Source: Phycisphaerae bacterium
GTDB lineage: Bacteria > Planctomycetota > Phycisphaerae > UBA1845
Length of the DNA: 64,000 nucleotides
Direction of reading: 5' to 3'
Assembly: GCA_029260165.1 (NCBI GenBank)
Contig: JAJDDT010000055.1
Span: forward strand, 1-64,000
A model generated the notes under the pieces. The model saw nothing but the letters and a program-made list of their open reading frames with translations, searched no databases and was not told where the DNA came from. The position numbers were made by a program, and so were the translations under genes. Shown here one piece after another: positions 1-64,000 of the stretch. The stretch's first letter is position 1. The number at the start of each line of letters is the position of its first letter.

Positions 1-2
1 TC

Positions 3-149
3 ACCGGATGGCACAAGACACAAAGCTACTGCGTTGTACATCGAACTGGATCGATGAAGAAGCCTGGAGCGGTCCGGGTTGTGTTCTCGCGTCGGCGCGG
101 AGACGGAAAACCTATGGCATTGGTGACGAATGATCTGACGCTGACGTGA
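3..149 (+). pseudogene. Transposase-like C-terminal fragment (DDE type), left end outside window
   Basis: The frame is open from the left edge to a stop at 147-149. It reads VRVVFSRRRGDGKPMALVTN followed by DLTLT. This resembles the strand carrying the second catalytic Asp in IS4/IS701-type DDE transposases (a pattern like 'aLvTtDLt'). The reading stops right after this motif, so the catalytic Glu region is missing. The last codons overlap an ankyrin-like frame, which suggests a deletion or insertion junction. Only about 48 residues are visible, so the family is tentative. Confidence 0.35.
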
Positions 150-247
150 ATGCAGCGCGACGGGATGGGACTAGCCCGATACAAATCGCCCGCGAAGAGA
201 AGTACCTAGCGATCGAACAATTACTGTCGCATTATGGTGCACAGTAA
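134..247 (+). pseudogene. Ankyrin-repeat protein, C-terminal remnant
   Basis: The frame opens after a stop at 131-133. It encodes SDADVNAARRDGTSPIQIAR, then EEKYLAIEQLLSHYGAQ, then a TAA stop. This is one nearly canonical ankyrin repeat (ADVNA..DG.SP...A......I..LL...GA). No start codon or second repeat is present, so it is the 3' end of a lost gene, or this part was carried here by a rearrangement. It partly overlaps the transposase-like fragment in another frame. Confidence 0.5.
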
Positions 248-306
248 GCCTCGACTAACGCAACTCGGGCGCAGTCCATGGGGATGCTCGACTGCGTTGT
301 GTGTGA

Positions 307-417
307 GTTCCCTTGACTTCGCAGATGCCTGCGGAATGGGGACTCATCGTCATGACGATGACACTGCTTGCGACAGGAACTGTGGTCCTATCCAGGCGGT
401 GGACTGCTGCTACATAA
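307..417 (+). pseudogene. Orphan IPTL-CTERM-like sorting tail
   Basis: This short frame lies between a TGA at 304-306 and a TAA at 415-417. It ends in MPAEWGLIVMTMTLLATGTV followed by VLSRRW. The order is a Pro-x-x-Trp-Gly signature, a hydrophobic helix and an Arg-Arg cluster, as in IPTL/PEP-CTERM-type C-terminal sorting signals of planctomycetes and other Gram-negatives. No body of a secreted protein is in frame upstream, so it is the surviving tail of a broken gene. An 18-bp perfect palindrome at 344-361 lies inside it. Confidence 0.45.
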
Positions 418-429
418 GAAGTTTTGTAG

Positions 430-449
430 GGCAGGTACTTGCACCTGCC
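430..449. repeat. Hairpin repeat, copy 1 (GGCAGGT.C type)
   Basis: A 9-bp inverted repeat with a 2-base loop and one mismatch at 437 (GGCAGGTAC-TT-GCACCTGCC). The same element, perfectly paired, occurs at 1879-1898. It is a REP-like dispersed palindrome just upstream of the ribosome binding site of the next small gene. Confidence 0.6.
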
Positions 450-469
450 GCAACTGTGGAGGTTACCAT

Positions 470-637
470 ATGACTTGGTTCATCGTTGCCATCATCGTTG
501 GAATGGTGATCTTCTCTTGGATCGCCGGTGAAGCAGAGAAACATGGAGGTGCCTCAGCCGAAAATTCCGCACAGGGCGCCGTTTCTCTTGGCTGGATCAT
601 TTTGTTCGTATTGGGACTGATTCGGCTATTCGGTTGA
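470..637 (+). CDS. Small two-helix membrane protein of unknown function
   Basis: 55 residues. The ATG at 470 is preceded by a good ribosome binding site (TGGAGG at 457-462). A longer upstream start would run through a hairpin repeat and is unlikely. Residues 3-17 (FIVAIIVGMVIFSWI) and about 38-54 (LGWIILFVLGLIRLFG) are hydrophobic helices. They flank a polar segment with Lys-His-Gly-Gly and Ser/Glu residues. No family is recognised. It stands alone between broken gene fragments and a double hairpin repeat, so it may be a genuine small gene or a survivor of the same decay. Confidence 0.5.
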   Translation: MTWFIVAIIVGMVIFSWIAGEAEKHGGASAENSAQGAVSLGWIILFVLGLIRLFG

Positions 638-680
638 TAGCGATCGCGCCACATTTTGGAGAATGGCACACGGGCAGCCA

Positions 681-747
681 TGTAGGTCGGGCATTGCCCG
701 ACGTTTGTGTCGCGGATGTTGGATCGTCGGGCGATGCCCGACCTACA
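681..747. repeat. Head-to-head pair of REP-like hairpins
   Basis: Two similar hairpins face each other: GTCGGGC-ATT-GCCCGAC (686-702) and GTCGGGC-GAT-GCCCGAC (726-742). The outer 13 bases TGTAGGTCGGGCA (681-693) are exactly complementary to 735-747, so the pair can also fold as one long cruciform. This is the architecture of bacterial interspersed mosaic elements. It lies just 3' of the minus-strand gene ending at 751 and may act as its transcript end. Confidence 0.7.
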
Positions 748-750
748 CGT

Positions 751-1800
751 CTATTGCACGGGTTTTTTGATGCGAACGATATGCATTATATGCTTCATAT
801 CATGGTCGAAATCGATTATGGCCAATTCGTCGTCAAACCGTGACCATCGAAACCTGTTGCCCATCGAAGAATATCGGATTTCCCTGCTGTGAAGATAGTT
901 GCCGTCCAGATCGACAATTGTCACACTGCCGCGACCTTCCTCCCCATGGTACGGAACTTGCAGAAACGCTATGTATTTACCAGAAGGCGACACCTGGGGG
1001 TATTTTCCGATATGGTGATGAGCAGACAGCGACCGTATCAACCTGCCATTAAAATCCACAAGCTCAACAGTGGACACACCGACATTACGCTGACAGACGA
1101 AGAGCGAACGACCCGGAATAATTCTCAGTTGTCGGATACGGTTTGCAAATATATGCTTCGGTGGACCTGTTCTTTCAAACGATGCGCCCAGCTCGACACA
1201 CATGACACGAGCCATCTCACTATTCTCTATGAAATACAACATTTTTCGATCCGGTGAGAACGGTGAAGAGCCGGGGCCCAGACTGTGAACCGAGAAGTCC
1301 GACAAGCAAAGTACAAACATCTCGCTCATCTCGTTCCATGCCGTATACCAGAGGCAACCGTGGCCAAGGGTTGCACGTTGAGGACCGCCGAATCCAGCCC
1401 ACTCTGACCAGCCATGATCAACCTTGACGCGTTTTATCACCTTGTTGTCTGCGATAGAAAAAAGAAGCCACTCACCATCCCCAAAAAGGAGAGCGTGTTT
1501 TTCATCCACTAGAAACGGTGAGTGACGCCCGGGTCCCGTAGGCCAAACGGTGATTTTTCGGTTCTCCTCATCCAATCTCCAGCTGAACGCCATTGACCTC
1601 CTCGAACGCCTTGCCCCAGGTGTCGTACCAATGATGGTATCACCAAACCAGTCCCATGCGACCGGAATGAAATCTTGATCGGCGAATGAAAGTATCGGGG
1701 ATAATTCAATGCGAACATCTTCAGCAATTGTTTCACCCACGATCGCTACAGTGCAAGAGAATCCAAGGAAGAATCGTAGCAGTATTTTTGTTTTCATCAT
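751..1800 (-). CDS. Secreted beta-propeller-like protein of unknown function
   Basis: 349 residues from the ATG at 1800. The frame opens further upstream, but those codons run through a hairpin repeat (1879-1898) and are not taken as coding. The N-terminus MMKTKILLRFFLGFSCTVAI is a clear Sec signal with likely cleavage near AED. The body alternates short beta segments with TolB/WD40-like motifs, for example FSPDRKMLYFIENS and VSPSGKYIAFLQVP, so a propeller fold is likely. No catalytic motif is visible. It is a single gene with REP-like hairpins on both sides. Confidence 0.6.
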   Translation of the reverse strand: MMKTKILLRFFLGFSCTVAIVGETIAEDVRIELSPILSFADQDFIPVAWDWFGDTIIGTTPGARRSRRSMAFSWRLDEENRKITVWPTGPGRHSPFLVDEKHALLFGDGEWLLFSIADNKVIKRVKVDHGWSEWAGFGGPQRATLGHGCLWYTAWNEMSEMFVLCLSDFSVHSLGPGSSPFSPDRKMLYFIENSEMARVMCVELGASFERTGPPKHIFANRIRQLRIIPGRSLFVCQRNVGVSTVELVDFNGRLIRSLSAHHHIGKYPQVSPSGKYIAFLQVPYHGEEGRGSVTIVDLDGNYLHSREIRYSSMGNRFRWSRFDDELAIIDFDHDMKHIMHIVRIKKPVQ

Positions 1801-1878
1801 CGCCTCCGCCGGAAATTCAATCGCCTGGATCGACGACACGAGCACCACGTTACCCCGCACTGCGCGGGAGCCTTGTGC

Positions 1879-1898
1879 GGCAGGTGCTTGCACCTGCC
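1879..1898. repeat. Hairpin repeat, copy 2 (perfect)
   Basis: GGCAGGTGC-TT-GCACCTGCC: a 9-bp perfect stem with a 2-base loop. It matches the copy at 430-449 except for one base. It lies in the gap between the propeller-like gene and truD, where it interrupts no gene. Confidence 0.65.
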
Positions 1899-1975
1899 GT
1901 CACGATCAACCGTAGATCAAAAATGGTCGTCACCAACACCGGCGACATTGATGATACACAACCACCGCGAACCGG

Positions 1976-3208
1976 CTACTTGCAAACCTCACGCGTCACG
2001 CACGTCGCGTAACAACCCGGCGGGAGCGTGAACCGCAATTCAACGAACGGCCCATCACCATCCGACCCCGTCGACGCCTGTGCATCATCGGGGCGAACCC
2101 GAAGGGCACGACGCTCCCCCGCGAACTTCATACCATCCTTCGAAAGAAATGCGTCAAGCTCAACACCCGAAGCAGCCAACACCCGATCCTCAACATCCCG
2201 CGACGCACCCGTCGGACGTTTCACCCGATGACCGAAAATCGGTCCCGTCGCAGATATCTCAAACCCGTCACAACGAGGCTGCTCAACCGCCGCATCCTCC
2301 ACGACAAAACACGCCCCGTTCGCATGTTTCATCGCAACATCACCATCATCGATTCGATCCAGACGACCGATCCGATCAGCCAACACCTCATTGAAAAGCT
2401 GACTCTGAAACGCCGAAATCATGATGCGTCGCAGATTCAAATCCAGCGCTCGCCAGGCCCGACGCGTGTTCCCACGCGCCTTGATCAGCGCCTGCAAAAC
2501 GCGATTCTGCTGCCGAGACGTGTAAGGCCAGGCATCCCGCGCCTCCGGAAATTTCCCCTCGTCATACAACGCCCGCGCACGACGAATATCCCCATGATCC
2601 GCAGACCCAGGCCTACCCAGCATCGTCGCCATTGCGGAATCAAAATCCCCCAGCAACACGCAACGTCCGATAATCGCGTTGTCACCCCGAATCCCAAATC
2701 GCTGCCCACCGAAATAATTCGGCATCCCTCGATCATGCAGCAATTCCATAATCTGCGACGCCCGCGCGCCGTCTGTGTCATGACTGTCGCGAATCCGGAT
2801 CACAAAACGGTTGCCCCGCAGATGCCCCAGCTTGAGCTTGTTCCCATGTCGAGAGATTTCGAGCACCCTGGCGTTCGGCAAGTCGATCGATTGAACACGC
2901 TCCGGGTCGATATGCTCCACGCTAAGCCACTGACGAGTCACGGCCCGTGCGTCTTTCAAACCCGCAAAACCGATGTCACGCGACGGTTTGCCAAGCTGAT
3001 CCGCCACCTTCCGCGTCAAATCCAACGTCGTCAGACCCGATTTTTCGACGAAAAAATAGACATGCGTCCCCTCGCCACAGGGCTGATACGCGGGAATTTC
3101 TTCTACAACGAAATCCTCCGCCCGCTGTTTGATTTCACCCCCAATGCCGGGAATGTCCGCCGTCAGAAAAGGCAGATCGTCAGGATGTGGCGCGTTCCAT
3201 TCGTTCAT
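1976..3208 (-). CDS. truD: tRNA pseudouridine(13) synthase TruD
   Basis: 410 residues. TruD converts U13 of tRNA-Glu to pseudouridine. The catalytic motif GFAGLKDARAVTRQW (about residues 81-95) contains the active Asp. NYFGGQRFGIRGDNAIIGR is the conserved TruD segment before the inserted TRUD domain. The ATG at 3208 begins MNEWNAPHPDDLPFLTADIP, which aligns with the usual family start. The open frame extends 87 codons further but without recognisable sequence. The length is slightly above the E. coli enzyme (about 349) because of a longer insert. It is divergent from the membrane glycosyltransferase operon, 101 bases away. Confidence 0.93.
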   Translation of the reverse strand: MNEWNAPHPDDLPFLTADIPGIGGEIKQRAEDFVVEEIPAYQPCGEGTHVYFFVEKSGLTTLDLTRKVADQLGKPSRDIGFAGLKDARAVTRQWLSVEHIDPERVQSIDLPNARVLEISRHGNKLKLGHLRGNRFVIRIRDSHDTDGARASQIMELLHDRGMPNYFGGQRFGIRGDNAIIGRCVLLGDFDSAMATMLGRPGSADHGDIRRARALYDEGKFPEARDAWPYTSRQQNRVLQALIKARGNTRRAWRALDLNLRRIMISAFQSQLFNEVLADRIGRLDRIDDGDVAMKHANGACFVVEDAAVEQPRCDGFEISATGPIFGHRVKRPTGASRDVEDRVLAASGVELDAFLSKDGMKFAGERRALRVRPDDAQASTGSDGDGPFVELRFTLPPGCYATCVTREVCK

Positions 3209-3309
3209 CGGCGCAGAGTGTACGGGCAAGCGACCGCCAGGCCAAGATTTCCAAATCGCTGCCCTGCTTACAACTAAAATCGCTCCCGGCTGGTACCGAT
3301 AACACGAAC

Positions 3310-3444
3310 ATGCCGCAAACCAACGAGTTGAGGGATTGGTTGGCGATTGCAACCATATCTGCGAGTTTCCTGGCCTATCTTCTTTATTCGCGGGCGGTTC
3401 CGATTTTTCTGAATGAACTGACACGCCTTGTCGGGAAATTGTGA
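3310..3444 (+). CDS. 44-residue single-helix membrane peptide
   Basis: The ATG at 3310 begins MPQTNELRDWLAIATISASF followed by LAYLLYSRAVPIFLNELTRL. One hydrophobic helix spans about residues 9-33. Its TGA (3442-3444) is followed after one base by the GTG start of the large glycosyltransferase gene at 3446, so the two are probably translationally coupled. No family is recognised. The position suggests an accessory subunit or a leader whose translation controls the downstream enzyme. Confidence 0.45.
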   Translation: MPQTNELRDWLAIATISASFLAYLLYSRAVPIFLNELTRLVGKL

Positions 3445-3445
3445 C

Positions 3446-5614
3446 GTGTCGGAAATCGTGCCATTTCAACCCGTGGCGGTCTCGGCCATCCTGGTGATCT
3501 GGGCCGTTGGGGTCCGGTGGTCACCCTCTTTGGTGGCGCAAGCAGGCGTGCGACGTTGGGGCAGTTGCCTCGCGATTTCGGCCATTTTGCCGACGGCGAT
3601 GTTGCTGTTGGCTGTTCAAATCCTTGGCGCGATTTCCCTTTTGACCGATTTTCGATTTGTCCGCCCCTGGTGGATCGCCGCAATATTTACGGCGTTCCTT
3701 TACGCGTCACATCTCGCGATGCGACGGCTTGGCGACGACGACAATCTTCGCGAATTGCCCGCGGTTCGCCGGCCTGTCTGGTCCTGGTGCTGGTGCGTTC
3801 CTGTTGTCGTGTTGGCTGGGACACATGCGGTATTTCTGATCGATGCTTTGTCGCGATATCCGACCGGGTATGACTCGGTGCATTATCACCTGCCTGCGGC
3901 TGTTTCGTGGGTGCAGGACGGGGCGTTGACCCTACCAGCCCACAGCCCCCATTTCGCGCAGGCAGCCAGCGGTGATATTCCAGCGATGCTTTTGCTGGCG
4001 GGTGGGTTTGAATGGTTGGTGCCGGTGGTCAACGTTCCATTTGGGTTGCTGACGGCTTTGGTGTTGTTCGAGATTGCGGCATTACTGGGGATTGGCGTGG
4101 TCGGGCGATGGATGGTCGCCGGCTTGGTACTGTCGGTGCCGATGGTCATTTATCAGATGTATTCGAATTATGTGGATTTGTTCGCAGCCTCGTTTTGGTT
4201 GGCGGGGTTGTTGGCGGTGCTGTGGGCGACGAGGGTTTCGGACCGTCGGCGGCTGTTGGTGTTGGCGGGGTTGGCAGTGGGGATCGCGGCGGGCACGCGG
4301 ACGACCTATTGGGTCATGGCGATCTTGCTTGGCTGCGTCGTACTCCTGATCGAGTATTGGCCACGCGCTGACGGCGGTCACCGTTGGCGACGCATGATTC
4401 ACTCCATCTTGATATTCGCAGGCTGCGGAACCGTTTGCATGTGGTTTTGGCCATTGCGTGCGTTCGTCACCATGGGAAACCCGTTGTATCCGCTGTCTCG
4501 TGGGGATGGCGTCTGGTTGCATGGCGGAACGCCGTTGAATGATATTTTCGCAGGGTCGCAATCCCTTGCGAGTTTGCCGTTTGGCGAGCGTGTGTTGGCT
4601 CTTCTGGCATTGCCCTGGCGGGAATTCAAGTTTGGCAGCGGGTATGGGTATGGTGTCGAGGATGGGACCGGGACCGCCTTTGCGATGTTGGTGCCGCTCG
4701 GATTGTTGTTGGCGGCTGGAACCATGTTGCGTCGCAGGAGGCCGGGCGGCGTGCATCGTCGGCGTTGGATGCTGATGGGGTTGGTTGGTGCGGGAATGCT
4801 GCTCTATCTGACGCAATTCAGGATGTACACGCGGTATTCGCTGGCCACGATTCTGTTGGCTGTTCCGGTGGCGGTGGTGGGGATGGAATGGTTTGTCCGA
4901 ACGCGTCCACGGTTGACGGCATGTATGGCAACGATGGCGTTGCTGGTGTCGGGATCGGTCGCGGGGTTGCAACCCGCGCGGGATTTGGCTGGTCGGTTGC
5001 GCGACGGGAACTGGGATCGGGCGGGATTCTACCTGACGCCTGATTTTTTTGACGTGATTGCCCCGGGATCGGTGATTTTGAACAGCGAATCAGCGTCGGA
5101 GACGATGACCTACGCGTTGGCGGGTCGCTCGTTGAGCAATCGGGTCATCGATCCGGTGCAGTGGAGGCGAATGAAGGTGGACGAGGATGCGGAATCATGG
5201 TCGGGACGGCAGGACGTGGACTACGTTTACGCGCGTGGGTTCGGGGACGGTCTGCCGACGGGAATTCCGGACGGGTGGAAACTGGAGTTGATCCTGGACG
5301 ACTCGGATGCTCCGCTGTCGCCGGGTGGCCCGACGACACGGGTCTATCGGGTGGTGGGAAAAACGGGGTTGTCGCGCGGAGCGGGATTGGTGACCGGGTG
5401 CGTGACAGAATCGGCGGGTACGATCGTGGTGTCTTGCAGGTGCCCAATCTGCAGCGTCGCTCCTTGGGTGGCGCGATTGCAAGCGGACATCGTTTCGTGT
5501 TCCCGTCACCCACAAGGGGTGACGCTACAACGATCAATGGCGCGCCGCCGAAACGGTCATGCCCCCTTGGTGACCGGCGAATTGCATTCAGTGGCGCTGT
5601 CGAACGGGCGATAA
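3446..5614 (+). CDS. GT-C family membrane glycosyltransferase
   Basis: 722 residues from the GTG at 3446. The in-frame TTG at 3428 overlaps the upstream peptide gene and is less likely. About 12 hydrophobic helices fill residues 10-500. The first large outer loop has PTGYDSVHYHLPAAVSW, the Asp-x-x-x-Tyr-His pattern of polyprenyl-phosphate-sugar-dependent GT-C enzymes (ArnT/PMT-like). A soluble C-terminal domain (LTPDFFDVIAPGSVILNSES) follows. The last 75 or so codons (after RVYRVVGK) are Cys/Arg-rich low-complexity sequence over a hairpin and look like read-through of a repeat. With the DPM1-like enzyme next door, a lipid-linked sugar donor is probable. Confidence 0.75.
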   Translation: MSEIVPFQPVAVSAILVIWAVGVRWSPSLVAQAGVRRWGSCLAISAILPTAMLLLAVQILGAISLLTDFRFVRPWWIAAIFTAFLYASHLAMRRLGDDDNLRELPAVRRPVWSWCWCVPVVVLAGTHAVFLIDALSRYPTGYDSVHYHLPAAVSWVQDGALTLPAHSPHFAQAASGDIPAMLLLAGGFEWLVPVVNVPFGLLTALVLFEIAALLGIGVVGRWMVAGLVLSVPMVIYQMYSNYVDLFAASFWLAGLLAVLWATRVSDRRRLLVLAGLAVGIAAGTRTTYWVMAILLGCVVLLIEYWPRADGGHRWRRMIHSILIFAGCGTVCMWFWPLRAFVTMGNPLYPLSRGDGVWLHGGTPLNDIFAGSQSLASLPFGERVLALLALPWREFKFGSGYGYGVEDGTGTAFAMLVPLGLLLAAGTMLRRRRPGGVHRRRWMLMGLVGAGMLLYLTQFRMYTRYSLATILLAVPVAVVGMEWFVRTRPRLTACMATMALLVSGSVAGLQPARDLAGRLRDGNWDRAGFYLTPDFFDVIAPGSVILNSESASETMTYALAGRSLSNRVIDPVQWRRMKVDEDAESWSGRQDVDYVYARGFGDGLPTGIPDGWKLELILDDSDAPLSPGGPTTRVYRVVGKTGLSRGAGLVTGCVTESAGTIVVSCRCPICSVAPWVARLQADIVSCSRHPQGVTLQRSMARRRNGHAPLVTGELHSVALSNGR
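5505..5523. repeat. Hairpin inside the 3' end of the GT-C gene
   Basis: GTCACCC-ACAAG-GGGTGAC: a 7-bp perfect stem with a 5-base loop. It resembles the GGTGACG/CGTCACC hairpin at 13911-13929 in stem sequence. It lies in the odd C-terminal extension of the glycosyltransferase frame. Confidence 0.5.
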
Positions 5615-5668
5615 CCCACTGAAAGGTTCTTTCTTTGCGAATCTGCGAAACCTGACAGGAGTCCATGT

Positions 5669-6907
5669 GTGAAGCTGACCATTGTCATTCCCGCATTGAA
5701 TGAAGAAGAGGCTGTTGGCGGCACGATTCGTCGTTGCCAGCGTGCGATCCCGACGATTTGTGAGAATTCGCCGGTGACTGACGTGCAAATCGTGGTAGTG
5801 AGCGACGGATCGACGGACCGGACGGCTGACATTGCGCGATCGATTCCGGGCGTCTCGCTGATCGAGTTTGAAAAAAATCGGGGGTACGGTGCTGCCATCA
5901 AGGCTGGTTTTGAGGCGGGCGGCGGTGAACTGTTGTCGTTTCTTGATGCGGACGGGACTTGTGATCCGTTGTATTTGGCTGATATGTGTCGTGCGATCGA
6001 GGCGGAGCGTGCGGATGTTGTGATTGGCTCGCGGATGGGGCCTGGCTCGCAGATGCCGATGGTGCGGACGATTGGGAACAGGATTTACGCGATGATGCTG
6101 GGGGTGTTGTCGCGGAAGCGCGTGTCTGACACAGCCAGCGGGATGCGTGTAATTCGGGCGACGAGTTTGAAGGAACTGTACCCGCTGCCGGATGGTTTGC
6201 ATTTCACGCCGGCGATGAGCGCGCGCGTGTTGATGGATGAACACCTGCGGATGATCGAGATTCCGATGACGTATTCGGAGCGTGTCGGGCGATCGAAGTT
6301 GAGCGTTGTTCGGGATGGGCTGCGGTTTGCACTGACCATCGTCGATGCTGCGCTCGTGGCCCGTCCTTCGCGCATCATTCTGCCGGTGTTTGGGATCCTG
6401 GTGTTGGCGACGATTGGGATGATGGTGCATCCTGTGTCGCGGTATTTCGCGGAGGGACATCTTGCGGACTGGATGATCTATCGCGCGGTGGCGGCGCTCT
6501 TGAGCGTAACGCTCGGGATGTTGCTGTTGGCGGCGACGGCGGTGGCGGATGAGATTATTGAAATCGCCTTGCCAAGACCGGCTCGCCGCGGCGCATTGCA
6601 GCGTTGGATTGGGAAATTATTTGAAACGCGCGTGGCGATGCCGATGATTGCGGGTTGCCTTGGGATCGCGACGGTGCTTTGCGCGTCGGGTTTTTGGCAG
6701 TATTTCACGACGGGCGAGGTGTTCATTCACTGGTGGCGTGTGATTGCATCGAGTTCGCTGGTCACGATGGCGTGTATTGTGGCTGTAACGTGGTTGATGC
6801 TGCGAATCATGTCGCTCCTCAAGAAACGACAGTCCGCGACCGCGGCGATGTCCGCTATGATTGACGATGGCGTTCCACAAGCAGGCTGGACGATTCAACC
6901 GGGATAG
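5669..6907 (+). CDS. Family 2 glycosyltransferase, polyprenyl-phosphate mannose/glucose synthase-like
   Basis: 412 residues from the GTG at 5669, with a CAGGAG ribosome binding site at 5657-5661. The N-terminal domain (1-235) is a GT-A fold: MKLTIVIPALNEEEAVGGTI, the VVVSDGSTDRT nucleotide site, LSFLDADGTCDP (DxD-like) and the SDTASGMRVIR acceptor loop. It most resembles dolichyl-phosphate-mannose synthase/DPM1-like proteins. The C-terminal part has four hydrophobic helices (about 232-250, 265-290, 325-345, 365-385), as in GtrB/ArnC types. It would make a lipid-linked sugar in the inner membrane for the GT-C enzyme upstream. Confidence 0.85.
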   Translation: MKLTIVIPALNEEEAVGGTIRRCQRAIPTICENSPVTDVQIVVVSDGSTDRTADIARSIPGVSLIEFEKNRGYGAAIKAGFEAGGGELLSFLDADGTCDPLYLADMCRAIEAERADVVIGSRMGPGSQMPMVRTIGNRIYAMMLGVLSRKRVSDTASGMRVIRATSLKELYPLPDGLHFTPAMSARVLMDEHLRMIEIPMTYSERVGRSKLSVVRDGLRFALTIVDAALVARPSRIILPVFGILVLATIGMMVHPVSRYFAEGHLADWMIYRAVAALLSVTLGMLLLAATAVADEIIEIALPRPARRGALQRWIGKLFETRVAMPMIAGCLGIATVLCASGFWQYFTTGEVFIHWWRVIASSSLVTMACIVAVTWLMLRIMSLLKKRQSATAAMSAMIDDGVPQAGWTIQPG

Positions 6908-6912
6908 AGTGA

Positions 6913-7584
6913 ATGCCTGAATCGACGGTCATTGAACAATTCCGTGTCGGCATTGCTGGTCGGAATCTCACGCAACGAGTCCATCAGACGTTGGTACACA
7001 ATCGGCGCATCCATGTATTGGCAGATCAATTGAGCCGCGTGATGTCGGTGTCCGGTGATTGGCTGGATGTTGGTTGCGGTGACGGGCAACTTGACCAACT
7101 GATCATGCAGAGACGAGACGATGTGCGTATCTGTGGGTTGGATGTGGCTTCCCGTTCGACGGCGAAGATTCCGGTGCGATCGTTTGATGGTTTGTCGATT
7201 CCATCTGACGACGAGCATTACGACGGCGTGCTGATTGTGGATGTGCTCCACCACACCGAGCGCGCCAGGGAACTGTTGTCAGAGGTTGTTCGGGTGGCCC
7301 GACGACAGGTGATTATCAAGGACGTGGTTGCGGATTCGTGGATCGAACACAAATTGTTGGGGTTCATGGATATTGTCGGCAATCGACCGTATGGCGTACC
7401 CTGTCCGTTCACGTTCTTGAACAGCCTGCAATGGTCGGAGCTGCTCGCTTCGTTGGGATTTGCAACGCCGACGTATCATCGCGAATTCCGGCTGTACCCA
7501 TTCCCCTTCACATATCTATTCGATGGTCGCCTGCATTTTGTGGTGGTTCTTAACAAACAGTTCGATGAATCGCTGAGGATATGA
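6913..7584 (+). CDS. Class I SAM-dependent methyltransferase
   Basis: 223 residues. Motif I is WLDVGCGDGQLDQ (about residues 49-61). Motif II has the acidic ICGLDVAS, and the post-motif is YDGVLIVDVLHHTE, as in Methyltransf_11/UbiE-like enzymes. It starts 5 bases after the glycosyltransferase stop and ends in an ATGA overlap with the next gene, so it is in the same operon. The substrate cannot be read from the sequence. A membrane-lipid or glycolipid intermediate is suggested by the neighbours. Confidence 0.8.
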   Translation: MPESTVIEQFRVGIAGRNLTQRVHQTLVHNRRIHVLADQLSRVMSVSGDWLDVGCGDGQLDQLIMQRRDDVRICGLDVASRSTAKIPVRSFDGLSIPSDDEHYDGVLIVDVLHHTERARELLSEVVRVARRQVIIKDVVADSWIEHKLLGFMDIVGNRPYGVPCPFTFLNSLQWSELLASLGFATPTYHREFRLYPFPFTYLFDGRLHFVVVLNKQFDESLRI

Positions 7585-8288
7585 CAACCCCAACTTGTGA
7601 ATTTGACCAGTTTGCAGCGGATTATGAACAGTGCTGCCAACGGGGGTTGGATCTGTCCGGCGAAGACAAAAACTACTTTGCGCAAGGGCGAATCTCGTGG
7701 ATGCGTTCGTGGTTGGGAAAACATGACGTTGCACCGCCGGAGCGTGTTGTCGATTTTGGTTGCGGTGTTGGCGATGTTTCCAGTTTTCTTGCAGAGATGA
7801 TTCCGACGGCGAAGGTGATCGGCGTGGACGTCTCGCGCAGGTGTATTGAAAAAGCGGCGCGTCAGTTTTCCTCGGATCGGGTGACGTTTTGTCATGTGGA
7901 CGAATTAGAACCGGGACACGATCTTGTGCATTGCAACGGGGTGATACACCATGTTCTGCCTGCGAATCGCCCCTCCGTGTTTCAACAGATGACGAGCGCG
8001 CTTCGCCCGGGCGGGTTGCTGCTTCTATATGAGAATAACCCATTGAACGTCGGAACACACCTGGTGATGCGACGGATTCCGTTCGATCGCGACGCGCGGA
8101 TGATCTGGCATCGTGGGGTGATGGGATTGTGTCGGCGGGCGGGGCTTGTGGTGCGTGATGTCGTGTTCCTGTTTTATTTTCCGCGGTTTGCAGCCCGTCT
8201 CCGTCCACTTGAGAAATACCTGATGCGGTTGCCTTTTGGTGCGCAGTATGCGGTAGTGGCGGAAAAACCGAACATGCAGACGGGTTGA
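7581..8288 (+). CDS. Class I SAM-dependent methyltransferase
   Basis: 235 residues. ATG and TGA overlap the previous gene by 4 bases (7581-7584). Motif I is VVDFGCGVGDVSSFL, the acidic residue is in VIGVDVSRR, and the post-I motif is HCNGVIHHVLPAN. LRPGGLLLLYENNPLN is the typical motif III. It is the second of two tandem but quite different methyltransferases, so not a recent duplication. It is the last gene of the operon that starts at 3310. Confidence 0.8.
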   Translation: MTTPTCEFDQFAADYEQCCQRGLDLSGEDKNYFAQGRISWMRSWLGKHDVAPPERVVDFGCGVGDVSSFLAEMIPTAKVIGVDVSRRCIEKAARQFSSDRVTFCHVDELEPGHDLVHCNGVIHHVLPANRPSVFQQMTSALRPGGLLLLYENNPLNVGTHLVMRRIPFDRDARMIWHRGVMGLCRRAGLVVRDVVFLFYFPRFAARLRPLEKYLMRLPFGAQYAVVAEKPNMQTG

Positions 8289-8326
8289 CGCCCGAAACTG
8301 CGTGACTAGACTTCAGGGGCGTCGAA

Positions 8327-8400
8327 GTCCCCGTGGCACAATTGGATAGCGCGTCGGCCTCCGAAGCCGAAGGTTGCAGGTTCAAACCCTGCCGGGGACG
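8327..8400 (+). tRNA. tRNA-Arg (anticodon CCG)
   Basis: A 74-base cloverleaf. The acceptor GTCCCCG pairs with CGGGGAC, and the discriminator is G. The D arm is GCAC-AATTGGATA-GCGC. The anticodon stem-loop TCGGC-CTCCGAA-GCCGA places CCG at the anticodon, reading CGG. The T arm is TTGCAGG-TTCAAAC-CCTGC-like. CCA is not encoded. No integrase or direct repeat adjoins it. Confidence 0.93.
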
Positions 8401-8444
8401 TTGCCCCTGACTCTTCTTCCTCCATCACGAATCACGCCCGATCG

Positions 8445-10301
8445 CTACTCCTCGTGCAGGACCCCGACACCGTCGAATCGGAGGCCATCCGATTCGGTGG
8501 ACATTGTTACCAACTGCACCGTCTGGTACTTTCGGAGGACTTCGGCGTGCTCGAGCAGGGTCGGATTCGCGGAGGATCCAATCGTCCATCGCATCAGGTA
8601 GCCGGGATCCCACCTTGTTGGAAATTGGCTCCCGACGCTCAAATCACCTGACTTGGCAATCGCAGCCTGAGCGTCCATCAGCCGTCGTTGATCCTGATAA
8701 ATCACACCGCAGGTTTTCTTCGGCACATGTTTGGAGACGGACTTGAAGGTCGGATCGCGGGCCAATCCACTGTCCGACTTCCCCTCGCCGCGTATGTAAT
8801 TCTCTGCAGCGGTCCGCGATCCGATAAGCATCATCTTGTCTGTGACCGCCACAGACCACCCCGGCGGTAACATCGAATCGTAAACCGTATGCCCCAGAAC
8901 GTCGGTGGGCATCATCATCCCCTGGGGAATAACGTCTGTCATGATTTTGTTGACCGCCTCGCGCGACTTGTGACCCAATCCCAAATAACTTTGAAAATCC
9001 TTCTCTGCATACGGCTTGTCGGCAGAAATCATAAAAACCAAAGGCCCCGAAAGGTGATTGATGATGTCCTTTTCGATATCGATAGTCTTGCCATCCGGTG
9101 AGTTAAACTTCATACCCCTGTTCATGTTTTCGAGCTGCTGCCGATCGAGCCTTCCGACGATACTCTTGACCTCCTTGAAAACCTTCGCGAAATCGAGGTT
9201 GATCGAGGCATAACCGAGCACATTCGCCGGCACGGTCGCGGGGGGTTTGGTGGGGGTGTTTTCCAGCAGGAACAAACTGGCCAACCCGGTTCGTTCACCC
9301 TTTTTGATCTGAAGAAAACCACGCATTCTTGTGTCGATTTTCGACGACGGTGCAAAATCCAGTGAACCCACCAACGGGCCTATCGCATTGGCTCCCAAAG
9401 CGCTGATTCGGCGACTCGCCTCCTCGCCTGACTTCGCGACCATTTCCAGAATCGCGGGTATATTAACAATCAAATGGACGTCGTCCTTTTTCTCGGCCTT
9501 TCGCTTGAGCAATCGCATCGCATCCGAAGACGCAAGCGTGTCCGACGACTTCTTCCCGAGACGTCTCAAGGCGTCCGATGCCGTCTCCATATCGGAGGCG
9601 ACGATCAGCACGGACTTGTGAAATGCGAATGCATATTCCTCGGGCGGCTCCAATACTGCGAGCACCTGACCAACAGGCGTCCTGACCGAATCCGGCAGGT
9701 CGACCCCCTCGAACAGCTTTTCAACAAGGGCCTGGGATTCCGCGTATTTTTTCTCGAACGACTCCAGTTCATCTTCTTTCTTAAACCGAACTACGGTGAT
9801 CGTCTTACCCGCTATTTCTTGGGTTTCTTTTGCTCCACCGTTTCGCAGGCCTGCATCGACCACGCTTTCCATGAGCGTTTTGGCCTTGTCATGATTGTCA
9901 CCCATGTTCATGACGATTGCGAGATGAGGCTTCGGTTCGCCACTTTCTTCCGCCATCGAAGCGGTCATGTAAAACACGGCGCCGCCGGTCGGATAAACCT
10001 CGATATCCTTCGGAGAAGTAAGCCCCAACTTCTCCGCCAGCACGGCCTTGGCGTTTTCAAAAAGCTTCCTATACGGCTGCAGAGCGTCCCCAACCGCAGG
10101 ATCTTCGGTCATGCGAAAGGCAGCGGTTTTCTTAAAGGACTCGGTCGCCGACTCGCAATTCGCTGTGCCCACATACAATAACGCATCCTTGGGAACCCAC
10201 CTGGCGGGCTTGTCTTTCTTGGCTGCTGAAACCGATGACGTCATCACCAGGGTCATCAGCAGACAACTCATCAGAGGCTGTTGATTTTTCATGTATTTCA
10301 A
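8445..10301 (-). CDS. Secreted DUF3352-like protein
   Basis: 618 residues. The GAGGAG at 10309-10314 sits 7 bases from a TTG at 10301 and 16 from an ATG at 10292. The spacing favours TTG, but either gives a Sec signal (MKNQQPLMSCLLMTLVMTSS, cleavage near VSA-AKK). The mature protein has the pattern of planctomycete DUF3352-type proteins: WVPKDALLYVGTANCESATE at the start, repeated alpha/beta units, and LGYASINLDFAKVFKEVKSI in the second half. The molecular role is unknown in the family. It sits head-to-tail behind a periplasmic protease, and both are probably envelope proteins. Confidence 0.65.
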   Translation of the reverse strand: MKYMKNQQPLMSCLLMTLVMTSSVSAAKKDKPARWVPKDALLYVGTANCESATESFKKTAAFRMTEDPAVGDALQPYRKLFENAKAVLAEKLGLTSPKDIEVYPTGGAVFYMTASMAEESGEPKPHLAIVMNMGDNHDKAKTLMESVVDAGLRNGGAKETQEIAGKTITVVRFKKEDELESFEKKYAESQALVEKLFEGVDLPDSVRTPVGQVLAVLEPPEEYAFAFHKSVLIVASDMETASDALRRLGKKSSDTLASSDAMRLLKRKAEKKDDVHLIVNIPAILEMVAKSGEEASRRISALGANAIGPLVGSLDFAPSSKIDTRMRGFLQIKKGERTGLASLFLLENTPTKPPATVPANVLGYASINLDFAKVFKEVKSIVGRLDRQQLENMNRGMKFNSPDGKTIDIEKDIINHLSGPLVFMISADKPYAEKDFQSYLGLGHKSREAVNKIMTDVIPQGMMMPTDVLGHTVYDSMLPPGWSVAVTDKMMLIGSRTAAENYIRGEGKSDSGLARDPTFKSVSKHVPKKTCGVIYQDQRRLMDAQAAIAKSGDLSVGSQFPTRWDPGYLMRWTIGSSANPTLLEHAEVLRKYQTVQLVTMSTESDGLRFDGVGVLHEE

Positions 10302-10349
10302 AAGTCGCTCCTCATTCGATTGGGTAGACGGTTTCAGATGCCCGAAAAG

Positions 10350-11357
10350 CTAGTTGGCGGATCGATCTTTTCTGTGCGATCGATCGCGAATGGACGATGG
10401 TTGTTTGAGGAAACCGGGTGACTCTGCATTGAATCTCCTCGGCGCTTCCAGATATTGATATCCGCTGTTGGGATTATCCTGATCGTACGCGTAGGCATCA
10501 CGGTTCTTTAGAAACTCAATCACATACGAAATCGGGATCGCGAAATTCAAACCTTCGGCGAATTGATATCCCATGTTCGTTACGCCAATCACTTCCCCCC
10601 GGGCGTTGAACAACGGTCCGCCGGAGTTGCCCGGATTGATCTGCGTGGTCGTTTGAACATAGGTCAGTCCCCCCTCGGCCCGGTTCCTCTTGCTGACGAT
10701 TCCTTTCGAGATCGTGCGCTCCAGTCCGAGCGGATTCCCAATGGCAAAAACCGGATCGCCCTCTTTGATGGCCCGCCCCTCGGCAAGGTGCGTCACAGTC
10801 AGATCAAATCCCTCGGGCGGATCGAATTTCAACAATGCCAAATCGACGAAAGGGTTGACCGCGATAATTCGCACATCTTCATATTTATCCTTGCGAAATA
10901 CCTGACCGTCGCGGCGGAATATATTGATCGTAAGTTGCGTTTCATTTTCAACGACGTGAAAATTCGTAATAACGTAGCCATCTTCATGGATAATGAATCC
11001 ACTCCCCAGCCCGCCCGGAGATCGCACCAGCACGACGCCTTCACCCAGCCGACGCGCCTGCTCTTCAAGCGAGGCGGGAGCGAGATCCGCCGTGCGGTAC
11101 AGATTCCCGGTGACTTGAACATTGGCTGCGTAACCGGTTTGGTCACGGGAACCCTCGACGACGGGGTCGGCTTTATAAATCTCCCGAATCTCGTCGCGCA
11201 TCAGCTTCAGCACGTCATGCCCGATGTCGACGAACACGGCGTCCGCCGTCTCCTTCATGACGTCGGCTTCGATCCGTACACCATTGACCAGAACGATTTC
11301 ATCTGCACCGACGGGCAGCGAGAACAGAATCGCCAACACCAGCAATCGAGTCGTCAT
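10350..11357 (-). CDS. Secreted trypsin-like (S1C/HtrA-type) serine protease
   Basis: 335 residues from the ATG at 11357, chosen because it exposes a signal peptide (MTTRLLVLAILFSLPVGADE). The open frame runs 57 codons further without one. A small N-terminal beta domain (VLVNGVRIEADVMKETADAV) precedes the protease. The catalytic triad is visible: His in VITNFHVVENE, Asp in NPFVDLALLKF and Ser in QINPGNSGGPLFN. There is no PDZ domain after the protease, unlike DegP/DegS. The tail is basic and rich in Ser/Arg. It is a likely periplasmic quality-control or processing enzyme. Confidence 0.85.
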   Translation of the reverse strand: MTTRLLVLAILFSLPVGADEIVLVNGVRIEADVMKETADAVFVDIGHDVLKLMRDEIREIYKADPVVEGSRDQTGYAANVQVTGNLYRTADLAPASLEEQARRLGEGVVLVRSPGGLGSGFIIHEDGYVITNFHVVENETQLTINIFRRDGQVFRKDKYEDVRIIAVNPFVDLALLKFDPPEGFDLTVTHLAEGRAIKEGDPVFAIGNPLGLERTISKGIVSKRNRAEGGLTYVQTTTQINPGNSGGPLFNARGEVIGVTNMGYQFAEGLNFAIPISYVIEFLKNRDAYAYDQDNPNSGYQYLEAPRRFNAESPGFLKQPSSIRDRSHRKDRSAN

Positions 11358-11546
11358 CCACAAATTCAATGCAATACGATGAGCATGTTCTGACACGGAA
11401 GGCTCCTGAATACCATGAATTGGCTCGCGGGTTGAACCATAGCGGACAAGTCCGTTTGCTTCAACTGGATTCTGTCGGATTCTGCGGCTAGACTCCCGAT
11501 CGAAACAGACATCCGTTTTTGAATTCAACGTCGATTGGAAAACAAG

Positions 11547-13874
11547 ATGCGACAGAAACCGACAATACTCTTTCTGTGTACACTCGTGGGTATCGCACTA
11601 TTCGTTTGCTCAACGATGGCCGACGACAACACGGGACTGACCCGGGAACACCAGGTCAGCCTTCCAACCTATTTCGGATTCGCGCCCCTTGAGATCATCA
11701 AGCTCGATGACGGCGTCACGCAACTGCGGTTGGCTGACTTCAACAATGACGGCGCGATGGACATGACCGTCGCCAACAACAAAAAGAGCACGATCGAGGT
11801 CCTGATTCAGCGAACCGTCAAGCCCGAGTCCGGCGAGACGTCATTGGAAGTCAACGAGTTGGCCGACCACTGGCGATACGATCGAAAAAAAGTGTCGATC
11901 ACCTGGGAAGTGTCGTGTCTGCAGGCAGCGGACGTGACCGCCGACGAAAACCCCGATCTGATTTTCTTCGGCAAGCCCGGCGAACTCGTCATCCTTCCCG
12001 GACGTGGTGACGGTACTTTTGAAAGTGCTCGAACGCGTCGCGTTCTCAACGGGTTGACACTGCCAGGCTGCCTGGACGTGGCTGACCTGAACGGCGATGG
12101 CAGGACAGACATCGTTCTATTGTCAGATGAGGCAGTCCTGTTTTTCTTTCAGCAGTCCGACGGCACGCTGACCAACCCGAAGCGTTTTCCGCACAGTCTG
12201 GAAAATCCGCTGGGCCTTACGACAGCGGACCTCGACGGTGATGGCATGGAGGATCTCATCATCGCCACCGACGAGGAAGGCTATCCCCTGCGAATCCGGA
12301 TGCAACAGCACGACGGCGAATTCGGAGCCGTCGAGCGCGTTCGATTGCCGGCGTTGCGGAGCATTGAATTCGCTGACACGTTTTTTCAGATTGGGGTCGA
12401 CATCTTCGGCGTCGAACGAATCAGTGGCCGTCTCAGGCGATGGCATCTGTCGCGACAATCAGAATCGAAATCGGAGAATCACTGGGCGGTTCTTCAGATA
12501 CCCATCCCGGGAGGGTCAGACGGAAATGCGATGCCGTTGGCCATTGGAGACCTCAACGGTGACAAATTCGTTGACATCGTCACCGCCGACACCGATGCAG
12601 CCCAGCTCGCTCTTCAGCTTCAGCAACCGAATCGGGGGTTGTCTGATGCCAGGCTGTTTGGTGGACAAATCGACATGACCGACGCGCGCTGCTTCGACGC
12701 GGATGGTGACGGGATTGACGAACTGTATGTCTGCAGTCCGCAGGAGCGCTCCATCGCCAAAAGCGAATTCGAGGGCCGCCGCCTCACGTTTCCAAAGGCC
12801 ATCAAGACATTTGAGAAACCGTTTGCCCTCGATATTGCCAAGCCAACCAGAGGCACCCTGCCCGCGTTGGCGTACGTCTCTCGCGACGAGGATTCCACCT
12901 ATTGGCTGACCGTGCAACCGCTTGACGCAACGCGTGATCAGGAACCCATCGCGCAGATCGAGCTTGAAGACATGGACGAGCCACCAGCCGCCGTTCGCTG
13001 GATCGACGCCGACAACGACGGACGACGCGACGTGCTCATCTTTTCGCAATACGCTCCATTGGTCGCGGCGATGCAGGCAGCCGACGGGTCCTATTCGCTC
13101 ATCGAGAACGACGGTGAATCGCAGACCGGATTGGTCAACGACGCGAGAATCCAGGCCTTCGCGTTTGCAGACACGACAGGCGACGGTCAACCTGAAATCC
13201 TGCTCGCCCAGAAGAGTTTCGTCCGCGCGCTGCGGGTCAACGATGGTGGTGCATGGGAAATACTCGACCAATACAACGCCCCAACCAGTCAGTCGGAGTT
13301 GACCGGGTTGTGCGTCCTTTCGAACGATCAGCGTCCGACCATCGCCACCTATGATCGTCGCGGCAAGGAAGTGTTGTTCCTCAAGCCGAACGACGCGGGC
13401 ACCTACGAACTCGATCGAAAGGTGCAGGTCGGTGCACTGGAGGTTAAATCGATGCACGGTGCCCCGTTCGGTGGCACCGCCGTTCCGTCAGTCCTGTTAT
13501 CGTCATCGCGAGGCCTGACGATCATTCTGCCCGACCGCGAAGGGATTCGTGCCATCGACAAGGGTGTCTACGAATCGTCGCTCAAGGACGCTCATCTGTC
13601 GGTGATGGCTGTTGGTGACGTCAATCATGACCGCGTGTCCGACATCGGCGTCATCGACGTCCGGAATCATTTTGTTGAGATCCTCACGTTTGCCCCCGAT
13701 GAATCACTCATCCGCGGCAACAAGTTTCGTGTGTTTGCCCAAAAGCAGTTCCGTCGTCGCGGACAGGAATCATCCGAACCACGATGGATCGAGATGAGCG
13801 ACGTCACCAACGACGGTAACGACGACCTGGTCCTGATCGCCCACGATCGCATTCTAGTCTATCCGGGACAATAG
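11547..13874 (+). CDS. Secreted FG-GAP/VCBS repeat protein
   Basis: 775 residues from the ATG at 11547 (a TTG four codons earlier is possible). The signal peptide is MRQKPTILFLCTLVGIALFV. At least nine calcium-binding-loop motifs of the FG-GAP type follow, such as LADFNNDGAMDMTVAN, VADLNGDGRTDIVLLS, TADLDGDGMEDLIIAT, AIGDLNGDKFVDIVTAD and MSDVTNDGNDDLVLIA. They are spaced 60-90 residues apart, so the protein is probably one or two seven-bladed integrin-like propellers. No enzyme domain is seen. It is divergent from the protease gene across a 189-base gap. Confidence 0.8.
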   Translation: MRQKPTILFLCTLVGIALFVCSTMADDNTGLTREHQVSLPTYFGFAPLEIIKLDDGVTQLRLADFNNDGAMDMTVANNKKSTIEVLIQRTVKPESGETSLEVNELADHWRYDRKKVSITWEVSCLQAADVTADENPDLIFFGKPGELVILPGRGDGTFESARTRRVLNGLTLPGCLDVADLNGDGRTDIVLLSDEAVLFFFQQSDGTLTNPKRFPHSLENPLGLTTADLDGDGMEDLIIATDEEGYPLRIRMQQHDGEFGAVERVRLPALRSIEFADTFFQIGVDIFGVERISGRLRRWHLSRQSESKSENHWAVLQIPIPGGSDGNAMPLAIGDLNGDKFVDIVTADTDAAQLALQLQQPNRGLSDARLFGGQIDMTDARCFDADGDGIDELYVCSPQERSIAKSEFEGRRLTFPKAIKTFEKPFALDIAKPTRGTLPALAYVSRDEDSTYWLTVQPLDATRDQEPIAQIELEDMDEPPAAVRWIDADNDGRRDVLIFSQYAPLVAAMQAADGSYSLIENDGESQTGLVNDARIQAFAFADTTGDGQPEILLAQKSFVRALRVNDGGAWEILDQYNAPTSQSELTGLCVLSNDQRPTIATYDRRGKEVLFLKPNDAGTYELDRKVQVGALEVKSMHGAPFGGTAVPSVLLSSSRGLTIILPDREGIRAIDKGVYESSLKDAHLSVMAVGDVNHDRVSDIGVIDVRNHFVEILTFAPDESLIRGNKFRVFAQKQFRRRGQESSEPRWIEMSDVTNDGNDDLVLIAHDRILVYPGQ

Positions 13875-13910
13875 CCCTCCAGCCCAAAACGAACAGGCAA
13901 CCATCCTCCG

Positions 13911-13929
13911 GTGACGAATTCCGTCACCC
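13911..13929. repeat. Hairpin in the FG-GAP/rusA gap
   Basis: GGTGACG-AATTC-CGTCACC: a 7-bp perfect stem. There is no T run after it, so a role as an intrinsic terminator is doubtful. The remaining gap (13875-14073) holds nothing else I can name apart from the ribosome binding site of the next gene. Confidence 0.45.
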
Positions 13930-14073
13930 GATGAATTCCATGAAGCCAACCGTCGCGATTGGTCGTTGAGTTGTCTGTCGGAAACACACCGTCGGTCCGA
14001 ACAGCCTTAAAGACAGGCCTCGCACCGACGCGTGAACACGCAGTCAACCCAGTTCAATTTGGAGGGACCTCAG

Positions 14074-14508
14074 ATGAACGAATCCATTCATCTCATCGTC
14101 CGCGGTGCGCCCGTCAGTTGCCAGTCCAATCGCCGTCTTGTCCGTGAGTGGAAGGAAGTCATCGCCGAGGTTGCCAAAAAAGCGGTGGACGAACCTTGTG
14201 GCTACCTCGATTTTGCCGTCACGATCACGCATTTCTATCACACCCCCCCGCGATGTGACGCAGACAACATCTCCAAGCCCATTTGCGACGCGCTCAACCA
14301 GATCGTTTATGAGGATGATCGGCAGATCGTCGAACGCACCGCCCGACAGGTCCCGCTGATTCGCGCGTTTGTCCTCGACGGCATGCCGAAGGAACTGGCG
14401 ATGGCGCTATGGGAGGCGAAGGAGTTTGTCCACATCCATGTCATGCGCGTGATCCCCCTGACGATGCCCATCCTCAAACCACGGCGATGGATGTTCCTCA
14501 GCGCGTAG
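14074..14508 (+). CDS. RusA-family Holliday junction resolvase-like protein
   Basis: 144 residues from the ATG at 14074, which has a strong GGAGGGA site at 14061-14067. A GTG/ATG 14 codons upstream lacks one. The fold signature is PPRCDADNISKPICDALNQI followed by VYEDDRQI. This carries the paired Asp residues of RusA-type endonucleases (D-x-D-N...K...D.LN....DD.Q), which cut Holliday junctions. RusA genes are usually prophage-borne, but no phage genes are near. It converges on kbl with a 2-base gap. Confidence 0.8.
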   Translation: MNESIHLIVRGAPVSCQSNRRLVREWKEVIAEVAKKAVDEPCGYLDFAVTITHFYHTPPRCDADNISKPICDALNQIVYEDDRQIVERTARQVPLIRAFVLDGMPKELAMALWEAKEFVHIHVMRVIPLTMPILKPRRWMFLSA

Positions 14509-14510
14509 CG

Positions 14511-15752
14511 CTATGGCCCATACATTGACACGATTTCGTCGCGCGTTTTTCCGAGGACGTCGTATCTTCGACCCACCTCGGTGAACGCGTCGACGGCGCG
14601 GTCAATCTGCTCTTCGCTGTGCGCAGCGGACACCTGCACACGAATCCGCGCCGCACCACGCGGAACGACCGGAAAATAAAACCCGATCACATAAACGCCC
14701 ATGGTGTACAGATCGTTGGCGATGTCCTGACTCAGTTTCGCGTTGTACAACATAATCGGGCAGATTGGATGTTCGCCGGGTCTGATATCGAAACCAGCCT
14801 CGGTCATCTTCGATCGAAAACGCAAGGTGTTGCGTTCGAGTCGATCGCGAAGCTCCGTCGATGACGACAGCAATTCAATCACGCGCAACGTCGCCGCCAC
14901 GATCACCGGCGACAACGTGTTGGAGAACAAATACGGACGCGACCGCTGTCGCAACATTTCAATAACCTCGCGCGAACCAGCCGTGCATCCACCCGATCCG
15001 CCACCCAACGCCTTGCCAAACGTCGTGGTGATAATATCCACGCGCCCCATCACACCACAGTGCTCATGCGCCCCGCGTCCCGTTTTGCCCAGAAATCCGG
15101 TGCAATGCGAATCATCAACCGCCACCATCGCATCATGTTTTTCCGCCAGATCACAAACCCCCGACAGATTCGCAATATCCCCGTCCATGCTGAATGCCCC
15201 ATCAGTCACGATCATCCGATACCGCGCAGACCGCGCCTCGGTCAGCTTCGCGTCCAGATCAGCCATGTCCGCATGTGAATAAATGTACCGCTTCGCCTTG
15301 CACAGTCGCACGCCGTCGATGATCGACGCATGGTTCAGTTGATCTGTAATGATCGCATCATCCGCCCCCAGAAGCGGCTCGAACAATCCGCCGTTCGCAT
15401 CGAAACACGAGACATAAAGAATCGCGTCCTCGGTCCCCAGGAATTCCGCAACCTTCCGCTCCAGCCGGCGATGGATATCCTGGGTCCCGCAAATGAATCG
15501 AACGCTCGACAGTCCAAATCCGCGCTTGTCCAATACCGATCGCGCAGCCGCAACGACCTCTGGATGCGACGACAACCCCAGATAATTGTTCGCGCAAAAA
15601 TTGATAACCTCGCGCGTCGGCGCGTCAGACGGATAACGCACCGCAATCTGCGACGATTGCGGTGAGCAGATCAACCGCTCTTCCTTAAACAACCCAGCCT
15701 CACGAATCGACGCCAACTCCGCCGCAAGTGCCTCTTTCATCCGACCATGCAT
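14511..15752 (-). CDS. kbl: Glycine C-acetyltransferase (2-amino-3-ketobutyrate CoA ligase)
   Basis: 413 residues. A PLP enzyme that splits 2-amino-3-oxobutyrate with CoA to glycine and acetyl-CoA, the second step of threonine breakdown. The Schiff-base Lys is in [14 protein letters not shown] (about residue 247, matching K244 in E. coli). [33 protein letters not shown] and [16 protein letters not shown] are family hallmarks. The ATG at 15752 has an AAAGGAG upstream; the frame's longer start adds 26 unrelated residues. The partner tdh lies 1.2 kb upstream on the same strand, with a lipoprotein gene inserted between them in the opposite direction. Confidence 0.95.
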
Positions 15753-15948
15753 CGTCACCACACTCCTTTCGCACAACCCGCAATTATCGCACAGCCGCCA
15801 ATCGGGTGCCACCGTCGCGAAATCCGTCAATCCGTCGGTATTGCATCGTCACGAAAAATCCCCTTGACCGACCCTTCGCTCACGGGACAATTGGTCATGA
15901 GTGGGAAACGGATTCCCCACAGGCGCGATTCAACAGGAGGCAACAACC

Positions 15949-16836
15949 GTGAAACATCCCAGCACCATGCGAGCCATCTCGTTCATTCTCACGATCTCAA
16001 CAGCCACCATGCTCTGCGGCTGTCCCGCCGCCGGACCGATGATGCCGGACAACGATCCACCAACCCCTGACGATACAGACATGGTGTCCGACGACACCCC
16101 ACCCGAAATTCCACCCATCACGACGTTTTTCATCGACTTCAGCGAATTCACTCAGGACAACGACAACGAACTCGCCCAGTCCGATGACGACTCACCAACA
16201 CCGCCACTGCCCGGACCCTACTGGACCCGCGCCGCCCTCAACGTCGGCATCTGGAACACAATTCTCACCGTCGTGATGGCTGTCCCAGTTGGATCCTTTG
16301 TCGAGTCCTTCAATCATGACCCGACACGCCGGGACGACGGCTCGTGGCAATGGTCCTACAGCGTCACGATCGATGGTGTGGTACACACAGCCAAGCTGAA
16401 CGGATCGACAACGGCGAGCGGGATTGATTGGTCGATGCTTATCAGCAAGGAGGGTGAATTCACCGATTTCGAGTGGTTCAACGGCTCGAACAACCTCATC
16501 GGCACCGAAGGCGTGTGGACCGTTTTCGCCTCCCCCACAGATCCGACCCCGTTTCTGCGCATCGACTGGACCCGCAGCATTGATGGCTCCACGCGCGACA
16601 TCCGATTCACCAACATCGTCCCCGACGGACCGGAAAACGGCGGATTCATCTACCACGCCATCACCACCGACCCGCTCGACGCCGTCTACGACATCTTCAA
16701 CAAGGGCGAAAACAACCTGACCGCCATCAAATGGAACCGCCAATCCCGCGAGGGTCGCATCATGGACGACGACGCCTACGGCGACGAAAACTACCGATGC
16801 TGGGACGACGACCTGCAAGACGTTGATTGCGAATAG
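15949..16836 (+). CDS. Secreted lipoprotein of unknown function
   Basis: 295 residues from the GTG at 15949, eight bases after AGGAGG (15935-15940). The signal peptide ends in a lipobox: ILTISTATMLCGCPAAG. A low-complexity Asp/Pro-rich linker (about 30-75) precedes a beta-rich domain with many Trp/Thr residues (WQWSYSVTIDGVVHTAKLNG). The acidic C-terminus contains two Cys (RCWDDDLQDVDCE). No family is recognised. It sits between kbl and tdh but on the other strand, so it is not part of threonine breakdown. Confidence 0.65.
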   Translation: MKHPSTMRAISFILTISTATMLCGCPAAGPMMPDNDPPTPDDTDMVSDDTPPEIPPITTFFIDFSEFTQDNDNELAQSDDDSPTPPLPGPYWTRAALNVGIWNTILTVVMAVPVGSFVESFNHDPTRRDDGSWQWSYSVTIDGVVHTAKLNGSTTASGIDWSMLISKEGEFTDFEWFNGSNNLIGTEGVWTVFASPTDPTPFLRIDWTRSIDGSTRDIRFTNIVPDGPENGGFIYHAITTDPLDAVYDIFNKGENNLTAIKWNRQSREGRIMDDDAYGDENYRCWDDDLQDVDCE

Positions 16837-16924
16837 TTCCGTTTGACTTGTCTCGGTCCGATGTTGCCTCGTCGTCGGCACAGGTGGGTGTCAACCCGCG
16901 CCCCCATTCGTCGTGCGCAGATCG

Positions 16925-18058
16925 CTATCGGTGCACCACCGTCCCATGAATATCAGGCCGGGACTCTTCTGTTACCCGCGACTCCGGCAGATCCAATGCG
17001 CCCTTGTGCTCGGGCACCACCACCAACTTGCAGGCAGAACCATCCGCCAGCATCGGCATCGACGCGTCGATCTCTTCCAGCCGAATCGTCCTGGTAATCA
17101 GCGGTCGCAGATCAACCACACCCTCTTCCAGCAACCACCGCGTCTTGTACCATGTGTCAAAAATCCGCCGCCCATTGATCGCGTTCACCGTTACATTCTT
17201 GAAAATCATGTTCTCAGCCACATCAATCTCGACAGGCTCCGCCGGTATCCCGAATAACACCACCGTCCCACCGTTCCGAACAGCCTTAAACGCCGTCGTG
17301 ATCGCCTGCGGTGCCCCGCTCATCTCGATAACAATATCAATCCCCGCATCGTCATTCGCCTTCACCACCGCCGCGAACGTCTCGTCCCCATGCTCAATCG
17401 GATTCACCGTCGCATGCGCCCCCATCCGCGTCCCCAACGCCAACCGCGTCGGATTCACATCACATGCCACAATCCGCGATGCCCCCGACGCCCTGGCAAT
17501 CGCAACACTGAACAACCCGATCGGACCGCAACCCATCACCGCCACCGACCGCCCCGTGATATCCTGATTCATCGTCGCAAACACCGCATTCCCGAACGGC
17601 TCCTGCAACGTCGCGATCTCCGGTGAAATCTTCGCACGGTTGTTCCGCCACAACACCTTCTCCGGAACAGCCACATACTCAGCAAACGCACCATCCCGAT
17701 CCACCCCGATGATCACCGTCTTCGGACACAAATGCGCCTGCCCCGTCCGACACTGATAGCACATCCCGCAGGTAATATGCGACTCAGCCGATATGTACTC
17801 CCCCACACGCACCGAACTGACCCGCTCACCAATCTCCACCACCGTTCCGCAAAACTCATGCCCCAACGTAATCGCAGGCTTGATCCGCCGCGACGCCCAA
17901 CGATCCCATTTCCAGATATGCAAATCGGTCCCGCAAATACTGGCTGCCTCGACACGCACCAGCACATCATCAGCCGACACCTCCGGCACCGGAACGTCCT
18001 CGACCGCAAGTCCAGGCTCCGCCGCAACCTTCCGAACCGCCATCATCCGCTCAGCCAT
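16925..18058 (-). CDS. tdh: L-threonine 3-dehydrogenase (zinc MDR family)
   Basis: 377 residues. It oxidises threonine to 2-amino-3-ketobutyrate with NAD+, the substrate of Kbl. Catalytic zinc ligands are in ASICGTDLHIW and ITLGHEFCGTV. A structural-zinc Cys cluster is CGMCYQCRTGQAHLC, and the Rossmann motif is VMGCGPIGLFSVAIARA. GRRIFDTWYKTRWLLEEGV is characteristic of Tdh among MDR dehydrogenases. The ATG at 18058 follows GGGAG with 7-base spacing. A 25-residue C-terminal extension beyond the E. coli enzyme is present. Confidence 0.95.
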   Translation of the reverse strand: MAERMMAVRKVAAEPGLAVEDVPVPEVSADDVLVRVEAASICGTDLHIWKWDRWASRRIKPAITLGHEFCGTVVEIGERVSSVRVGEYISAESHITCGMCYQCRTGQAHLCPKTVIIGVDRDGAFAEYVAVPEKVLWRNNRAKISPEIATLQEPFGNAVFATMNQDITGRSVAVMGCGPIGLFSVAIARASGASRIVACDVNPTRLALGTRMGAHATVNPIEHGDETFAAVVKANDDAGIDIVIEMSGAPQAITTAFKAVRNGGTVVLFGIPAEPVEIDVAENMIFKNVTVNAINGRRIFDTWYKTRWLLEEGVVDLRPLITRTIRLEEIDASMPMLADGSACKLVVVPEHKGALDLPESRVTEESRPDIHGTVVHR

Positions 18059-18109
18059 GCACCGTCTCCCAGGATCGATCATCTTCAGTCAAGACAACCG
18101 TCCCGTTAC

Positions 18110-18886
18110 CTATTCCGTCGCCGGCGTATACGTCCTCGTCTCGTCCGGCAGTTTGAACCGCCCCACGTCCAACCCGGTATTTAGATTCCCGTCCGAAAGA
18201 TTCGGAAAATCCGCCGTGATGATCTTATCCCCCGGCTTGTCCGTCATCACGATCCGCACCGGCAGCGACAACTTCCGCGAAACAAAAAATTCCATCACCG
18301 AATAGTCCGCCGCCAGCTTGCTTCCTGCCTTGGGCGTGCAAACCAACCGATCCGTATCCGCCGGCGCATCCTTCCCACACTCACCCAGCCTCACGTCAAA
18401 ATGCTTCAATATCTCCGCTTTCTTCTGCCCAAACGGCATCGGAAACGGCGCTTTGTCAATACTGAACAAATCCAGCTCGGTCCCCGGCGGCGCCACATCA
18501 CGCTTGATAATCGACCGCGAACGCTGCGACGCCTCGAAAAGAAACCGCCCGTCAAACAAATGCCAAGACTTCTTCAGATTCACCTGACCATCGAAAACCG
18601 TCTTCTCAAACGTCACCAGAAACTGCGGATTAGGCTCCATTTTCCTGAACAACACCCGCCCGGTATTCTTCCGCACGTCATCCGAAATCAAATCCGTGAC
18701 CCGATAGACAACCTCACAATCGATTTCCGAAACCGTCTTTCCGCGTGCCTCCAATCGATCCAGAATCCGCTCAACGACCACGCCCGCATCGTCAGCCATC
18801 GACGCCGACACCGCAAACGTCGCCCCAAAAACAACCGCCAGTCTCAGGATTTGCATCATCCGCACCATCTCATTCGATCGCCCCAT
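18110..18886 (-). CDS. Periplasmic LolA-like / DUF2092-like protein
   Basis: About 258 residues. Candidate starts are ATG 18886 (preceded by GAAGGT) and ATG 18868. Both give a signal peptide around MVRMMQILRLAVVFGATFAV ending SMADD. The body reads like outer-membrane lipoprotein-sorting or LolA-fold proteins: VVERILDRLEARGKTVSEID, then VLFRKMEPNPQFLVTFEKTV, then LSLPVRIVMTDKPGDKIITA. The protein would bind a hydrophobic ligand in the periplasm. Assignment rests on fold-like patterns only. It is divergent from comEC. Confidence 0.5.
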   Translation of the reverse strand: MGRSNEMVRMMQILRLAVVFGATFAVSASMADDAGVVVERILDRLEARGKTVSEIDCEVVYRVTDLISDDVRKNTGRVLFRKMEPNPQFLVTFEKTVFDGQVNLKKSWHLFDGRFLFEASQRSRSIIKRDVAPPGTELDLFSIDKAPFPMPFGQKKAEILKHFDVRLGECGKDAPADTDRLVCTPKAGSKLAADYSVMEFFVSRKLSLPVRIVMTDKPGDKIITADFPNLSDGNLNTGLDVGRFKLPDETRTYTPATE

Positions 18887-18979
18887 CACGACCTTCAACA
18901 CACCATCAATCTCAACCATATTTTTCGACGCAATATTCAACCAACCCAACCGCACCTTCCAACGCTATCATAGACGCCG

Positions 18980-21634
18980 ATGCCACGAACAGCGAGTCCA
19001 ACAAACGCGCCCACACCACAAACGACAATCGAGAACCTTCTACAAGGTCGCGCCAGTCGCCCCCCGCCCCCCGCACCCCTCCTCCTGCCCGCCATCGCCA
19101 TGATCATCGGCATCGTCGTTGACAATTCCCTACATCCACCGCTCGGCGTCTACGCCGCAACGACCATCGTCGCAATCGTGCTGCTCGTCATCCGAAAACA
19201 CCCCATCACCTCCACCATCGCCGTCGCATTGGCATCACTCACCCTCGGCGGAACGCTCCACGACAACCAGACACGACGCCTGCCCCCCAACCACATCGCA
19301 TTTCATTTTGACAACAACCGCACCATCGCCCGCATCACAGGCACCGTCATCACCGAACCCACATCGCCGAAACCCAATACGGGCATCTTCGGACGATGGA
19401 CGTTTCGATCACCATCCTCCCGATTTATCCTTAACGCCACCTCCATCCAAACCGCCACAGGCTCCAGACCCATCACCGGCATGATCAGCGTCTCCTGCGA
19501 CGGCGTCCTCGACAACATCACGCCGGGCCAACGTGTCACTGTCCTTGGCACAGCCTCACACTACAACCCACCCGCAAACCCCGGCGCTTTTGAATACCGA
19601 AAATGGCAGCAACGCCGCGGCATCCATATCACGATGCGCACCAACGTCCCCAACATCACCGTCAACGGGAACCAACCCCAATCCGGATGGCGACACTGGA
19701 TCGCAAATTGGCGTAACGTCACAAGACAACTCGTCATCGGATCAGACTCCATCAAACTCACTCGCGACCAGCAACTCGTCGAAACCATGGTCCTCGGACG
19801 TCGCTACGCATCCAACCCCGAAATGGAGGACCTCTTCCGACGCACAGGCCTCACCCATTATCTCTCCGTCAGCGGGGCCCACGTCGGCGTCGTCGCCTGG
19901 TTTCTCTGGCTCCTCACCCGCCTCACAGGCCAATCACGCCGCGTCACCGCCGTCGTCGTGCTCATCGCACTCATCCTGTTCGCCGCACTCGTCGATCCCC
20001 GACCACCCATCTTCCGCGCCACCATCATCGGCATCGTCTTTTGCACCGGAATCACCCTTCGACGACACGCCTCCAGCACGAACTCGCTCGCCATCGCAGC
20101 CATCATCCTCCTCACCATCCGCCCCACCATGCTTTTCGAACCGGGCTTCCAGATGTCCTTCGCCGCCGTCATGGGCGTCATCCACCTGCGAATTCCCGTC
20201 AACCAGTTCTTCAGAAGACTGCTCCTGCGATTTGGCCTCAAACACGACGATTTCCCCACAGTAACCAGGCGACAGAAACTCAAACGATTTCTCGTCGTCA
20301 TCCTCGAACCGGGCGTCTACGGCATCGCCGCGTCCCTCGCAGCCACCCCCTTCGTCGCATGGCATTTCGACCGAATTGCACCGCTGGCACCACTCGCCAG
20401 CCTGCTCGTCTTCCCCCTCTTTTCACTCACCCTGTTCCTCGGCGTCCTGACCATCATCACAGGCGTCACCATCCCAATCGCTACCCCCATTTTCCAATAC
20501 CTCACCAATCTCTCCGCCCACGCCATGCTCCTCGAAACCACCCTGATCGACCGACTCACCCCAACGCTCACCGGCACCCCATCACGACTCGTCATGTTCC
20601 TCTACTTCGCCATCATCATCATCGCCCTGACCCACGTTCGATACGGAGCGCACTCGCTCTGGTCGTTTCTGCAACACCGGTTTCCAATACCCATCGACCG
20701 CTGGCGAACAATCCGCACGACATCTGCAATCATCATCTTCTCATCCCTGGCTCTCTCCGCATTGTTGCTCCAACATCGCCCAACCCACGACGCCCTGACC
20801 GTCACCCATCTCGCCGTCGGCGCGGGCACCGCTTCCATCATCCAATTCCCCGACGGAAAAACATGGGTCTACGACTGCGGCTCCCGTCGAGGATACGACG
20901 TCGGCAGCCGCACCCTCATCCCATTTTGCCGACACGCCGGCATACGCAAAATCGACCGCATCATCATCAGCCACCCAAACCTCGACCACTTCAGCGGCGT
21001 CCTCTCACTCGTCGAACATTTCCCCACAGGCCCCGTCACCATCAACCACCACTACGAAAATTACATGGCTGGTGACAGTCCCGACCGGCTCCTCCTCGCC
21101 GCCCTGAACCGCCGAAACCACCCGATCGACAAAATCGAAAACCTCGACCTTTCCCGATTCCCCAACACCAAAATCGACCTCCTCTGGCCCCCCGCCGACC
21201 TGCCCGAATCCGAATCCGCCAACGAATCCTCCACCGTCCTCAAAATCACCCACCAAGGCCAATCCATCCTCATCACCGGCGACATCGAACAACACGCCAT
21301 GGCCCAGCTTCTCCAGTTTCACGCCGCCAAACTCCCCGCCGACATCCTCGTCCTGCCCCACCACGGCAGCCTTGAAAAAAACACTTCTGACTTCATCGCC
21401 GCCGTCAACCCGAAAATCTGCATCCGCTCCACCCACCAGCCATTGGACGAAACCTCAGCCAAACTTCTCACCGCCATTGGCAACCGCCCCATATTCAGTA
21501 CCGCTGACCATGGCGCAGTCTCAGTGCGCCTCGACGAATCGGGCATCACCGCCACCGCCCATTGGCCCAAATCCCGCCCACCACTCCATATTCCGCATAC
21601 AGAAAAATCCGCAATTCCGTCGATAAACCCCTAA
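18980..21634 (+). CDS. comEC: ComEC/Rec2 family DNA uptake channel
   Basis: 884 residues. It is the inner-membrane channel that takes up single-stranded DNA. The N-terminal helices and DUF4131/OB region occupy 30-240. The Competence domain (250-560) contains FRRTGLTHYLSVSGAHVGVV, and PRPPIFRATIIG is highly typical. The C-terminal metallo-beta-lactamase domain starts at THLAVGAGTASIIQFPDGKT and contains IISHPNLDHFSG, ILITGDIEQHAM and LVLPHHGSLEK. The HxDxDH zinc motif reads H-P-N-L-D-H, with Asn at the middle acidic position, so metal binding may be altered. No other competence gene is nearby. Confidence 0.92.
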   Translation: MPRTASPTNAPTPQTTIENLLQGRASRPPPPAPLLLPAIAMIIGIVVDNSLHPPLGVYAATTIVAIVLLVIRKHPITSTIAVALASLTLGGTLHDNQTRRLPPNHIAFHFDNNRTIARITGTVITEPTSPKPNTGIFGRWTFRSPSSRFILNATSIQTATGSRPITGMISVSCDGVLDNITPGQRVTVLGTASHYNPPANPGAFEYRKWQQRRGIHITMRTNVPNITVNGNQPQSGWRHWIANWRNVTRQLVIGSDSIKLTRDQQLVETMVLGRRYASNPEMEDLFRRTGLTHYLSVSGAHVGVVAWFLWLLTRLTGQSRRVTAVVVLIALILFAALVDPRPPIFRATIIGIVFCTGITLRRHASSTNSLAIAAIILLTIRPTMLFEPGFQMSFAAVMGVIHLRIPVNQFFRRLLLRFGLKHDDFPTVTRRQKLKRFLVVILEPGVYGIAASLAATPFVAWHFDRIAPLAPLASLLVFPLFSLTLFLGVLTIITGVTIPIATPIFQYLTNLSAHAMLLETTLIDRLTPTLTGTPSRLVMFLYFAIIIIALTHVRYGAHSLWSFLQHRFPIPIDRWRTIRTTSAIIIFSSLALSALLLQHRPTHDALTVTHLAVGAGTASIIQFPDGKTWVYDCGSRRGYDVGSRTLIPFCRHAGIRKIDRIIISHPNLDHFSGVLSLVEHFPTGPVTINHHYENYMAGDSPDRLLLAALNRRNHPIDKIENLDLSRFPNTKIDLLWPPADLPESESANESSTVLKITHQGQSILITGDIEQHAMAQLLQFHAAKLPADILVLPHHGSLEKNTSDFIAAVNPKICIRSTHQPLDETSAKLLTAIGNRPIFSTADHGAVSVRLDESGITATAHWPKSRPPLHIPHTEKSAIPSINP

Positions 21635-21674
21635 ACGCGAATCAAACACAAAATTCCCCGGGCAAGGACGCCAC

Positions 21675-24600
21675 ATGAACGTACGCTTGACGATCATCGT
21701 AACTATCACGCTCGCCGTCACCTCAACGACGACCGCTCAACCGGTGATCGATCCGCCGGGCGAAACCGCATGCCGTGGCGCAGACGTTGTGTTCATCGCC
21801 ACGATCGATTTCGGCGGCGCTGCCAATCCGGACGTCTTCTGGGAATTCTCCTTGCCCAATCAGGGAACATTCATTCCACTGGATGACGGCGACCGCAACG
21901 ACCGCATCCACATCGTCAACGACTTCTCCAGCCCGAGCGCCGTCACCAGCACCCTCACCATCGACACCACAGACGCCGACATCGACGCAGGCACCTATCG
22001 CATCAACTCGACCTCCGACGGTCCAATGGAATTCGCGACGGCTGATCTCGATTTTTATGTGGACGCTACCGTCACCCCCGCGGCCAACCCCGAGACCGTC
22101 TGCGTCGGCGACATTACCCAACTCACGTCCAGTCCAACCGATAGCGGCGTGGGCACTTTTTTTGTTAATTGGAGAGTCGCCGCTGGTCCGGAGAGTAGCC
22201 CGGGCCAATTCGAACCCAACCCAACGCAAGTCGACGTTGGTTTTGAACCAATTGCAAGCGGCATCTACACGATTGAAGCATTCATCGAAGACGGTTTCTG
22301 CGACGCAGACGACACAGAAACGATCACCGTCACTGTCAAACCCGAACTCGAAGCCAACCCAGGCCCTGACGACGCCGTCACCTGTCAGAACTTAACCGTC
22401 TTGCTGGACGCCAACCCCGCCGGCGGATCTTCGATTTACACCTATGTCTGGTCAATAAATTCAGGCCCCGATCTCAACACTCTTCAATTTGCAAACGAGG
22501 AAACCCAAAACCCCACTTTCACCCCCGCCGACGAGGGCGTCTACGTCCTTCAGGTCGAAATCACCGACGATGACTGCATCAATCCGGTCATCAATACCAT
22601 GACCCTAAACGTTGACAACACCGTCGCCGTCACCGCAGTGGCCGAACACGACAACATCTGCCTCGGAGGATCGACCGACGTCAGCGCTGACATCACACCC
22701 GACGACGGCCTCTACGATTACGATTGGACAATCACTGACGGCCCCGCCTCAAACCTGGGGACAGATCAATTCGACGACCCAGGCGCACAAAACGTCACGT
22801 TCACGCCAACCGCCTCGGGCATGTACACCCTTCGTGTCGTCGTCGGCGGTGGACTCTGCAGTGAAACCGACACGGTCAACATCCTCGTGCGCGAAGGCAG
22901 CGATGTCGCACCCTCCAGCGACCTCGATCAACTCTGCCAAAACGAATCCACACAACTCCTGGCCAACCCCGTCGGCGGCAGTCAGGAAGGACAAACCTTC
23001 ACATGGGCCGTCGACACAGGCCCCAACTTCAGCAACAATCAGTTCACGCCATCCCAATTCGCGGAGAACCCGACCTTCACCCCATTTTCCGTCGGCAACT
23101 ACACCCTGCGCGTCGTCATCGCCGACGACGTCTGCGCCACCAACAGCCAAGCCACCGTCGTCGTCGAATCCACCGACGTCATCTCCTCCGCACCCACACC
23201 GGAGGAAACATCAACCTGCGTGCTTGCGAGCGTCAAACTCGCAGCCAACCCAAGCGGCGGACTCGAATCCTACACCTACGCATGGTCCATCATCGACGGC
23301 CCCAGTCTCCTGATCGGTCAAATCGACGACCCGACCTCCGAAACACCAACGTTCACCCCAACCTCGCCGACCATTCCCGGCAACGAATACGCCATCGAAC
23401 TCGTCGTCTCCGGATCAAGCTGCACCGACGCGGAACCCCAAGCCGTCACCATCACCGTCTCGGACTTCATCACGCTCGAACCCACGGCCGACGATGAAAC
23501 CCTCTGCGTCGGCGGCAGCACGCGCGTCCGCTCACACGTCTCAGGCCCCGGCGTATCTGTCACATGGTCCATCGAAGAGGGAAGCCCTGACACGGACGTC
23601 GCGCAATTCTCCAGCCCAAGCGCAGCCAACCCGCTCTTTTTCCCCTCAACCGCAGGCACCTACACGCTCAAGGTCGACGTCAGCCAGGGTTCCTGCCCAC
23701 CGGCCACCGAATCCATCGTCATCGAAGTCGTCGAACAACCCGCCATCGCGCCCACCGCCAGCGCGGAGAGCACCTGCATCAACCAACCTGTCGATCTGTT
23801 GGCCAATCAAATCGGAAGCGACTCCGGAAAATACATTTGGGAAATCATGTCGGGACCAGACACCAGCATCACACAACTGCAAAACGCATTCACGCCGCTC
23901 GCAACGTTTACGCCCAGCGCTGCCGGTGACTACGAAATCCTCCTTTCCTTCGACGATCTCCTCTGCAACCAACTGATCGAGGACACCGTCAGCGTCACGG
24001 TCCTCCCGCCCCTCACCACCGCACCCGACACCGACCCGACCGGTGTCACGGCCGCATGCCAGAACGAGCCCCTACCGCTGATGACCAACCCCGCCGGCGG
24101 CGACGGCAACTACACCTACCTTTGGTCATTCGCATTCGAACCGTTCCCCCTCACACCTGCATCATTCGACGACAACACCCTTGAATCACCAACATTCACA
24201 GCCACTACCCCCACGACCACGTCCGACTACCAACTGCAGGTTGTCGTTTTCGACGACACCTGCGATCCCTCCCTCACGTCGGTACTCACCCTGTCCGTCA
24301 CCCCGCCCATCGTCATCGACCCGATCCTGCAACGTGAAATCGTCGTCGTGGACGTACCGATTGGTATCGACGCCCAAAACGAAGGTGGTGGAAACGTCAC
24401 CTACCAATGGTCCATCGTCTTCGGCCCCAGTCTCAGCACCTCCCAATTCGACGACACATCCATCCCCAACCCGACCTTCACACCTTCGCAACTTGGTGAT
24501 TACCGCATCAAACTCGCCGCTGACGACGGCGTTTGCATTCCCGTTTCCGCCGAAATCGACTTCGAATCAACCGAGGGAATCATTTCCGAAGCCTCGACCG

Positions 24601-26042
24601 ACCGCGACGTCATCTGCGAAAATGAAACCGCCCAACTCAGCGCCAACCCACTCGGTGGCGTCGGCAATTACGCCTTCGCATGGACCGTCACGAGTGGCGA
24701 CAACGATCCGTTGCAATTCAGCGATCCCGCCATCGCCGACCCGGTATTCACCCCCAACGCCATCGGCGATTACACCATACAGGTCGAAATCACCGAGGAT
24801 GAACTGCCGCCAGGGATCGGTACGATCCACCTGACCGTCACCAACCAAAACCTTGTCATCACGTCCCTGCCTCAACCCACCACGGTCTGCCTCAACGACG
24901 ACGCAATTTTCTCGGTCACCCTTGCAAACGACCGCGGGGTCACATACCAGTGGCAACGCAATTTTATCGATATTCCCGACGCAAACGACGCGGTCCTGGT
25001 CGTCGAAAGCGCATCTCAATCAGATGAAGGTGCTTACCGTTGCGTGATCACCGGGCCCTGTGATTCCAGGTTCACGCCACCTGTCTCTCTTGCCGTCGAA
25101 CCGCCTCTCGTGCAGACCCCGATCCTAGCCGCCGTCAACCTGGGCGGGAACCCTGAATTAAACGAACTCGTTACGGGTTGCACACTTGCGGGCGGTCTTC
25201 AGGACGCTTTCTCGGGCGATCTTCAAGATGTCGGCCGCATCTCAACTGCAGGCCAAACGATTGAAAATATCACGGGCATCGCCTTCGATCCCGCCGATTG
25301 GACCGTCTACGCGTCGATACGCGTCGCAAACACGCCCCCGGAATCCGGCTCAACCCACTTCCTCGCCCGTGTGCAGCGACACTCCGGAGACGCCACCATC
25401 GTCGGCATGTTCGATCAAGCCATCTACGACATCGCAATCCACCCGAACGGCACACTCTACGCCATCAGCGGAAACGATCTCGGTGCTGGAGGGCAAATCT
25501 ACACCGTCGACAAGACCACAGCCGAACTAACCGAAACCGAAATCCCCGTCTTCTCTGATGAATTCGGACACACCATTGCATTCGATTCCCAGGGGCAACT
25601 GTATCACCACGGATTCAAGCTCGGCACTTACGCACGACTCTCTCGCATCGATCTCCCTTCACCCACCAACATCCTCCCCGTTCTGGATTACACCGGCGAC
25701 CAACGCCAGGACTGGAGCGCGCTGGTCATGAGAGACGATCTGATTCTCGTCTCGACGTTTCAAGGACAGCTCTGGTCGTTGGACCCCACCACCTTCGTCG
25801 CGACGGAACTCGGGCCAATTCGCGCGGAATCGGGCGTTCCCATTCGAGCGGAGGGACTCGAATTCGTCTGCAACACCGGCGACGCAGACTGCAACGGCAT
25901 CGTCGCTTTGCAGGATTTCGTCGGATTCTCTCAATGCGCCCAAGGTGTCGGAACAAGCTGCGAATCCTTCGACGCGGACGGTAGCGGAGACATCGCGCTG
26001 CCGGATTTTGGGGCGTTTCAGAACGCGTTCACAGGCCCATGA
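21675..26042 (+). CDS. Large secreted Ig/PKD-like repeat protein with dockerin-like C-terminus
   Basis: 1455 residues with an N-terminal signal (MNVRLTIIVTITLAVTSTTT). After a first beta domain come ten tandem units of about 85-95 residues. Each has a Cys near its start (ETVCVGD, AVTCQNL, DNICLGG, DQLCQNE), a central W in YTY.WSI, a motif like NPTFTP and a closing Cys (DDVCATN). An Ig-like unit (YQWQRNFIDIPDANDAVL) and a propeller-like stretch follow. The end reads DADCNGIVALQDFVGFSQCA, then FDADGSGDIALPDFGAFQNA: a pair of Ca-binding loops like a type I dockerin. It is a probable adhesin or surface scaffold. Confidence 0.8.
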   Translation: MNVRLTIIVTITLAVTSTTTAQPVIDPPGETACRGADVVFIATIDFGGAANPDVFWEFSLPNQGTFIPLDDGDRNDRIHIVNDFSSPSAVTSTLTIDTTDADIDAGTYRINSTSDGPMEFATADLDFYVDATVTPAANPETVCVGDITQLTSSPTDSGVGTFFVNWRVAAGPESSPGQFEPNPTQVDVGFEPIASGIYTIEAFIEDGFCDADDTETITVTVKPELEANPGPDDAVTCQNLTVLLDANPAGGSSIYTYVWSINSGPDLNTLQFANEETQNPTFTPADEGVYVLQVEITDDDCINPVINTMTLNVDNTVAVTAVAEHDNICLGGSTDVSADITPDDGLYDYDWTITDGPASNLGTDQFDDPGAQNVTFTPTASGMYTLRVVVGGGLCSETDTVNILVREGSDVAPSSDLDQLCQNESTQLLANPVGGSQEGQTFTWAVDTGPNFSNNQFTPSQFAENPTFTPFSVGNYTLRVVIADDVCATNSQATVVVESTDVISSAPTPEETSTCVLASVKLAANPSGGLESYTYAWSIIDGPSLLIGQIDDPTSETPTFTPTSPTIPGNEYAIELVVSGSSCTDAEPQAVTITVSDFITLEPTADDETLCVGGSTRVRSHVSGPGVSVTWSIEEGSPDTDVAQFSSPSAANPLFFPSTAGTYTLKVDVSQGSCPPATESIVIEVVEQPAIAPTASAESTCINQPVDLLANQIGSDSGKYIWEIMSGPDTSITQLQNAFTPLATFTPSAAGDYEILLSFDDLLCNQLIEDTVSVTVLPPLTTAPDTDPTGVTAACQNEPLPLMTNPAGGDGNYTYLWSFAFEPFPLTPASFDDNTLESPTFTATTPTTTSDYQLQVVVFDDTCDPSLTSVLTLSVTPPIVIDPILQREIVVVDVPIGIDAQNEGGGNVTYQWSIVFGPSLSTSQFDDTSIPNPTFTPSQLGDYRIKLAADDGVCIPVSAEIDFESTEGIISEASTDRDVICENETAQLSANPLGGVGNYAFAWTVTSGDNDPLQFSDPAIADPVFTPNAIGDYTIQVEITEDELPPGIGTIHLTVTNQNLVITSLPQPTTVCLNDDAIFSVTLANDRGVTYQWQRNFIDIPDANDAVLVVESASQSDEGAYRCVITGPCDSRFTPPVSLAVEPPLVQTPILAAVNLGGNPELNELVTGCTLAGGLQDAFSGDLQDVGRISTAGQTIENITGIAFDPADWTVYASIRVANTPPESGSTHFLARVQRHSGDATIVGMFDQAIYDIAIHPNGTLYAISGNDLGAGGQIYTVDKTTAELTETEIPVFSDEFGHTIAFDSQGQLYHHGFKLGTYARLSRIDLPSPTNILPVLDYTGDQRQDWSALVMRDDLILVSTFQGQLWSLDPTTFVATELGPIRAESGVPIRAEGLEFVCNTGDADCNGIVALQDFVGFSQCAQGVGTSCESFDADGSGDIALPDFGAFQNAFTGP

Positions 26043-26131
26043 TCGAACATCGACAGTTGGCACAACCGCTGGTTCTGTCTATACTCATTTATGTGATCGA
26101 ACACGAAATGGCCGGGCTGAGCTGATCGACC

Positions 26132-27091
26132 ATGCTCGCTGAATACACCTCGAATCCTGTCGGCATCCTTCTGCAGTCTAATGCGATTGATGCGATCACG
26201 AATTACCTCGACCGTGTCGGCAGTTATGGCATCGCTGCGATCATCTTTGAGCTTGCCCTCATCGGCACGATTGTTTACGTCGCGCTGAACTTCCTTCAGG
26301 GCACGCGAGGGGCCCGACTCCTCGAATCGCTCGCCATTATCGTCATCACGAGCTTTTTCATCGTGCGACTCGTGGCTGAGACGCTCGAACTGGACCGCAT
26401 CATTTTCCTCTACCCCTACTTTCTCGGCGGTGTGCTGCTGACGACACTGGTCGCGTTTCAACCCGAAATCCGCCGCGGACTGATCAGAATTGGTGAGGCG
26501 CGGTGGATTCGATCCTGGTCCGCCGAAACCAACAAGACCATCGACCCCATCGTCACCGCCTGCGCGCGATTGGGTCAGAAAAAAATCGGGGCGCTCATCG
26601 CCATTCAACGGGAAATCGGCATGGAGGCGATCGTCGAAACGGGCGTCAAACTGAACGCTGTGATTTCCGCCGAACTGCTCGAAACAATCTTCTGGCCTGG
26701 GTCGGCGTTGCATGACCTCGGCGTCATCATCCGCGACGACGTACTCGTGGCTGCTTCCTGCCAATTCCCTATCGCGGAATCCGGTGAGGTTGCACAATCG
26801 CTCGGCAGTCGCCACCGGGCTGCACTCGGCTTGAGCCAGGACAGCGATGCTTTAATAATTATTGTCAGTGAGGAAACGGGAACCATCAGCCTCGCCACGG
26901 GCGGCAGACTCCAACGACCGCTCACAAAAGAGCAGCTTCGCGAGAAATTGTTCGCCGGCCTGACCACGACCACTGACGAGGAACCCGCGACATCGAAACA
27001 AGACCTTGTTGTCGAAAAACTCGATGAGGAATCCTGCAAAACAGGGTCGGAATCCATCGCCACCCAATCCAGGGTCACTGCGGAATCCTAA
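26132..27091 (+). CDS. cdaA: Diadenylate cyclase CdaA/DacA (c-di-AMP synthase)
   Basis: 319 residues. It condenses two ATP into c-di-AMP at the membrane. Three hydrophobic helices (about 30-52, 60-78, 88-108) precede the DAC domain. The RHR motif is intact in SLGSRHRAALGLSQDSDALI, and VSEETGTISLATGG follows as in B. subtilis CdaA. The usual DGA motif is replaced: SALHDLGVIIRDD keeps the metal-binding Asp but has Leu-Gly for Gly-Ala. A charged tail of about 50 residues follows the domain. The TAA overlaps the ATG of cdaR, as in many cdaA-cdaR operons. Confidence 0.9.
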   Translation: MLAEYTSNPVGILLQSNAIDAITNYLDRVGSYGIAAIIFELALIGTIVYVALNFLQGTRGARLLESLAIIVITSFFIVRLVAETLELDRIIFLYPYFLGGVLLTTLVAFQPEIRRGLIRIGEARWIRSWSAETNKTIDPIVTACARLGQKKIGALIAIQREIGMEAIVETGVKLNAVISAELLETIFWPGSALHDLGVIIRDDVLVAASCQFPIAESGEVAQSLGSRHRAALGLSQDSDALIIIVSEETGTISLATGGRLQRPLTKEQLREKLFAGLTTTTDEEPATSKQDLVVEKLDEESCKTGSESIATQSRVTAES

Positions 27092-28134
27092 TGCTCGAAT
27101 TCATCAAGGTGCCAACCGCAACGGTCTTCCTCACCCTGCTCATCTGGGGGCTGGCGGATCAACTCGCCACAGAAATTCTTGAAATCACCGTCCCCATCCA
27201 GGTACGCGAGGCGCCGGGAAGCGGTCTCGTCGTCAGCCAGTTCAACGGAACCCCCAGGACCATCACGGTACGATTGGCCGGCCGACAGCGCGACATCATC
27301 GCGATCCGCGAATCCCGTCGCAATCCCATCGTCATCGAGCTGGACGCCAATCGCATTAAAAACCGGGCGCTGAACCCCTTTGAACTTTCCCTCATCGAAG
27401 AGCTGAATTCGCGCAAGTCCAACTTCCGCGGCTGCACTATTGAGAGCGTCGAGCCGGGCATCCTGCACCTCAACGTTGACCGCGTTGAAACCCGCGAAAT
27501 TCCGATCCGCGTCAAACCGGGCCAGATTCAATACACCGTCTCGCCAAGGGTCGAACCGACATCGGTCCTGGTTGACATCCTTGGTTCCGCGTTTGAACGC
27601 ATCGCCGACGCTCAGCCACATATTCTCGTTGACGCCGACACGTTCCTGCGCGACCAACCGGAAGACGTTGCCCTCAAGCTCCCGATTCCGCTCGATCCTG
27701 TCATTCAGACCGAGCGTGGGCAGATTCCCGCGCGCAGCCTCACCCCGGATGCAGTCACTCTGCGGGCGACTTTGCGTCAGCGCGTCGACTACGGAACGCT
27801 CCAGGCGGTTCCGATCAAACTCCAGACCAGCCCCAACATTTTCAACAATTTCAAGATCGAGTTTCGCGTTCCCAACCCGGCCGAAACCCTGACCGTGAAG
27901 ATTTCAGGCCCGCTTGAGATGATAAACCGTCTCACAAGCGGTGAGCGCAAGACGTTTGCGATCATCAACATCGGTAGCACGGACACGTTGAATCAGGCTA
28001 AATATCAATTTTTCCGTCCTGAATTGAATCTTCCTCCGGGAGTCACGCTGGCTGAGGGCGAAACGCTGCCCGCGTTCGAGATTCGTGTCGTTCCTCGCGA
28101 AATCGCCAATCCCGAGCGTGCCCACGCGCCCTGA
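27091..28134 (+). CDS. cdaR: YbbR-domain protein, CdaR-like regulator of CdaA
   Basis: 347 residues. A short N-terminal anchor (VPTATVFLTLLIWGLADQLA) is followed by four similar beta-rich extracytoplasmic units typical of YbbR repeats: ITVRLAGRQRDIIAI, LHLNVDRVETREIPIRVKPG, VEPTSVLVDILGSAFERIAD and LTVKISGPLEMINRL. CdaR proteins bind and tune CdaA in Firmicutes. The overlapping stop/start (27089-27093) supports the same pairing. It has no glmM at its 3' end, unlike the classical cdaA-cdaR-glmM operon. Confidence 0.8.
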   Translation: MLEFIKVPTATVFLTLLIWGLADQLATEILEITVPIQVREAPGSGLVVSQFNGTPRTITVRLAGRQRDIIAIRESRRNPIVIELDANRIKNRALNPFELSLIEELNSRKSNFRGCTIESVEPGILHLNVDRVETREIPIRVKPGQIQYTVSPRVEPTSVLVDILGSAFERIADAQPHILVDADTFLRDQPEDVALKLPIPLDPVIQTERGQIPARSLTPDAVTLRATLRQRVDYGTLQAVPIKLQTSPNIFNNFKIEFRVPNPAETLTVKISGPLEMINRLTSGERKTFAIINIGSTDTLNQAKYQFFRPELNLPPGVTLAEGETLPAFEIRVVPREIANPERAHAP

Positions 28135-28164
28135 CCGTCTGAGAAAATAATTCCGCATGACGGG

Positions 28165-28192
28165 TTGACATCGCGTCGTCTGCGATTATGCT
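28165..28192 (+). promoter_or_regulatory. Sigma-70-type promoter of the 5S rRNA gene
   Basis: TTGACA (28165-28170), a 16-base spacer, then TATGCT (28187-28192). The predicted start falls near 28199, exactly at the 5' end of the 5S RNA. This is the best -35/-10 pair I see in the window. Confidence 0.75.
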
Positions 28193-28198
28193 CCTCCC

Positions 28199-28304
28199 CG
28201 TGGTGACAATATGTGCAGGGAGACACCCGTTTCCATCCCGAACACGGCAGTTAAGTCTGCATAGCCGATGGTAGTCGCAAGGCGAGAGTAGGTTATTGCC
28301 ACAT
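28199..28304 (+). rRNA. rrf: 5S ribosomal RNA, solitary gene
   Basis: The conserved core CCATCCCGAACACGGCAG then TTAAG (loop A/helix III region) is present. Helix I forms between GTGG...CAATA at the 5' end and TATTGCCAC at the 3' end. CCGATGGTAGT and GCGAGAGTAGG match helices IV and V. The length is about 106 bases. No 16S or 23S gene adjoins, so it is unlinked and driven by its own promoter. Ends are uncertain by a few bases. Confidence 0.93.
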
Positions 28305-28312
28305 TTTTTTTT

Positions 28313-28338
28313 CAGCCGCCCTGTGCGGCTGTTTTTTT
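28313..28338 (+). terminator. Intrinsic terminator after 5S rRNA
   Basis: CAGCCGC-CCTGT-GCGGCTG followed by seven T (28332-28338): a 7-bp GC-rich stem. A T run also precedes the stem (28304-28312). The upstream T run does not help the opposite strand, so it mainly serves the 5S gene. Confidence 0.85.
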
Positions 28339-28389
28339 GCGCTCACGTCGACATTCACACACCAGTCACCGACCACCGGCTCCCCGTTG

Positions 28390-30459
28390 TCAATCCGAAT
28401 TGTGCCTTGATTGGGATTTGCGACGCTTGCGAGTCGTTTTCGACCCGCGTGTGCTGTTTCCATTGCTTCTCTGGCGATTTTCAGCCTCTGCGCGAGCGCG
28501 GGCCTTGCCCTTCCGTCGCGTCGGTTCCAGGGAAACACTTGTCGCATCGGGGAGTGGATCCAGTTCGATGATGGCTTCCGCGTCGCGCGACAGCGGCAGG
28601 AAAATGTGAAACGCGGTCCCCTTCCCGGGTACTGATTCTGTCAGCACATGGGCCTGATGCTGACGCAACACCCCCAGCACGGCAGCCAACCCAAGCCCAT
28701 GCCCATCCATCTTCGTCGAAAAGAACGGATCGAAAATGCGCTGCATCGTCGACTCATCCATGCCGTGACCGGTATCGCGAACAATCATCGCGATCCGCGG
28801 ACCGGGCCTGGGCGAATCGAGCGGGGCACATTTCGGGATTATTTCCGGCGTCATATTTGAAATGCAGGTCGTGATTTCGACAGCTCCGCCTTTTGGCATT
28901 GCCTGGGCGGCGTTCAGGCACAAATTCAGGATCACCTGCTCAATCTGACTTCGATCCACCAGCAACTCCGGGAGGTCGTCATCAAGATGTGTGACGATAT
29001 CGACGTTGGCCGGGATCGTTGCGCGCAGCAATTTGAGCGCACTGCACACAATCTCGCTGAGCTGCGCGGGTCTGGGGTGATGCCTTCCGGTCCGCGCGAA
29101 CGCCAGAAGGTGACTGGTCAGGTCCGACGCCTTGCGTGACGCCTGCTCGATCAGCGTCCAGTGCTCATTCGCACGTTCTGACAATTCGGTCGAACTTTTC
29201 AACATTTTCAAATTTCCCAGGATCACGGTCAAAAGGTTGCCGAAATCGTGGGCAATGCCACGTGTTAGAACACCGAGGCTTTCCATCTTCTGGGCATGAC
29301 GAATCTGTGCTTCCGCCAACTCGCGCTGAGTGACATCCTGCACCATGGAGGCCACCCCGATCACGTTCCCACTTTTGTCCACCAGCGAGGTGTTGAACCA
29401 CTCGCAAGTGATGACGGTGCCGTCCTTGCATATATTCTCGTTGATCGAGTGACTCGAAACGTACCCCTTTTGCAGCTCATCGATAACATCTGCAACCTTG
29501 TTGTGGTTGCTTTCGGGAACCAGCTTTCGCCACGACAAGCCCATCGCTTCGGTCGTTGACCACCCGAACATGCGCTCTGCGGCAGGGTTCCACTCGGACA
29601 CAAACATATCGAGCGTCCAAACGACATACCCCATCGGCATGCGTTCAATATGAAACTGCAATCGCTGCAACGCCTGGTGCAACTGTTCCTCGGCTGCCTT
29701 GCGGATACTGATGTCGCGTACTGATGTTTGAATGGTTCCGTCGCCCAGATCGATGGCATGTCCCTCGACATGAACGCGCGACCCATCCTTTCGGCAAATC
29801 ACCCGCTCACGTCGCGATTCCCCCGTCGCGACCAGCTCGTCGAACCGCTTTCTGGCAGCCTTGCGCTCCTCGGGTACGCTGAGCATCGGCACAGCCATCG
29901 ACACCAACTCCTCGTGGGTATACCCCGTCAATGCACACGCGGCCGGGTTTGCATCGATGTATCGCCCGTTGGGATCAATGATCAGAATGGCGTCGGGGCT
30001 GTGCATGAACCGGAGGCGGTGCCTGCGTTCCGATTCGAGCATCGCCTGTTCCATTCCGGTTCGCTCAGTCACATCGCGTACGACGATCATGCCGCCGCAA
30101 ATATCGTCGGAAACATCGCGAACCGGATGATAGTTAGCTTCAAACAGGCGTGCTTCAGGCCAGTCTGACAATCGAAACGTCACACACTGCATCGGCACGC
30201 TTTCGCCCGCCAGGGGCCTGCTCAACAGGTCCTCAGCGCCAGCGACCGCCAGGAGTCGGAGGATATCCGTTGCGGGCCTGCCAACGCAGTCGTCGCGCAA
30301 CAGACCGGTCATTGCAACCATGCCGCGATTCCACACCTGAATCGTCAGATCACGATCGTAGACTACGAATCCTTCTGCGCAGTGCTCAACCATGCTCTCA
30401 AAGAACGACGGATCGAAAGTCTGCGTTTTTGCCTTCGTTTTTTTCCTCGATTTACCCAT
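28390..30459 (-). CDS. Three-PAS sensor histidine kinase
   Basis: 689 residues from the ATG at 30459; an open 12-codon extension upstream is less likely. It has no membrane segment and is probably cytosolic. Three PAS domains are visible: FFESMVEHCAEGFVVYDRDL (about 18-130), MHSPDAILIIDPNGRYIDAN (about 150-270) and FHIERMPMGYVVWTLDMFVS (about 290-400). The HisKA H-box is LGVLTRGIAHDFGNLLTVIL. The HATPase has LNLCLNAAQAM (N box), VRDTGHGMDE (G1) and DGHGLGLAAVLG (G2). The tail is very basic (RKGKARARAE to the end), which may bind nucleic acid or a partner. No response regulator gene is adjacent. Confidence 0.9.
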   Translation of the reverse strand: MGKSRKKTKAKTQTFDPSFFESMVEHCAEGFVVYDRDLTIQVWNRGMVAMTGLLRDDCVGRPATDILRLLAVAGAEDLLSRPLAGESVPMQCVTFRLSDWPEARLFEANYHPVRDVSDDICGGMIVVRDVTERTGMEQAMLESERRHRLRFMHSPDAILIIDPNGRYIDANPAACALTGYTHEELVSMAVPMLSVPEERKAARKRFDELVATGESRRERVICRKDGSRVHVEGHAIDLGDGTIQTSVRDISIRKAAEEQLHQALQRLQFHIERMPMGYVVWTLDMFVSEWNPAAERMFGWSTTEAMGLSWRKLVPESNHNKVADVIDELQKGYVSSHSINENICKDGTVITCEWFNTSLVDKSGNVIGVASMVQDVTQRELAEAQIRHAQKMESLGVLTRGIAHDFGNLLTVILGNLKMLKSSTELSERANEHWTLIEQASRKASDLTSHLLAFARTGRHHPRPAQLSEIVCSALKLLRATIPANVDIVTHLDDDLPELLVDRSQIEQVILNLCLNAAQAMPKGGAVEITTCISNMTPEIIPKCAPLDSPRPGPRIAMIVRDTGHGMDESTMQRIFDPFFSTKMDGHGLGLAAVLGVLRQHQAHVLTESVPGKGTAFHIFLPLSRDAEAIIELDPLPDATSVSLEPTRRKGKARARAEAENRQRSNGNSTRGSKTTRKRRKSQSRHNSD

Positions 30460-30762
30460 GCACGCACAACCAGCCGGTACAACAAACCCTGACAACCTCG
30501 CTGCAACCCATTATACATGGATTTTCGAGCAATCGCCGCCCCGATTTGAGGATTATCGAAACACCGCACCTTGATGTCGTGACGATCCGATAATCCTGAT
30601 CAGCCCCCGGCAACGGTGCCCGCCGCCTGGTTGCGGCGATTCCCGAGCGCCGTTCCGTTCTGTAGTACCTGACTGGGACGCACCCATAATTGGGGCACGC
30701 CCCCGCCGAATCGGCAAGGCATGGAGATGAAAATCCGAGGCAGGGAAACGCCGCCGGAGCGT

Positions 30763-32196
30763 TCAGCCCCGGCTGGCGTTGCCCAGTTGCTCTTCCAACT
30801 CGCTGATCACTGCACAGATGTTGGTCATCTGCTCACCGCGCGAGGTGACCCAACGGATGACCGCATCTTCGTCGACCAACTTCTTGATACGTCTGCACGC
30901 CAATAAAACGGTGGAGTGGTTTTTGTTGCCCATGAATCGCCCGATCTCCGGAAAGCTGAGATCGGTGATTTTTCGGGCGAGGTACATGGCGATCCCCCGG
31001 GCCAGTGCGATCGTTCGCGACTTGCGCGAGGTGTGCAGGTCGGCTGAGTGAAGCCCGAAGTAGAGTGCGACGACCGTTTCGATGTCGGAGAGTTGCACAA
31101 CTGAGGTTGTGCGCTCGACGAGGTCTTTCAAACCCTGCTCTGCCAATGATCGTGAGATGGGCTGATTGTGCACGCTGGCAAGCGCCACAAGTTTGTACAA
31201 GGCACCTTCAAGTTCGCGAATATTGGCGGTGCAATGCTCGGCGATGTATTCGACGACCGGCTCGGGCAGGTCGCATTTCATCTTTTTGGCTCTTCGACGC
31301 AGAACCTCGGCGCGGGTGGCGAAATCGGGAGCATCGACCTTGACGACCATCCCTGAAACAAACCGCGTGACCAGGGACTCGGAGAGGTGGCTGATCATCT
31401 TGGGATGGGCGTCGGAGGCGAGAACGAGCTGCTTGCCGGCAACGTCGATGGCGTTGAACGTGTGGAGAAACTCCGTCTGCGTTCCACGCTTGTTGGAGAA
31501 AAAATGCACATCGTCGATAACGAGGACATCCACATTTCGGTAGCGATGGCGGAAGGAATCGATCTCCTGCATCTTGATGGCGAAGATGTACTGGTTGGTG
31601 AAATCCTCGCCGGACAGGTATCGATAGGTGCGGTTGGGGTGCAGTTCCTTGACCTTGTTGCAGATGGCTTGCAGAAGGTGCGTCTTGCCGACTCCGCAAC
31701 CGCCATGGATGAACAGCGGGTTGAACTGGTCACCCGGACGATCCGCGCAGGTCATGGCTGTCGTGTGTGCGAGGCGGTTGCCACCACCGACAACGAAGTC
31801 CGCAAAGGTGCGGTTGGGGACCGGGGCGGGTGGAGGCGAGCCAAGTTTCATCTGTGCCCGCGCGACACGCTCCGGATTGTTGGAGGCGTAGGCGACCTGC
31901 GAATCAGGCTGCTTTTTGCGCAGGTTTTTGGTCAACTCCGGATCGATCGTGAAGCAGACATCGAGCGGCTTGCCGACGACTTCCAGAGCAGCTTCGCGAA
32001 TGGTGTCGGTGAAGTGCCGTTCGATCCATCCGCCAACGAACTGGTTCGGAACGCTGATCTGAACAAACTCGTCGGCGAGTGCGAATGTTGTCGATCCCTT
32101 AAACCAGACGTTGTACCGCTTGGGGCCTACCTTTTCGGCGATTGTGTCCTGCAACCGCGTGATCAATTGGTCATCGTGAGCGCGCAATCCCACCAC
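30763..32196 (-). CDS. dnaA: Chromosomal replication initiator DnaA
   Basis: 477 residues. Domain I spans about 1-85. Domain III AAA+ has Walker A FIHGGCGVGKTHLLQAI, Walker B VDVLVIDDVHFFSNK and the sensor region ANIRELEGALYKL. Domain IV carries the DnaA-box-binding motif LSFPEIGRFMGNKNHSTVLL, where the usual (R/K)DHSTV reads KNHSTV. No dnaN, recF or gyrB is present in this window. A 300-base non-coding region with DnaA-box-like 9-mers lies upstream. Confidence 0.96.
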   Translation of the reverse strand: MVGLRAHDDQLITRLQDTIAEKVGPKRYNVWFKGSTTFALADEFVQISVPNQFVGGWIERHFTDTIREAALEVVGKPLDVCFTIDPELTKNLRKKQPDSQVAYASNNPERVARAQMKLGSPPPAPVPNRTFADFVVGGGNRLAHTTAMTCADRPGDQFNPLFIHGGCGVGKTHLLQAICNKVKELHPNRTYRYLSGEDFTNQYIFAIKMQEIDSFRHRYRNVDVLVIDDVHFFSNKRGTQTEFLHTFNAIDVAGKQLVLASDAHPKMISHLSESLVTRFVSGMVVKVDAPDFATRAEVLRRRAKKMKCDLPEPVVEYIAEHCTANIRELEGALYKLVALASVHNQPISRSLAEQGLKDLVERTTSVVQLSDIETVVALYFGLHSADLHTSRKSRTIALARGIAMYLARKITDLSFPEIGRFMGNKNHSTVLLACRRIKKLVDEDAVIRWVTSRGEQMTNICAVISELEEQLGNASRG

Positions 32197-32495
32197 CAGC
32201 TCCTTCCCTCTAACGAAAAAAGCCTAAACCGGGTTAAACTGTAACGATTGGATGCGAAAATCGCGGAACTGTCGTGTCCTGTGCATTTTCGCTCCGGCCT
32301 ATGTGCCTGAAGTGTGGAGATTATCATTGCGAAAAGTCGGGGTCAAGCGTGACCCGCGCGCGTTTCCCTTGAACATCGACGTGAGTTTTCTATTCACAGA
32401 AGGTTAGCGTTCCAAAAAAAAACTTTCGCACCGGAAAGACACAGTCCGCGGGTCGATGTGGAAAAGTCGGTGGAAAACGACGTTAGTCGTTGTGG
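32197..32495. other. dnaA upstream region, possible origin or autoregulatory site
   Basis: A 299-base gap between dnaA and the GNAT gene. TGTGGAAAA (32457-32465, reverse complement TTTTCCACA) and CTATTCACA (32390-32398) each differ from the DnaA box TTATNCACA by one base. GGTGGAAAA follows at 32469-32477. A nine-A run lies at 32414-32422. There is no strongly AT-rich unwinding element, so origin status is only a possibility; dnaA autoregulation is equally likely. Confidence 0.3.
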
Positions 32496-33437
32496 CTACG
32501 AAGGTCGCGAGATAATCCAGGCGCGACGACGCGCGAGTTCGGTGAATTGCCAACGCGCGTAAAGTTTGCAGGCGAACGTGTTGGTGTGATCAACAGCCAG
32601 GGTGACGTGCGATTTTTGCTCTTCCCATGCCACCTCAATTGCCTTCCTTACCAGGGCGTTTCCAATTCCCCGGCCTCGTACTTTTTGCGAGACGCCAACA
32701 TACGCGATTTCAAGGCAGGAGCGGGCTGGAACCTCCGAGAGAAGCAGAATCCCGACCGGCTGGTCATCATTCAATGCGAGCATCCACAGGTGCTCGTGAA
32801 ACACGCCTGTGTGGCGGTGTCCGATGAGCACGTCGCGGGGGTTTCGCAATCCGTTCAATCCCGGGCAGTCAAGGCTGTCCTTGTAGGTATGTTCAAGCAT
32901 TGCGAGGAAATCCGGCTCGGCTGATTTTGTAAATGTCAGATATTCAAGTGTTGGCGTTGGAGGAACAGGGAATGGGGCCTGTTCGGCTTGTCGCTGGAGG
33001 TAGACAAGCTCTGCGAGGTAGGTGAATCCTGCGTCTGCGACGACCTGGGCGATTGAATCGTGCGGCTGCAGCAACACTTGCATGAGCATGGTGTCGCTTT
33101 GCCATGCCCTGTCGCACAAACGGCGGAGCGTGGTGGTGGCTGCGTTGCGGTCGGTTTCTGAATCGTTTTGGGCAGCGAGCATGATCAGCCCGGTTCTTCC
33201 TGGAGATCGTAACGCGATGGCCTGGGCGAGGACTCGTTTCCCCATTTTGGCCTGAATAATCGGGGTTATTTCCAACTGCTGAGCGGCGATGGTATCCAGG
33301 AATTGCGTGATCTGGTCGCTGCTGACAGACGGTGTTCCGGCGTCGTGGCTGAGGACTGCATGGAAAACCGCTTCTGCACGATGATCAGCGGCGTCGAGGA
33401 ATTCGACGTCCGGATGGTTGGCCTGCTGTGTTGTCAC
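32496..33437 (-). CDS. GNAT-family N-acetyltransferase
   Basis: 313 residues from the GTG at 33437 (TTTGGAG 7 bases upstream); the open frame extends 21 codons further. The C-terminal half is the GNAT domain. LEIAYVGVSQKVRGRGIGNA carries the acetyl-CoA pyrophosphate loop (R-x-R-G-x-G-x-A), and LAVDHTNTFACKLYARWQF is motif B. The N-terminal half is a degenerate GNAT-like fold (LRSPGRTGLIMLAAQ...), so it may be a two-domain enzyme with one active site. The substrate is unknown. Confidence 0.75.
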   Translation of the reverse strand: MTTQQANHPDVEFLDAADHRAEAVFHAVLSHDAGTPSVSSDQITQFLDTIAAQQLEITPIIQAKMGKRVLAQAIALRSPGRTGLIMLAAQNDSETDRNAATTTLRRLCDRAWQSDTMLMQVLLQPHDSIAQVVADAGFTYLAELVYLQRQAEQAPFPVPPTPTLEYLTFTKSAEPDFLAMLEHTYKDSLDCPGLNGLRNPRDVLIGHRHTGVFHEHLWMLALNDDQPVGILLLSEVPARSCLEIAYVGVSQKVRGRGIGNALVRKAIEVAWEEQKSHVTLAVDHTNTFACKLYARWQFTELARRRAWIISRPS

Positions 33438-33519
33438 GCGGGAACTCCAAATGCTGCGGGCATTCCATTGCCCCGGTCTTTGCGTCGTCCGGGTATGCAC
33501 CTATAATCGGCGGCTGGTG

Positions 33520-33963
33520 ATGATTCTATCCACGAAAGAGGGGAAATCCGTTACCGGTGGGAGCGGCAAACCAACCCGGCTGGGGTTGATCCTGGTTTTG
33601 GGGTTGCTTGTTTGTGCCGGCTGTGGTCCTCGGGAGGCGAACGTTGCTGTTCGATTGCAGCGGAAGGCGTCGGTCGATCGGATACGGGAAATTCGCCGGA
33701 TTGATGCGTCCGGGGATGCGTCGTCGGTGTCGTTGCTGGTCCAGCGTCTGGACGACGGGGATTCAGCGGTTCGGTTTGCGGCGATCATAACGCTTGAGCG
33801 GATAACGGGCGAACGGTTAGGGTATCGGTATGGCGCTTCTTCCGTGGACCGCGGGGAGGCAGTGGGACGGTGGCGGGCGTATGTCGAGGATCGTGCGGCG
33901 GGGCAGCGGGCATTGACCATACCGGGAGAATTGTCCGGTTCGCAGGGCGTTGTGACCCAATGA
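33520..33963 (+). CDS. Small lipoprotein with HEAT-like repeat
   Basis: 147 residues from the ATG at 33520 (a GTG one codon earlier is possible). The lipobox is in LGLILVLGLLVCAGCGPREA. SVSLLVQRLDDGDSAVRFAA followed by IITLERITG is one clear HEAT/PBS-lyase-type repeat, a protein-binding fold. Its TGA overlaps the ATG of the following kinase gene (33960-33963). It is the first gene of the long plus-strand run that leads into the Mla genes. Confidence 0.6.
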   Translation: MILSTKEGKSVTGGSGKPTRLGLILVLGLLVCAGCGPREANVAVRLQRKASVDRIREIRRIDASGDASSVSLLVQRLDDGDSAVRFAAIITLERITGERLGYRYGASSVDRGEAVGRWRAYVEDRAAGQRALTIPGELSGSQGVVTQ

Positions 33964-34382
33964 TGAAACAAAACACGATGCGCATCAGAAGTCAACCGTG
34001 CGAATTAGCAGCGGTGCGCGATTGTCTGGAGCTGCGCGCGTGCGAGATCGGTTTTTCGTCAGACGACGTTAGCGGAATCATATTGGCGGTGGACGAAGCG
34101 CTGGCCAATGTGATCCGACATGGTTACGGTGGTGCGTGCGAAAAGCCAATCGACGTCGAAATCGGGTGTATTGAGGCGTCTGCCCGGGCGGGGATTTGTA
34201 TTCTCATCCGTGATTATGGGAAACAGGTCGATCCGGCGGACATCGTTGGCAGACCGCTGGAAGACGTTCGGCCGGGTGGACTCGGCGTGCACATCATTCG
34301 CAGTATCATGGACGAGGTGGACTACAGGCCCGCCGACGGTGGGGGTATGTTGCTTACGATGAAGAAATCAGTTCAACCATGA
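33960..34382 (+). CDS. RsbW/SpoIIAB-like serine kinase (HATPase)
   Basis: 140 residues. A GHKL ATPase of the anti-sigma kinase type. The N box is LAVDEALANVIRHGY, the G1 box is ILIRDYGKQVDP and the G2 box is RPGGLGVHIIRSIMDEVDY. It overlaps the genes on both sides by 4 bases (ATGA). The usual role is to phosphorylate a Ser in a STAS-domain antagonist, which here is the next gene. No sigma factor gene lies nearby, so its output may be something other than sigma control. Confidence 0.8.
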   Translation: MMKQNTMRIRSQPCELAAVRDCLELRACEIGFSSDDVSGIILAVDEALANVIRHGYGGACEKPIDVEIGCIEASARAGICILIRDYGKQVDPADIVGRPLEDVRPGGLGVHIIRSIMDEVDYRPADGGGMLLTMKKSVQP

Positions 34383-34717
34383 GCGATCTCATTCAGTGTG
34401 TTGAGAAGAGTGATCACGGTACGGTCGTCAGTCTGTGCGGTGACATTGATCTGCATCATTCCCCGGCGTTGCACCTTGCGTTGGCGAACCTCTGTGCTGA
34501 AGAGCCGAAACGACTGATACTCAAACTTGCCGACGTCAGCTACATCGATTCGTCCGGGATCGGATCACTGGTCGAGATTTATCGACGGATGAAAAAGACA
34601 AACGGAAGCCTGGTGCTGGTGTCGCCGAGTGAACGCGTTCGCAGCGTGCTTGAAATCACACGTCTGGACAAGTTTTTCCCGATTGCCGCGTCGGAGGAAG
34701 AGGCTTCGGGGTTGTGA
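34379..34717 (+). CDS. STAS-domain protein (anti-sigma antagonist / MlaB-like)
   Basis: 112 residues. STAS fold: VVSLCGDIDLHHSPALHLAL, then the phosphorylation loop LADVSYIDSSGIGSLVEIYR with the conserved Asp-Ser-Ser-Gly. It overlaps the kinase gene by 4 bases upstream and mlaE (GTG at 34714) by 4 bases downstream. Two readings fit: an antagonist of the RsbW-like kinase, or an MlaB-type subunit of the ABC transporter encoded next. The loop Ser is retained, so phosphorylation is possible. Confidence 0.8.
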   Translation: MSDLIQCVEKSDHGTVVSLCGDIDLHHSPALHLALANLCAEEPKRLILKLADVSYIDSSGIGSLVEIYRRMKKTNGSLVLVSPSERVRSVLEITRLDKFFPIAASEEEASGL

Positions 34718-35568
34718 GCGAGTCGCCGACGAATCGATCGGGATTCCTGAGCAGGGCCGTCGAGCATGTGGGGGAGTTTGCCTACGCGAGAGTCGATCAT
34801 CTTGGTGCCGGTGTTCGCTACATGGGTGGGATGGCGTTTTTGTTTTGGGACACCTGTGTCTGGTCCTACCGTGGGTGGTTCGATCCGAGAATCAAGTTTG
34901 GGTGGTCGTCCCTGACCGCGCAGATGGTTCGTGTCGGGGTGAAGAGCGTTGGCATTGTCTGCATCGTCGAGATTTTTATCGGGGTCATTCTCGCCCTTCA
35001 GCTCGCGCCGACCTTGAAAACGTATGGGCAGCTTGAGCGCGTGGCGGACGTTGTTGCGATCGCCATTGTTCGCGAGTTGGGACCGTTGTTGACGGCGATT
35101 GTGTTGAGCGGATTCGCCGGTGCGTCGATCGCGGCGGAGGTGGGCGCGATGGTCGAATCCGAGGAGATCAAGGCGCTTCGGGCGCACGCGCTGAATCCGG
35201 TACGATTTCTTGTCGTTCCGCGATTTATCGCCACGACGATGATGATCGTCATTCTCTGCGTTGTGGCTGACTACGTTGGTGTGTTCGGGGGGTTCCTGAC
35301 ATCGGTTTACATTCTCGATGTTCCCCCGCAGTTGTATATCACGCTGACGCAATCAGCGTTGCGAACGACGGATTTCGTGACGGGACTGGTCAAGGCGGGG
35401 GTGTTCGGTGCGGTCATTGCGTTGATTGCCTGCTACGAGGGGTTCCATGTCACGGGCGGACCTGCCGGTGTCGGTCGTGCGACAACGTCGACCGTGGTCA
35501 AGTCGATTGTGGCGTTGATCGGCATCGACGCGGTGTTCACGGCTGTCTTTTACGCTCTGGGGATTTAG
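34714..35568 (+). CDS. mlaE: MlaE-type ABC transporter permease
   Basis: 284 residues. The MlaE/YrbE family inner-membrane permease for phospholipid movement between the membranes. Family hallmarks are AIAIVRELGPLLTAIVLSGF, ASIAAEVGAMVESEEIKALR (the coupling region) and CYEGFHVTGGPAGVGRATTS. Five to six hydrophobic helices are present. The GTG start overlaps the STAS gene stop. Confidence 0.92.
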   Translation: MSESPTNRSGFLSRAVEHVGEFAYARVDHLGAGVRYMGGMAFLFWDTCVWSYRGWFDPRIKFGWSSLTAQMVRVGVKSVGIVCIVEIFIGVILALQLAPTLKTYGQLERVADVVAIAIVRELGPLLTAIVLSGFAGASIAAEVGAMVESEEIKALRAHALNPVRFLVVPRFIATTMMIVILCVVADYVGVFGGFLTSVYILDVPPQLYITLTQSALRTTDFVTGLVKAGVFGAVIALIACYEGFHVTGGPAGVGRATTSTVVKSIVALIGIDAVFTAVFYALGI

Positions 35569-35578
35569 GGGACTGGTT

Positions 35579-36451
35579 GTGTCGGAACAAGACGTTGCCA
35601 TATCCGTTCGCGATCTGCGAAAGTCGTTTGCCAGGCCTGATGGAACCGAGATTCAGGTTTTGAAGGGCGTTACTGTCGATGTGCTTCGCGGTGAGACACT
35701 GATCATCATGGGGGGAAGCGGGTGCGGCAAGAGCACGTTTCTCAACTGCCTGATCGGTGAATACGAGATCAGCGGCGGGGAGATATTGTACCAGACGAAG
35801 AAAATGGAAGCGCCCCGCGACATCGGGAAAATGGACGAGGCGAATCTGAACGAGCTGCGCATGTCGATCGGAATCCTTTTTCAAAGTGGGGCGTTGTTCA
35901 ATTCGATGACGGTGGCTGACAACGTGGCGTTGCCGTTGATCGAGCATTCGTACGTCGATCAGTCGATTATTGATATCGTCGTCACGCTCAAGCTGCAACA
36001 GGTCAAGATGCTCGCGCATCGCGACAAGATGCCGTCACACTTGTCGGGTGGGCAGAAGAAACGCGCGGGGTTGGCGCGGGCGACGGCGCTTGATCCGGAG
36101 ATTCTGTTTTACGACGAACCGTCGGCAGGACTCGACCCTGTGACGAGCGCTGCCATCGACGAGTTGATGATGGACCTGTCCAAGAAGCTGCATGTGACGA
36201 CCGTGGTCGTGACGCACGAGATGGACTCGGCTTTTCGCATCGCCGATCGTATGGTGATGCTTGAACAGGGGAGAGTGCTCCGCATCGGAACGCGCCAGGA
36301 TTTTGAAACAATCCGCGACGCTGACCCGCGCGACATGACCACGCAGGACGACCAGTTGATTCATCAATTTCTCAACGGAGCCAGCTCCGGTCCGTTGACC
36401 GACGCCGAAGGAATGACGGAATTTGAAAAACTCATCCGAGCCGACGGGTAG
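35579..36451 (+). CDS. mlaF: MlaF-type ABC transporter ATPase
   Basis: 290 residues from the GTG at 35579. Walker A is MGGSGCGKSTFLNC, the signature is HLSGGQKKRAGLARA (the KKR form typical of MlaF), and Walker B is EILFYDEPSAGLDP. The H-loop is VVVTHEMDSAF. An insertion after Walker A (SGGEILYQTKKMEAPRDIGK) is also seen in other Mce-associated ATPases. The gene lies 10 bases after mlaE. Confidence 0.93.
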   Translation: MSEQDVAISVRDLRKSFARPDGTEIQVLKGVTVDVLRGETLIIMGGSGCGKSTFLNCLIGEYEISGGEILYQTKKMEAPRDIGKMDEANLNELRMSIGILFQSGALFNSMTVADNVALPLIEHSYVDQSIIDIVVTLKLQQVKMLAHRDKMPSHLSGGQKKRAGLARATALDPEILFYDEPSAGLDPVTSAAIDELMMDLSKKLHVTTVVVTHEMDSAFRIADRMVMLEQGRVLRIGTRQDFETIRDADPRDMTTQDDQLIHQFLNGASSGPLTDAEGMTEFEKLIRADG

Positions 36452-36515
36452 GTCTCGCGTCGCAGGCGGAAGTGGTTAAGATACGCCGTTTGGGTCGGTC
36501 GGATGCGATTGCAGG

Positions 36516-37874
36516 ATGCCCTGGATGGCTGGTCAGCGAAACACGTTTCAACTTGGATTGGTCATCATCATCGGTGTTGGACTGACGGTGTTTGGGCTGA
36601 TGTTCGTCAGCACGCGAACGTTTGAGGAACGGACGCCAATCGTCGTTCGCATTCCGCACAACGAAAACGTGCCTCGTCTCAAACCGGGCGTGCCCATCAT
36701 CTGCGGTCCGCAAAAGGTTGGAACGGTGACCGGGGTTCGGATGGTCGAGTCTGTGTCCGACATGGACCCGACCGTGCAGGATTTCCTGTATTTCGAGGTC
36801 CGAGGTGAGGTCAATCAGTCCCTGGGTCTTCGCGAGGACTGCCGCATTTCCGTTGAAGGGTCACTTCTCGGGGATCAGGGCATGCTGCGGATAGAGGATC
36901 GGGGAACGTCCGCGACGCCAATATCGGCGGACTCCCCAATTATCGCGCGCTCAGAGGGACTGTCGACGACGCTGGACATGATTTCACGCGAGTTGGACAG
37001 TGGTAATCCGGATGGGATTCTGTCGCAGGTTAAATCGCAACTCGACCCCAATGCTCCGATTTCTCTGATCGCCAAGGTTCATCGCAGCATCGATCACATC
37101 AACGCGATGACGAACAATCTGAGCATGGCGGCTGATCCGGGTAGCGAGAACGGCGTCCTGTCCAGGCTCAATAACATTATGGATCATCTGGACAGCGTGT
37201 CATTCGCACTTGATCAGGAATTACATCGTGGCGACGGTGATGTTCTACTGGGCAAGGTGCACTCCGGTCTGGATCGTCTTGACCTTGCGTTGAGCGAAGT
37301 TGTCGGCATTTTACAGGATAACAGACCCGGGATTTACGCAACGATTTCGAACATTGAAGATGTCGCCGAAAAGGTGAACACCGGGATTCTGCCGACCATC
37401 GAATCGCAACTCGATACAACCGATGAGGCTGCCCTGCTGTCGAAACTTCATCTCGCCCTCGACCGGGTCAACGCGTCTCTTGATGATATGAACGTCATCT
37501 CTGGAAAAGTTCGCACGGTGACGACCGTTGGTCAGCATCAGGCCGTCGCCATGATCGATAATTTCAAGGAAGCCAGCGATCATCTCAAAAGCGTCGCCAG
37601 GACGCTTCGCGAGAAACCGTGGAAACTGATCCACAAACCGGACGAAAAAGACACCAGGGAAGCCTATGTGCTTGACGCGGTTCGCGGTTTTGCAAACGCC
37701 TCGGAGACTCTTGACGGCGCTCTCGCGCAACTGACCGCGGTTTTGGAGGATCAGGAGGGTGACGTTCGCAGTGATGAGCCCTCGCTGGTACAGGCTCGCG
37801 AACGACTTGAGCGAGCCATCGAGCAGTTTGGGGCAGCGGAGCAGAAGCTCTGGAGCCAGTTGGAATTCGAGTAG
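36516..37874 (+). CDS. mlaD: MlaD-type MCE-domain protein
   Basis: 452 residues. An N-terminal membrane anchor (LGLVIIIGVGLTVFGLMFVS) is followed by one MCE domain (about 40-130): PRLKPGVPIICGPQKVGTVT and ISVEGSLLGDQGMLRIED. The remaining 300 residues are predicted long helices (LSRLNNIMDHLDSVSFALDQ) that could form a periplasmic tube or needle, as in larger MCE proteins. It is much longer than E. coli MlaD (183 residues). It completes the permease-ATPase-MCE set; MlaC and MlaA are not in this window. Confidence 0.88.
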   Translation: MPWMAGQRNTFQLGLVIIIGVGLTVFGLMFVSTRTFEERTPIVVRIPHNENVPRLKPGVPIICGPQKVGTVTGVRMVESVSDMDPTVQDFLYFEVRGEVNQSLGLREDCRISVEGSLLGDQGMLRIEDRGTSATPISADSPIIARSEGLSTTLDMISRELDSGNPDGILSQVKSQLDPNAPISLIAKVHRSIDHINAMTNNLSMAADPGSENGVLSRLNNIMDHLDSVSFALDQELHRGDGDVLLGKVHSGLDRLDLALSEVVGILQDNRPGIYATISNIEDVAEKVNTGILPTIESQLDTTDEAALLSKLHLALDRVNASLDDMNVISGKVRTVTTVGQHQAVAMIDNFKEASDHLKSVARTLREKPWKLIHKPDEKDTREAYVLDAVRGFANASETLDGALAQLTAVLEDQEGDVRSDEPSLVQARERLERAIEQFGAAEQKLWSQLEFE

Positions 37875-37892
37875 TTTAACCGTATCCTGAAA

Positions 37893-39029
37893 ATGAACGG
37901 GGGCATTGTTGTGAGTGGTGATGCGGAGATTTTTGACGTTTTGATTGTCGGTGCCGGCCCCGCCGGCGCGACGGCAGCGATTCGGTTGGCCTCTCAGGAA
38001 CGCAGCGTCAAGTTGATCGACGCCGCTCAGTTTCCCCGGTCTGCTCCGTGCGCGGGCTGGCTTGGTTCCAAAACAAAAGAACTACTCAATGACCTCGACA
38101 TTAAGATTCCCGCCAAATTGACCCATGCGTTCAAAAACGTCACCTTTCACTCCGCCGACCTGTCGAAGACCGCCAGGCCCAACTTCGAGACCGCCCCCGG
38201 CATTCTTGTCGACCGCAATGATTTCGACCTTGCGCTGATCAAACAAGCCAGGTCTGCCGGTGCGAAACTTGCCGAAGGACAACCGGTGGCGGAGTTGCAG
38301 ATCGACGAAGACTCTGTGACAGCCACCCTCGCTGATCATGGGACGGTCACCGCAAAGCTCCTCATCCTTGCCACCGGAAGATCGACCCACCTGTTCGATC
38401 GCATCGGCCTGGCTGGTGGTCCACCAACCACCGGTTATTGGGCGGCGGAGGTGCGCGTCGACAAGCTGCCGCTGAAAAAAACACCGACAGTCGATATTGT
38501 TCTTGGTCTGGACCGATCGGGGGCGTTCGGAGTCGTTGTCGCAGTCGGTGACCGGCTCGTCATCAACGTTCATTGTCCTGGTCAGAAGTCTGACGTCATT
38601 CCAACGCTGATCTCATTGTGCCGGCAACTGGACGACGCCGATCTCGTCCCCGGTAATTACACACACAACGCCGCCCGAGCGACCGTGCACATGACACCGG
38701 CTGCTGCTGCGCTGGGCATGGACACGCACGTCGCCAAACGCACGCTCATCGTCGGGGACGCAGGTGGATTCGTTTCAGCCGCCAGCGGCGAGGGCATCTA
38801 TCCTGCCATGTGGTCGGCACGCATCGCGGCGGAGGTTATCAACGATGCCATCGATGCGCCGAGTCCGCAGGACGTGCTCATGCAGTTCAACACACGCTGG
38901 CGGACCGAAATGGCTGAATACCTGCAACCGCCCAATACCGATCTACAGTACCTGCTCCCGTTGATCTTCTCGAATCAGCCCATGACTGACCGAATGGGGG
39001 CTGCCTTTTTCTCGGGTGAGAACATTTGA
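37893..39029 (+). CDS. Geranylgeranyl-reductase-like FAD-dependent oxidoreductase
   Basis: 378 residues. The FAD-binding motif is VLIVGAGPAGATAAIRLASQ. Then PRSAPCAGWLGSKTKELLND has a Cys-Ala-Gly near the flavin. VDRNDFDLALIKQA and the second FAD motif VGDAGGFVSAASGEGIYPAM follow. This is the pattern of GG-reductase/hydroxylase flavoproteins acting on isoprenoid or lipid double bonds. Its location behind the Mla genes hints at lipid metabolism. Its TGA overlaps the TTG start of the next gene. Confidence 0.8.
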   Translation: MNGGIVVSGDAEIFDVLIVGAGPAGATAAIRLASQERSVKLIDAAQFPRSAPCAGWLGSKTKELLNDLDIKIPAKLTHAFKNVTFHSADLSKTARPNFETAPGILVDRNDFDLALIKQARSAGAKLAEGQPVAELQIDEDSVTATLADHGTVTAKLLILATGRSTHLFDRIGLAGGPPTTGYWAAEVRVDKLPLKKTPTVDIVLGLDRSGAFGVVVAVGDRLVINVHCPGQKSDVIPTLISLCRQLDDADLVPGNYTHNAARATVHMTPAAAALGMDTHVAKRTLIVGDAGGFVSAASGEGIYPAMWSARIAAEVINDAIDAPSPQDVLMQFNTRWRTEMAEYLQPPNTDLQYLLPLIFSNQPMTDRMGAAFFSGENI

Positions 39030-39910
39030 GCCCATCCGCGTCACTTGCCCTCTCTACCGACGGCACGATCTCAACGCCTGGCCAATATCTGGATGTAGCC
39101 GACACGGTGTTGGTTTGCCTTGGAATCGTTGTCATCGTGTTGGCTATCGCCCGATTCGTATTGCAGGAGGATCGCCGCCGAACGCGTTTTCTGCCGCCAA
39201 CGCGGAGTCGCCTCACGTTTGAATCCGTTCTGCTGCCGATGTTCGCGTGGGTCATGATCGGTGCTCTCGGCTCGTACGCGGTGGACAAATTCGTGGCCAG
39301 GGCGCATCAGGGCGTTGCCATGATCTACGTTGGTAACGGTGCCCATCTGCTCGGCGGGCTTGCTTGCCTGTTCGTTGCCAACGTCGGTTTTCGCGGTGGA
39401 TGGCGTCGATTCGTGTTGGGTCGCCGACGTCCTGGCATCGACGTCCGCAACGGCGTGCTCGCGGTCCTGGTGGCTTTTCCGATTTGCTGGGGCATTCTGG
39501 TCGCAACGGGCTGGATCATTCAACAGGTCGCCCCCGGATACCCCATTTTCGAGCACGACGTCGTCGAGACCCTTCGCGCCGGTGACGTCCCGATCTGGAC
39601 GCTGTGGATCGGCACGACGCTCATCGCCCCATTCGCCGAGGAGGTTTTCTTTCGCGGCATTTGTCAGACATTCCTCATGCAGGTATTCAGGAGTCGCTGG
39701 CCAGCCATTCTCCTGATCGCCCTCGTCTTCGGAGCTGTCCACGCCGGCGGCGAACGTCCGCAACTGCACGTCGTCCCCGCCCTCACCGCCTTTGGCCTGA
39801 TCCTCGGCATCCTCTACGCCCGCACCCGCTCACTCGCGGGACCCATAGTCGTACACGCCCTTTTCAACGCCAAGACCCTGCTCTGGGAAACGCTTCGTGC
39901 GGCCACTTGA
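39026..39910 (+). CDS. CPBP-family intramembrane metalloprotease
   Basis: 294 residues from the TTG at 39026. About seven hydrophobic helices are present. The CPBP/Abi motifs are in LIAPFAEEVFFRGICQTFLM (the EExxxR glutamates), LIALVFGAVHA (the second-motif His) and VHALFNAKTLLWE (the third-motif H-x-x-x-N). These proteases cleave within membranes, like Rce1; most bacterial members have no known substrate. It overlaps the flavoprotein gene by 4 bases. Confidence 0.85.
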   Translation: MSPSASLALSTDGTISTPGQYLDVADTVLVCLGIVVIVLAIARFVLQEDRRRTRFLPPTRSRLTFESVLLPMFAWVMIGALGSYAVDKFVARAHQGVAMIYVGNGAHLLGGLACLFVANVGFRGGWRRFVLGRRRPGIDVRNGVLAVLVAFPICWGILVATGWIIQQVAPGYPIFEHDVVETLRAGDVPIWTLWIGTTLIAPFAEEVFFRGICQTFLMQVFRSRWPAILLIALVFGAVHAGGERPQLHVVPALTAFGLILGILYARTRSLAGPIVVHALFNAKTLLWETLRAAT

Positions 39911-39972
39911 TGAACCCGCCACCAACAGTTAGCGTGCTTGTTGAGCCAGCAACAGAAAAAAGAGATTGAGAA

Positions 39973-41181
39973 TTGCCATCCATCGACGAACAACTCGCCT
40001 TCCTGTCCCGGGGGGCTGACAGCATCTATTCCGAAGATGAACTGAAAAAAAAGCTCACGAAATCTGCGGAATCAGGCGAACCGCTTCGCGTCAAGCTCGG
40101 AATGGACCCGACCGCGCCGGACCTGACCCTCGGGCACACGGTCGTTCTTCGCAAACTCCGCGACTTTCAGGACATGGGCCATCGGGCGATTCTCATCATC
40201 GGCGACTACACCGCCCGCATCGGCGACCCGACCGGGAAATCCAAAACCCGACCCGTTCTCACCGACGAGGAGGTTGACGCCAACGCGAAAACCTACATCG
40301 AACAGGCTGGCAGGGTCATCGACCTGTCCGAAGACAAATTCGAAATGCGTCGCAACGGCGAATGGCTTGCCCCGATGAGCTTCGCCGACGTCATTCGCAT
40401 GACGAGCCAGGTCACTGTCGCCCGTATGCTCGAACGCGACACGTTCATGAACCGCCAAAAGGCGGGCATCGAAATCCACCTGCACGAGCTTTTTTATCCA
40501 ATGATGCAGGCCCACGACAGCGTGCAGGTTCGCTCGGACGTCGAACTCGGCGGGACCGACCAGACCTTCAACAACCTTTTGGGGCGCGACTTTCAGAAAA
40601 ACGCCGAACAATCGCCGCAAGTCGTGATTACAACTCCCCTGCTCGTCGGCCTCGACGGTACGGAAAAAATGAGCAAGTCTCTGGGCAACTACGTCGGGGT
40701 CACTGAGCCGCCTTCGGACATGTTCGGGAAACTGATGAGCATCCCCGACGCATTGATGCGGAATTATTTCGAATTGCTGACACGCATTGTCACCGATCAG
40801 ATCAATACACTGCTTGACCCACAGAAAACGCATCCGCGTGACGCCAAAATCGCGTTGGCCAGGGACGTCATCACACAATACCACAGCCCGTCTTCAGCCG
40901 AGTCCGCCGCCGAGGAATTCTTCCGAATTCATGGTGGACAAAATCAGGGGGGTCTGCCCGACGACATGCCGGAGATTACCGTCCCGCCGGAAATCCTCGC
41001 GGTCGATCTCGTCATCCAATGCGGTTTTACCGAATCGAAGGGGCAGGCTCGACGCCTGATGACTGAAGGTGGCATCCGACTCGACGGGGAAAAAATCACC
41101 GACCCTGCGGCCACACTGTCGGTGTCAAACGGTGCTGTCATCCAACGCGGCAAGCGAAAATTCGTCCGCCTGAACGTCTGA
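39973..41181 (+). CDS. tyrS: Tyrosyl-tRNA synthetase
   Basis: 402 residues from the TTG at 39973; there is no in-frame ATG before the catalytic core. The class I signatures are LGMDPTAPDLTLGHTVVLRK (HIGH equivalent) and LDGTEKMSKSLGNYV (KMSKS). The C-terminal S4 RNA-binding domain is SKGQARRLMTEGGIRLDGEK. GDYTARIGDPTGKSKTRP is characteristic of the TyrRS group common in Gram-negative bacteria. The weak start context suggests modest or coupled translation within the long operon. Confidence 0.95.
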   Translation: MPSIDEQLAFLSRGADSIYSEDELKKKLTKSAESGEPLRVKLGMDPTAPDLTLGHTVVLRKLRDFQDMGHRAILIIGDYTARIGDPTGKSKTRPVLTDEEVDANAKTYIEQAGRVIDLSEDKFEMRRNGEWLAPMSFADVIRMTSQVTVARMLERDTFMNRQKAGIEIHLHELFYPMMQAHDSVQVRSDVELGGTDQTFNNLLGRDFQKNAEQSPQVVITTPLLVGLDGTEKMSKSLGNYVGVTEPPSDMFGKLMSIPDALMRNYFELLTRIVTDQINTLLDPQKTHPRDAKIALARDVITQYHSPSSAESAAEEFFRIHGGQNQGGLPDDMPEITVPPEILAVDLVIQCGFTESKGQARRLMTEGGIRLDGEKITDPAATLSVSNGAVIQRGKRKFVRLNV

Positions 41182-41190
41182 CCGGAAACA

Positions 41191-41790
41191 ATGTCCACCC
41201 AACCCACACCCGTCATCTCCGATCCGCAACGCTACGCGGGACTGTACGCGTACGATTTCGACGGTCACATCTCCTACGGTTACACCGCCAACGAAACTGC
41301 CCTGCTCAAAAAGACGCCGGAATACGCGAAGGGCCAGGCCTTGCTCATCGTCTCGGTTGATCTGGAAGGACGAATGGCACTTCGCGGGGTCAGCCTTGAC
41401 GAGCTGTCCGTCGAAGAAGGTATGATTTTCGCCCACAATACGGCTGAATCCGCCGCCACCAGTTTCGACACACTCCGCCAACTTGCCGACGAAACCCCCG
41501 TTCCGCATCCGGTTCGCGTTGAATCCGCGGTGTGGACCGACCATGACCCGCCCCACGCGGTCGTCCTCAGTTATCGGTCCCACGCGAGTCAGAATATCAG
41601 TCATTGGCTCTTGAACGTTGGTTTCGACGGCGGTGACCACGTCAGTTGCGGCATCGCGGAATTGTCTGATTTTCGTATCGCCAATCCCGACCATATTACA
41701 ACATGTGACTTACGGACCCGCTTTCGATACACTTCCCGACCGGAACGCGAGGTTCTCGACTCGGTGCACCTGCCCGTTCAACGACCTTGA
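41191..41790 (+). CDS. Conserved-looking protein of unknown function
   Basis: 199 residues, ATG 9 bases after tyrS. There is no signal peptide or membrane segment. The sequence is a mixed alpha/beta soluble protein, for example YAGLYAYDFDGHISYGYTAN and ALLIVSVDLEGRMALRGVSL, with alternating strands in the C-terminal half. No motif I can name. It lies between two translation-related genes, in line with the dense operon. Confidence 0.6.
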   Translation: MSTQPTPVISDPQRYAGLYAYDFDGHISYGYTANETALLKKTPEYAKGQALLIVSVDLEGRMALRGVSLDELSVEEGMIFAHNTAESAATSFDTLRQLADETPVPHPVRVESAVWTDHDPPHAVVLSYRSHASQNISHWLLNVGFDGGDHVSCGIAELSDFRIANPDHITTCDLRTRFRYTSRPEREVLDSVHLPVQRP

Positions 41791-41863
41791 CCAGTCCAAC
41801 GATGGCGACAATCGTCATCCAGGACACGAAGAATACGAAACACCAGGACGGTTCACCAGCGAA

Positions 41864-43237
41864 ATGAGTTTACCAACCATCGCCATCGTTGGCCGACCCA
41901 ACGTCGGCAAGAGCAGCCTGTTCAACGCCATCGTCGGCAGACGTACCAGCATCGTCGAGCCAACCCCGGGCGTTACCCGCGACCGTGTCACGGCTATCTG
42001 CGACATCGACGACGTTTATTTTCAGCTCGTCGATACCGGTGGATACGGCATCACGGATATCGACGATCTGACGGATCATGTCGAAAGGCAGATTCTCTAC
42101 GCCATCCGCGAAGCCACATGGATCCTGTTCGTTGTCGACATCCGCGACGGTATTGTTCCTTTGGACCAGGAAGTCGCCAGACTTCTCCGTCGCGAACAGG
42201 ACCGCGTCCAGCTCGTCGCAAACAAGATGGACGAACCCCACATGGAACATCTCTCGGCTGAGTTCGTCCGCCTTGGGTATGGCGACCCCATTTGCGTTTC
42301 GGCTGCACATGGTCTCGGAAAGACGGAGCTTCTCGAAAGAATCAAGGAGAAAATTGCAGACCCGGATGTCGCCGCCCCACCCGAGCCTGTGATGAAGATC
42401 GCTTTCGTCGGCAAGCGCAACACCGGTAAGAGCACCTTTGTCAATGCACTTGCAGGCGAGGACCGCGTCATCGTCAGCGAGGTGGCTGGCACGACGCGCG
42501 ATTCGATCGATGTCGCGTTTGAAAAAGACGGTCGGCGATTCGTCGCGATTGATACAGCCGGTGTGAAGAAACGCACGAAGCTCGCCGACTCGGTCGAATT
42601 TTTCGCCTTTCAACGTGCTCAGCAATCCATTGACCGCGCCGATGTCACGCTATTCCTCATCGACGCCACCGAACCGGTCAGCGCCGTCGACAAGAGGCTC
42701 GGAAAATTCCTCGTCGATGCCTACAAACCCGTCGTCATCGTCATCAACAAATGGGACAAAGCCAAAGGTCTCGCCCTGACGGGTGATTTTGGAGAATACC
42801 TCAACAAGACGCTGAGAGGACTGGACTTCGCGCCGATCGTCTTTTGTTCCGCCATAGACGGCAAGAACATCTACGCTGCCATCGACGTCGCGTCTGCCTT
42901 GTTCAAGCAGTCGCGAATGCGAATTTCGACTGGTGAACTCAACCGCGCGTTGCGATCGGCCCTCGACTCCCACCGCCCCGCCATCAAACGCGGCAACAAA
43001 CCGCCACGAGTCTATTTCGCCACCCAGGTCGGCGTCGCCCCACCGACCATCATCCTGTTTGTCAACCACATCCAGAGCATTCGACCGGAATTCCTGCGCT
43101 TCGTGTTGAATCAATTCCGGGCGAACCTCCCCATCGGCGAGGTGCCAATCAAGCTCGCCATGCGCGAGCGCCGCAGCGGTGACGCCGACCCCACCCGCGC
43201 AAGCTACGGACGCAAGAGAAGCTCCAGGAATCGCTGA
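41864..43237 (+). CDS. der: Ribosome-associated GTPase Der (EngA)
   Basis: 457 residues from the ATG at 41864; the open frame upstream overlaps the previous gene and is not used. There are two tandem G domains. The first has IVGRPNVGKSSLFNAIVGRR, DTGGYG and NKMDEP. The second has FVGKRNTGKSTFVNALAGED, DTAGVKKR and NKWDKAKG. The C-terminal KH-like domain includes PPRVYFATQVGVAPPTIILF. Der assembles the 50S subunit. The second P-loop reads GKRNTGKS rather than GRPNVGKS, a conservative variant. Confidence 0.95.
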   Translation: MSLPTIAIVGRPNVGKSSLFNAIVGRRTSIVEPTPGVTRDRVTAICDIDDVYFQLVDTGGYGITDIDDLTDHVERQILYAIREATWILFVVDIRDGIVPLDQEVARLLRREQDRVQLVANKMDEPHMEHLSAEFVRLGYGDPICVSAAHGLGKTELLERIKEKIADPDVAAPPEPVMKIAFVGKRNTGKSTFVNALAGEDRVIVSEVAGTTRDSIDVAFEKDGRRFVAIDTAGVKKRTKLADSVEFFAFQRAQQSIDRADVTLFLIDATEPVSAVDKRLGKFLVDAYKPVVIVINKWDKAKGLALTGDFGEYLNKTLRGLDFAPIVFCSAIDGKNIYAAIDVASALFKQSRMRISTGELNRALRSALDSHRPAIKRGNKPPRVYFATQVGVAPPTIILFVNHIQSIRPEFLRFVLNQFRANLPIGEVPIKLAMRERRSGDADPTRASYGRKRSSRNR

Positions 43238-43315
43238 TTCCACGCAGCGCGTCTAAAAACCCAATATCACAAGAACTTCTCGGTGCACCTATTCGCGAAT
43301 GTGTGCTCGCAAATC

Positions 43316-43498
43316 CTACGGGAGATTCAGGCCCTCCTGCACGACCTGATTTGTGACCACGCCCCATATTCCATTAAAGGTTGCCCGCGCGCCAGCCCCC
43401 AATGCATTGCGGAAATCATCACCGGTACATCCGCCAAATTGCATCAATGATGCTCCGCTGATCAAAAGCGCAAGTGCCTTCATTCGTTTCCGATTCAT
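43316..43498 (-). CDS. Small secreted lipoprotein
   Basis: 60 residues from the ATG at 43498, with GAGGAG 7 bases upstream. The lipobox is LLISGASLMQFGGCTGDDFR. The mature part is only about 35 residues (NALGAGARATFNGIWGVVTN). It lies 21 bases downstream of the outer-membrane barrel gene and is probably its operon partner. Confidence 0.6.
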   Translation of the reverse strand: MNRKRMKALALLISGASLMQFGGCTGDDFRNALGAGARATFNGIWGVVTNQVVQEGLNLP

Positions 43499-43519
43499 GT
43501 CTGTGCTCCTCAAAATACT

Positions 43520-44998
43520 CTAGAATTTCAGCCGGTACTGGACATAGAAGAAATCAGCGTCATCACTCGGTCCGGTGTTCTGGATGACGTCACTCTCAAA
43601 GAAATGAGAATAGCCAAACAACATGGACGAGTGGACATCAACTTTCCAGAGCAATGTAAGGTCAAGCTCGTGCCCGAGTTCACGACCACTGCTTCCGGTC
43701 GGATCCCGACGGCCTGGTGCTCCTGCGACGTTGTAAATCGCATCGTCGCGAGATTCGAGCCAGAACGTGTGGTGTGCTGCTCGAAACTTCACCTTTCCAG
43801 GAACGGGCCATGCCGTGAAATTCAGGTTAAGAGCCTGAATATTCTGCCGCCCGAAAAAATCCATGTAACCCAAATAGGCGTGACCCAACGGGAATAACTG
43901 GTCAAACGTTTCAACACTTCCGTCGAACGCATCACGGTCGCCGCTCGCCCAATCGAACCCAATACCAATGCGTGGCTTCCAACCGATCTCCTCAAAGGTG
44001 TACCCACCGTCGAGCGTCCACGCCCAGGCTTCAATGTTGTCCGAACCCCACGACCCCCATTGCCCGGCAAGCATTGCGTCATAATCGAAACCGCCCGTCT
44101 TGCCGTAAAACCGCCCGCCGAGCGTGAATCGCGTCACGTCACCCGAGTTTCCATTTGGGTTCGTACGATTTCGCGTATCGTCAATACCGAAGAAAAAGAC
44201 ATCGATCCCATGGCGAGGAATTCCCTTGTATGTGTAGTACAAACCATAGAAATCAAATTCTTCGTCATAGTCGTCGAACTTCGTACGCAGAACCGGCACG
44301 GGCTTGGCATAGAAGAAATCAAGCTGCCAGTTGTCCGCTTTCCAAAAAGCCTTCGCAGCATCAAACCGACGACGCGTGCTCGCCCACTCCAACGGCGAAA
44401 CAAACCGCTGTGCACCATATTGAAGATCCTGACGACCTATTCGAACCGTTAGCGGTGTATCGTCGCCGAACGGCTTGATATCAAAGAACAATTGTTGCAG
44501 TGCAAGGCGGTTTTCATCGATCGGCCTCGGTCGCAAATCGCGATCCTCGTCATGTACCGAAGCCCCCTGCAGAAACACACGGAACGAATCCCGGTATCGA
44601 AAATCCGCGTGTAGCATATAGCGATACTGCTGAAAGGTGTCCTGCGTGCGAGCATTGGCACCGAGACCAAAGTTGGTGTGCGACTCGAGCCGAAACCTGA
44701 ACTCCCCACCTACCGACAGACGCCAATCATCGTCAATGCGAATATTCTTGATGGGATCGAAGAAATCCTCCCTGTACGTCCCCGGTTCGTTGTCCAGATA
44801 GGAAAAATCCTCGTTGTATCGCAGGTTGCTGAATTTCGGGCCGGGCAGTGGCTTGCCCTTTTCCCCATCCTGAGCAGCGCTTTTCACCGCGACCGGTTTT
44901 CGCTCGGAAACGGGCGACCCTTTCTCGCCGGACCCCGACTGAGCAAACAATGGCGTTGCCAGGACAGCAACACACAGTAAACAAATTCCGACTCTCAT
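43520..44998 (-). CDS. Alginate-export (AlgE)-type outer membrane beta-barrel
   Basis: 492 residues. The signal peptide is MRVGICLLCVAVLATPLFAQ, followed by a charged linker. From about residue 95 the protein is a succession of amphipathic strands typical of the alginate_exp family: WRLSVGGEFRFRLESHTNFG, LTVRIGRQDLQYGAQRFVSP and VPGKVKFRAAHHTFWLESRD. It ends in FFYVQYRLKF, a terminal Phe as recognised by BamA. It is probably a porin for anionic polysaccharide or small solutes. No alginate synthesis genes are close. Confidence 0.8.
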   Translation of the reverse strand: MRVGICLLCVAVLATPLFAQSGSGEKGSPVSERKPVAVKSAAQDGEKGKPLPGPKFSNLRYNEDFSYLDNEPGTYREDFFDPIKNIRIDDDWRLSVGGEFRFRLESHTNFGLGANARTQDTFQQYRYMLHADFRYRDSFRVFLQGASVHDEDRDLRPRPIDENRLALQQLFFDIKPFGDDTPLTVRIGRQDLQYGAQRFVSPLEWASTRRRFDAAKAFWKADNWQLDFFYAKPVPVLRTKFDDYDEEFDFYGLYYTYKGIPRHGIDVFFFGIDDTRNRTNPNGNSGDVTRFTLGGRFYGKTGGFDYDAMLAGQWGSWGSDNIEAWAWTLDGGYTFEEIGWKPRIGIGFDWASGDRDAFDGSVETFDQLFPLGHAYLGYMDFFGRQNIQALNLNFTAWPVPGKVKFRAAHHTFWLESRDDAIYNVAGAPGRRDPTGSSGRELGHELDLTLLWKVDVHSSMLFGYSHFFESDVIQNTGPSDDADFFYVQYRLKF

Positions 44999-45238
44999 TT
45001 TTCGTCCTCGCGGAAAGAGTTCATCCGAATCGTCGTCACAAACACCAACCCGCGCCAGGCAGGTGCGTGCGGAATATCAGCCTTTCAGGCCGGCCCGCAT
45101 TCGGTGCCGGCTTGCCGACGGACCACACGTCGCCCTTATCGGTCCACGGTACTCCAACACTTCAACAAAAAAATCTTCGGGAATGCGGGATGTGTGGACG
45201 AACCCCATCGCCTGGGTGGAACCCGTTTTCCCAAACCT
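44999..45238. other. 240-base gap without recognisable gene
   Basis: It lies upstream of the barrel gene and downstream of the PilZ/HPt gene. No frame shows family motifs or a convincing start. The only structure seen is a short GC-rich imperfect inverted repeat around 45090-45118 (GCCGGCCCGCATTCGGTGCC). It is presumably the promoter region of the barrel gene. Confidence 0.4.
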
Positions 45239-46288
45239 TCAGCTCGCCATTGCTCGCCAGCAGTGGCGTTTGATCGACGTGACCATTTTCAACAACGATT
45301 CCATCTCCTGGAACGGGTCTGACAAATCGTGAATTTCCAACGCCTTGCGGCTGATGTCTTCAAATCCAAACGCCCCACCTTCAATATGGAGCTTTTCGGT
45401 GATCGCGCGAAGTTCTTGAAGATCACGCTGTAGAGCCGCAACCGTCAGGGACCTGAGCGCCTCGCTCAGCGAGTCCACAAATCCCCGAATGATCTCGCCG
45501 AAGCCGGCTTCGCTGCGCAGCGGGCTGAAAACAGGTTGGGCGCGCCATGCATCGAGAACATCAAACACCACTGCCGAATTGATCGGCGTGTCAAGGCAGT
45601 CGACTCGCGACACGGGATCAACGGATGCCGCATTTCCATACAATTCCGATGAATCAATCAGATAGACAAGGCCGTCTGGACACTCACCGCGAATGCCCTT
45701 CATTTCCGTCTCCAATGCTGCTTCGTTTGGCGTATAAAATACGACGTGTATATCCTTTTCCCTGAGGACATCCAACGCGCTTTCCATCGTATCACATGAT
45801 TCCAGAGTTGCGTCCATCTGTCTGAGATGAGACTTCAACTCCTGCTCACGGTCTGCCTCCAGACCCAGCCCGATGCAATTCACATGACTGTCTCTTGGCA
45901 GATACAACAAGCTGACGATCCGCTCATCGAACCGAATCGTCAGTTCATGGACTTCGTTCATGGCGTGTCGACAGTGCACGAGTGTCCCGGAAATCTCAGA
46001 AATCGAACCATCCACAGCGCATAATTGAACACTGCACTTTGTTCCTGTATGGACAAAGCTTTTATGCAGCACGACGATACCATCGTCGCTGAGCAGTCTC
46101 GTCGCACAGATAAACGACCGGGGTTTTACATCTCCGAGATGCCAGAGATGAAGCACACAGTTCTGAATGCGGTAGGAACCCGGTTTACTGCTCTCGTCCA
46201 GGAAGCGGTCCGCCGAAGAATTCGCATCGAGAGAATCAAGGACTTTTGTTAATCCTTCGGAGTCCAGAGATAATGACTGAATAATCAT
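45239..46288 (-). CDS. PilZ-like / pseudo-receiver / HPt protein at the end of the chemotaxis operon
   Basis: 349 residues in three parts. Residues 35-125 resemble a PilZ domain (YRIQNCVLHLWHLGDVKPRS, TLVHCRHAMNEVHELTIRFD). Residues 130-240 follow the beta/alpha order of a receiver, but the phosphorylation site is lost: IHVVFYTPNEAAL has Tyr-Thr where Asp should be. Residues 260-349 form an HPt-like helical bundle with a candidate phospho-His at about 301 in EKLHIEGGAFGFEDIS. It follows cheR by 44 bases and may take phosphate from CheA or link it to c-di-GMP. Domain calls are by pattern. Confidence 0.55.
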   Translation of the reverse strand: MIIQSLSLDSEGLTKVLDSLDANSSADRFLDESSKPGSYRIQNCVLHLWHLGDVKPRSFICATRLLSDDGIVVLHKSFVHTGTKCSVQLCAVDGSISEISGTLVHCRHAMNEVHELTIRFDERIVSLLYLPRDSHVNCIGLGLEADREQELKSHLRQMDATLESCDTMESALDVLREKDIHVVFYTPNEAALETEMKGIRGECPDGLVYLIDSSELYGNAASVDPVSRVDCLDTPINSAVVFDVLDAWRAQPVFSPLRSEAGFGEIIRGFVDSLSEALRSLTVAALQRDLQELRAITEKLHIEGGAFGFEDISRKALEIHDLSDPFQEMESLLKMVTSIKRHCWRAMAS

Positions 46289-46332
46289 TGATCGGCATTC
46301 CCGTGCATCTCAAGTGGCAACAACACTCAATA

Positions 46333-47169
46333 CTATACTCCCACTTCCAACCCAGGCTGATAGAAAACAGAGCGGCAGTGATGCTGTGGCGTAAAACCAA
46401 CGTTCTGAAGCGATTCAGATGATCCGACGAACAAGTATCCATCTTTGGAAAGTGCCGTGGCAATACGACGAAATATATCGCACCGCACGGATTCTTCAAA
46501 ATAGATAGCGACGTTGCGACAGAAAACAACATCCAATGGGGTTGGTATCGTGAACGGTTGCAGAAGATTCATTTTGGAAAACGACACCATTGATCGCAAT
46601 TCGTCACGCACCTGCCATTCATTGCCCGACTTGCTGAAAAACCTGGTGAGTGTTTCGTCCGTCAGCCCCCTGCCGATCTCCAATTGAGAATAGACCCCCC
46701 TGCTCGCCTGGCCGAGGGCTTTGTCAGAAATATCTGTGGCGTAAATCGTGATATTCCAGTCATCAACATCGGGAATGAGATCTCTCAAAACCATTGCGAT
46801 GCTGTATGGTTCCTGCCCTGTGCTGCAGGCTGCCGACCAGATGCGCAGGCGCGGCGAAGCACCATTCGATGTTCTTGCGTCGATCAAATTCGGAATCGCC
46901 TTGTGACGCATCGCCTCAAACGGCGACGTATCACGAAAAAACAGCGTCTCGTTGGTCGTGATGGCATCAATGAATTCAGTGGTCAGTTGCTTGTCGCGAT
47001 CGTATCGAATCCTGGAATACAGCTCTGAAAATGATTTACACCCCGCGGTTTCGGCCACCGTGGAAAGACGAGACTCAATGAGGTATCCCTTTGAATCGTC
47101 CAGGATGATCCCGCACAAGTCGTTTGCGAGTCGGGAAATAACGGGCAGTTCGTCCAGCGCTAATTGCAT
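46333..47169 (-). CDS. cheR: Chemotaxis protein methyltransferase CheR
   Basis: 278 residues. It methylates glutamates of chemoreceptors using SAM. The N-terminal helical domain is followed by DAITTNETLFFRDTSPFEAM, the SAM site LRIWSAACSTGQEPYSIAMV, ATDISDKALGQASRGVY and VFCRNVAIYFEE. The ATG at 47169 lies inside the end of cheB (9-base overlap). A longer frame of 6 codons is less likely. There are no TPR repeats. Confidence 0.94.
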   Translation of the reverse strand: MQLALDELPVISRLANDLCGIILDDSKGYLIESRLSTVAETAGCKSFSELYSRIRYDRDKQLTTEFIDAITTNETLFFRDTSPFEAMRHKAIPNLIDARTSNGASPRLRIWSAACSTGQEPYSIAMVLRDLIPDVDDWNITIYATDISDKALGQASRGVYSQLEIGRGLTDETLTRFFSKSGNEWQVRDELRSMVSFSKMNLLQPFTIPTPLDVVFCRNVAIYFEESVRCDIFRRIATALSKDGYLFVGSSESLQNVGFTPQHHCRSVFYQPGLEVGV

Positions 47170-48254
47170 GGAATTGCCTCGGAACAAACATGCCTGGTCA
47201 ATTCCGATGCAATCGCATCCAGTGGAACCACCGCGTCGGCCAATTCTTCCTCAACAACCTTCCTGGGCATTCCGTATACGACGCAGGTCGCTTCATTTTG
47301 TGCGATAACGACGCTGCCGCGCTCCTTGAGCAAACGGCATCCACGCGTTCCGTCCTCGCCCATGCCCGTCAGAATAGCCCCGACCAACGCACCGCCGTAC
47401 ACCTCACAGGCCGATCGAAATAAATAGTCCACCGAAGGGCGGCAACTCTGCTCAGGTGGATCGTCGGTGATCCGTATTGTCGGCTCACCCGCAACCGTCA
47501 CGATCTTCATATGACTTCCGCCGGGGGCAATGTACACATTGCCCGCTTTGGGTTTCATCTGGTCCGAAGCCTCACAAACATGAATTTCGGATTTTCGGTC
47601 CAGATCCTCTGCCAATGACTTTGTGAAAAGAGGTGGCATGTGCTGAACAATCAATACGGGAACCGAAAGCCCTGACGGCAGCGCAGGAATAACCCGCGCC
47701 AACGCGGCAGGTCCGCCCGTCGACACACCAATGACAACAGCCCGCGGATCGGCAAAACTTTTCCTGGGAATCCTGGTCGTTTTTGGGGGAACCCTCGCAA
47801 TGGTGCTTTTGGCGGTGACATCCGTCCCGGATTGTCCGCCACTGCGATACGCCTCAAGACAGGTACTCAGATTCCTGGTCAGCGCTGCTGCGTTTTCCTC
47901 CGCGGTGTCGTGACCCGGTTTGACCACAAAATCAAACGCACCAAGCGACAGCGCCTTGACCGTAGAACGTGCGTGGGCCGTCGTGAAAGCGCTGACCATA
48001 ATCGCGCAGGGCCTGTGTGAAAGTTTCGACAACTCCTCCAGTACACCAATGCCGTCGAGTTCCGGCATCTCCAGATCAAGCGTTATGACGTCAGGCTTGA
48101 GGAGGCTGATTTGTTGAAGCGCAATCTTCCCGTTCGCTGCCACCCCCACCAGCTCAACGCCGGGCAGACCAGAGACAACGCTGGAAACAATCTTTCGATA
48201 GACGACGCTGTCGTCTACGACCAAAACCCGAATCACATCACTTTGCACAAGCAC
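47160..48254 (-). CDS. cheB: Protein-glutamate methylesterase CheB
   Basis: 364 residues from the GTG at 48254. The receiver domain (9-125) has the phospho-Asp in PDVITLDLEMPELDG. The esterase domain (170-350) has the triad Ser in VVIGVSTGGPAALARV, His in LIVQHMPPLF and Asp in TGMGEDGTRGC. It removes methyl groups from the receptors in opposition to CheR. The overlap with cheR indicates coupled synthesis. Confidence 0.95.
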   Translation of the reverse strand: MLVQSDVIRVLVVDDSVVYRKIVSSVVSGLPGVELVGVAANGKIALQQISLLKPDVITLDLEMPELDGIGVLEELSKLSHRPCAIMVSAFTTAHARSTVKALSLGAFDFVVKPGHDTAEENAAALTRNLSTCLEAYRSGGQSGTDVTAKSTIARVPPKTTRIPRKSFADPRAVVIGVSTGGPAALARVIPALPSGLSVPVLIVQHMPPLFTKSLAEDLDRKSEIHVCEASDQMKPKAGNVYIAPGGSHMKIVTVAGEPTIRITDDPPEQSCRPSVDYLFRSACEVYGGALVGAILTGMGEDGTRGCRLLKERGSVVIAQNEATCVVYGMPRKVVEEELADAVVPLDAIASELTRHVCSEAIPCN

Positions 48255-48308
48255 CCACTCCGTTCGCCCATACTGAAAATCACACGTCCCGGGATTCCAT
48301 TCAGAAAA

Positions 48309-50321
48309 TCAGACTGTGAACTGCCCCACAATCTGATTAAGCCCCTCAGCAATCTCCGATATCTGCTGACTTGCACTCGTCGTTTCGTTGGCACCCTGCG
48401 ATGTCTGCGTCACAGCCTGATTCACGCCGGCGAGGTTTTTCGTAATTTCCGAACTGGCCGCCGCCGACTGCGATACACCAACGGACACTGTCTGGGCAGC
48501 TTCAGAGGTCTGCGTGATGTTCGCGGACATCTGCTTTGTCGTGATACTCTGTTCCTCGACCGCCGACGCAATCGTACGCGATACATCATTCACCTGCTTG
48601 ATGGCATCCGAAATGCTCGCAATAGCCTCAACCGATTCGCTCGTCGAAGCCTGGATGGCCTCAATGCGACTGCGTATATCCTCTGTCGCACCAGCCGTCT
48701 GCTTGGCGAGTTCCTTCACCTCTGTTGCGACAACGGCAAAACCCTTGCCCGCGTCACCGGCGCGAGCCGCCTCAATCGTCGCATTAAGCGCCAGCAGGTT
48801 CGTTTGCTCAGCGATATCCTGAATGACCTCAATCACGCGACCAATCTCGTCGGCCGCGGTTCCAAGGACGCCGATTTTCTCATTGCTGACACCGGCACGT
48901 TGTGTTGCGTCGCCCGACAGCTTTGCTGCCTGTTCCGCGCTGCGTGCGATTTCAGCGATCGAGGCCGTCATTTCCTCCGACGACGCCGAAACCGTCGTCA
49001 TGTTCTCCGTGATCTTCATGGTCGACGCAGACATGTTCTCCATGTTCGTCGCCATTTCCTCCGCAGCAGCCCCAACGCTCGACGCCTGGGTGCTCGTCGA
49101 TTCCGACCCGGAAGCCAACTGCGTCGCGGTCGCATTCAATTCCGTGGACGCACCCGCCAATGTTCTTGCGGATTCTCCCATCTTTGTAATAATTTCGCGC
49201 AACTGGGACACGAATTTGTTGAATTCCTTCGCAACCTGTCCAACCTCGTCATTGGAGCTTGCATCAAGCTGCATCGTCAGGTCGCCCTTGAATTCGCGAA
49301 GCGTCGTATTCATCTTCCCAAGCGGGACGAGAATGGAACGAATGACAAGAAATCCACCGACAATCGTAATGCCCACAATCGCAACACACAGTATTGTAAC
49401 CACGGTCAGATTCGTTGACGCAGTTGACGCAACACTGCTCGCAGTAACGCCTAACTGCGTCGCAAGATGGTCTTCCACACCCTTGAGAAGGTTGATCTTT
49501 TTCGTCATTGTGGCAAACCACTCACCTGCGTCCTGACCGAAACCGCCCTCGCTCGCCTTCTCGCCGGCAATGGCGCGGTATTGCTCAACCTGACCGACGG
49601 ATGGATTCTGCATCGCAGTTTCGTAAAAACTGATGTCTTCCTCTGATGCAAAACTCCTGAATTGTCTGGTATAGGTATTCTGCTCGGCCACGAGAGTCGT
49701 GAATTTCTGGAACATCCCGTCGCCAAAGACGTCTTTCGCAAATACGTTGCTAAGAACCGCGCGCTCGATACCAGACCGTTCCTTTCCCTTGAGAAAAGCG
49801 ACGTAGGCAGCGATACGGTTGGTCACCACCGCATTCCTGCTCGCCGTCGCCATGCTCGCAATCGTGTCCAGCATCTCCTTATGCATTCCCGTGTAGTATC
49901 CGAGAGCGTCTTTCAAGGGTATCGACTGGGAAGCAATCTGCGATCGTTTGGTCTTCAGTTGGGATAGAAAACCCTGTGTGGATTTCAACCCGGACTGCAG
50001 AGCAGGACCCTGCCCGGCTTCGTCAAACGATTCAAGAAACGCATTGAGGCTTTCAAGTTTCTCATCTGTTGCATTTTTCTGAGCAACAAGCTCACCCCTG
50101 AATTTCTCTCCCCCGCTTCCCAGGAAACCCGCAGAGTAGCCTCGTTCCTTCTGAGACTCATGCACAAACGCGCTGATTTCCACTGCGAGTGCGGACAGCT
50201 CGCGAATCTGATTGGCCTCAGCCGCTTCCTGTCGATTCTTCTGAATTGACCACGTCCCAATAACGCCGATGCCAACAAGCGGAACGATAAGAAGAACAAT
50301 AAGTTTTGTACGAATAGTCAT
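48309..50321 (-). CDS. Methyl-accepting chemotaxis protein with NIT sensor domain
   Basis: 670 residues from the ATG at 50321. TM1 is [20 protein letters not shown]. The periplasmic sensor of about 270 residues is of the nitrate/nitrite-sensing (NIT) type ([20 protein letters not shown]). TM2 is [20 protein letters not shown], then a HAMP region ([16 protein letters not shown]). The signalling tip is [20 protein letters not shown] followed by [20 protein letters not shown]. It sits between cheW and cheB, so it is the dedicated receptor of this cluster. Nitrate as ligand is only inferred from the fold. Confidence 0.92.
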
Positions 50322-50429
50322 CTCTGGAACACCCTTCTTTTGCTGCAAATCAATGCGCGGAACCCTGATTTCCAATCAATCAGAATTCAAGTCCTGCCAT
50401 TCGCCCGATCAATGGCCCCTTGCTCAATA

Positions 50430-50924
50430 TCACACCTCAACAACACGCCCACCTGTCGCGTCAAGCTGAAGCAACTCCTCCACGTCCAGCAGAGCGATCA
50501 GATCTCCATCGCTCTTGTACACGCCCTTGAGTACCTGTAGGTCCAGCGCAAGCGCGTTGGGGGGAGGTGGCTCTATATCGGAAGCATCACACGTCACGAC
50601 GTCACCAACGCGATCGACACGCAGCCCCACCGCCTCGCCGAGCGACTGTGTGATGACGACACGATGACCGTGGTCCACCTCACCCTCGTCACCCTCGATC
50701 TTCAACAGTTTGGCCAGATCAATGGTCGTGACAACGTCTCCGCGAAGATTGGCCACGCCGCAAACATAGTCCGGTGCCCCGGGCACACCATAGGTGTCCA
50801 GCCGGCGGTTGATCTCACGGACCGCGAGAATATCGATCCCAAACTGAAACTCACCAACAAAGAACGTCGCAAATTGCGATCGCCCGGGGATAACGTTTTC
50901 TGTATTGTTCGTTTCGTTCGACAT
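50430..50924 (-). CDS. cheW: Chemotaxis coupling protein CheW
   Basis: 164 residues from the ATG at 50924 (AAGG 5 bases upstream). QFATFFVGEFQFGIDILAVR, VANLRGDVVTTIDLAKLL and VGLRVDRVGDVVTCDASDIE are classic CheW strands. It couples the receptor to CheA. It lies 41 bases after cheA and 108 bases before the receptor gene. Confidence 0.93.
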   Translation of the reverse strand: MSNETNNTENVIPGRSQFATFFVGEFQFGIDILAVREINRRLDTYGVPGAPDYVCGVANLRGDVVTTIDLAKLLKIEGDEGEVDHGHRVVITQSLGEAVGLRVDRVGDVVTCDASDIEPPPPNALALDLQVLKGVYKSDGDLIALLDVEELLQLDATGGRVVEV

Positions 50925-50965
50925 ATTCGCCTTCGTTCGATAATGTTCCTGGATACCAACCCAAA

Positions 50966-53900
50966 CTATGCGACGGAAACGCAATCACCAATAATTTTTC
51001 GGATCGATGCGATCAACTTCGCACGGTCCATTTTGACCTGATAGTCGTCAACACCCGCAGCCCTCCCGCTTGCAATGTCCTCATCACGAGCCAGCGACGT
51101 AACTGCGATCACCGGAAGATGCTTAAACTCAGGATCCGTTTTGATTTTTCGCGTCAGTTCCAACCCGTTCATATTGGGCATTTCAATATCAGTGACCACG
51201 AGATCAAACTCTGTTTCCCGACGAAGCAGTGTATTCCAGGCGATCAGCCCGTCCTCGCAACCGGTGATGGCAAACCCCTCGCTTTCGAGAACCTTGGTCA
51301 TCTGGCTGCGAAAGAACGAGGAATCCTCCGCCAAAAGTATCTTGATATCGTGACCGCGTTTGACCGCATGTTGCTTCTTCTCTTCAAACCAGTCGGGCTT
51401 GAGAATATGGGCAAGTTCCAACAAACCGATGATTCGGATTGCATCATTCTCGACAACAATCGAACCAATGATACCAGGCTCCTTCAGGGTCTCAGCGTCA
51501 ACCTCGGCGTCAACATCGCGGATGTCCACCAGACGTGGCACGATCACACCGCACTCCCGTCCCGCCGCACTGAATACCACGACGTTCACCGGATCTGTTG
51601 GTTCCGGAGCTCTGGCAGAAATGTGGTCCTCGATCGTAATCAGCGGTAACGACTTGCCGCGATATTGCAATATGAACTGGCCGCCGACCGAATCAATCTG
51701 ATCCTTCGTCACACGCTCGATCCGGGTGATGAAACTGGCAGGTAAAGCGAATTTCTCTTCCGGATGATTTGTGAATATCAACAGCGATTGACTCTCGCGA
51801 TCATCTGCCGTGGAAACGGCACCGCCCGTATCCGTATCACGCGATGGCACGCGGAGCTGACACTTCGACGCGATCCCTGTGACATCAAGGATCAGGGCAA
51901 TCGAACCATCACCGAGCACGGTCGCCCCCGCCAGACACTCAATCCCCCGCAGATGCCTGCCAAGAGGCTTGACGACGATCTCCTGCGGATCGTCCACGCT
52001 GTCAACAACGACACCATAGCGATGGCCCGCGGATTCGACGATGACAACACTCAACGCATTTGAAGTATTGCATTCCCTGCGAGCAACATCCTCCCTGGGA
52101 GGATGTTCTTCATGCTCCTCACCCTCACGTCGATCCGCAAGGTCATGACGGCGATCGGTGGACGCCTCCGCTCCATCCTTCGACTCATAGAATGAATCAA
52201 CCCCCAGCGCATCACTCAAACGAATGATCGGCATCAATTCACCGCGAAGCTGGAGCACCTCGGCATCGTGAACACGCTTGATTCGCTCCGCCACATCATC
52301 CGACATGATCCGAATAATCTCATTGATGTTGGTCTGCGGAACCGCAAAACTCGACCTGCCGACACGCACAATGAGCGACGGCATGATGGCCAGCGTGAGG
52401 GGAAGTTTAATGAGAACCGTACTACCTGATCCAAGCTCGGTCTCAACTTCAACAGTACCACCCAGATTAAGAATGTTGGTCCGAACCACGTCCATTCCCA
52501 CACCGCGACCACTAACATCGCTGACCTGCTCAGCCGTCGAAAAACCAGGATGAAAAATCAGATTAATCGCTTCCTGATCGGTAAGCTCGGTCGCTTTCTC
52601 CTCGCTCATCAACCCCTTTGAAACAGCCTTCTGCTTAAGCTTCGCAGCCGAAATCCCCGCACCATCGTCGCTGATCGAGATGTTTATTTTCCCACCCTGG
52701 TGAAAGGCCTTCAAACAAACCTTGCCACAGGGATCCTTACCCGCGGCGGTGCGTACGTCCGGCATTTCCAGACCATGATCCACCGAGTTGCGAACAAGGT
52801 GCGTCAATGGATCGCCAATCGCCTCGATAATCGTCTTGTCAAGTTCAACATGCTGACCAATCACCTCAAGCTCACACTGCTTGCCAAGCTTCTTGACCAG
52901 ATCGCGTACGACGCGTGGAAACTTGTTGAAAACGCTGCCGACCTCCTGCATTCTCGTCTGCATGATCGCGTCCTGGAGCTCGCTGGTCACCTGGTCCACA
53001 CGCGCGGAAACACCCCCGATATCCCGCTCGCTGGTTTGGTCCTTCATCTGTAGCAATTGATTTCTCGCAAGAACCAACTCGCCCGCAAGATTCATCAGAT
53101 GATCCAGAATTTCCACATTCACACGAACGGTGCTTTCTCGACGCACAGGTGCCGAGCTCTTGGCTTTGGACGGTTTTTGCCCCGACGCCGCTTCCGACTT
53201 TGCCCTGGGTGCCGCATCGGCAACCGCCCCCGAATTAGCCGGCGGTGCCGAAACCGCAGGAGTCGGCGATGCCACGGTCCACGGATTGTCCTCCGGAGTA
53301 CCAATAAGATGCACACGTTCCTGTGGTACACCCAGTGCGGCCGAGAATCCCTCGGAATCGAGCTTCGTGCCCGCCAAAATCTTCAGGCCAATACCTTCAG
53401 GCAACGGCTCATGCAACTCGCCAAGCCCGGCCGTATCCACATAACTCTCGATCAACTCCGCAATCTTATAGAATCCGCGAAGAAACTCGACGGGATTTGA
53501 CCCCTTCTCATCCACGTCCACCACAAGATCAACCTCGACGATGAACACGTTCATGCCCGCCGAAATTCGACAGGTAATATCACCCTGCCGAACGTCCAAA
53601 AACACCAGCGTCCCGTTTGGCATGTCAACATCGACACCTTCATCATCCTCGGCAGACGTGGCCCCCGGAGCAGCTTCGCCGGAGATACAGGACTTGAGAT
53701 TGGCCACCAGCGCGGAAACATCCACACTGTTGGAATTCTCGATGTCATCGACCATCGCTTTCAACTGATCGCACGATGCCAACAACGCCTCAACCACCGC
53801 GGGTGTTGGCGACAGCTCATCCGAACGAATTAGATTGAGCACGTTTTCGCTCTCGTGGGCCAGCTCGTTGATCACCTTGAGTCCGATAAAATTCGCAGTG

Positions 53901-54061
53901 CCCTTCATCGAGTGAACGGTTCGGAACACACGGTTGACCAACTCGGGATCAAGATCCGAATCAGCCGTTTCCAGTGCGAGCAGATCAGACTCGATGTCTG
54001 AAAGATTCTCACTGGACTCCATTACGAACGCCGACAGCAGTTCATCTTGTTCGAGAGACAC
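50966..54061 (-). CDS. cheA: Hybrid chemotaxis histidine kinase CheA with receiver
   Basis: 1031 residues from the GTG at 54061, which has AAAGG at proper distance; a GTG three codons upstream overlaps that site. Order: HPt with His50 (VFRTVHSMKGTANFIGL); a second regulatory region; an Ala/Pro/Ser linker (about 270-300); the dimerisation helices VEILDHLMNLAGELVLARNQ; the HATPase with HLVRNSVDHGLEMPD and VSGRGVGMDVV; a CheW-like domain with a charged insert (GEEHEEHPPRED); a second CheW-like domain (LIFTNHPEEKFALPASFITR); and a C-terminal receiver with phospho-Asp in LVVTDIEMPNMNG. The extra CheW domain and receiver make it longer than E. coli CheA (654). Confidence 0.94.
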   Translation of the reverse strand: MSLEQDELLSAFVMESSENLSDIESDLLALETADSDLDPELVNRVFRTVHSMKGTANFIGLKVINELAHESENVLNLIRSDELSPTPAVVEALLASCDQLKAMVDDIENSNSVDVSALVANLKSCISGEAAPGATSAEDDEGVDVDMPNGTLVFLDVRQGDITCRISAGMNVFIVEVDLVVDVDEKGSNPVEFLRGFYKIAELIESYVDTAGLGELHEPLPEGIGLKILAGTKLDSEGFSAALGVPQERVHLIGTPEDNPWTVASPTPAVSAPPANSGAVADAAPRAKSEAASGQKPSKAKSSAPVRRESTVRVNVEILDHLMNLAGELVLARNQLLQMKDQTSERDIGGVSARVDQVTSELQDAIMQTRMQEVGSVFNKFPRVVRDLVKKLGKQCELEVIGQHVELDKTIIEAIGDPLTHLVRNSVDHGLEMPDVRTAAGKDPCGKVCLKAFHQGGKINISISDDGAGISAAKLKQKAVSKGLMSEEKATELTDQEAINLIFHPGFSTAEQVSDVSGRGVGMDVVRTNILNLGGTVEVETELGSGSTVLIKLPLTLAIMPSLIVRVGRSSFAVPQTNINEIIRIMSDDVAERIKRVHDAEVLQLRGELMPIIRLSDALGVDSFYESKDGAEASTDRRHDLADRREGEEHEEHPPREDVARRECNTSNALSVVIVESAGHRYGVVVDSVDDPQEIVVKPLGRHLRGIECLAGATVLGDGSIALILDVTGIASKCQLRVPSRDTDTGGAVSTADDRESQSLLIFTNHPEEKFALPASFITRIERVTKDQIDSVGGQFILQYRGKSLPLITIEDHISARAPEPTDPVNVVVFSAAGRECGVIVPRLVDIRDVDAEVDAETLKEPGIIGSIVVENDAIRIIGLLELAHILKPDWFEEKKQHAVKRGHDIKILLAEDSSFFRSQMTKVLESEGFAITGCEDGLIAWNTLLRRETEFDLVVTDIEMPNMNGLELTRKIKTDPEFKHLPVIAVTSLARDEDIASGRAAGVDDYQVKMDRAKLIASIRKIIGDCVSVA

Positions 54062-54115
54062 GTAGCCCACCTTTCAATCCAAACTCAAAACGCAATACCA
54101 CGCGCGACGTGCGCG

Positions 54116-54418
54116 TTATTCAACCACGAATTGTCCATCCAGACTCATGATTTGAAAGAGCTTCTTCAAATCGTCACTCGCGTTGAACACGCGAATTTTC
54201 CCCTTCTTCTTCTTCGAGAGCGTCTTGTGACAAACCACAAACACCGACAGCCCCCGCGAATCGATAAAATCGACCGCCTCAAGATTGACCGCGATCTCCA
54301 CAAATCCCTCGTCCACCTTGTCCTGGAGTTCCTGACGAAACTCCTCACAACGTGCGGCTGTTATGGGACCCTCTGGTCTTACAATGCACTCTTTTGACGC
54401 TGTTGTTTCCTGATTCAT
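54116..54418 (-). CDS. STAS-domain protein in the chemotaxis operon
   Basis: 100 residues. STAS core: IVRPEGPITAARCEEFRQEL, then LEAVDFIDSRGLSVFVVCHK. The loop Asp-Ser is kept, but the second Ser of the usual DSSG is Arg. It lies 12 bases after an RsbW-type HATPase gene and 54 bases before cheA, on the same strand. Together they look like a partner-switch pair built into the chemotaxis operon. Confidence 0.8.
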   Translation of the reverse strand: MNQETTASKECIVRPEGPITAARCEEFRQELQDKVDEGFVEIAVNLEAVDFIDSRGLSVFVVCHKTLSKKKKGKIRVFNASDDLKKLFQIMSLDGQFVVE

Positions 54419-54430
54419 GAACTCACCTGT

Positions 54431-54874
54431 CTACTTTTTATCATCTTCAACCAAACCCGAATCATCACTGCGAAACAGTTTTCGAAGCGTAACTTCATTA
54501 CCCTTGTCATTGAACTCCATAACGTCCGAATACAACTTCATGAGTGGAATCCCCCTCCCGCCGTCCGATAAGACTTCACGGGTATTCGGCAACCGATCAT
54601 GCACAAACCCAGGTCCGTTATCGGACACCCTGATGGTGACCCCCTCAGCATCCACCCTCACGTCCAACGTCCCACACCCGGTGGTTTCTTCTCCACCACC
54701 ATGAACCACGGCGTTCATGACCGCCTCGCGAAGCAGAATACGCACTGCAAAAAGGTCAATGGGGTCGCCCCGGGCCGTCAGGAAGCTGATCACACGACGA
54801 TCGGCTTCCTCGATTGCCTCCAAAGACGATTCGATTTCAAGCGAGAGCCTGTCCTTCTCTTCAACGATCGACAT
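54431..54874 (-). CDS. RsbW-like HATPase kinase in the chemotaxis operon
   Basis: 147 residues from the ATG at 54874. The N box is REAVMNAVVHGGGEET, the G1 box is VRVSDNGPGFVHD and the G2 box is LSDGGRGIPLMKLYSDVMEF. A GHKL kinase of the HATPase_c_2 type. It is the first gene of the minus-strand operon that runs through STAS, cheA, cheW, the receptor, cheB and cheR. No sigma factor gene adjoins. Confidence 0.8.
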   Translation of the reverse strand: MSIVEEKDRLSLEIESSLEAIEEADRRVISFLTARGDPIDLFAVRILLREAVMNAVVHGGGEETTGCGTLDVRVDAEGVTIRVSDNGPGFVHDRLPNTREVLSDGGRGIPLMKLYSDVMEFNDKGNEVTLRKLFRSDDSGLVEDDKK

Positions 54875-55113
54875 CGGAAATACTCCCGTATCCTGCCAAC
54901 GACGCACACCGCGATCCATGAACCTATGATGATCGCTCCTCGCGCAGTTTCGCAGTCTCTCCCTACTCGGCGTTTTGGTATGACGTCTTCTTCAAATTCA
55001 GGGTCCGGCACACGGCTGTATTTGAAATAACGTTGCACTCTGAATCGGTCGAAATCCTGGTACGGATATGAGCACCTGGCCGGCACTCACGGGAACGTAA
55101 GGGACCAATAATC

Positions 55114-55485
55114 ATGAAGATTGTAACCATCGATGATTCGCTGACCGCAAGGCTGATTGTCAAAAGGACCTTTGAGGCTGAGGGACATACAGTGCTCGAG
55201 GCACCTGACGGGGCTGCGGGCCTGGCTGTGGTCGAATCACAGATGCCCATCGACTGCGTCGTGCTGGATTGGAATATGCCGATCATGAACGGCCTGGAAT
55301 GCCTCGAAGCCATGCGGAAGAATCCGAAACTCAAAGGCGTCAAAGTTATCATGTGTACAACCGAAGCCGAAAAAGCACGCGTGAAGCAAGCCATCATGGC
55401 GGGTGCCAACGGGTATGTGCTCAAACCGGTCGATCAGGACGCACTGAAAGCACAGGTTGCGAAAGTTTGTGGTGCAGCAGTCTAG
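55114..55485 (+). CDS. cheY: Single-domain response regulator (CheY-like)
   Basis: 123 residues. Acidic pocket in IVTIDDSLTARL; phospho-Asp in CVVLDWNMPIMNG; Thr/Lys switch residues in VIMCTTEAEK and NGYVLKPVDQ. It is divergent from the chemotaxis operon, followed 54 bases later by the cheX-like phosphatase gene. The pairing with CheX supports a role as motor-directed CheY. Confidence 0.88.
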   Translation: MKIVTIDDSLTARLIVKRTFEAEGHTVLEAPDGAAGLAVVESQMPIDCVVLDWNMPIMNGLECLEAMRKNPKLKGVKVIMCTTEAEKARVKQAIMAGANGYVLKPVDQDALKAQVAKVCGAAV

Positions 55486-55539
55486 AAAAGGGTCAGACAC
55501 TGTCCGTCGAAATCCAAACCTCCAACACAGGCGACAATA

Positions 55540-56037
55540 ATGCCAGGCATAGCGGAACAAAATCACGCATTCAAGACCGAATACATGACCCCTTTTGTCA
55601 ACAGTATCCGAGGGCTTTTTGAAGGTTCACTGGGCAAGAAGGTCACGTTCGGCAAACTCAAAATCAACGAGGATGGGACGCCGCCCCACGAGATCAGCGG
55701 CGTGATTAGCTTCACCGGCACGGTCATGGGGCGCGCTGTCGTAAGCTTTCCCCTGGATGTTTCGGTTTCCATCTGCAAGGATTATTTACAGATGGACGAA
55801 CTGCCTGAGGGTGTCGTCCCGGATTGCATGGGTGAAATCGCCAATGTCATTGTCGGGCGTGCCAAATCCGATTTCTCCGGACACGAGATCATCATCTCTC
55901 CGCCCACCGTTATCCATGGAAGAGACTTCAAGATTTCACCACAACGGGGTGCCGCCTGTGTCTCAATACCATGTACTTGCGATTATGGCGAATTCCAGAT
56001 CGACATCAGCATGATCAACAACTCCGCCTCCGCATAG
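55540..56037 (+). CDS. cheX: CheX-like CheY-P phosphatase
   Basis: 165 residues. The CheC/CheX-family signature is CMGEIANVIVGRAKSDFSGH, with the catalytic Glu and Asn in E-I-A-N. ISGVISFTGTVMGRAVVSFP is a typical CheX strand region. It would remove phosphate from the CheY encoded just upstream, in the absence of CheZ. Some members of this family are annotated as chemotaxis protein CheX without tested activity. Confidence 0.82.
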   Translation: MPGIAEQNHAFKTEYMTPFVNSIRGLFEGSLGKKVTFGKLKINEDGTPPHEISGVISFTGTVMGRAVVSFPLDVSVSICKDYLQMDELPEGVVPDCMGEIANVIVGRAKSDFSGHEIIISPPTVIHGRDFKISPQRGAACVSIPCTCDYGEFQIDISMINNSASA

Positions 56038-56106
56038 CTCGCCATCCAGGATTCCCGTGGGAAAACGGATGGTTGCTGTGTGACAACAATACGTCTGACA
56101 ATCCAC

Positions 56107-56135
56107 AAAAAAAGCCGCCCACCGGGGCGGCTTTT
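56107..56135. terminator. Bidirectional intrinsic terminator between cheX and fliC
   Basis: AGCCGCCC-ACCG-GGGCGGCT (56113-56132): an 8-bp GC stem with an A run before it and four T after it. It lies 70 bases past cheX and 30 past the fliC stop on the other strand, so it can end both converging transcripts. Confidence 0.8.
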
Positions 56136-56164
56136 CTCTTTCCGTATTTGAAGAAACGCTTCGA

Positions 56165-57631
56165 CTATCCACCAAGCAGACTGAGGACGTTCTGCTGCTG
56201 GGCGTTTGCGATGGCGAGAATACTCGTGCCCGCCTGAACGAGAATCTGCGACCTGGTCAGATCGGTTGTTTCCTCAGCGAAGTCCGTATCCCTGATTACC
56301 GACTCGGAAGATGTCAGATTTTCGACCGACACCTGCAACTGATTGATGTTTGGCTGCAGCTTGTTTCGCTCGAACGCTCCCAATCGACCGCGAAGAACCG
56401 CTACCTGGGAAATGACCTCGTCAACAACCTGGGAAGCCTGGTTAAAGTTCTCGGTTCTCAACGATTTGGTGCCGCCGCTCTGAAGGTCCGAGAGGAATCC
56501 GAGCAGCCGACTTCCAAGCTTGTTGGCCTGCATGCTCCTGACGCCGATGGTTTCCTGCTGATTAACATTGACGCGCGGGCCGAGCTGGTAGAGCGAGCCG
56601 CCGTCCGTAATCGCAAAATTGGTCGAACTATCTCCGAACCCGGTGTCGAGCGTAATGGTAAGGTCAAGAAGAAACGACGTAAGAGACATCTCCAGACCGT
56701 CACCAACAGTCGGTTGACCATTGATGGTCCCGACGGCGTCACGTCCTTCGACCTTCTCGCCACCGGTGCCTGCCAGCGTCCCGTCTCGTTTCTCCAAATC
56801 GAACGGCCCACTGCCGTTGGCCTGGTTGACACTGACAAACGCGTCCGAACCGTATTCGCGACTAAGAAGTATAACGCCGGACGCCGTTGTCGGGTCACCA
56901 GGTGTTGCATACGCATTGGCTGAGGCAATGATGCCGGTCGCGTCGGCAACGTTGTTGATCTGCGTGACGATATCGTTGCTCCGCGTGTTGGCGGGGAACG
57001 TCAGCGGGATGATGCCGTCCGGTCCCTGAAGATCGAGGCTGACGCTGGCAGCGCCTGTTGCACTTGCCTCAAAATGCAACTCCGCCTGAAGCGCCGATTG
57101 ACTCACGCTGACGTCGACCGGCAGGAACGACTGCGTACCGAAGTTTCCTGCCAACACATCCACATTTGCGAGCAACGCGTTGTCCACGCCACTTGTGAAA
57201 TAATCAAGGCTTCCATCGAGGAGCTTCCTCCCCGCAAAGGTAGCCGTGTTGGCGATTCGTGAAATTGAATCGATGGCGGAGTCGATTTGCAGTTGATTGG
57301 CGGCGGTCTCCTCGTCGGAGAATGCACCGGCGTTCGCAGCTTCGACGACGAGAGCATTGATATCGTTCAGAAGACTCGAAACCTCGTTCAGGCCTGATTC
57401 GGTCGTCGCAATCACGTTGATGGCTCGTTCGGAATTACCGATCGCCTGCGTCACGGCCGAAATCTCAGACCGCAACCGCTCGGACACGATCAGCCCGGCG
57501 GGATCATCCGATCCACGATTGATACGCAACCCTGTCGAAAGCCGTTGCAACGACACGGCGAGTGTTTTCTGATTTCGCCCGAGTTGAAACCCCGCACTCA
57601 CTGCAGGAATATTTGAATTGATACGTCCCAT
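56165..57631 (-). CDS. fliC: Flagellin
   Basis: 488 residues. The conserved N-terminal D0/D1 domain is LAVSLQRLSTGLRINRGSDD followed by PAGLIVSERL. The C-terminal D1/D0 domain is LTRSQILVQAGTSILAIANA followed by QQQNVLSLLGG. The central variable region (about 150-340) includes a flagellin-IN-like motif (TRSNDIVTQINNVADATGII). The ribosome binding site GGAGG lies 6 bases before the ATG. Downstream is the bidirectional terminator; upstream is a leader with GGA-loop hairpins. Confidence 0.96.
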   Translation of the reverse strand: MGRINSNIPAVSAGFQLGRNQKTLAVSLQRLSTGLRINRGSDDPAGLIVSERLRSEISAVTQAIGNSERAINVIATTESGLNEVSSLLNDINALVVEAANAGAFSDEETAANQLQIDSAIDSISRIANTATFAGRKLLDGSLDYFTSGVDNALLANVDVLAGNFGTQSFLPVDVSVSQSALQAELHFEASATGAASVSLDLQGPDGIIPLTFPANTRSNDIVTQINNVADATGIIASANAYATPGDPTTASGVILLSREYGSDAFVSVNQANGSGPFDLEKRDGTLAGTGGEKVEGRDAVGTINGQPTVGDGLEMSLTSFLLDLTITLDTGFGDSSTNFAITDGGSLYQLGPRVNVNQQETIGVRSMQANKLGSRLLGFLSDLQSGGTKSLRTENFNQASQVVDEVISQVAVLRGRLGAFERNKLQPNINQLQVSVENLTSSESVIRDTDFAEETTDLTRSQILVQAGTSILAIANAQQQNVLSLLGG

Positions 57632-57750
57632 GATTATCCTCCCTGATTTTTGAGTCGCCAGCCATTCGCGTTTTGAAGCTGTTGCGACCCGTTTCCAGTG
57701 CCATCCTTTGGCACTGTCCCGTCACAATCCCTGTGACGCGTACTAGGAAC
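57632..57750 (-). promoter_or_regulatory. fliC leader with tandem GGA-loop hairpins (candidate CsrA sites)
   Basis: Read on the minus strand, the leader has hairpin 1 GUCACA-GGGAU-UGUGAC (57737-57721), a GGGA linker, and hairpin 2 CAGUGCC-AAAGGAU-GGCACUG (57716-57696). It then has a further GGA and finally the ribosome binding site GGGAGGA. Both stems are perfect and both loops show GGA, the CsrA recognition core. Six GGA triplets occur in about 119 bases, two at the translation start. csrA ends 14 bases before hairpin 1. Confidence 0.75.
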
Positions 57751-58011
57751 TTAGCGTGTTCGTTTCTTGTTCTGACCGATTCTCTTTTCACTTTGACTGT
57801 CGGAGGGCAATGAAATCTCCTCCGGGTTCATACCCGCCGCAGAGAGGTTTTCCCGCTTGATGGCGTCGTAAACCTCCTTGCGATGCACGGGCACAGAATT
57901 CGGTGCGGTAATGCCCAGTCGGACCTTATCGCCCCGAATGTCGACGACGGTGATTTCTATATCATCGCCGATCATGATGGTCTCATCTCGTTGCCTTGAT
58001 AGCACCAACAT
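57751..58011 (-). CDS. csrA: Carbon storage regulator CsrA
   Basis: 86 residues. CsrA is a small dimer that blocks translation by binding GGA motifs. [20 protein letters not shown], then [20 protein letters not shown], then [14 protein letters not shown]: all hallmark residues, including the Arg of VHRKEVY, are present. The C-terminal 28 residues ([19 protein letters not shown]) form a longer basic tail than E. coli CsrA (61). GAGGAAGGA lies before the ATG. It sits between fliW and fliC in a single run, the arrangement of the FliW-CsrA-flagellin switch. Confidence 0.95.
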
Positions 58012-58221
58012 CCTCGGTTCCTTCCTCGGCTGTGACGATGCTTCGTCAACCCGTTTGCCGGTTACTTAGCAACATCCATGCCCCGGTTGCGTCCCCGGTG
58101 GAAACGAAACCATGCGCGCAGACGAGCTAAACGATATGCGCTTCGCGGACTCTCGGGAGGATCATCCGGTCCGATCCATTATAGGCCGGATCAACCTCCG
58201 TCCGCTACCCAGATCAACAGA

Positions 58222-58671
58222 CTACGCAGTCCGGCTCATGGCCGACTTGCCTGGGAGGCGCATCAACGGGTGCCTGGTCGAAAACCTCTTATCGCTGAGG
58301 ACGAGCTGCTTGGCCTGGCGGTTTTCCACATTCACCACCAATGGACCCTGCAGATTGCCCGTCAACAGATCGTCAATCTTATTCACGACGACAAAAACCT
58401 GTGCCCCGTCGGGGTCCGCCAAGCCGATCGGCTCAACCTCGTCCACCTTCACGGGCACACGATAGTCCGGCACGAAAAGCCTTGGATCGCAAACGACGAA
58501 CGCGAGGTCAGGCCTGTCAACCGCCTGAAGCCAGTAAAACCCGCTGTCCTCACCCGTCTGCACAAGGGCATAATTGTTCGTGTCGGGGAAACCGAGGATC
58601 CCACGCTCAAACGTGATCAAGCGGGAGTCATCGACTTCCAGACTTCCAAAACGCGACGTCTCAATTATCAT
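58222..58671 (-). CDS. fliW: Flagellar assembly factor FliW
   Basis: 149 residues. SRLITFERGILGFPDTNNYA, then FYWLQAVDRPDLAFVVCDPR, then PLVVNVENRQAKQLVLSDKR is the FliW family pattern. FliW binds flagellin and antagonises CsrA; both partners lie downstream. The ATG at 58671 overlaps the last codons of a small unknown gene (ATGATAATTGA), with GGAGC before it, so translation is probably coupled. A 210-base gap to csrA carries no gene I can support. Confidence 0.93.
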   Translation of the reverse strand: MIIETSRFGSLEVDDSRLITFERGILGFPDTNNYALVQTGEDSGFYWLQAVDRPDLAFVVCDPRLFVPDYRVPVKVDEVEPIGLADPDGAQVFVVVNKIDDLLTGNLQGPLVVNVENRQAKQLVLSDKRFSTRHPLMRLPGKSAMSRTA

Positions 58672-58939
58672 CGCGAAGCTCCAGTGGCCTATCCATAATC
58701 AATCGATTGGTCCCCACGCGCCGACGGTACATCCCGCCGGACAACACCTCGTCGGGTGACACAACATGCCAAACCCAACAACGCAGAAACCAATGGTCGC
58801 TCGACTGTCCCATCATGGTTGGTCGGACGACATCCGGGCCTCCACCCGAACGATTGTCAAGCAGGGTCATCACGCGGGCCACGCATGCGACACCCCACTG
58901 CTTCAAACCTTTCAAACAATCTTTCCATGCGAACTTCAC
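58661..58939 (-). CDS. 92-residue protein of unknown function, coupled to fliW
   Basis: GTG at 58939 with a strong AAGGAG 6 bases before it. The sequence starts MKFAWKDCLKGLKQWGVACV and continues with HWFLRCWVWHVVSPDEVLSG and MYRRRVGTNRLIMDR. It is basic and rich in Trp, Cys and Arg, with no signal peptide and only weak hydrophobic stretches. Its stop overlaps the fliW start by 11 bases, and it begins 10 bases after the flgL stop. Position and start signal say it is a real flagellar-operon gene. I recognise no family. A thin possibility is a CsrA/FliW accessory factor. Confidence 0.6.
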   Translation of the reverse strand: MKFAWKDCLKGLKQWGVACVARVMTLLDNRSGGGPDVVRPTMMGQSSDHWFLRCWVWHVVSPDEVLSGGMYRRRVGTNRLIMDRPLELRDDN

Positions 58940-58949
58940 GTCGTACTCC

Positions 58950-60884
58950 TTAACCCAGGAAGTCCAGCAAGGATAAATTCAACAACTGTGAGCCTGACAA
59001 CAGATTCGCCTGCAACGCCGTTTGCGCCTGCTGAAACTGTGTGACAGCCTCGGTAAAATCAAGCTCTTCAATGTCAGAGAGAAACGCCTGCGTTGCCTGA
59101 ACCGCGTTTTCCGTCTGTTCAATTCGTCCCAAAATCGATTGCCCTCGTGCGCCGATCTCACCACGAGCACGCGTGATATCTGCGTTCAACCCCGCCAGCT
59201 CTCCGCCAACAATACCAATGGCACGTTCGTCGTTGGCATTCAGTGCTTTTTCCAAATCAAGCAGCGATGTAAAGATTCCTTCAGCCCGAACACCGCTGAT
59301 ATCTTCGGATATCAGCCGTGCTTCCGGATCATCCACGCTGGTGAGGATCCCAAGATCGTCCACGGCGAAGGACGCGATGTTCCCCCGTCCAACACTGAGC
59401 GAACCCGCCCCGCCGGACCCGTCCTCGATCGCGATCCCGTTGATGGACTGGTCAACAGACGCAACAACATTGACGCCCGCATCGGACGCGGCCTGGTTAA
59501 TCAATGCAACGACATCGCCAACCGTCTCAGCCCCATCAAGATTGACGTCAAAACTCGCACCGTTCCTGGCGGTGATCGTCAAGTCAGGCTCACCCTCGAG
59601 GATCGCGACCCCCCTGCCAAAATTGAGCGCCGACAGCGGCGTCGCGTCACCAAACGGACTAAGGCCGAGTGCCTTCGCTGTTTCACCATCCTTGTCTGTC
59701 ACATTGAGCGTAGCTCCGGAAACCTGGCTGACGATTTCGATCCCCGTCCTCTCCTGATTGATTCGAGCGGACACGAAAATGTCGGCGGAGTTAATCTGAT
59801 TCAATACATCCTGAATCGTCTCAGCCTCGGAAAGGTCCAACTCGACACTGTTTGTGCCGTTGGTAATGGTGAGACCCGCGGTTTCGGGAATGCCGGCCCC
59901 TGCGTTGACATCCGACAGCAACGTCCCGGTCGTGAGTCGTGGTCCAAGATCGACAGGGCCCGCCGCCGCAGAAGGACCATCCGTTGTTGCAATGCCGAGA
60001 TCGGAAGCGGTCCTGCCCCCCGCACCGTCACGAATGGTGACCCCCGACCCACCGACGGTTAGCCCGTTGCCGTCTATGGCGATCGTCACCGACACCCCCG
60101 CGTCACTCGCGGCAGCTTCGATCATATTCATCACGTCACCAACCGAATCCGCCGTCGAAAGATCAACAGCCACGTTGGTGCCACCGCTGTCGGACAGAAC
60201 GATCGAACCCTTGCGAATACCCTGACGGTTTGCGCCCGCAAGGTCCTCAAGCCTTGTCGTTTCCGACAAATTCGGATCGAGTTCCTTCCCCGAGCGAATC
60301 GCCGATGAAAGCGCGCCGAAAATCGAATCTCCCGTGATGTTCGTCGCTTCCTGATCAAGCCGCCCAACCCGCGCCAGAACATTCCCCGTGTCCCCGACAA
60401 AAGCAACGCCGCCAAGAGCAGAGACAAACGGCGGATGCTGCGTATCACGGCCCGCAAACAGATACATGTCCCGAACCTGCCGATTTCCGATGGTCATCAG
60501 GCGCTCACGAATCGATGCGATCACCAATGCATTCGCCTCACGCTCAGCACCGTCGCTCTGCGGACCAATGCTCTGAGACGCAATCGCCTCCGCATCGTTC
60601 ATCAGATTGTTAACCTCGCTGAGCGCGTCGTCGGCAGACGCCAGCATCAGGTTCGCATGTTGCAGATTCGTCAGAATCTGAGCCTGATCCGTGATCGTCT
60701 TGTTCAGTTTGAGCGATTGCGTCGCCGCCACAGGGTCATCGCCAATCGAGAGAAAACTCCTGCCCGATGCGAGACGCGCCTGCTGCGTGAAGATGTCTGT
60801 CGTATTCCGGCGGAGGGAATCGAGCATCGACATCGTACGCAGTCCGTGAGACACACGCGTCACGTTAACAGGTGAGATAGCCAT
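58950..60884 (-). CDS. flgL: Hook-filament junction protein FlgL, enlarged
   Basis: 644 residues, about twice E. coli FlgL (317). The N-terminal flagellin-like domain reads RVSHGLRTMSMLDSLRRNTT and QQARLASGRSFLSIGDDPVA. The C-terminal helix is LDFTEAVTQFQQAQTALQAN. In between are three flagellin-hook IN motifs: LSTADSVGDVMNMIEAAASD, LSEAETIQDVLNQINSADIF and LDGAETVGDVVALINQAASD. ATG at 60884 with TTGGAG 8 bases upstream. It follows flgK by 18 bases. Confidence 0.9.
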   Translation of the reverse strand: MAISPVNVTRVSHGLRTMSMLDSLRRNTTDIFTQQARLASGRSFLSIGDDPVAATQSLKLNKTITDQAQILTNLQHANLMLASADDALSEVNNLMNDAEAIASQSIGPQSDGAEREANALVIASIRERLMTIGNRQVRDMYLFAGRDTQHPPFVSALGGVAFVGDTGNVLARVGRLDQEATNITGDSIFGALSSAIRSGKELDPNLSETTRLEDLAGANRQGIRKGSIVLSDSGGTNVAVDLSTADSVGDVMNMIEAAASDAGVSVTIAIDGNGLTVGGSGVTIRDGAGGRTASDLGIATTDGPSAAAGPVDLGPRLTTGTLLSDVNAGAGIPETAGLTITNGTNSVELDLSEAETIQDVLNQINSADIFVSARINQERTGIEIVSQVSGATLNVTDKDGETAKALGLSPFGDATPLSALNFGRGVAILEGEPDLTITARNGASFDVNLDGAETVGDVVALINQAASDAGVNVVASVDQSINGIAIEDGSGGAGSLSVGRGNIASFAVDDLGILTSVDDPEARLISEDISGVRAEGIFTSLLDLEKALNANDERAIGIVGGELAGLNADITRARGEIGARGQSILGRIEQTENAVQATQAFLSDIEELDFTEAVTQFQQAQTALQANLLSGSQLLNLSLLDFLG

Positions 60885-60902
60885 GATTGCTACTCCAATT
60901 CC

Positions 60903-62630
60903 TTATGATACCAGTGCAATCAGCTCAGCCGACAGCCGATCGACCACGCTGATAAACCTGGCTGCACCTTGAAACGCACGTTCAAACTTGACCAACTCGA
61001 TCGCTTCCTCATCGAGACTGACACCACTGATGTTTTCCTTCTGTGCCTGAAGCGACGCCAACACGGAATCAGCCGCCTCAACATCGCCACGCGCAGAAGC
61101 AGACGCCACGGCGACCGAACCCGTAACCGACGTTTGATAGTCGCTGATCGAAAGTCCATTCAGGAGCGAGGAAGCGCTATCCAGGGCAAGCGTCAATCGG
61201 GCTGCGTTCGAACCATCACCCACAAGATTCGTGGCCGACGTCGCAAGCAAGTCCGCGTTGCTGCGCAACCCCTGGCTGACGTCGATATCCGCCGCCGACG
61301 TCCCCTCGAAAAACCCATTCACCCCGAGCGACGCCAAAATATTGGCTGTGTCCTCACGCTGACGCTCACCGTCGTGTCCAAACGTGAACGACTTCCCGTC
61401 GTCCGCGCTCAAACGCAAACGATTATCAATCGTGATCTCAGCGGACACGCCATCGACGTTGGCGTTGATGTCAGCCACAAGCGATTCAAGGGTCGTGTCA
61501 TCATCCGTGCCGTCCAGATCGATCTGAATCTGACGACTCGTCGTCGTACCCGACGCAACATCGGTGACGCTGAGATAAAAACTGCCGTTTTGAGGTGCAA
61601 ACGGTAAACCCGCCGCAGACGCATTCAGGGCCGCGGTCGGATCATCAACAACGTAGGAGGAGGTCAATTCGGTGTACCCTGCGACACCCTGCCCGTCGGC
61701 GTGAATGCGGTTGACCTCGAAAATAACAGCACGAGCAAGCCGATCGACATCGTCGATGCGTCCGAACGTGTGCTCGTCTCTCGCAGCGATCAAGCCACGC
61801 AGTTGCCCCGTCCCGACTGCAACCTGCTGATTGTTGTCGGCAAAAACGAGCGAGTCGCGACGACGCTCACCGTCAAGTTTTGAACTAACCGCCAACCCGC
61901 GAGACGCCCCCCCCTGCACCAGCGCTTCGTTACCAATGTAGACGTTCACCGTCTGGTTAGGCTGCATCCGAACACGAACATCCACAATCTCGCTCAAATC
62001 CCGCAGCAGAGAGTCGCGTTGATCGCGAAGCGCGCTCGCGGGCGAACCGTTGGATTCTGTTGAAACAATTTCGGTGTTCAGGTCCGCAATCCCGGACGCC
62101 AATTCGTTGGCCTGCACAATCAGCGATTCGATGTCGTCATTGAACTGCTCGCTAAACTCACCAAGCCTCGCCCGCATCTGCCTCAGCGAGTCCGCCAGCG
62201 TCACACCACTCGCAACAACCAACTCACGAATAGCAGGGTCAGCCGGCGTATTCTGCACGTCATTCACTGCGTTGAAAAAACCCGCCAACCGCGATTCGAG
62301 TTGCAACCCGGTGGCAGGATCAAACAATCCCTCGACAAGCCCCAACGCCTGATTGCGCGTTCCCGCCTCCTCCGAATTACCGATCGCAGCCCGCACACGA
62401 TTCTCAAGGGCCTCGTCCAGATTGCGCTTCAACGACGTCATCGCAACGCCCGCTCCCGGACGCATTCCACCCACGCCGCCCGGACCGTCCAACGGCGTCA
62501 ACCCTGGTGTCTGCCGCGCGTAGTTCGGACTACCCGCGTTGCTGATGTTGTTTCCAACGACCTGCAAAGCGTTTTGGTAACCCAGCAATGCGCTGCGACC
62601 TATATTCAGTGCGGAATCCATCAATCCCAT
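60903..62630 (-). CDS. flgK: Hook-associated protein FlgK (HAP1)
   Basis: 575 residues. The rod/hook N-terminal motif is ALQVVGNNISNAGSPNYARQ. The middle contains NVYIGNEALVQGG and a variable outer domain. The C-terminal segment EEAIELVKFERAFQGAARFI followed by SVVDRLSAEL is the family's coiled-coil end. It caps the hook before the filament. ATG at 62630; 5 bases separate it from the chaperone gene flgN. Confidence 0.95.
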   Translation of the reverse strand: MGLMDSALNIGRSALLGYQNALQVVGNNISNAGSPNYARQTPGLTPLDGPGGVGGMRPGAGVAMTSLKRNLDEALENRVRAAIGNSEEAGTRNQALGLVEGLFDPATGLQLESRLAGFFNAVNDVQNTPADPAIRELVVASGVTLADSLRQMRARLGEFSEQFNDDIESLIVQANELASGIADLNTEIVSTESNGSPASALRDQRDSLLRDLSEIVDVRVRMQPNQTVNVYIGNEALVQGGASRGLAVSSKLDGERRRDSLVFADNNQQVAVGTGQLRGLIAARDEHTFGRIDDVDRLARAVIFEVNRIHADGQGVAGYTELTSSYVVDDPTAALNASAAGLPFAPQNGSFYLSVTDVASGTTTSRQIQIDLDGTDDDTTLESLVADINANVDGVSAEITIDNRLRLSADDGKSFTFGHDGERQREDTANILASLGVNGFFEGTSAADIDVSQGLRSNADLLATSATNLVGDGSNAARLTLALDSASSLLNGLSISDYQTSVTGSVAVASASARGDVEAADSVLASLQAQKENISGVSLDEEAIELVKFERAFQGAARFISVVDRLSAELIALVS

Positions 62631-62635
62631 GGTCG

Positions 62636-63142
62636 TTATCCAATCGCCTCAAATAGTTCACGGGGACGCCGTTGAACCGTTGCTCCACCAGCCGAATACA
62701 ATCCCGCATCGTCACCCGCCGACGTGACAACCGAAAACACCTGCTTCAAATGGCCCAGCGTCTGCTCCGAAACACGCCGAACCAGTCGATTCATCCGTGA
62801 CACATCAGTCACCACCTTCTTCAACCTGGAAATCCGATCATGAGCACGCGATCGCGTCGGCTCGTCCGCATGCTCCACCAACATCCGCGCGGTCATCGTC
62901 CGGGCCAATCCCTTTCCCATCCCCAGCTTCGACCCGATCTGCTCCATCGCCTGCCTGCGGAGCACTTCCTGCTCACTAATCCTGATAATCAACCCCTTCT
63001 CCCGCTCGATGCACGCACCAATCCCGGACACATCCGCCGATCTCATCGCCCCAAGCATCTCCATCAACACCGTCTTCAACTCACACTGGAGCTTCTCGAT
63101 CCGCTCAATAATCAACACCACATTGTCAATCAGTTCATTCAC
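62636..63142 (-). CDS. flgN: FlgN-type flagellar export chaperone
   Basis: 168 residues from the GTG at 63142, almost entirely helical: VLIIERIEKLQCELKTVLME, then a basic middle and the C-terminal helix MNRLVRRVSEQTLGHLKQVF. Length, helical heptads and position just before flgK match FlgN, which escorts FlgK and FlgL to the export gate. Sequence conservation in this family is low, so position carries much of the weight. Confidence 0.75.
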   Translation of the reverse strand: MNELIDNVVLIIERIEKLQCELKTVLMEMLGAMRSADVSGIGACIEREKGLIIRISEQEVLRRQAMEQIGSKLGMGKGLARTMTARMLVEHADEPTRSRAHDRISRLKKVVTDVSRMNRLVRRVSEQTLGHLKQVFSVVTSAGDDAGLYSAGGATVQRRPRELFEAIG

Positions 63143-63154
63143 GTCTCGTCATCC

Positions 63155-63460
63155 TCAATAGTCCGTCTTCGCATACCGCAACGCCGCCGCCTCAAAACGC
63201 TGATACAACACCTCACCAACATCGTCGCTCGCCACCCCGCCCGCTCGCTCTGCCAAAACCTGATCCAACTGCGCCTTGAACACGTCTTCGCCCCGACCGC
63301 CGTGACCCACATCACTCTTCAACGCTGTATTCCGCGCCGACGCCAACAGCGGACCATAAAACACCGATCCCATGACCTGACCCACCGTCTTACGCAGGCT
63401 GCTTTTGCTCGCCTCAACCGACAGTACGTCCGAATTCATTGTTGTATTGATCGCCGACAT
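63155..63460 (-). CDS. flgJ: FlgJ rod-binding domain protein (no muramidase)
   Basis: 101 residues, only the N-terminal rod-binding part of FlgJ: FYGPLLASARNTALKSDVGH, then GGRGEDVFKAQLDQVLAERA, the usual GGxGE.......D. pattern. The C-terminal glucosaminidase domain of enterobacterial FlgJ is absent, as in many non-gammaproteobacteria. It lies between flgI and flgN. Confidence 0.75.
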   Translation of the reverse strand: MSAINTTMNSDVLSVEASKSSLRKTVGQVMGSVFYGPLLASARNTALKSDVGHGGRGEDVFKAQLDQVLAERAGGVASDDVGEVLYQRFEAAALRYAKTDY

Positions 63461-63462
63461 CG

Positions 63463-64000
63463 TTATTCCTTAAACACCAGCTTGGCGTGCAATTTCCCCG
63501 CACGCTGTATCTGCGTCAGAATGGCTATCCGATCGTCGATCGGCACATTGAGCTGGTTCAACGCGCGCAACAAATCCGCAACGTTTGTGCTGACCGAATC
63601 ATCCGTACCCAGACCAACAAACTGCTTCGACACAAGCCGCGACTCCGACGTCTCAACAGGCGGCTCAAACACATTCACCGTCAAACCACGTTGCGAAACA
63701 ACAACCGGGGAAATCCGCGCGTCACCGCTGACGACAATCGTCCCCGAGTCGCGATCAATCACCACCCGTGCCTCATCCGGCGGCATCAGCGTGCTTAACT
63801 CCTGAATGTCGCGAATCCACGAGGCTGGATCGTTTCGCTGAAAACCTGGCACCCAAACCACCACGTTTTTCAAATCAACCGCCATCGCCACACGTTCCAC
63901 ATCAGCTGCCAAACTCAATTCCGAATTGATCGCCTCCGCAATCGCAACCGCCAACCCCCACGACGCGTGCGATTTATCCAAAACAAGCGTCACATACTGA
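63463..64000 (-). CDS. flgI: Flagellar P-ring protein FlgI, C-terminal part (cut by window edge)
   Basis: The last 178 or so residues are visible; the gene continues past the right edge. YVTLVLDKSHASWGLAVAIA, then DEARVVIDRDSGTIVVSGDA, RISPVVVSQRGLTVNVF and VADLLRALNQLNVPIDDRIA closely follow the FlgI C-terminal domain (ARVVINERTGTIV-type and the LV.ALN.LG....D...IL helix). FlgI forms the periplasmic P-ring. It is the first visible gene of the flagellar run ending at fliC. Confidence 0.88.
   Translation of the reverse strand, partial: QYVTLVLDKSHASWGLAVAIAEAINSELSLAADVERVAMAVDLKNVVVWVPGFQRNDPASWIRDIQELSTLMPPDEARVVIDRDSGTIVVSGDARISPVVVSQRGLTVNVFEPPVETSESRLVSKQFVGLGTDDSVSTNVADLLRALNQLNVPIDDRIAILTQIQRAGKLHAKLVFKE

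Follow-up and report, generated by a model that had tools for sequence, protein, structure and literature searches.

In Bacillus the switches RsbU-RsbV-RsbW-SigB and SpoIIE-SpoIIAA-SpoIIAB-SigF combine a PP2C phosphatase, a serine kinase and a STAS protein with a sigma factor. The genes described here and in related loci belong to the same PP2C, kinase and STAS families, with equivalent contact residues, but they come without a sigma factor and have the genes of a lipid ABC transporter as neighbors. A client other than a sigma factor is known from SiaABCD of Pseudomonas aeruginosa, in which a PP2C phosphatase, a kinase and a phosphorylatable switch protein likewise act together; there, however, the client is a diguanylate cyclase and the genes are not linked to mla genes.

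In the lipid transporter MlaFEDB of E. coli the STAS protein MlaB is encoded together with mlaE, mlaF and mlaD, the C-terminal extension of MlaF ends in a hydrophobic helix and position 52 of MlaB is a Thr; the locus shares all of this, with Ser or Thr at the T52 position. We know of no dedicated kinase or phosphatase for MlaB in E. coli. Phosphorylation of MlaB has been proposed in two papers on this organism (PMC5016091, PMC7367683). The locus differs from MlaFEDB in having a kinase, and in other loci often also a PP2C, in the operon and in its full SpoIIAA/RsbV-type STAS protein, MlaB being a short four-strand STAS distant in sequence. In Vibrio fischeri a kinase and a PP2C residing on one protein, SypE, act on the single-domain STAS protein SypA (PMC10120452, PMC4517449), but SypE-SypA controls biofilm, its middle domain is REC rather than GAF and it is unlinked to mla genes. 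A description of a kinase-STAS partner switch within Mla operons was not found in the literature searched. We propose, with a probability of roughly two in three, that the locus encodes such a switch, with MlaF of the Mla lipid ABC transporter as client in place of a sigma factor.

Six genes from lipoprotein to MlaD-like protein

The window, a stretch of 64,000 nucleotides from a Phycisphaerae bacterium, contains at 33520-37874 six co-directional genes, all on the forward strand. The first (33520..33963) encodes a lipoprotein with a signal peptide, an LVCAGC lipobox and a weak HEAT repeat (HEAT_2, 6e-5, below the cut-off). It is the conserved first gene of the Planctomycetota loci, and almost all relatives, kinase-bearing and kinase-less alike, have a homologue with a clear lipobox Cys. 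Then follow the genes of an RsbW/SpoIIAB-type serine kinase (HATPase_c_2; 33960..34382; PF13581, 3e-24), a STAS protein of 112 amino acids (34379..34717; PF01740, 4e-24), the MlaE permease (34714..35568; PF02405, 2.5e-69), the MlaF ATPase with a C-terminal extension (35579..36451; ABC_tran, the best equivalog model being that of MlaF) and an MlaD-like MCE protein (36516..37874). The ORF coordinates bear out the gene order and the consecutive 4-base overlaps described in an earlier note on this DNA: the first four genes are joined by three stop/start overlaps, ATGA between lipoprotein and kinase (33960..33963), ATGA between kinase and STAS (34379..34382) and GTGA between STAS and mlaE (34714..34717). 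That note also named the last gene mlaD, which holds by position and through orthologues matching PF02470 (1e-8 for that of locus L109), whereas the product of 36516-37874 has no MlaD Pfam match of its own. With MlaE, MlaF and, via orthologues only, an MCE protein in one operon, the transporter was assigned to the Mla/MCE type.

A kinase and a STAS protein of the RsbW-RsbV type

The best NCBIfam models of the kinase are those of RsbW and SpoIIAB, with scores under their equivalog cut-offs. Among PDB profiles it matches RsbW (6m36, 1.7e-14), and its model fold is that of SpoIIAB (Z 18.9; Z 13.9 with the SiaB-SiaC structure 6kko). The HATPase_c_2 fold contains an N box like that of SpoIIAB and RsbW, with the catalytic Glu45 (codon 34095-34097) and the Mg-binding Asn49 (codon 34107-34109; both on the forward strand and numbered from the ATG at 33963), which are invariant in 119/119 Mla-linked kinases. 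The kinase is thus RsbW-like, as the earlier note had it.

The STAS protein scores over the cut-off of the anti-sigma antagonist model TIGR00377 (4e-26) and is nearest to TM1442, SpoIIAA and RsbV both in sequence and in model fold. It combines a full-length STAS fold with kinase-contact Asp, Arg and Tyr residues and with an acceptor Ser in a DSxG motif: the DSSG loop, already described as intact from the letters alone, comprises residues 57-60 (34547-34558, forward strand), and the predicted phospho-acceptor is Ser58 (codon 34550-34552, forward strand). All 119 Mla-linked systems have Ser or Thr at position 58. Membership in the MlaB family was rejected, since the curated model NF033618 gave 21 bits against a cut-off of 90 (3e-4); MlaB chains were reached by the STAS profile only at E 0.005. 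The description "MlaB-like" therefore stands for the proposed role and falls for the family, which is SpoIIAA/RsbV by sequence and model fold.

In 11 loci the kinase gene has been lost and STAS and mlaE have been retained. When 33 conserved STAS columns were compared between these and kinase-bearing loci, two predicted kinase-contact residues ranked first, D24 (34448-34450) and R86 (34634-34636, both on the forward strand), which are present in 25/25 kinase-bearing versus 3/11 kinase-less loci. By alignment they correspond to Asp23 and Arg84 of RsbV, which hydrogen-bond RsbW (PMC7340262), and four of the five listed RsbV contact positions are within the top 7 of this decay scan. The kinase losses amount to about four events, two of them on well-supported branches, so that the result rests on few events (p 0.0036 for each of the two residues, uncorrected for the 99 columns), and an independent-pairs test against D24 and R86 fell short of significance. 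The best of 13,755 covarying kinase-STAS pairs, D44-Y55, coincides with the known contact between Ser48 of RsbW and Tyr53 of RsbV; its z of 6.7 was equalled by one of five shuffled pairings, and what is informative is which pair comes out on top, not its z score. Six Phycisphaerales loci retain the kinase despite G or A in place of D24 and a Thr as acceptor. These sequence comparisons lend good support to a predicted kinase-STAS pairing of the RsbV-RsbW kind. Loss of the acceptor Ser together with the kinase was not seen, the Ser being present in 11/11 kinase-less loci, which indicates that it has another role.

Spread of the gene order and the phosphatase partner

The earlier note had named uniqueness of the arrangement to this genome as a finding that would speak against its reading. 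The survey of RsbW-STAS pairs ahead of mlaE, which it had suggested, found the arrangement conserved over at least ten phyla, many of which add a phosphatase. The gene order kinase-STAS-mlaE is present in 25 loci among 60 relatives, and the linkage extends over the taxonomic order, the class and the phylum of this bacterium. Of 80 loci selected by their kinase, 71 have it as well. Chance was rejected as an explanation, because STAS and mlaE overlap by 4 bases in 27 of 36 homologous loci and the three genes share one strand in 122/122 loci holding all of them. In L179 kinase and STAS are naturally fused. Twelve loci of the window's type in relatives have no kinase or no STAS, and the module is therefore dispensable there.

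Outside Planctomycetota a GAF-SpoIIE (PP2C) gene usually lies just before the kinase gene or is fused to it. It is found directly upstream in loci of KSB1, UBP3, Syntrophobacteraceae, Nitrospinota, Auribacterota, Nitrospirota and Calditrichota; the fusions have the order kinase-GAF-PP2C in L099, L103 and L104 and GAF-PP2C-kinase in L174, L185 and L187. The operon at 33520-37874 lacks a PP2C (SpoIIE) gene, and nine SpoIIE-type phosphatases are encoded elsewhere in this genome. The sequences show that the genes are linked over many phyla, with phosphatases adjoining or fused, and that the catalytic residues of kinase and STAS are intact.

STAS could also be a constitutive MlaB-like subunit, which the kinase mainly holds (titration, ATP/ADP sensing), phosphorylation being minor or absent. 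STAS is indeed retained without the kinase in the 11 loci, the contact evidence speaks for binding rather than catalysis and sequestration is also used by RsbW-type kinases. We consider this unlikely, because E45, N49 and a Ser/Thr at position 58 are without exception in the 119 systems and because the phosphatase that many phyla have linked or fused would be hard to explain if no phosphorylation took place.

MlaF as the candidate client

The extension of MlaF (about 36380-36448, forward strand) ends in a hydrophobic helix, and its counterpart touches MlaB in E. coli. Extension and helix are found in MlaF of STAS-bearing systems and are missing from STAS-less paralogues; MlaF of L089 aligns with that of E. 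coli without gaps through Y261/L265/L266. MlaF of L099 and L104 has a different, Cys-rich tail, and MlaF of Veillonella has a shorter extension without MlaB. Extension and STAS may both go back to the ancestry of a single MlaF clade and need not be functionally tied. The predicted binding of STAS to MlaF is supported indirectly, by the extension, by the retention of STAS after kinase loss and by the adjacency of mlaF and STAS in rearranged loci. The idea of the earlier note, that phosphorylation of an MlaB-like subunit could switch phospholipid transport, is supported in part.

We infer phosphorylation of Ser58, binding of STAS to MlaF, the sign of the effect on transport and an input signal. 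STAS would have two mutually exclusive partners on overlapping faces. Unphosphorylated, it would dock on MlaF in the manner of E. coli MlaB and render the transporter competent; the RsbW-like kinase would bind the same STAS and phosphorylate Ser58 of the DSSG loop, upon which STAS would leave MlaF and transport would stop. The GAF-PP2C phosphatase, neighboring or fused in many phyla, would reset the switch, a function probably fulfilled here by one of the nine SpoIIE-type enzymes. In E. coli the phosphomimetic T52E exchange in MlaB weakens MlaF binding (PMC7367683), and T52A abolishes ATPase activity with MlaF binding retained; since the T52A protein is inactive yet bound, the site may not be a simple phospho-switch.

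Kinase and STAS most resemble anti-sigma and anti-anti-sigma proteins, and other sigma factors are present in the genome. The kinase might accordingly be the anti-sigma factor of an unlinked sigma factor, the operon merely coupling the state of the envelope to transcription. This seems to us improbable: in a search for the SigB/F/G class none of the 60 relatives had a sigma factor of this class over the TIGR02980 cut-off, the operon has no sigma factor gene, as the earlier note had remarked, the translational overlap of STAS and mlaE is conserved, STAS stays with mlaE after kinase loss and MlaF has the matching extension. For want of a cognate SigB/F/G-class sigma factor in these relatives the kinase was not assigned to the anti-sigma factors by family.

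Nor do we give much credit to MlaE, the lipoprotein or another unlisted protein as client, although two families keep STAS and kinase with mlaE and have mlaF elsewhere. MlaB contacts MlaF in E. coli (PMC7367683), the extension of MlaF tracks STAS, and in L099, L104 and L108, in which the order is rearranged, mlaF still lies directly beside STAS and kinase. As had been predicted for a switch acting on MlaF, each of six genomes with kinase-STAS-mlaE and no adjacent mlaF encodes elsewhere exactly one MlaF of the window's type with the extension.

We consider it probable that control of phospholipid transport by kinase and PP2C is widespread, with a STAS subunit switched between kinase and MlaF and an ABC transporter as client; the kinase would be the first for an MlaB-type subunit. 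The presence of switch genes inside a lipid-transporter cluster in at least ten phyla suggests that lipid traffic may be switched by phosphorylating one part of the transporter. A cognate kinase is encoded in the same operon, joined in many phyla by a sensor phosphatase, and the question of the MlaB kinase raised in E. coli thereby becomes directly testable, also in the cultured Terasakiella pusilla DSM 6293. If the proposal is true, ABC transporters would join the clients of partner switching.

The kinase-STAS-mlaE operon and its distribution

Six genes run in the same direction in the window: those for a HEAT-type lipoprotein (33520-33963), an RsbW/SpoIIAB-type kinase (33960-34382), a STAS protein (34379-34717), MlaE (34714-35568), MlaF (35579-36451) and an MlaD-like protein (36516-37874), the first four being joined by a 4-base overlap at each junction. 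We read the operon best as a partner switch in which the STAS protein would be shared by the kinase and MlaF, with MlaF rather than a sigma factor as the client. Located 3′ of mlaD, in the same order in many family members, is a gene for a geranylgeranyl-reductase-family FAD enzyme (37893-39029). The 4.43 Mb source genome has a second mlaE-mlaF-mlaD operon (locus L078), which is without STAS. Judged by gene order and by the sequence of the kinase, the nearest named records belong to Phycisphaerae (Planctomycetota). On the minus strand of the window (54119-54991) there is a second pair of STAS protein (PF01740, 8.5e-14) and HATPase_c_2 kinase (7e-17) without Mla linkage, its STAS protein having IDSRG where the Mla-linked one has DSSG.

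MlaE is encoded in 59 of 60 related genomes. When their window-type loci were annotated with purpose-built HMMs, 25 showed the order lipoprotein-kinase-STAS-mlaE and 11 the kinase-less order lipoprotein-STAS-mlaE; the overlap of STAS and mlaE by 4 bases was kept in 27 of the 36. A kinase profile search across 294 genomes of the phylum Planctomycetota found the linkage again in other classes among the top matches, whose loci were examined; of the weaker matches (L111-L118) one in eight was Mla-linked, and the neighboring STAS proteins mostly had ISSAG in place of DSSG. In a broad scan with one genome per species, STAS and mlaE lay directly 3′ of the kinase in 71 of 80 loci from at least 10 named phyla, a fraction that is no rate for all such kinases because the search profile was seeded with Mla-linked ones. 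Kinase, STAS and mlaE were on the same strand in 122 of 122 loci. L179 (799-1701) encodes a natural kinase-STAS fusion in a single frame 5′ of mlaE; in the Verrucomicrobiota loci L159, L163 and L198 a PP2C and this type of kinase occur with no adjoining STAS or mlaE recognized.

Two proposed partners of the STAS protein

The modeled kinase has a SpoIIAB-like fold (Z 18.9, rmsd 2.2, 129 aligned), the modeled STAS protein that of TM1442, SpoIIAA and RsbV (Z 18.9, 18.1 and 17.4), with Z 12.7 over 97 residues against MlaB of Pseudomonas aeruginosa. In 119 Mla-linked pairs Glu45 and Asn49 of the kinase are invariant and Arg19 is kept in 117; of the STAS proteins, 113 have Ser at position 58 and the other 6 have Thr.

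In the RsbV-RsbW crystal structure the contacts are RsbW Arg23 to RsbV Asp23, Asp42 to Arg84/Arg87, Lys44/Ser48 to Tyr53, Glu49 to Ser56 and Tyr118 to Ile91 (PMC7340262), the RsbV residues aligning with D24, R86, Y55, S58 and I93 of the STAS protein. A scan of 33 conserved STAS columns, made before these contacts were consulted, ranked D24 and R86 first, each being present in 25 of 25 loci with the kinase and in 3 of 11 without, and placed I93 and Y55 within the top seven. On the MlaE tree the kinase was gained or lost about four times, with two or more of these events on supported branches; D24 and R86 did not change on any kinase-bearing branch and changed five times on branches that lack the kinase (p 0.0036 for each, among 99 columns tested). 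By mean-field covariation in the 119 pairs, kinase D44-STAS Y55, which corresponds to RsbW Ser48-RsbV Tyr53, was top of 13,755 pairs, a score not significant alone because one of five shuffles reached it. Asp at kinase residue 44 pairs with Tyr, and Thr, Val or Gln with Phe; an acidic residue 44 is accompanied by a basic STAS residue 86 in 79 of 100 pairs versus 2 of 19 otherwise, counts that related sequences inflate. Six Phycisphaerales loci (L139, L144, L150, L155, L178 and L189) keep the kinase and have the STAS acceptor site altered to xTPG/xTAG, with Gly or Ala at position 24.

On the other side, E. coli MlaF has a C-terminal extension ending in a helix, of which Tyr261, Leu265 and Leu266 are at the MlaF-MlaB interface; MlaB Thr52 is near its center, and the exchange T52E weakens MlaF binding (PMC7367683). 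The MlaF tail after a conserved F-L/V/I has a median of 25 residues in STAS-bearing systems versus 16 in STAS-less paralogues. A strict hydrophobic-helix pattern is found in 37 of 48 of the former, most others being near matches, and in 1 of 31 of the latter, an exception that comes from a STAS-type locus truncated at a contig end. MlaF of locus L089 aligns with E. coli MlaF at a constant offset through to the end, its Phe, Leu and Leu matching the three interface residues. Kinase-less loci retain both STAS and the extension. Two families have kinase-STAS-mlaE without adjoining mlaF; if STAS acts on MlaF, their genomes require an MlaF elsewhere, and each of the six tested proved to encode a single window-type MlaF that has the extension, followed by mlaD in three. 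In L099 (2586-3506) and L104 (4796-5701) a Cys-rich, zinc-ribbon-like tail (CxxC...CxxC) replaces the usual extension of MlaF, which there adjoins a kinase-GAF-PP2C fusion.

RsbW grips its STAS partner around the acceptor Ser, via loops and helix 3 (PMC7340262), and MlaF and MlaB bind via helices 1-3, centered on the equivalent Thr (PMC7367683). If both binding modes hold here, kinase and MlaF would compete for the STAS protein, and its phosphorylation would remove it from MlaF, as we infer from these structures of relatives. Transport would then be active with unphosphorylated STAS, since T52E has the above effect and MlaB is needed for complex assembly; the E. coli T52A data complicate this sign.

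Phosphatase, sigma factor and known partner switches

Outside Planctomycetota a GAF-SpoIIE (PP2C) gene is usually immediately 5′ of the kinase (L160, L168, L172, L173, L186, L188, L191 and L197). Kinase-GAF-PP2C fusions occur in L099, L103 and L104 (gene order mlaF-STAS-fusion in L099 and L104), GAF-PP2C-kinase fusions in L174, L185 (Terasakiella pusilla DSM 6293) and L187; the opposite order of the domains in these two sets speaks for independent fusion events. Where other phyla have the phosphatase, the Planctomycetota loci have the HEAT-type lipoprotein as conserved first gene, and the nine SpoIIE phosphatases of the source genome are all encoded outside the operon. The SigBFG model gave no match above cut-off in the 60 relatives, a negative result covering the SigBFG class only, the sub-threshold matches resembling RpoD and other classes.

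Phosphorylation of MlaB was proposed in 2016 (Thong 2016, PMC5016091) and 2020 (Kolich 2020, PMC7367683), with no kinase named. In the open-access papers searched, MlaE and RsbW were not found together, and searches for MlaE with SpoIIE or MlaB with a serine kinase returned nothing relevant beyond these two papers; a text search of an Mla survey covering 1083 genomes turned up neither a kinase nor an anti-sigma protein.

SypE-SypA and SiaABCD are known partner switches that already have unusual clients, and the Mla-linked module would be a further variant of this kind.
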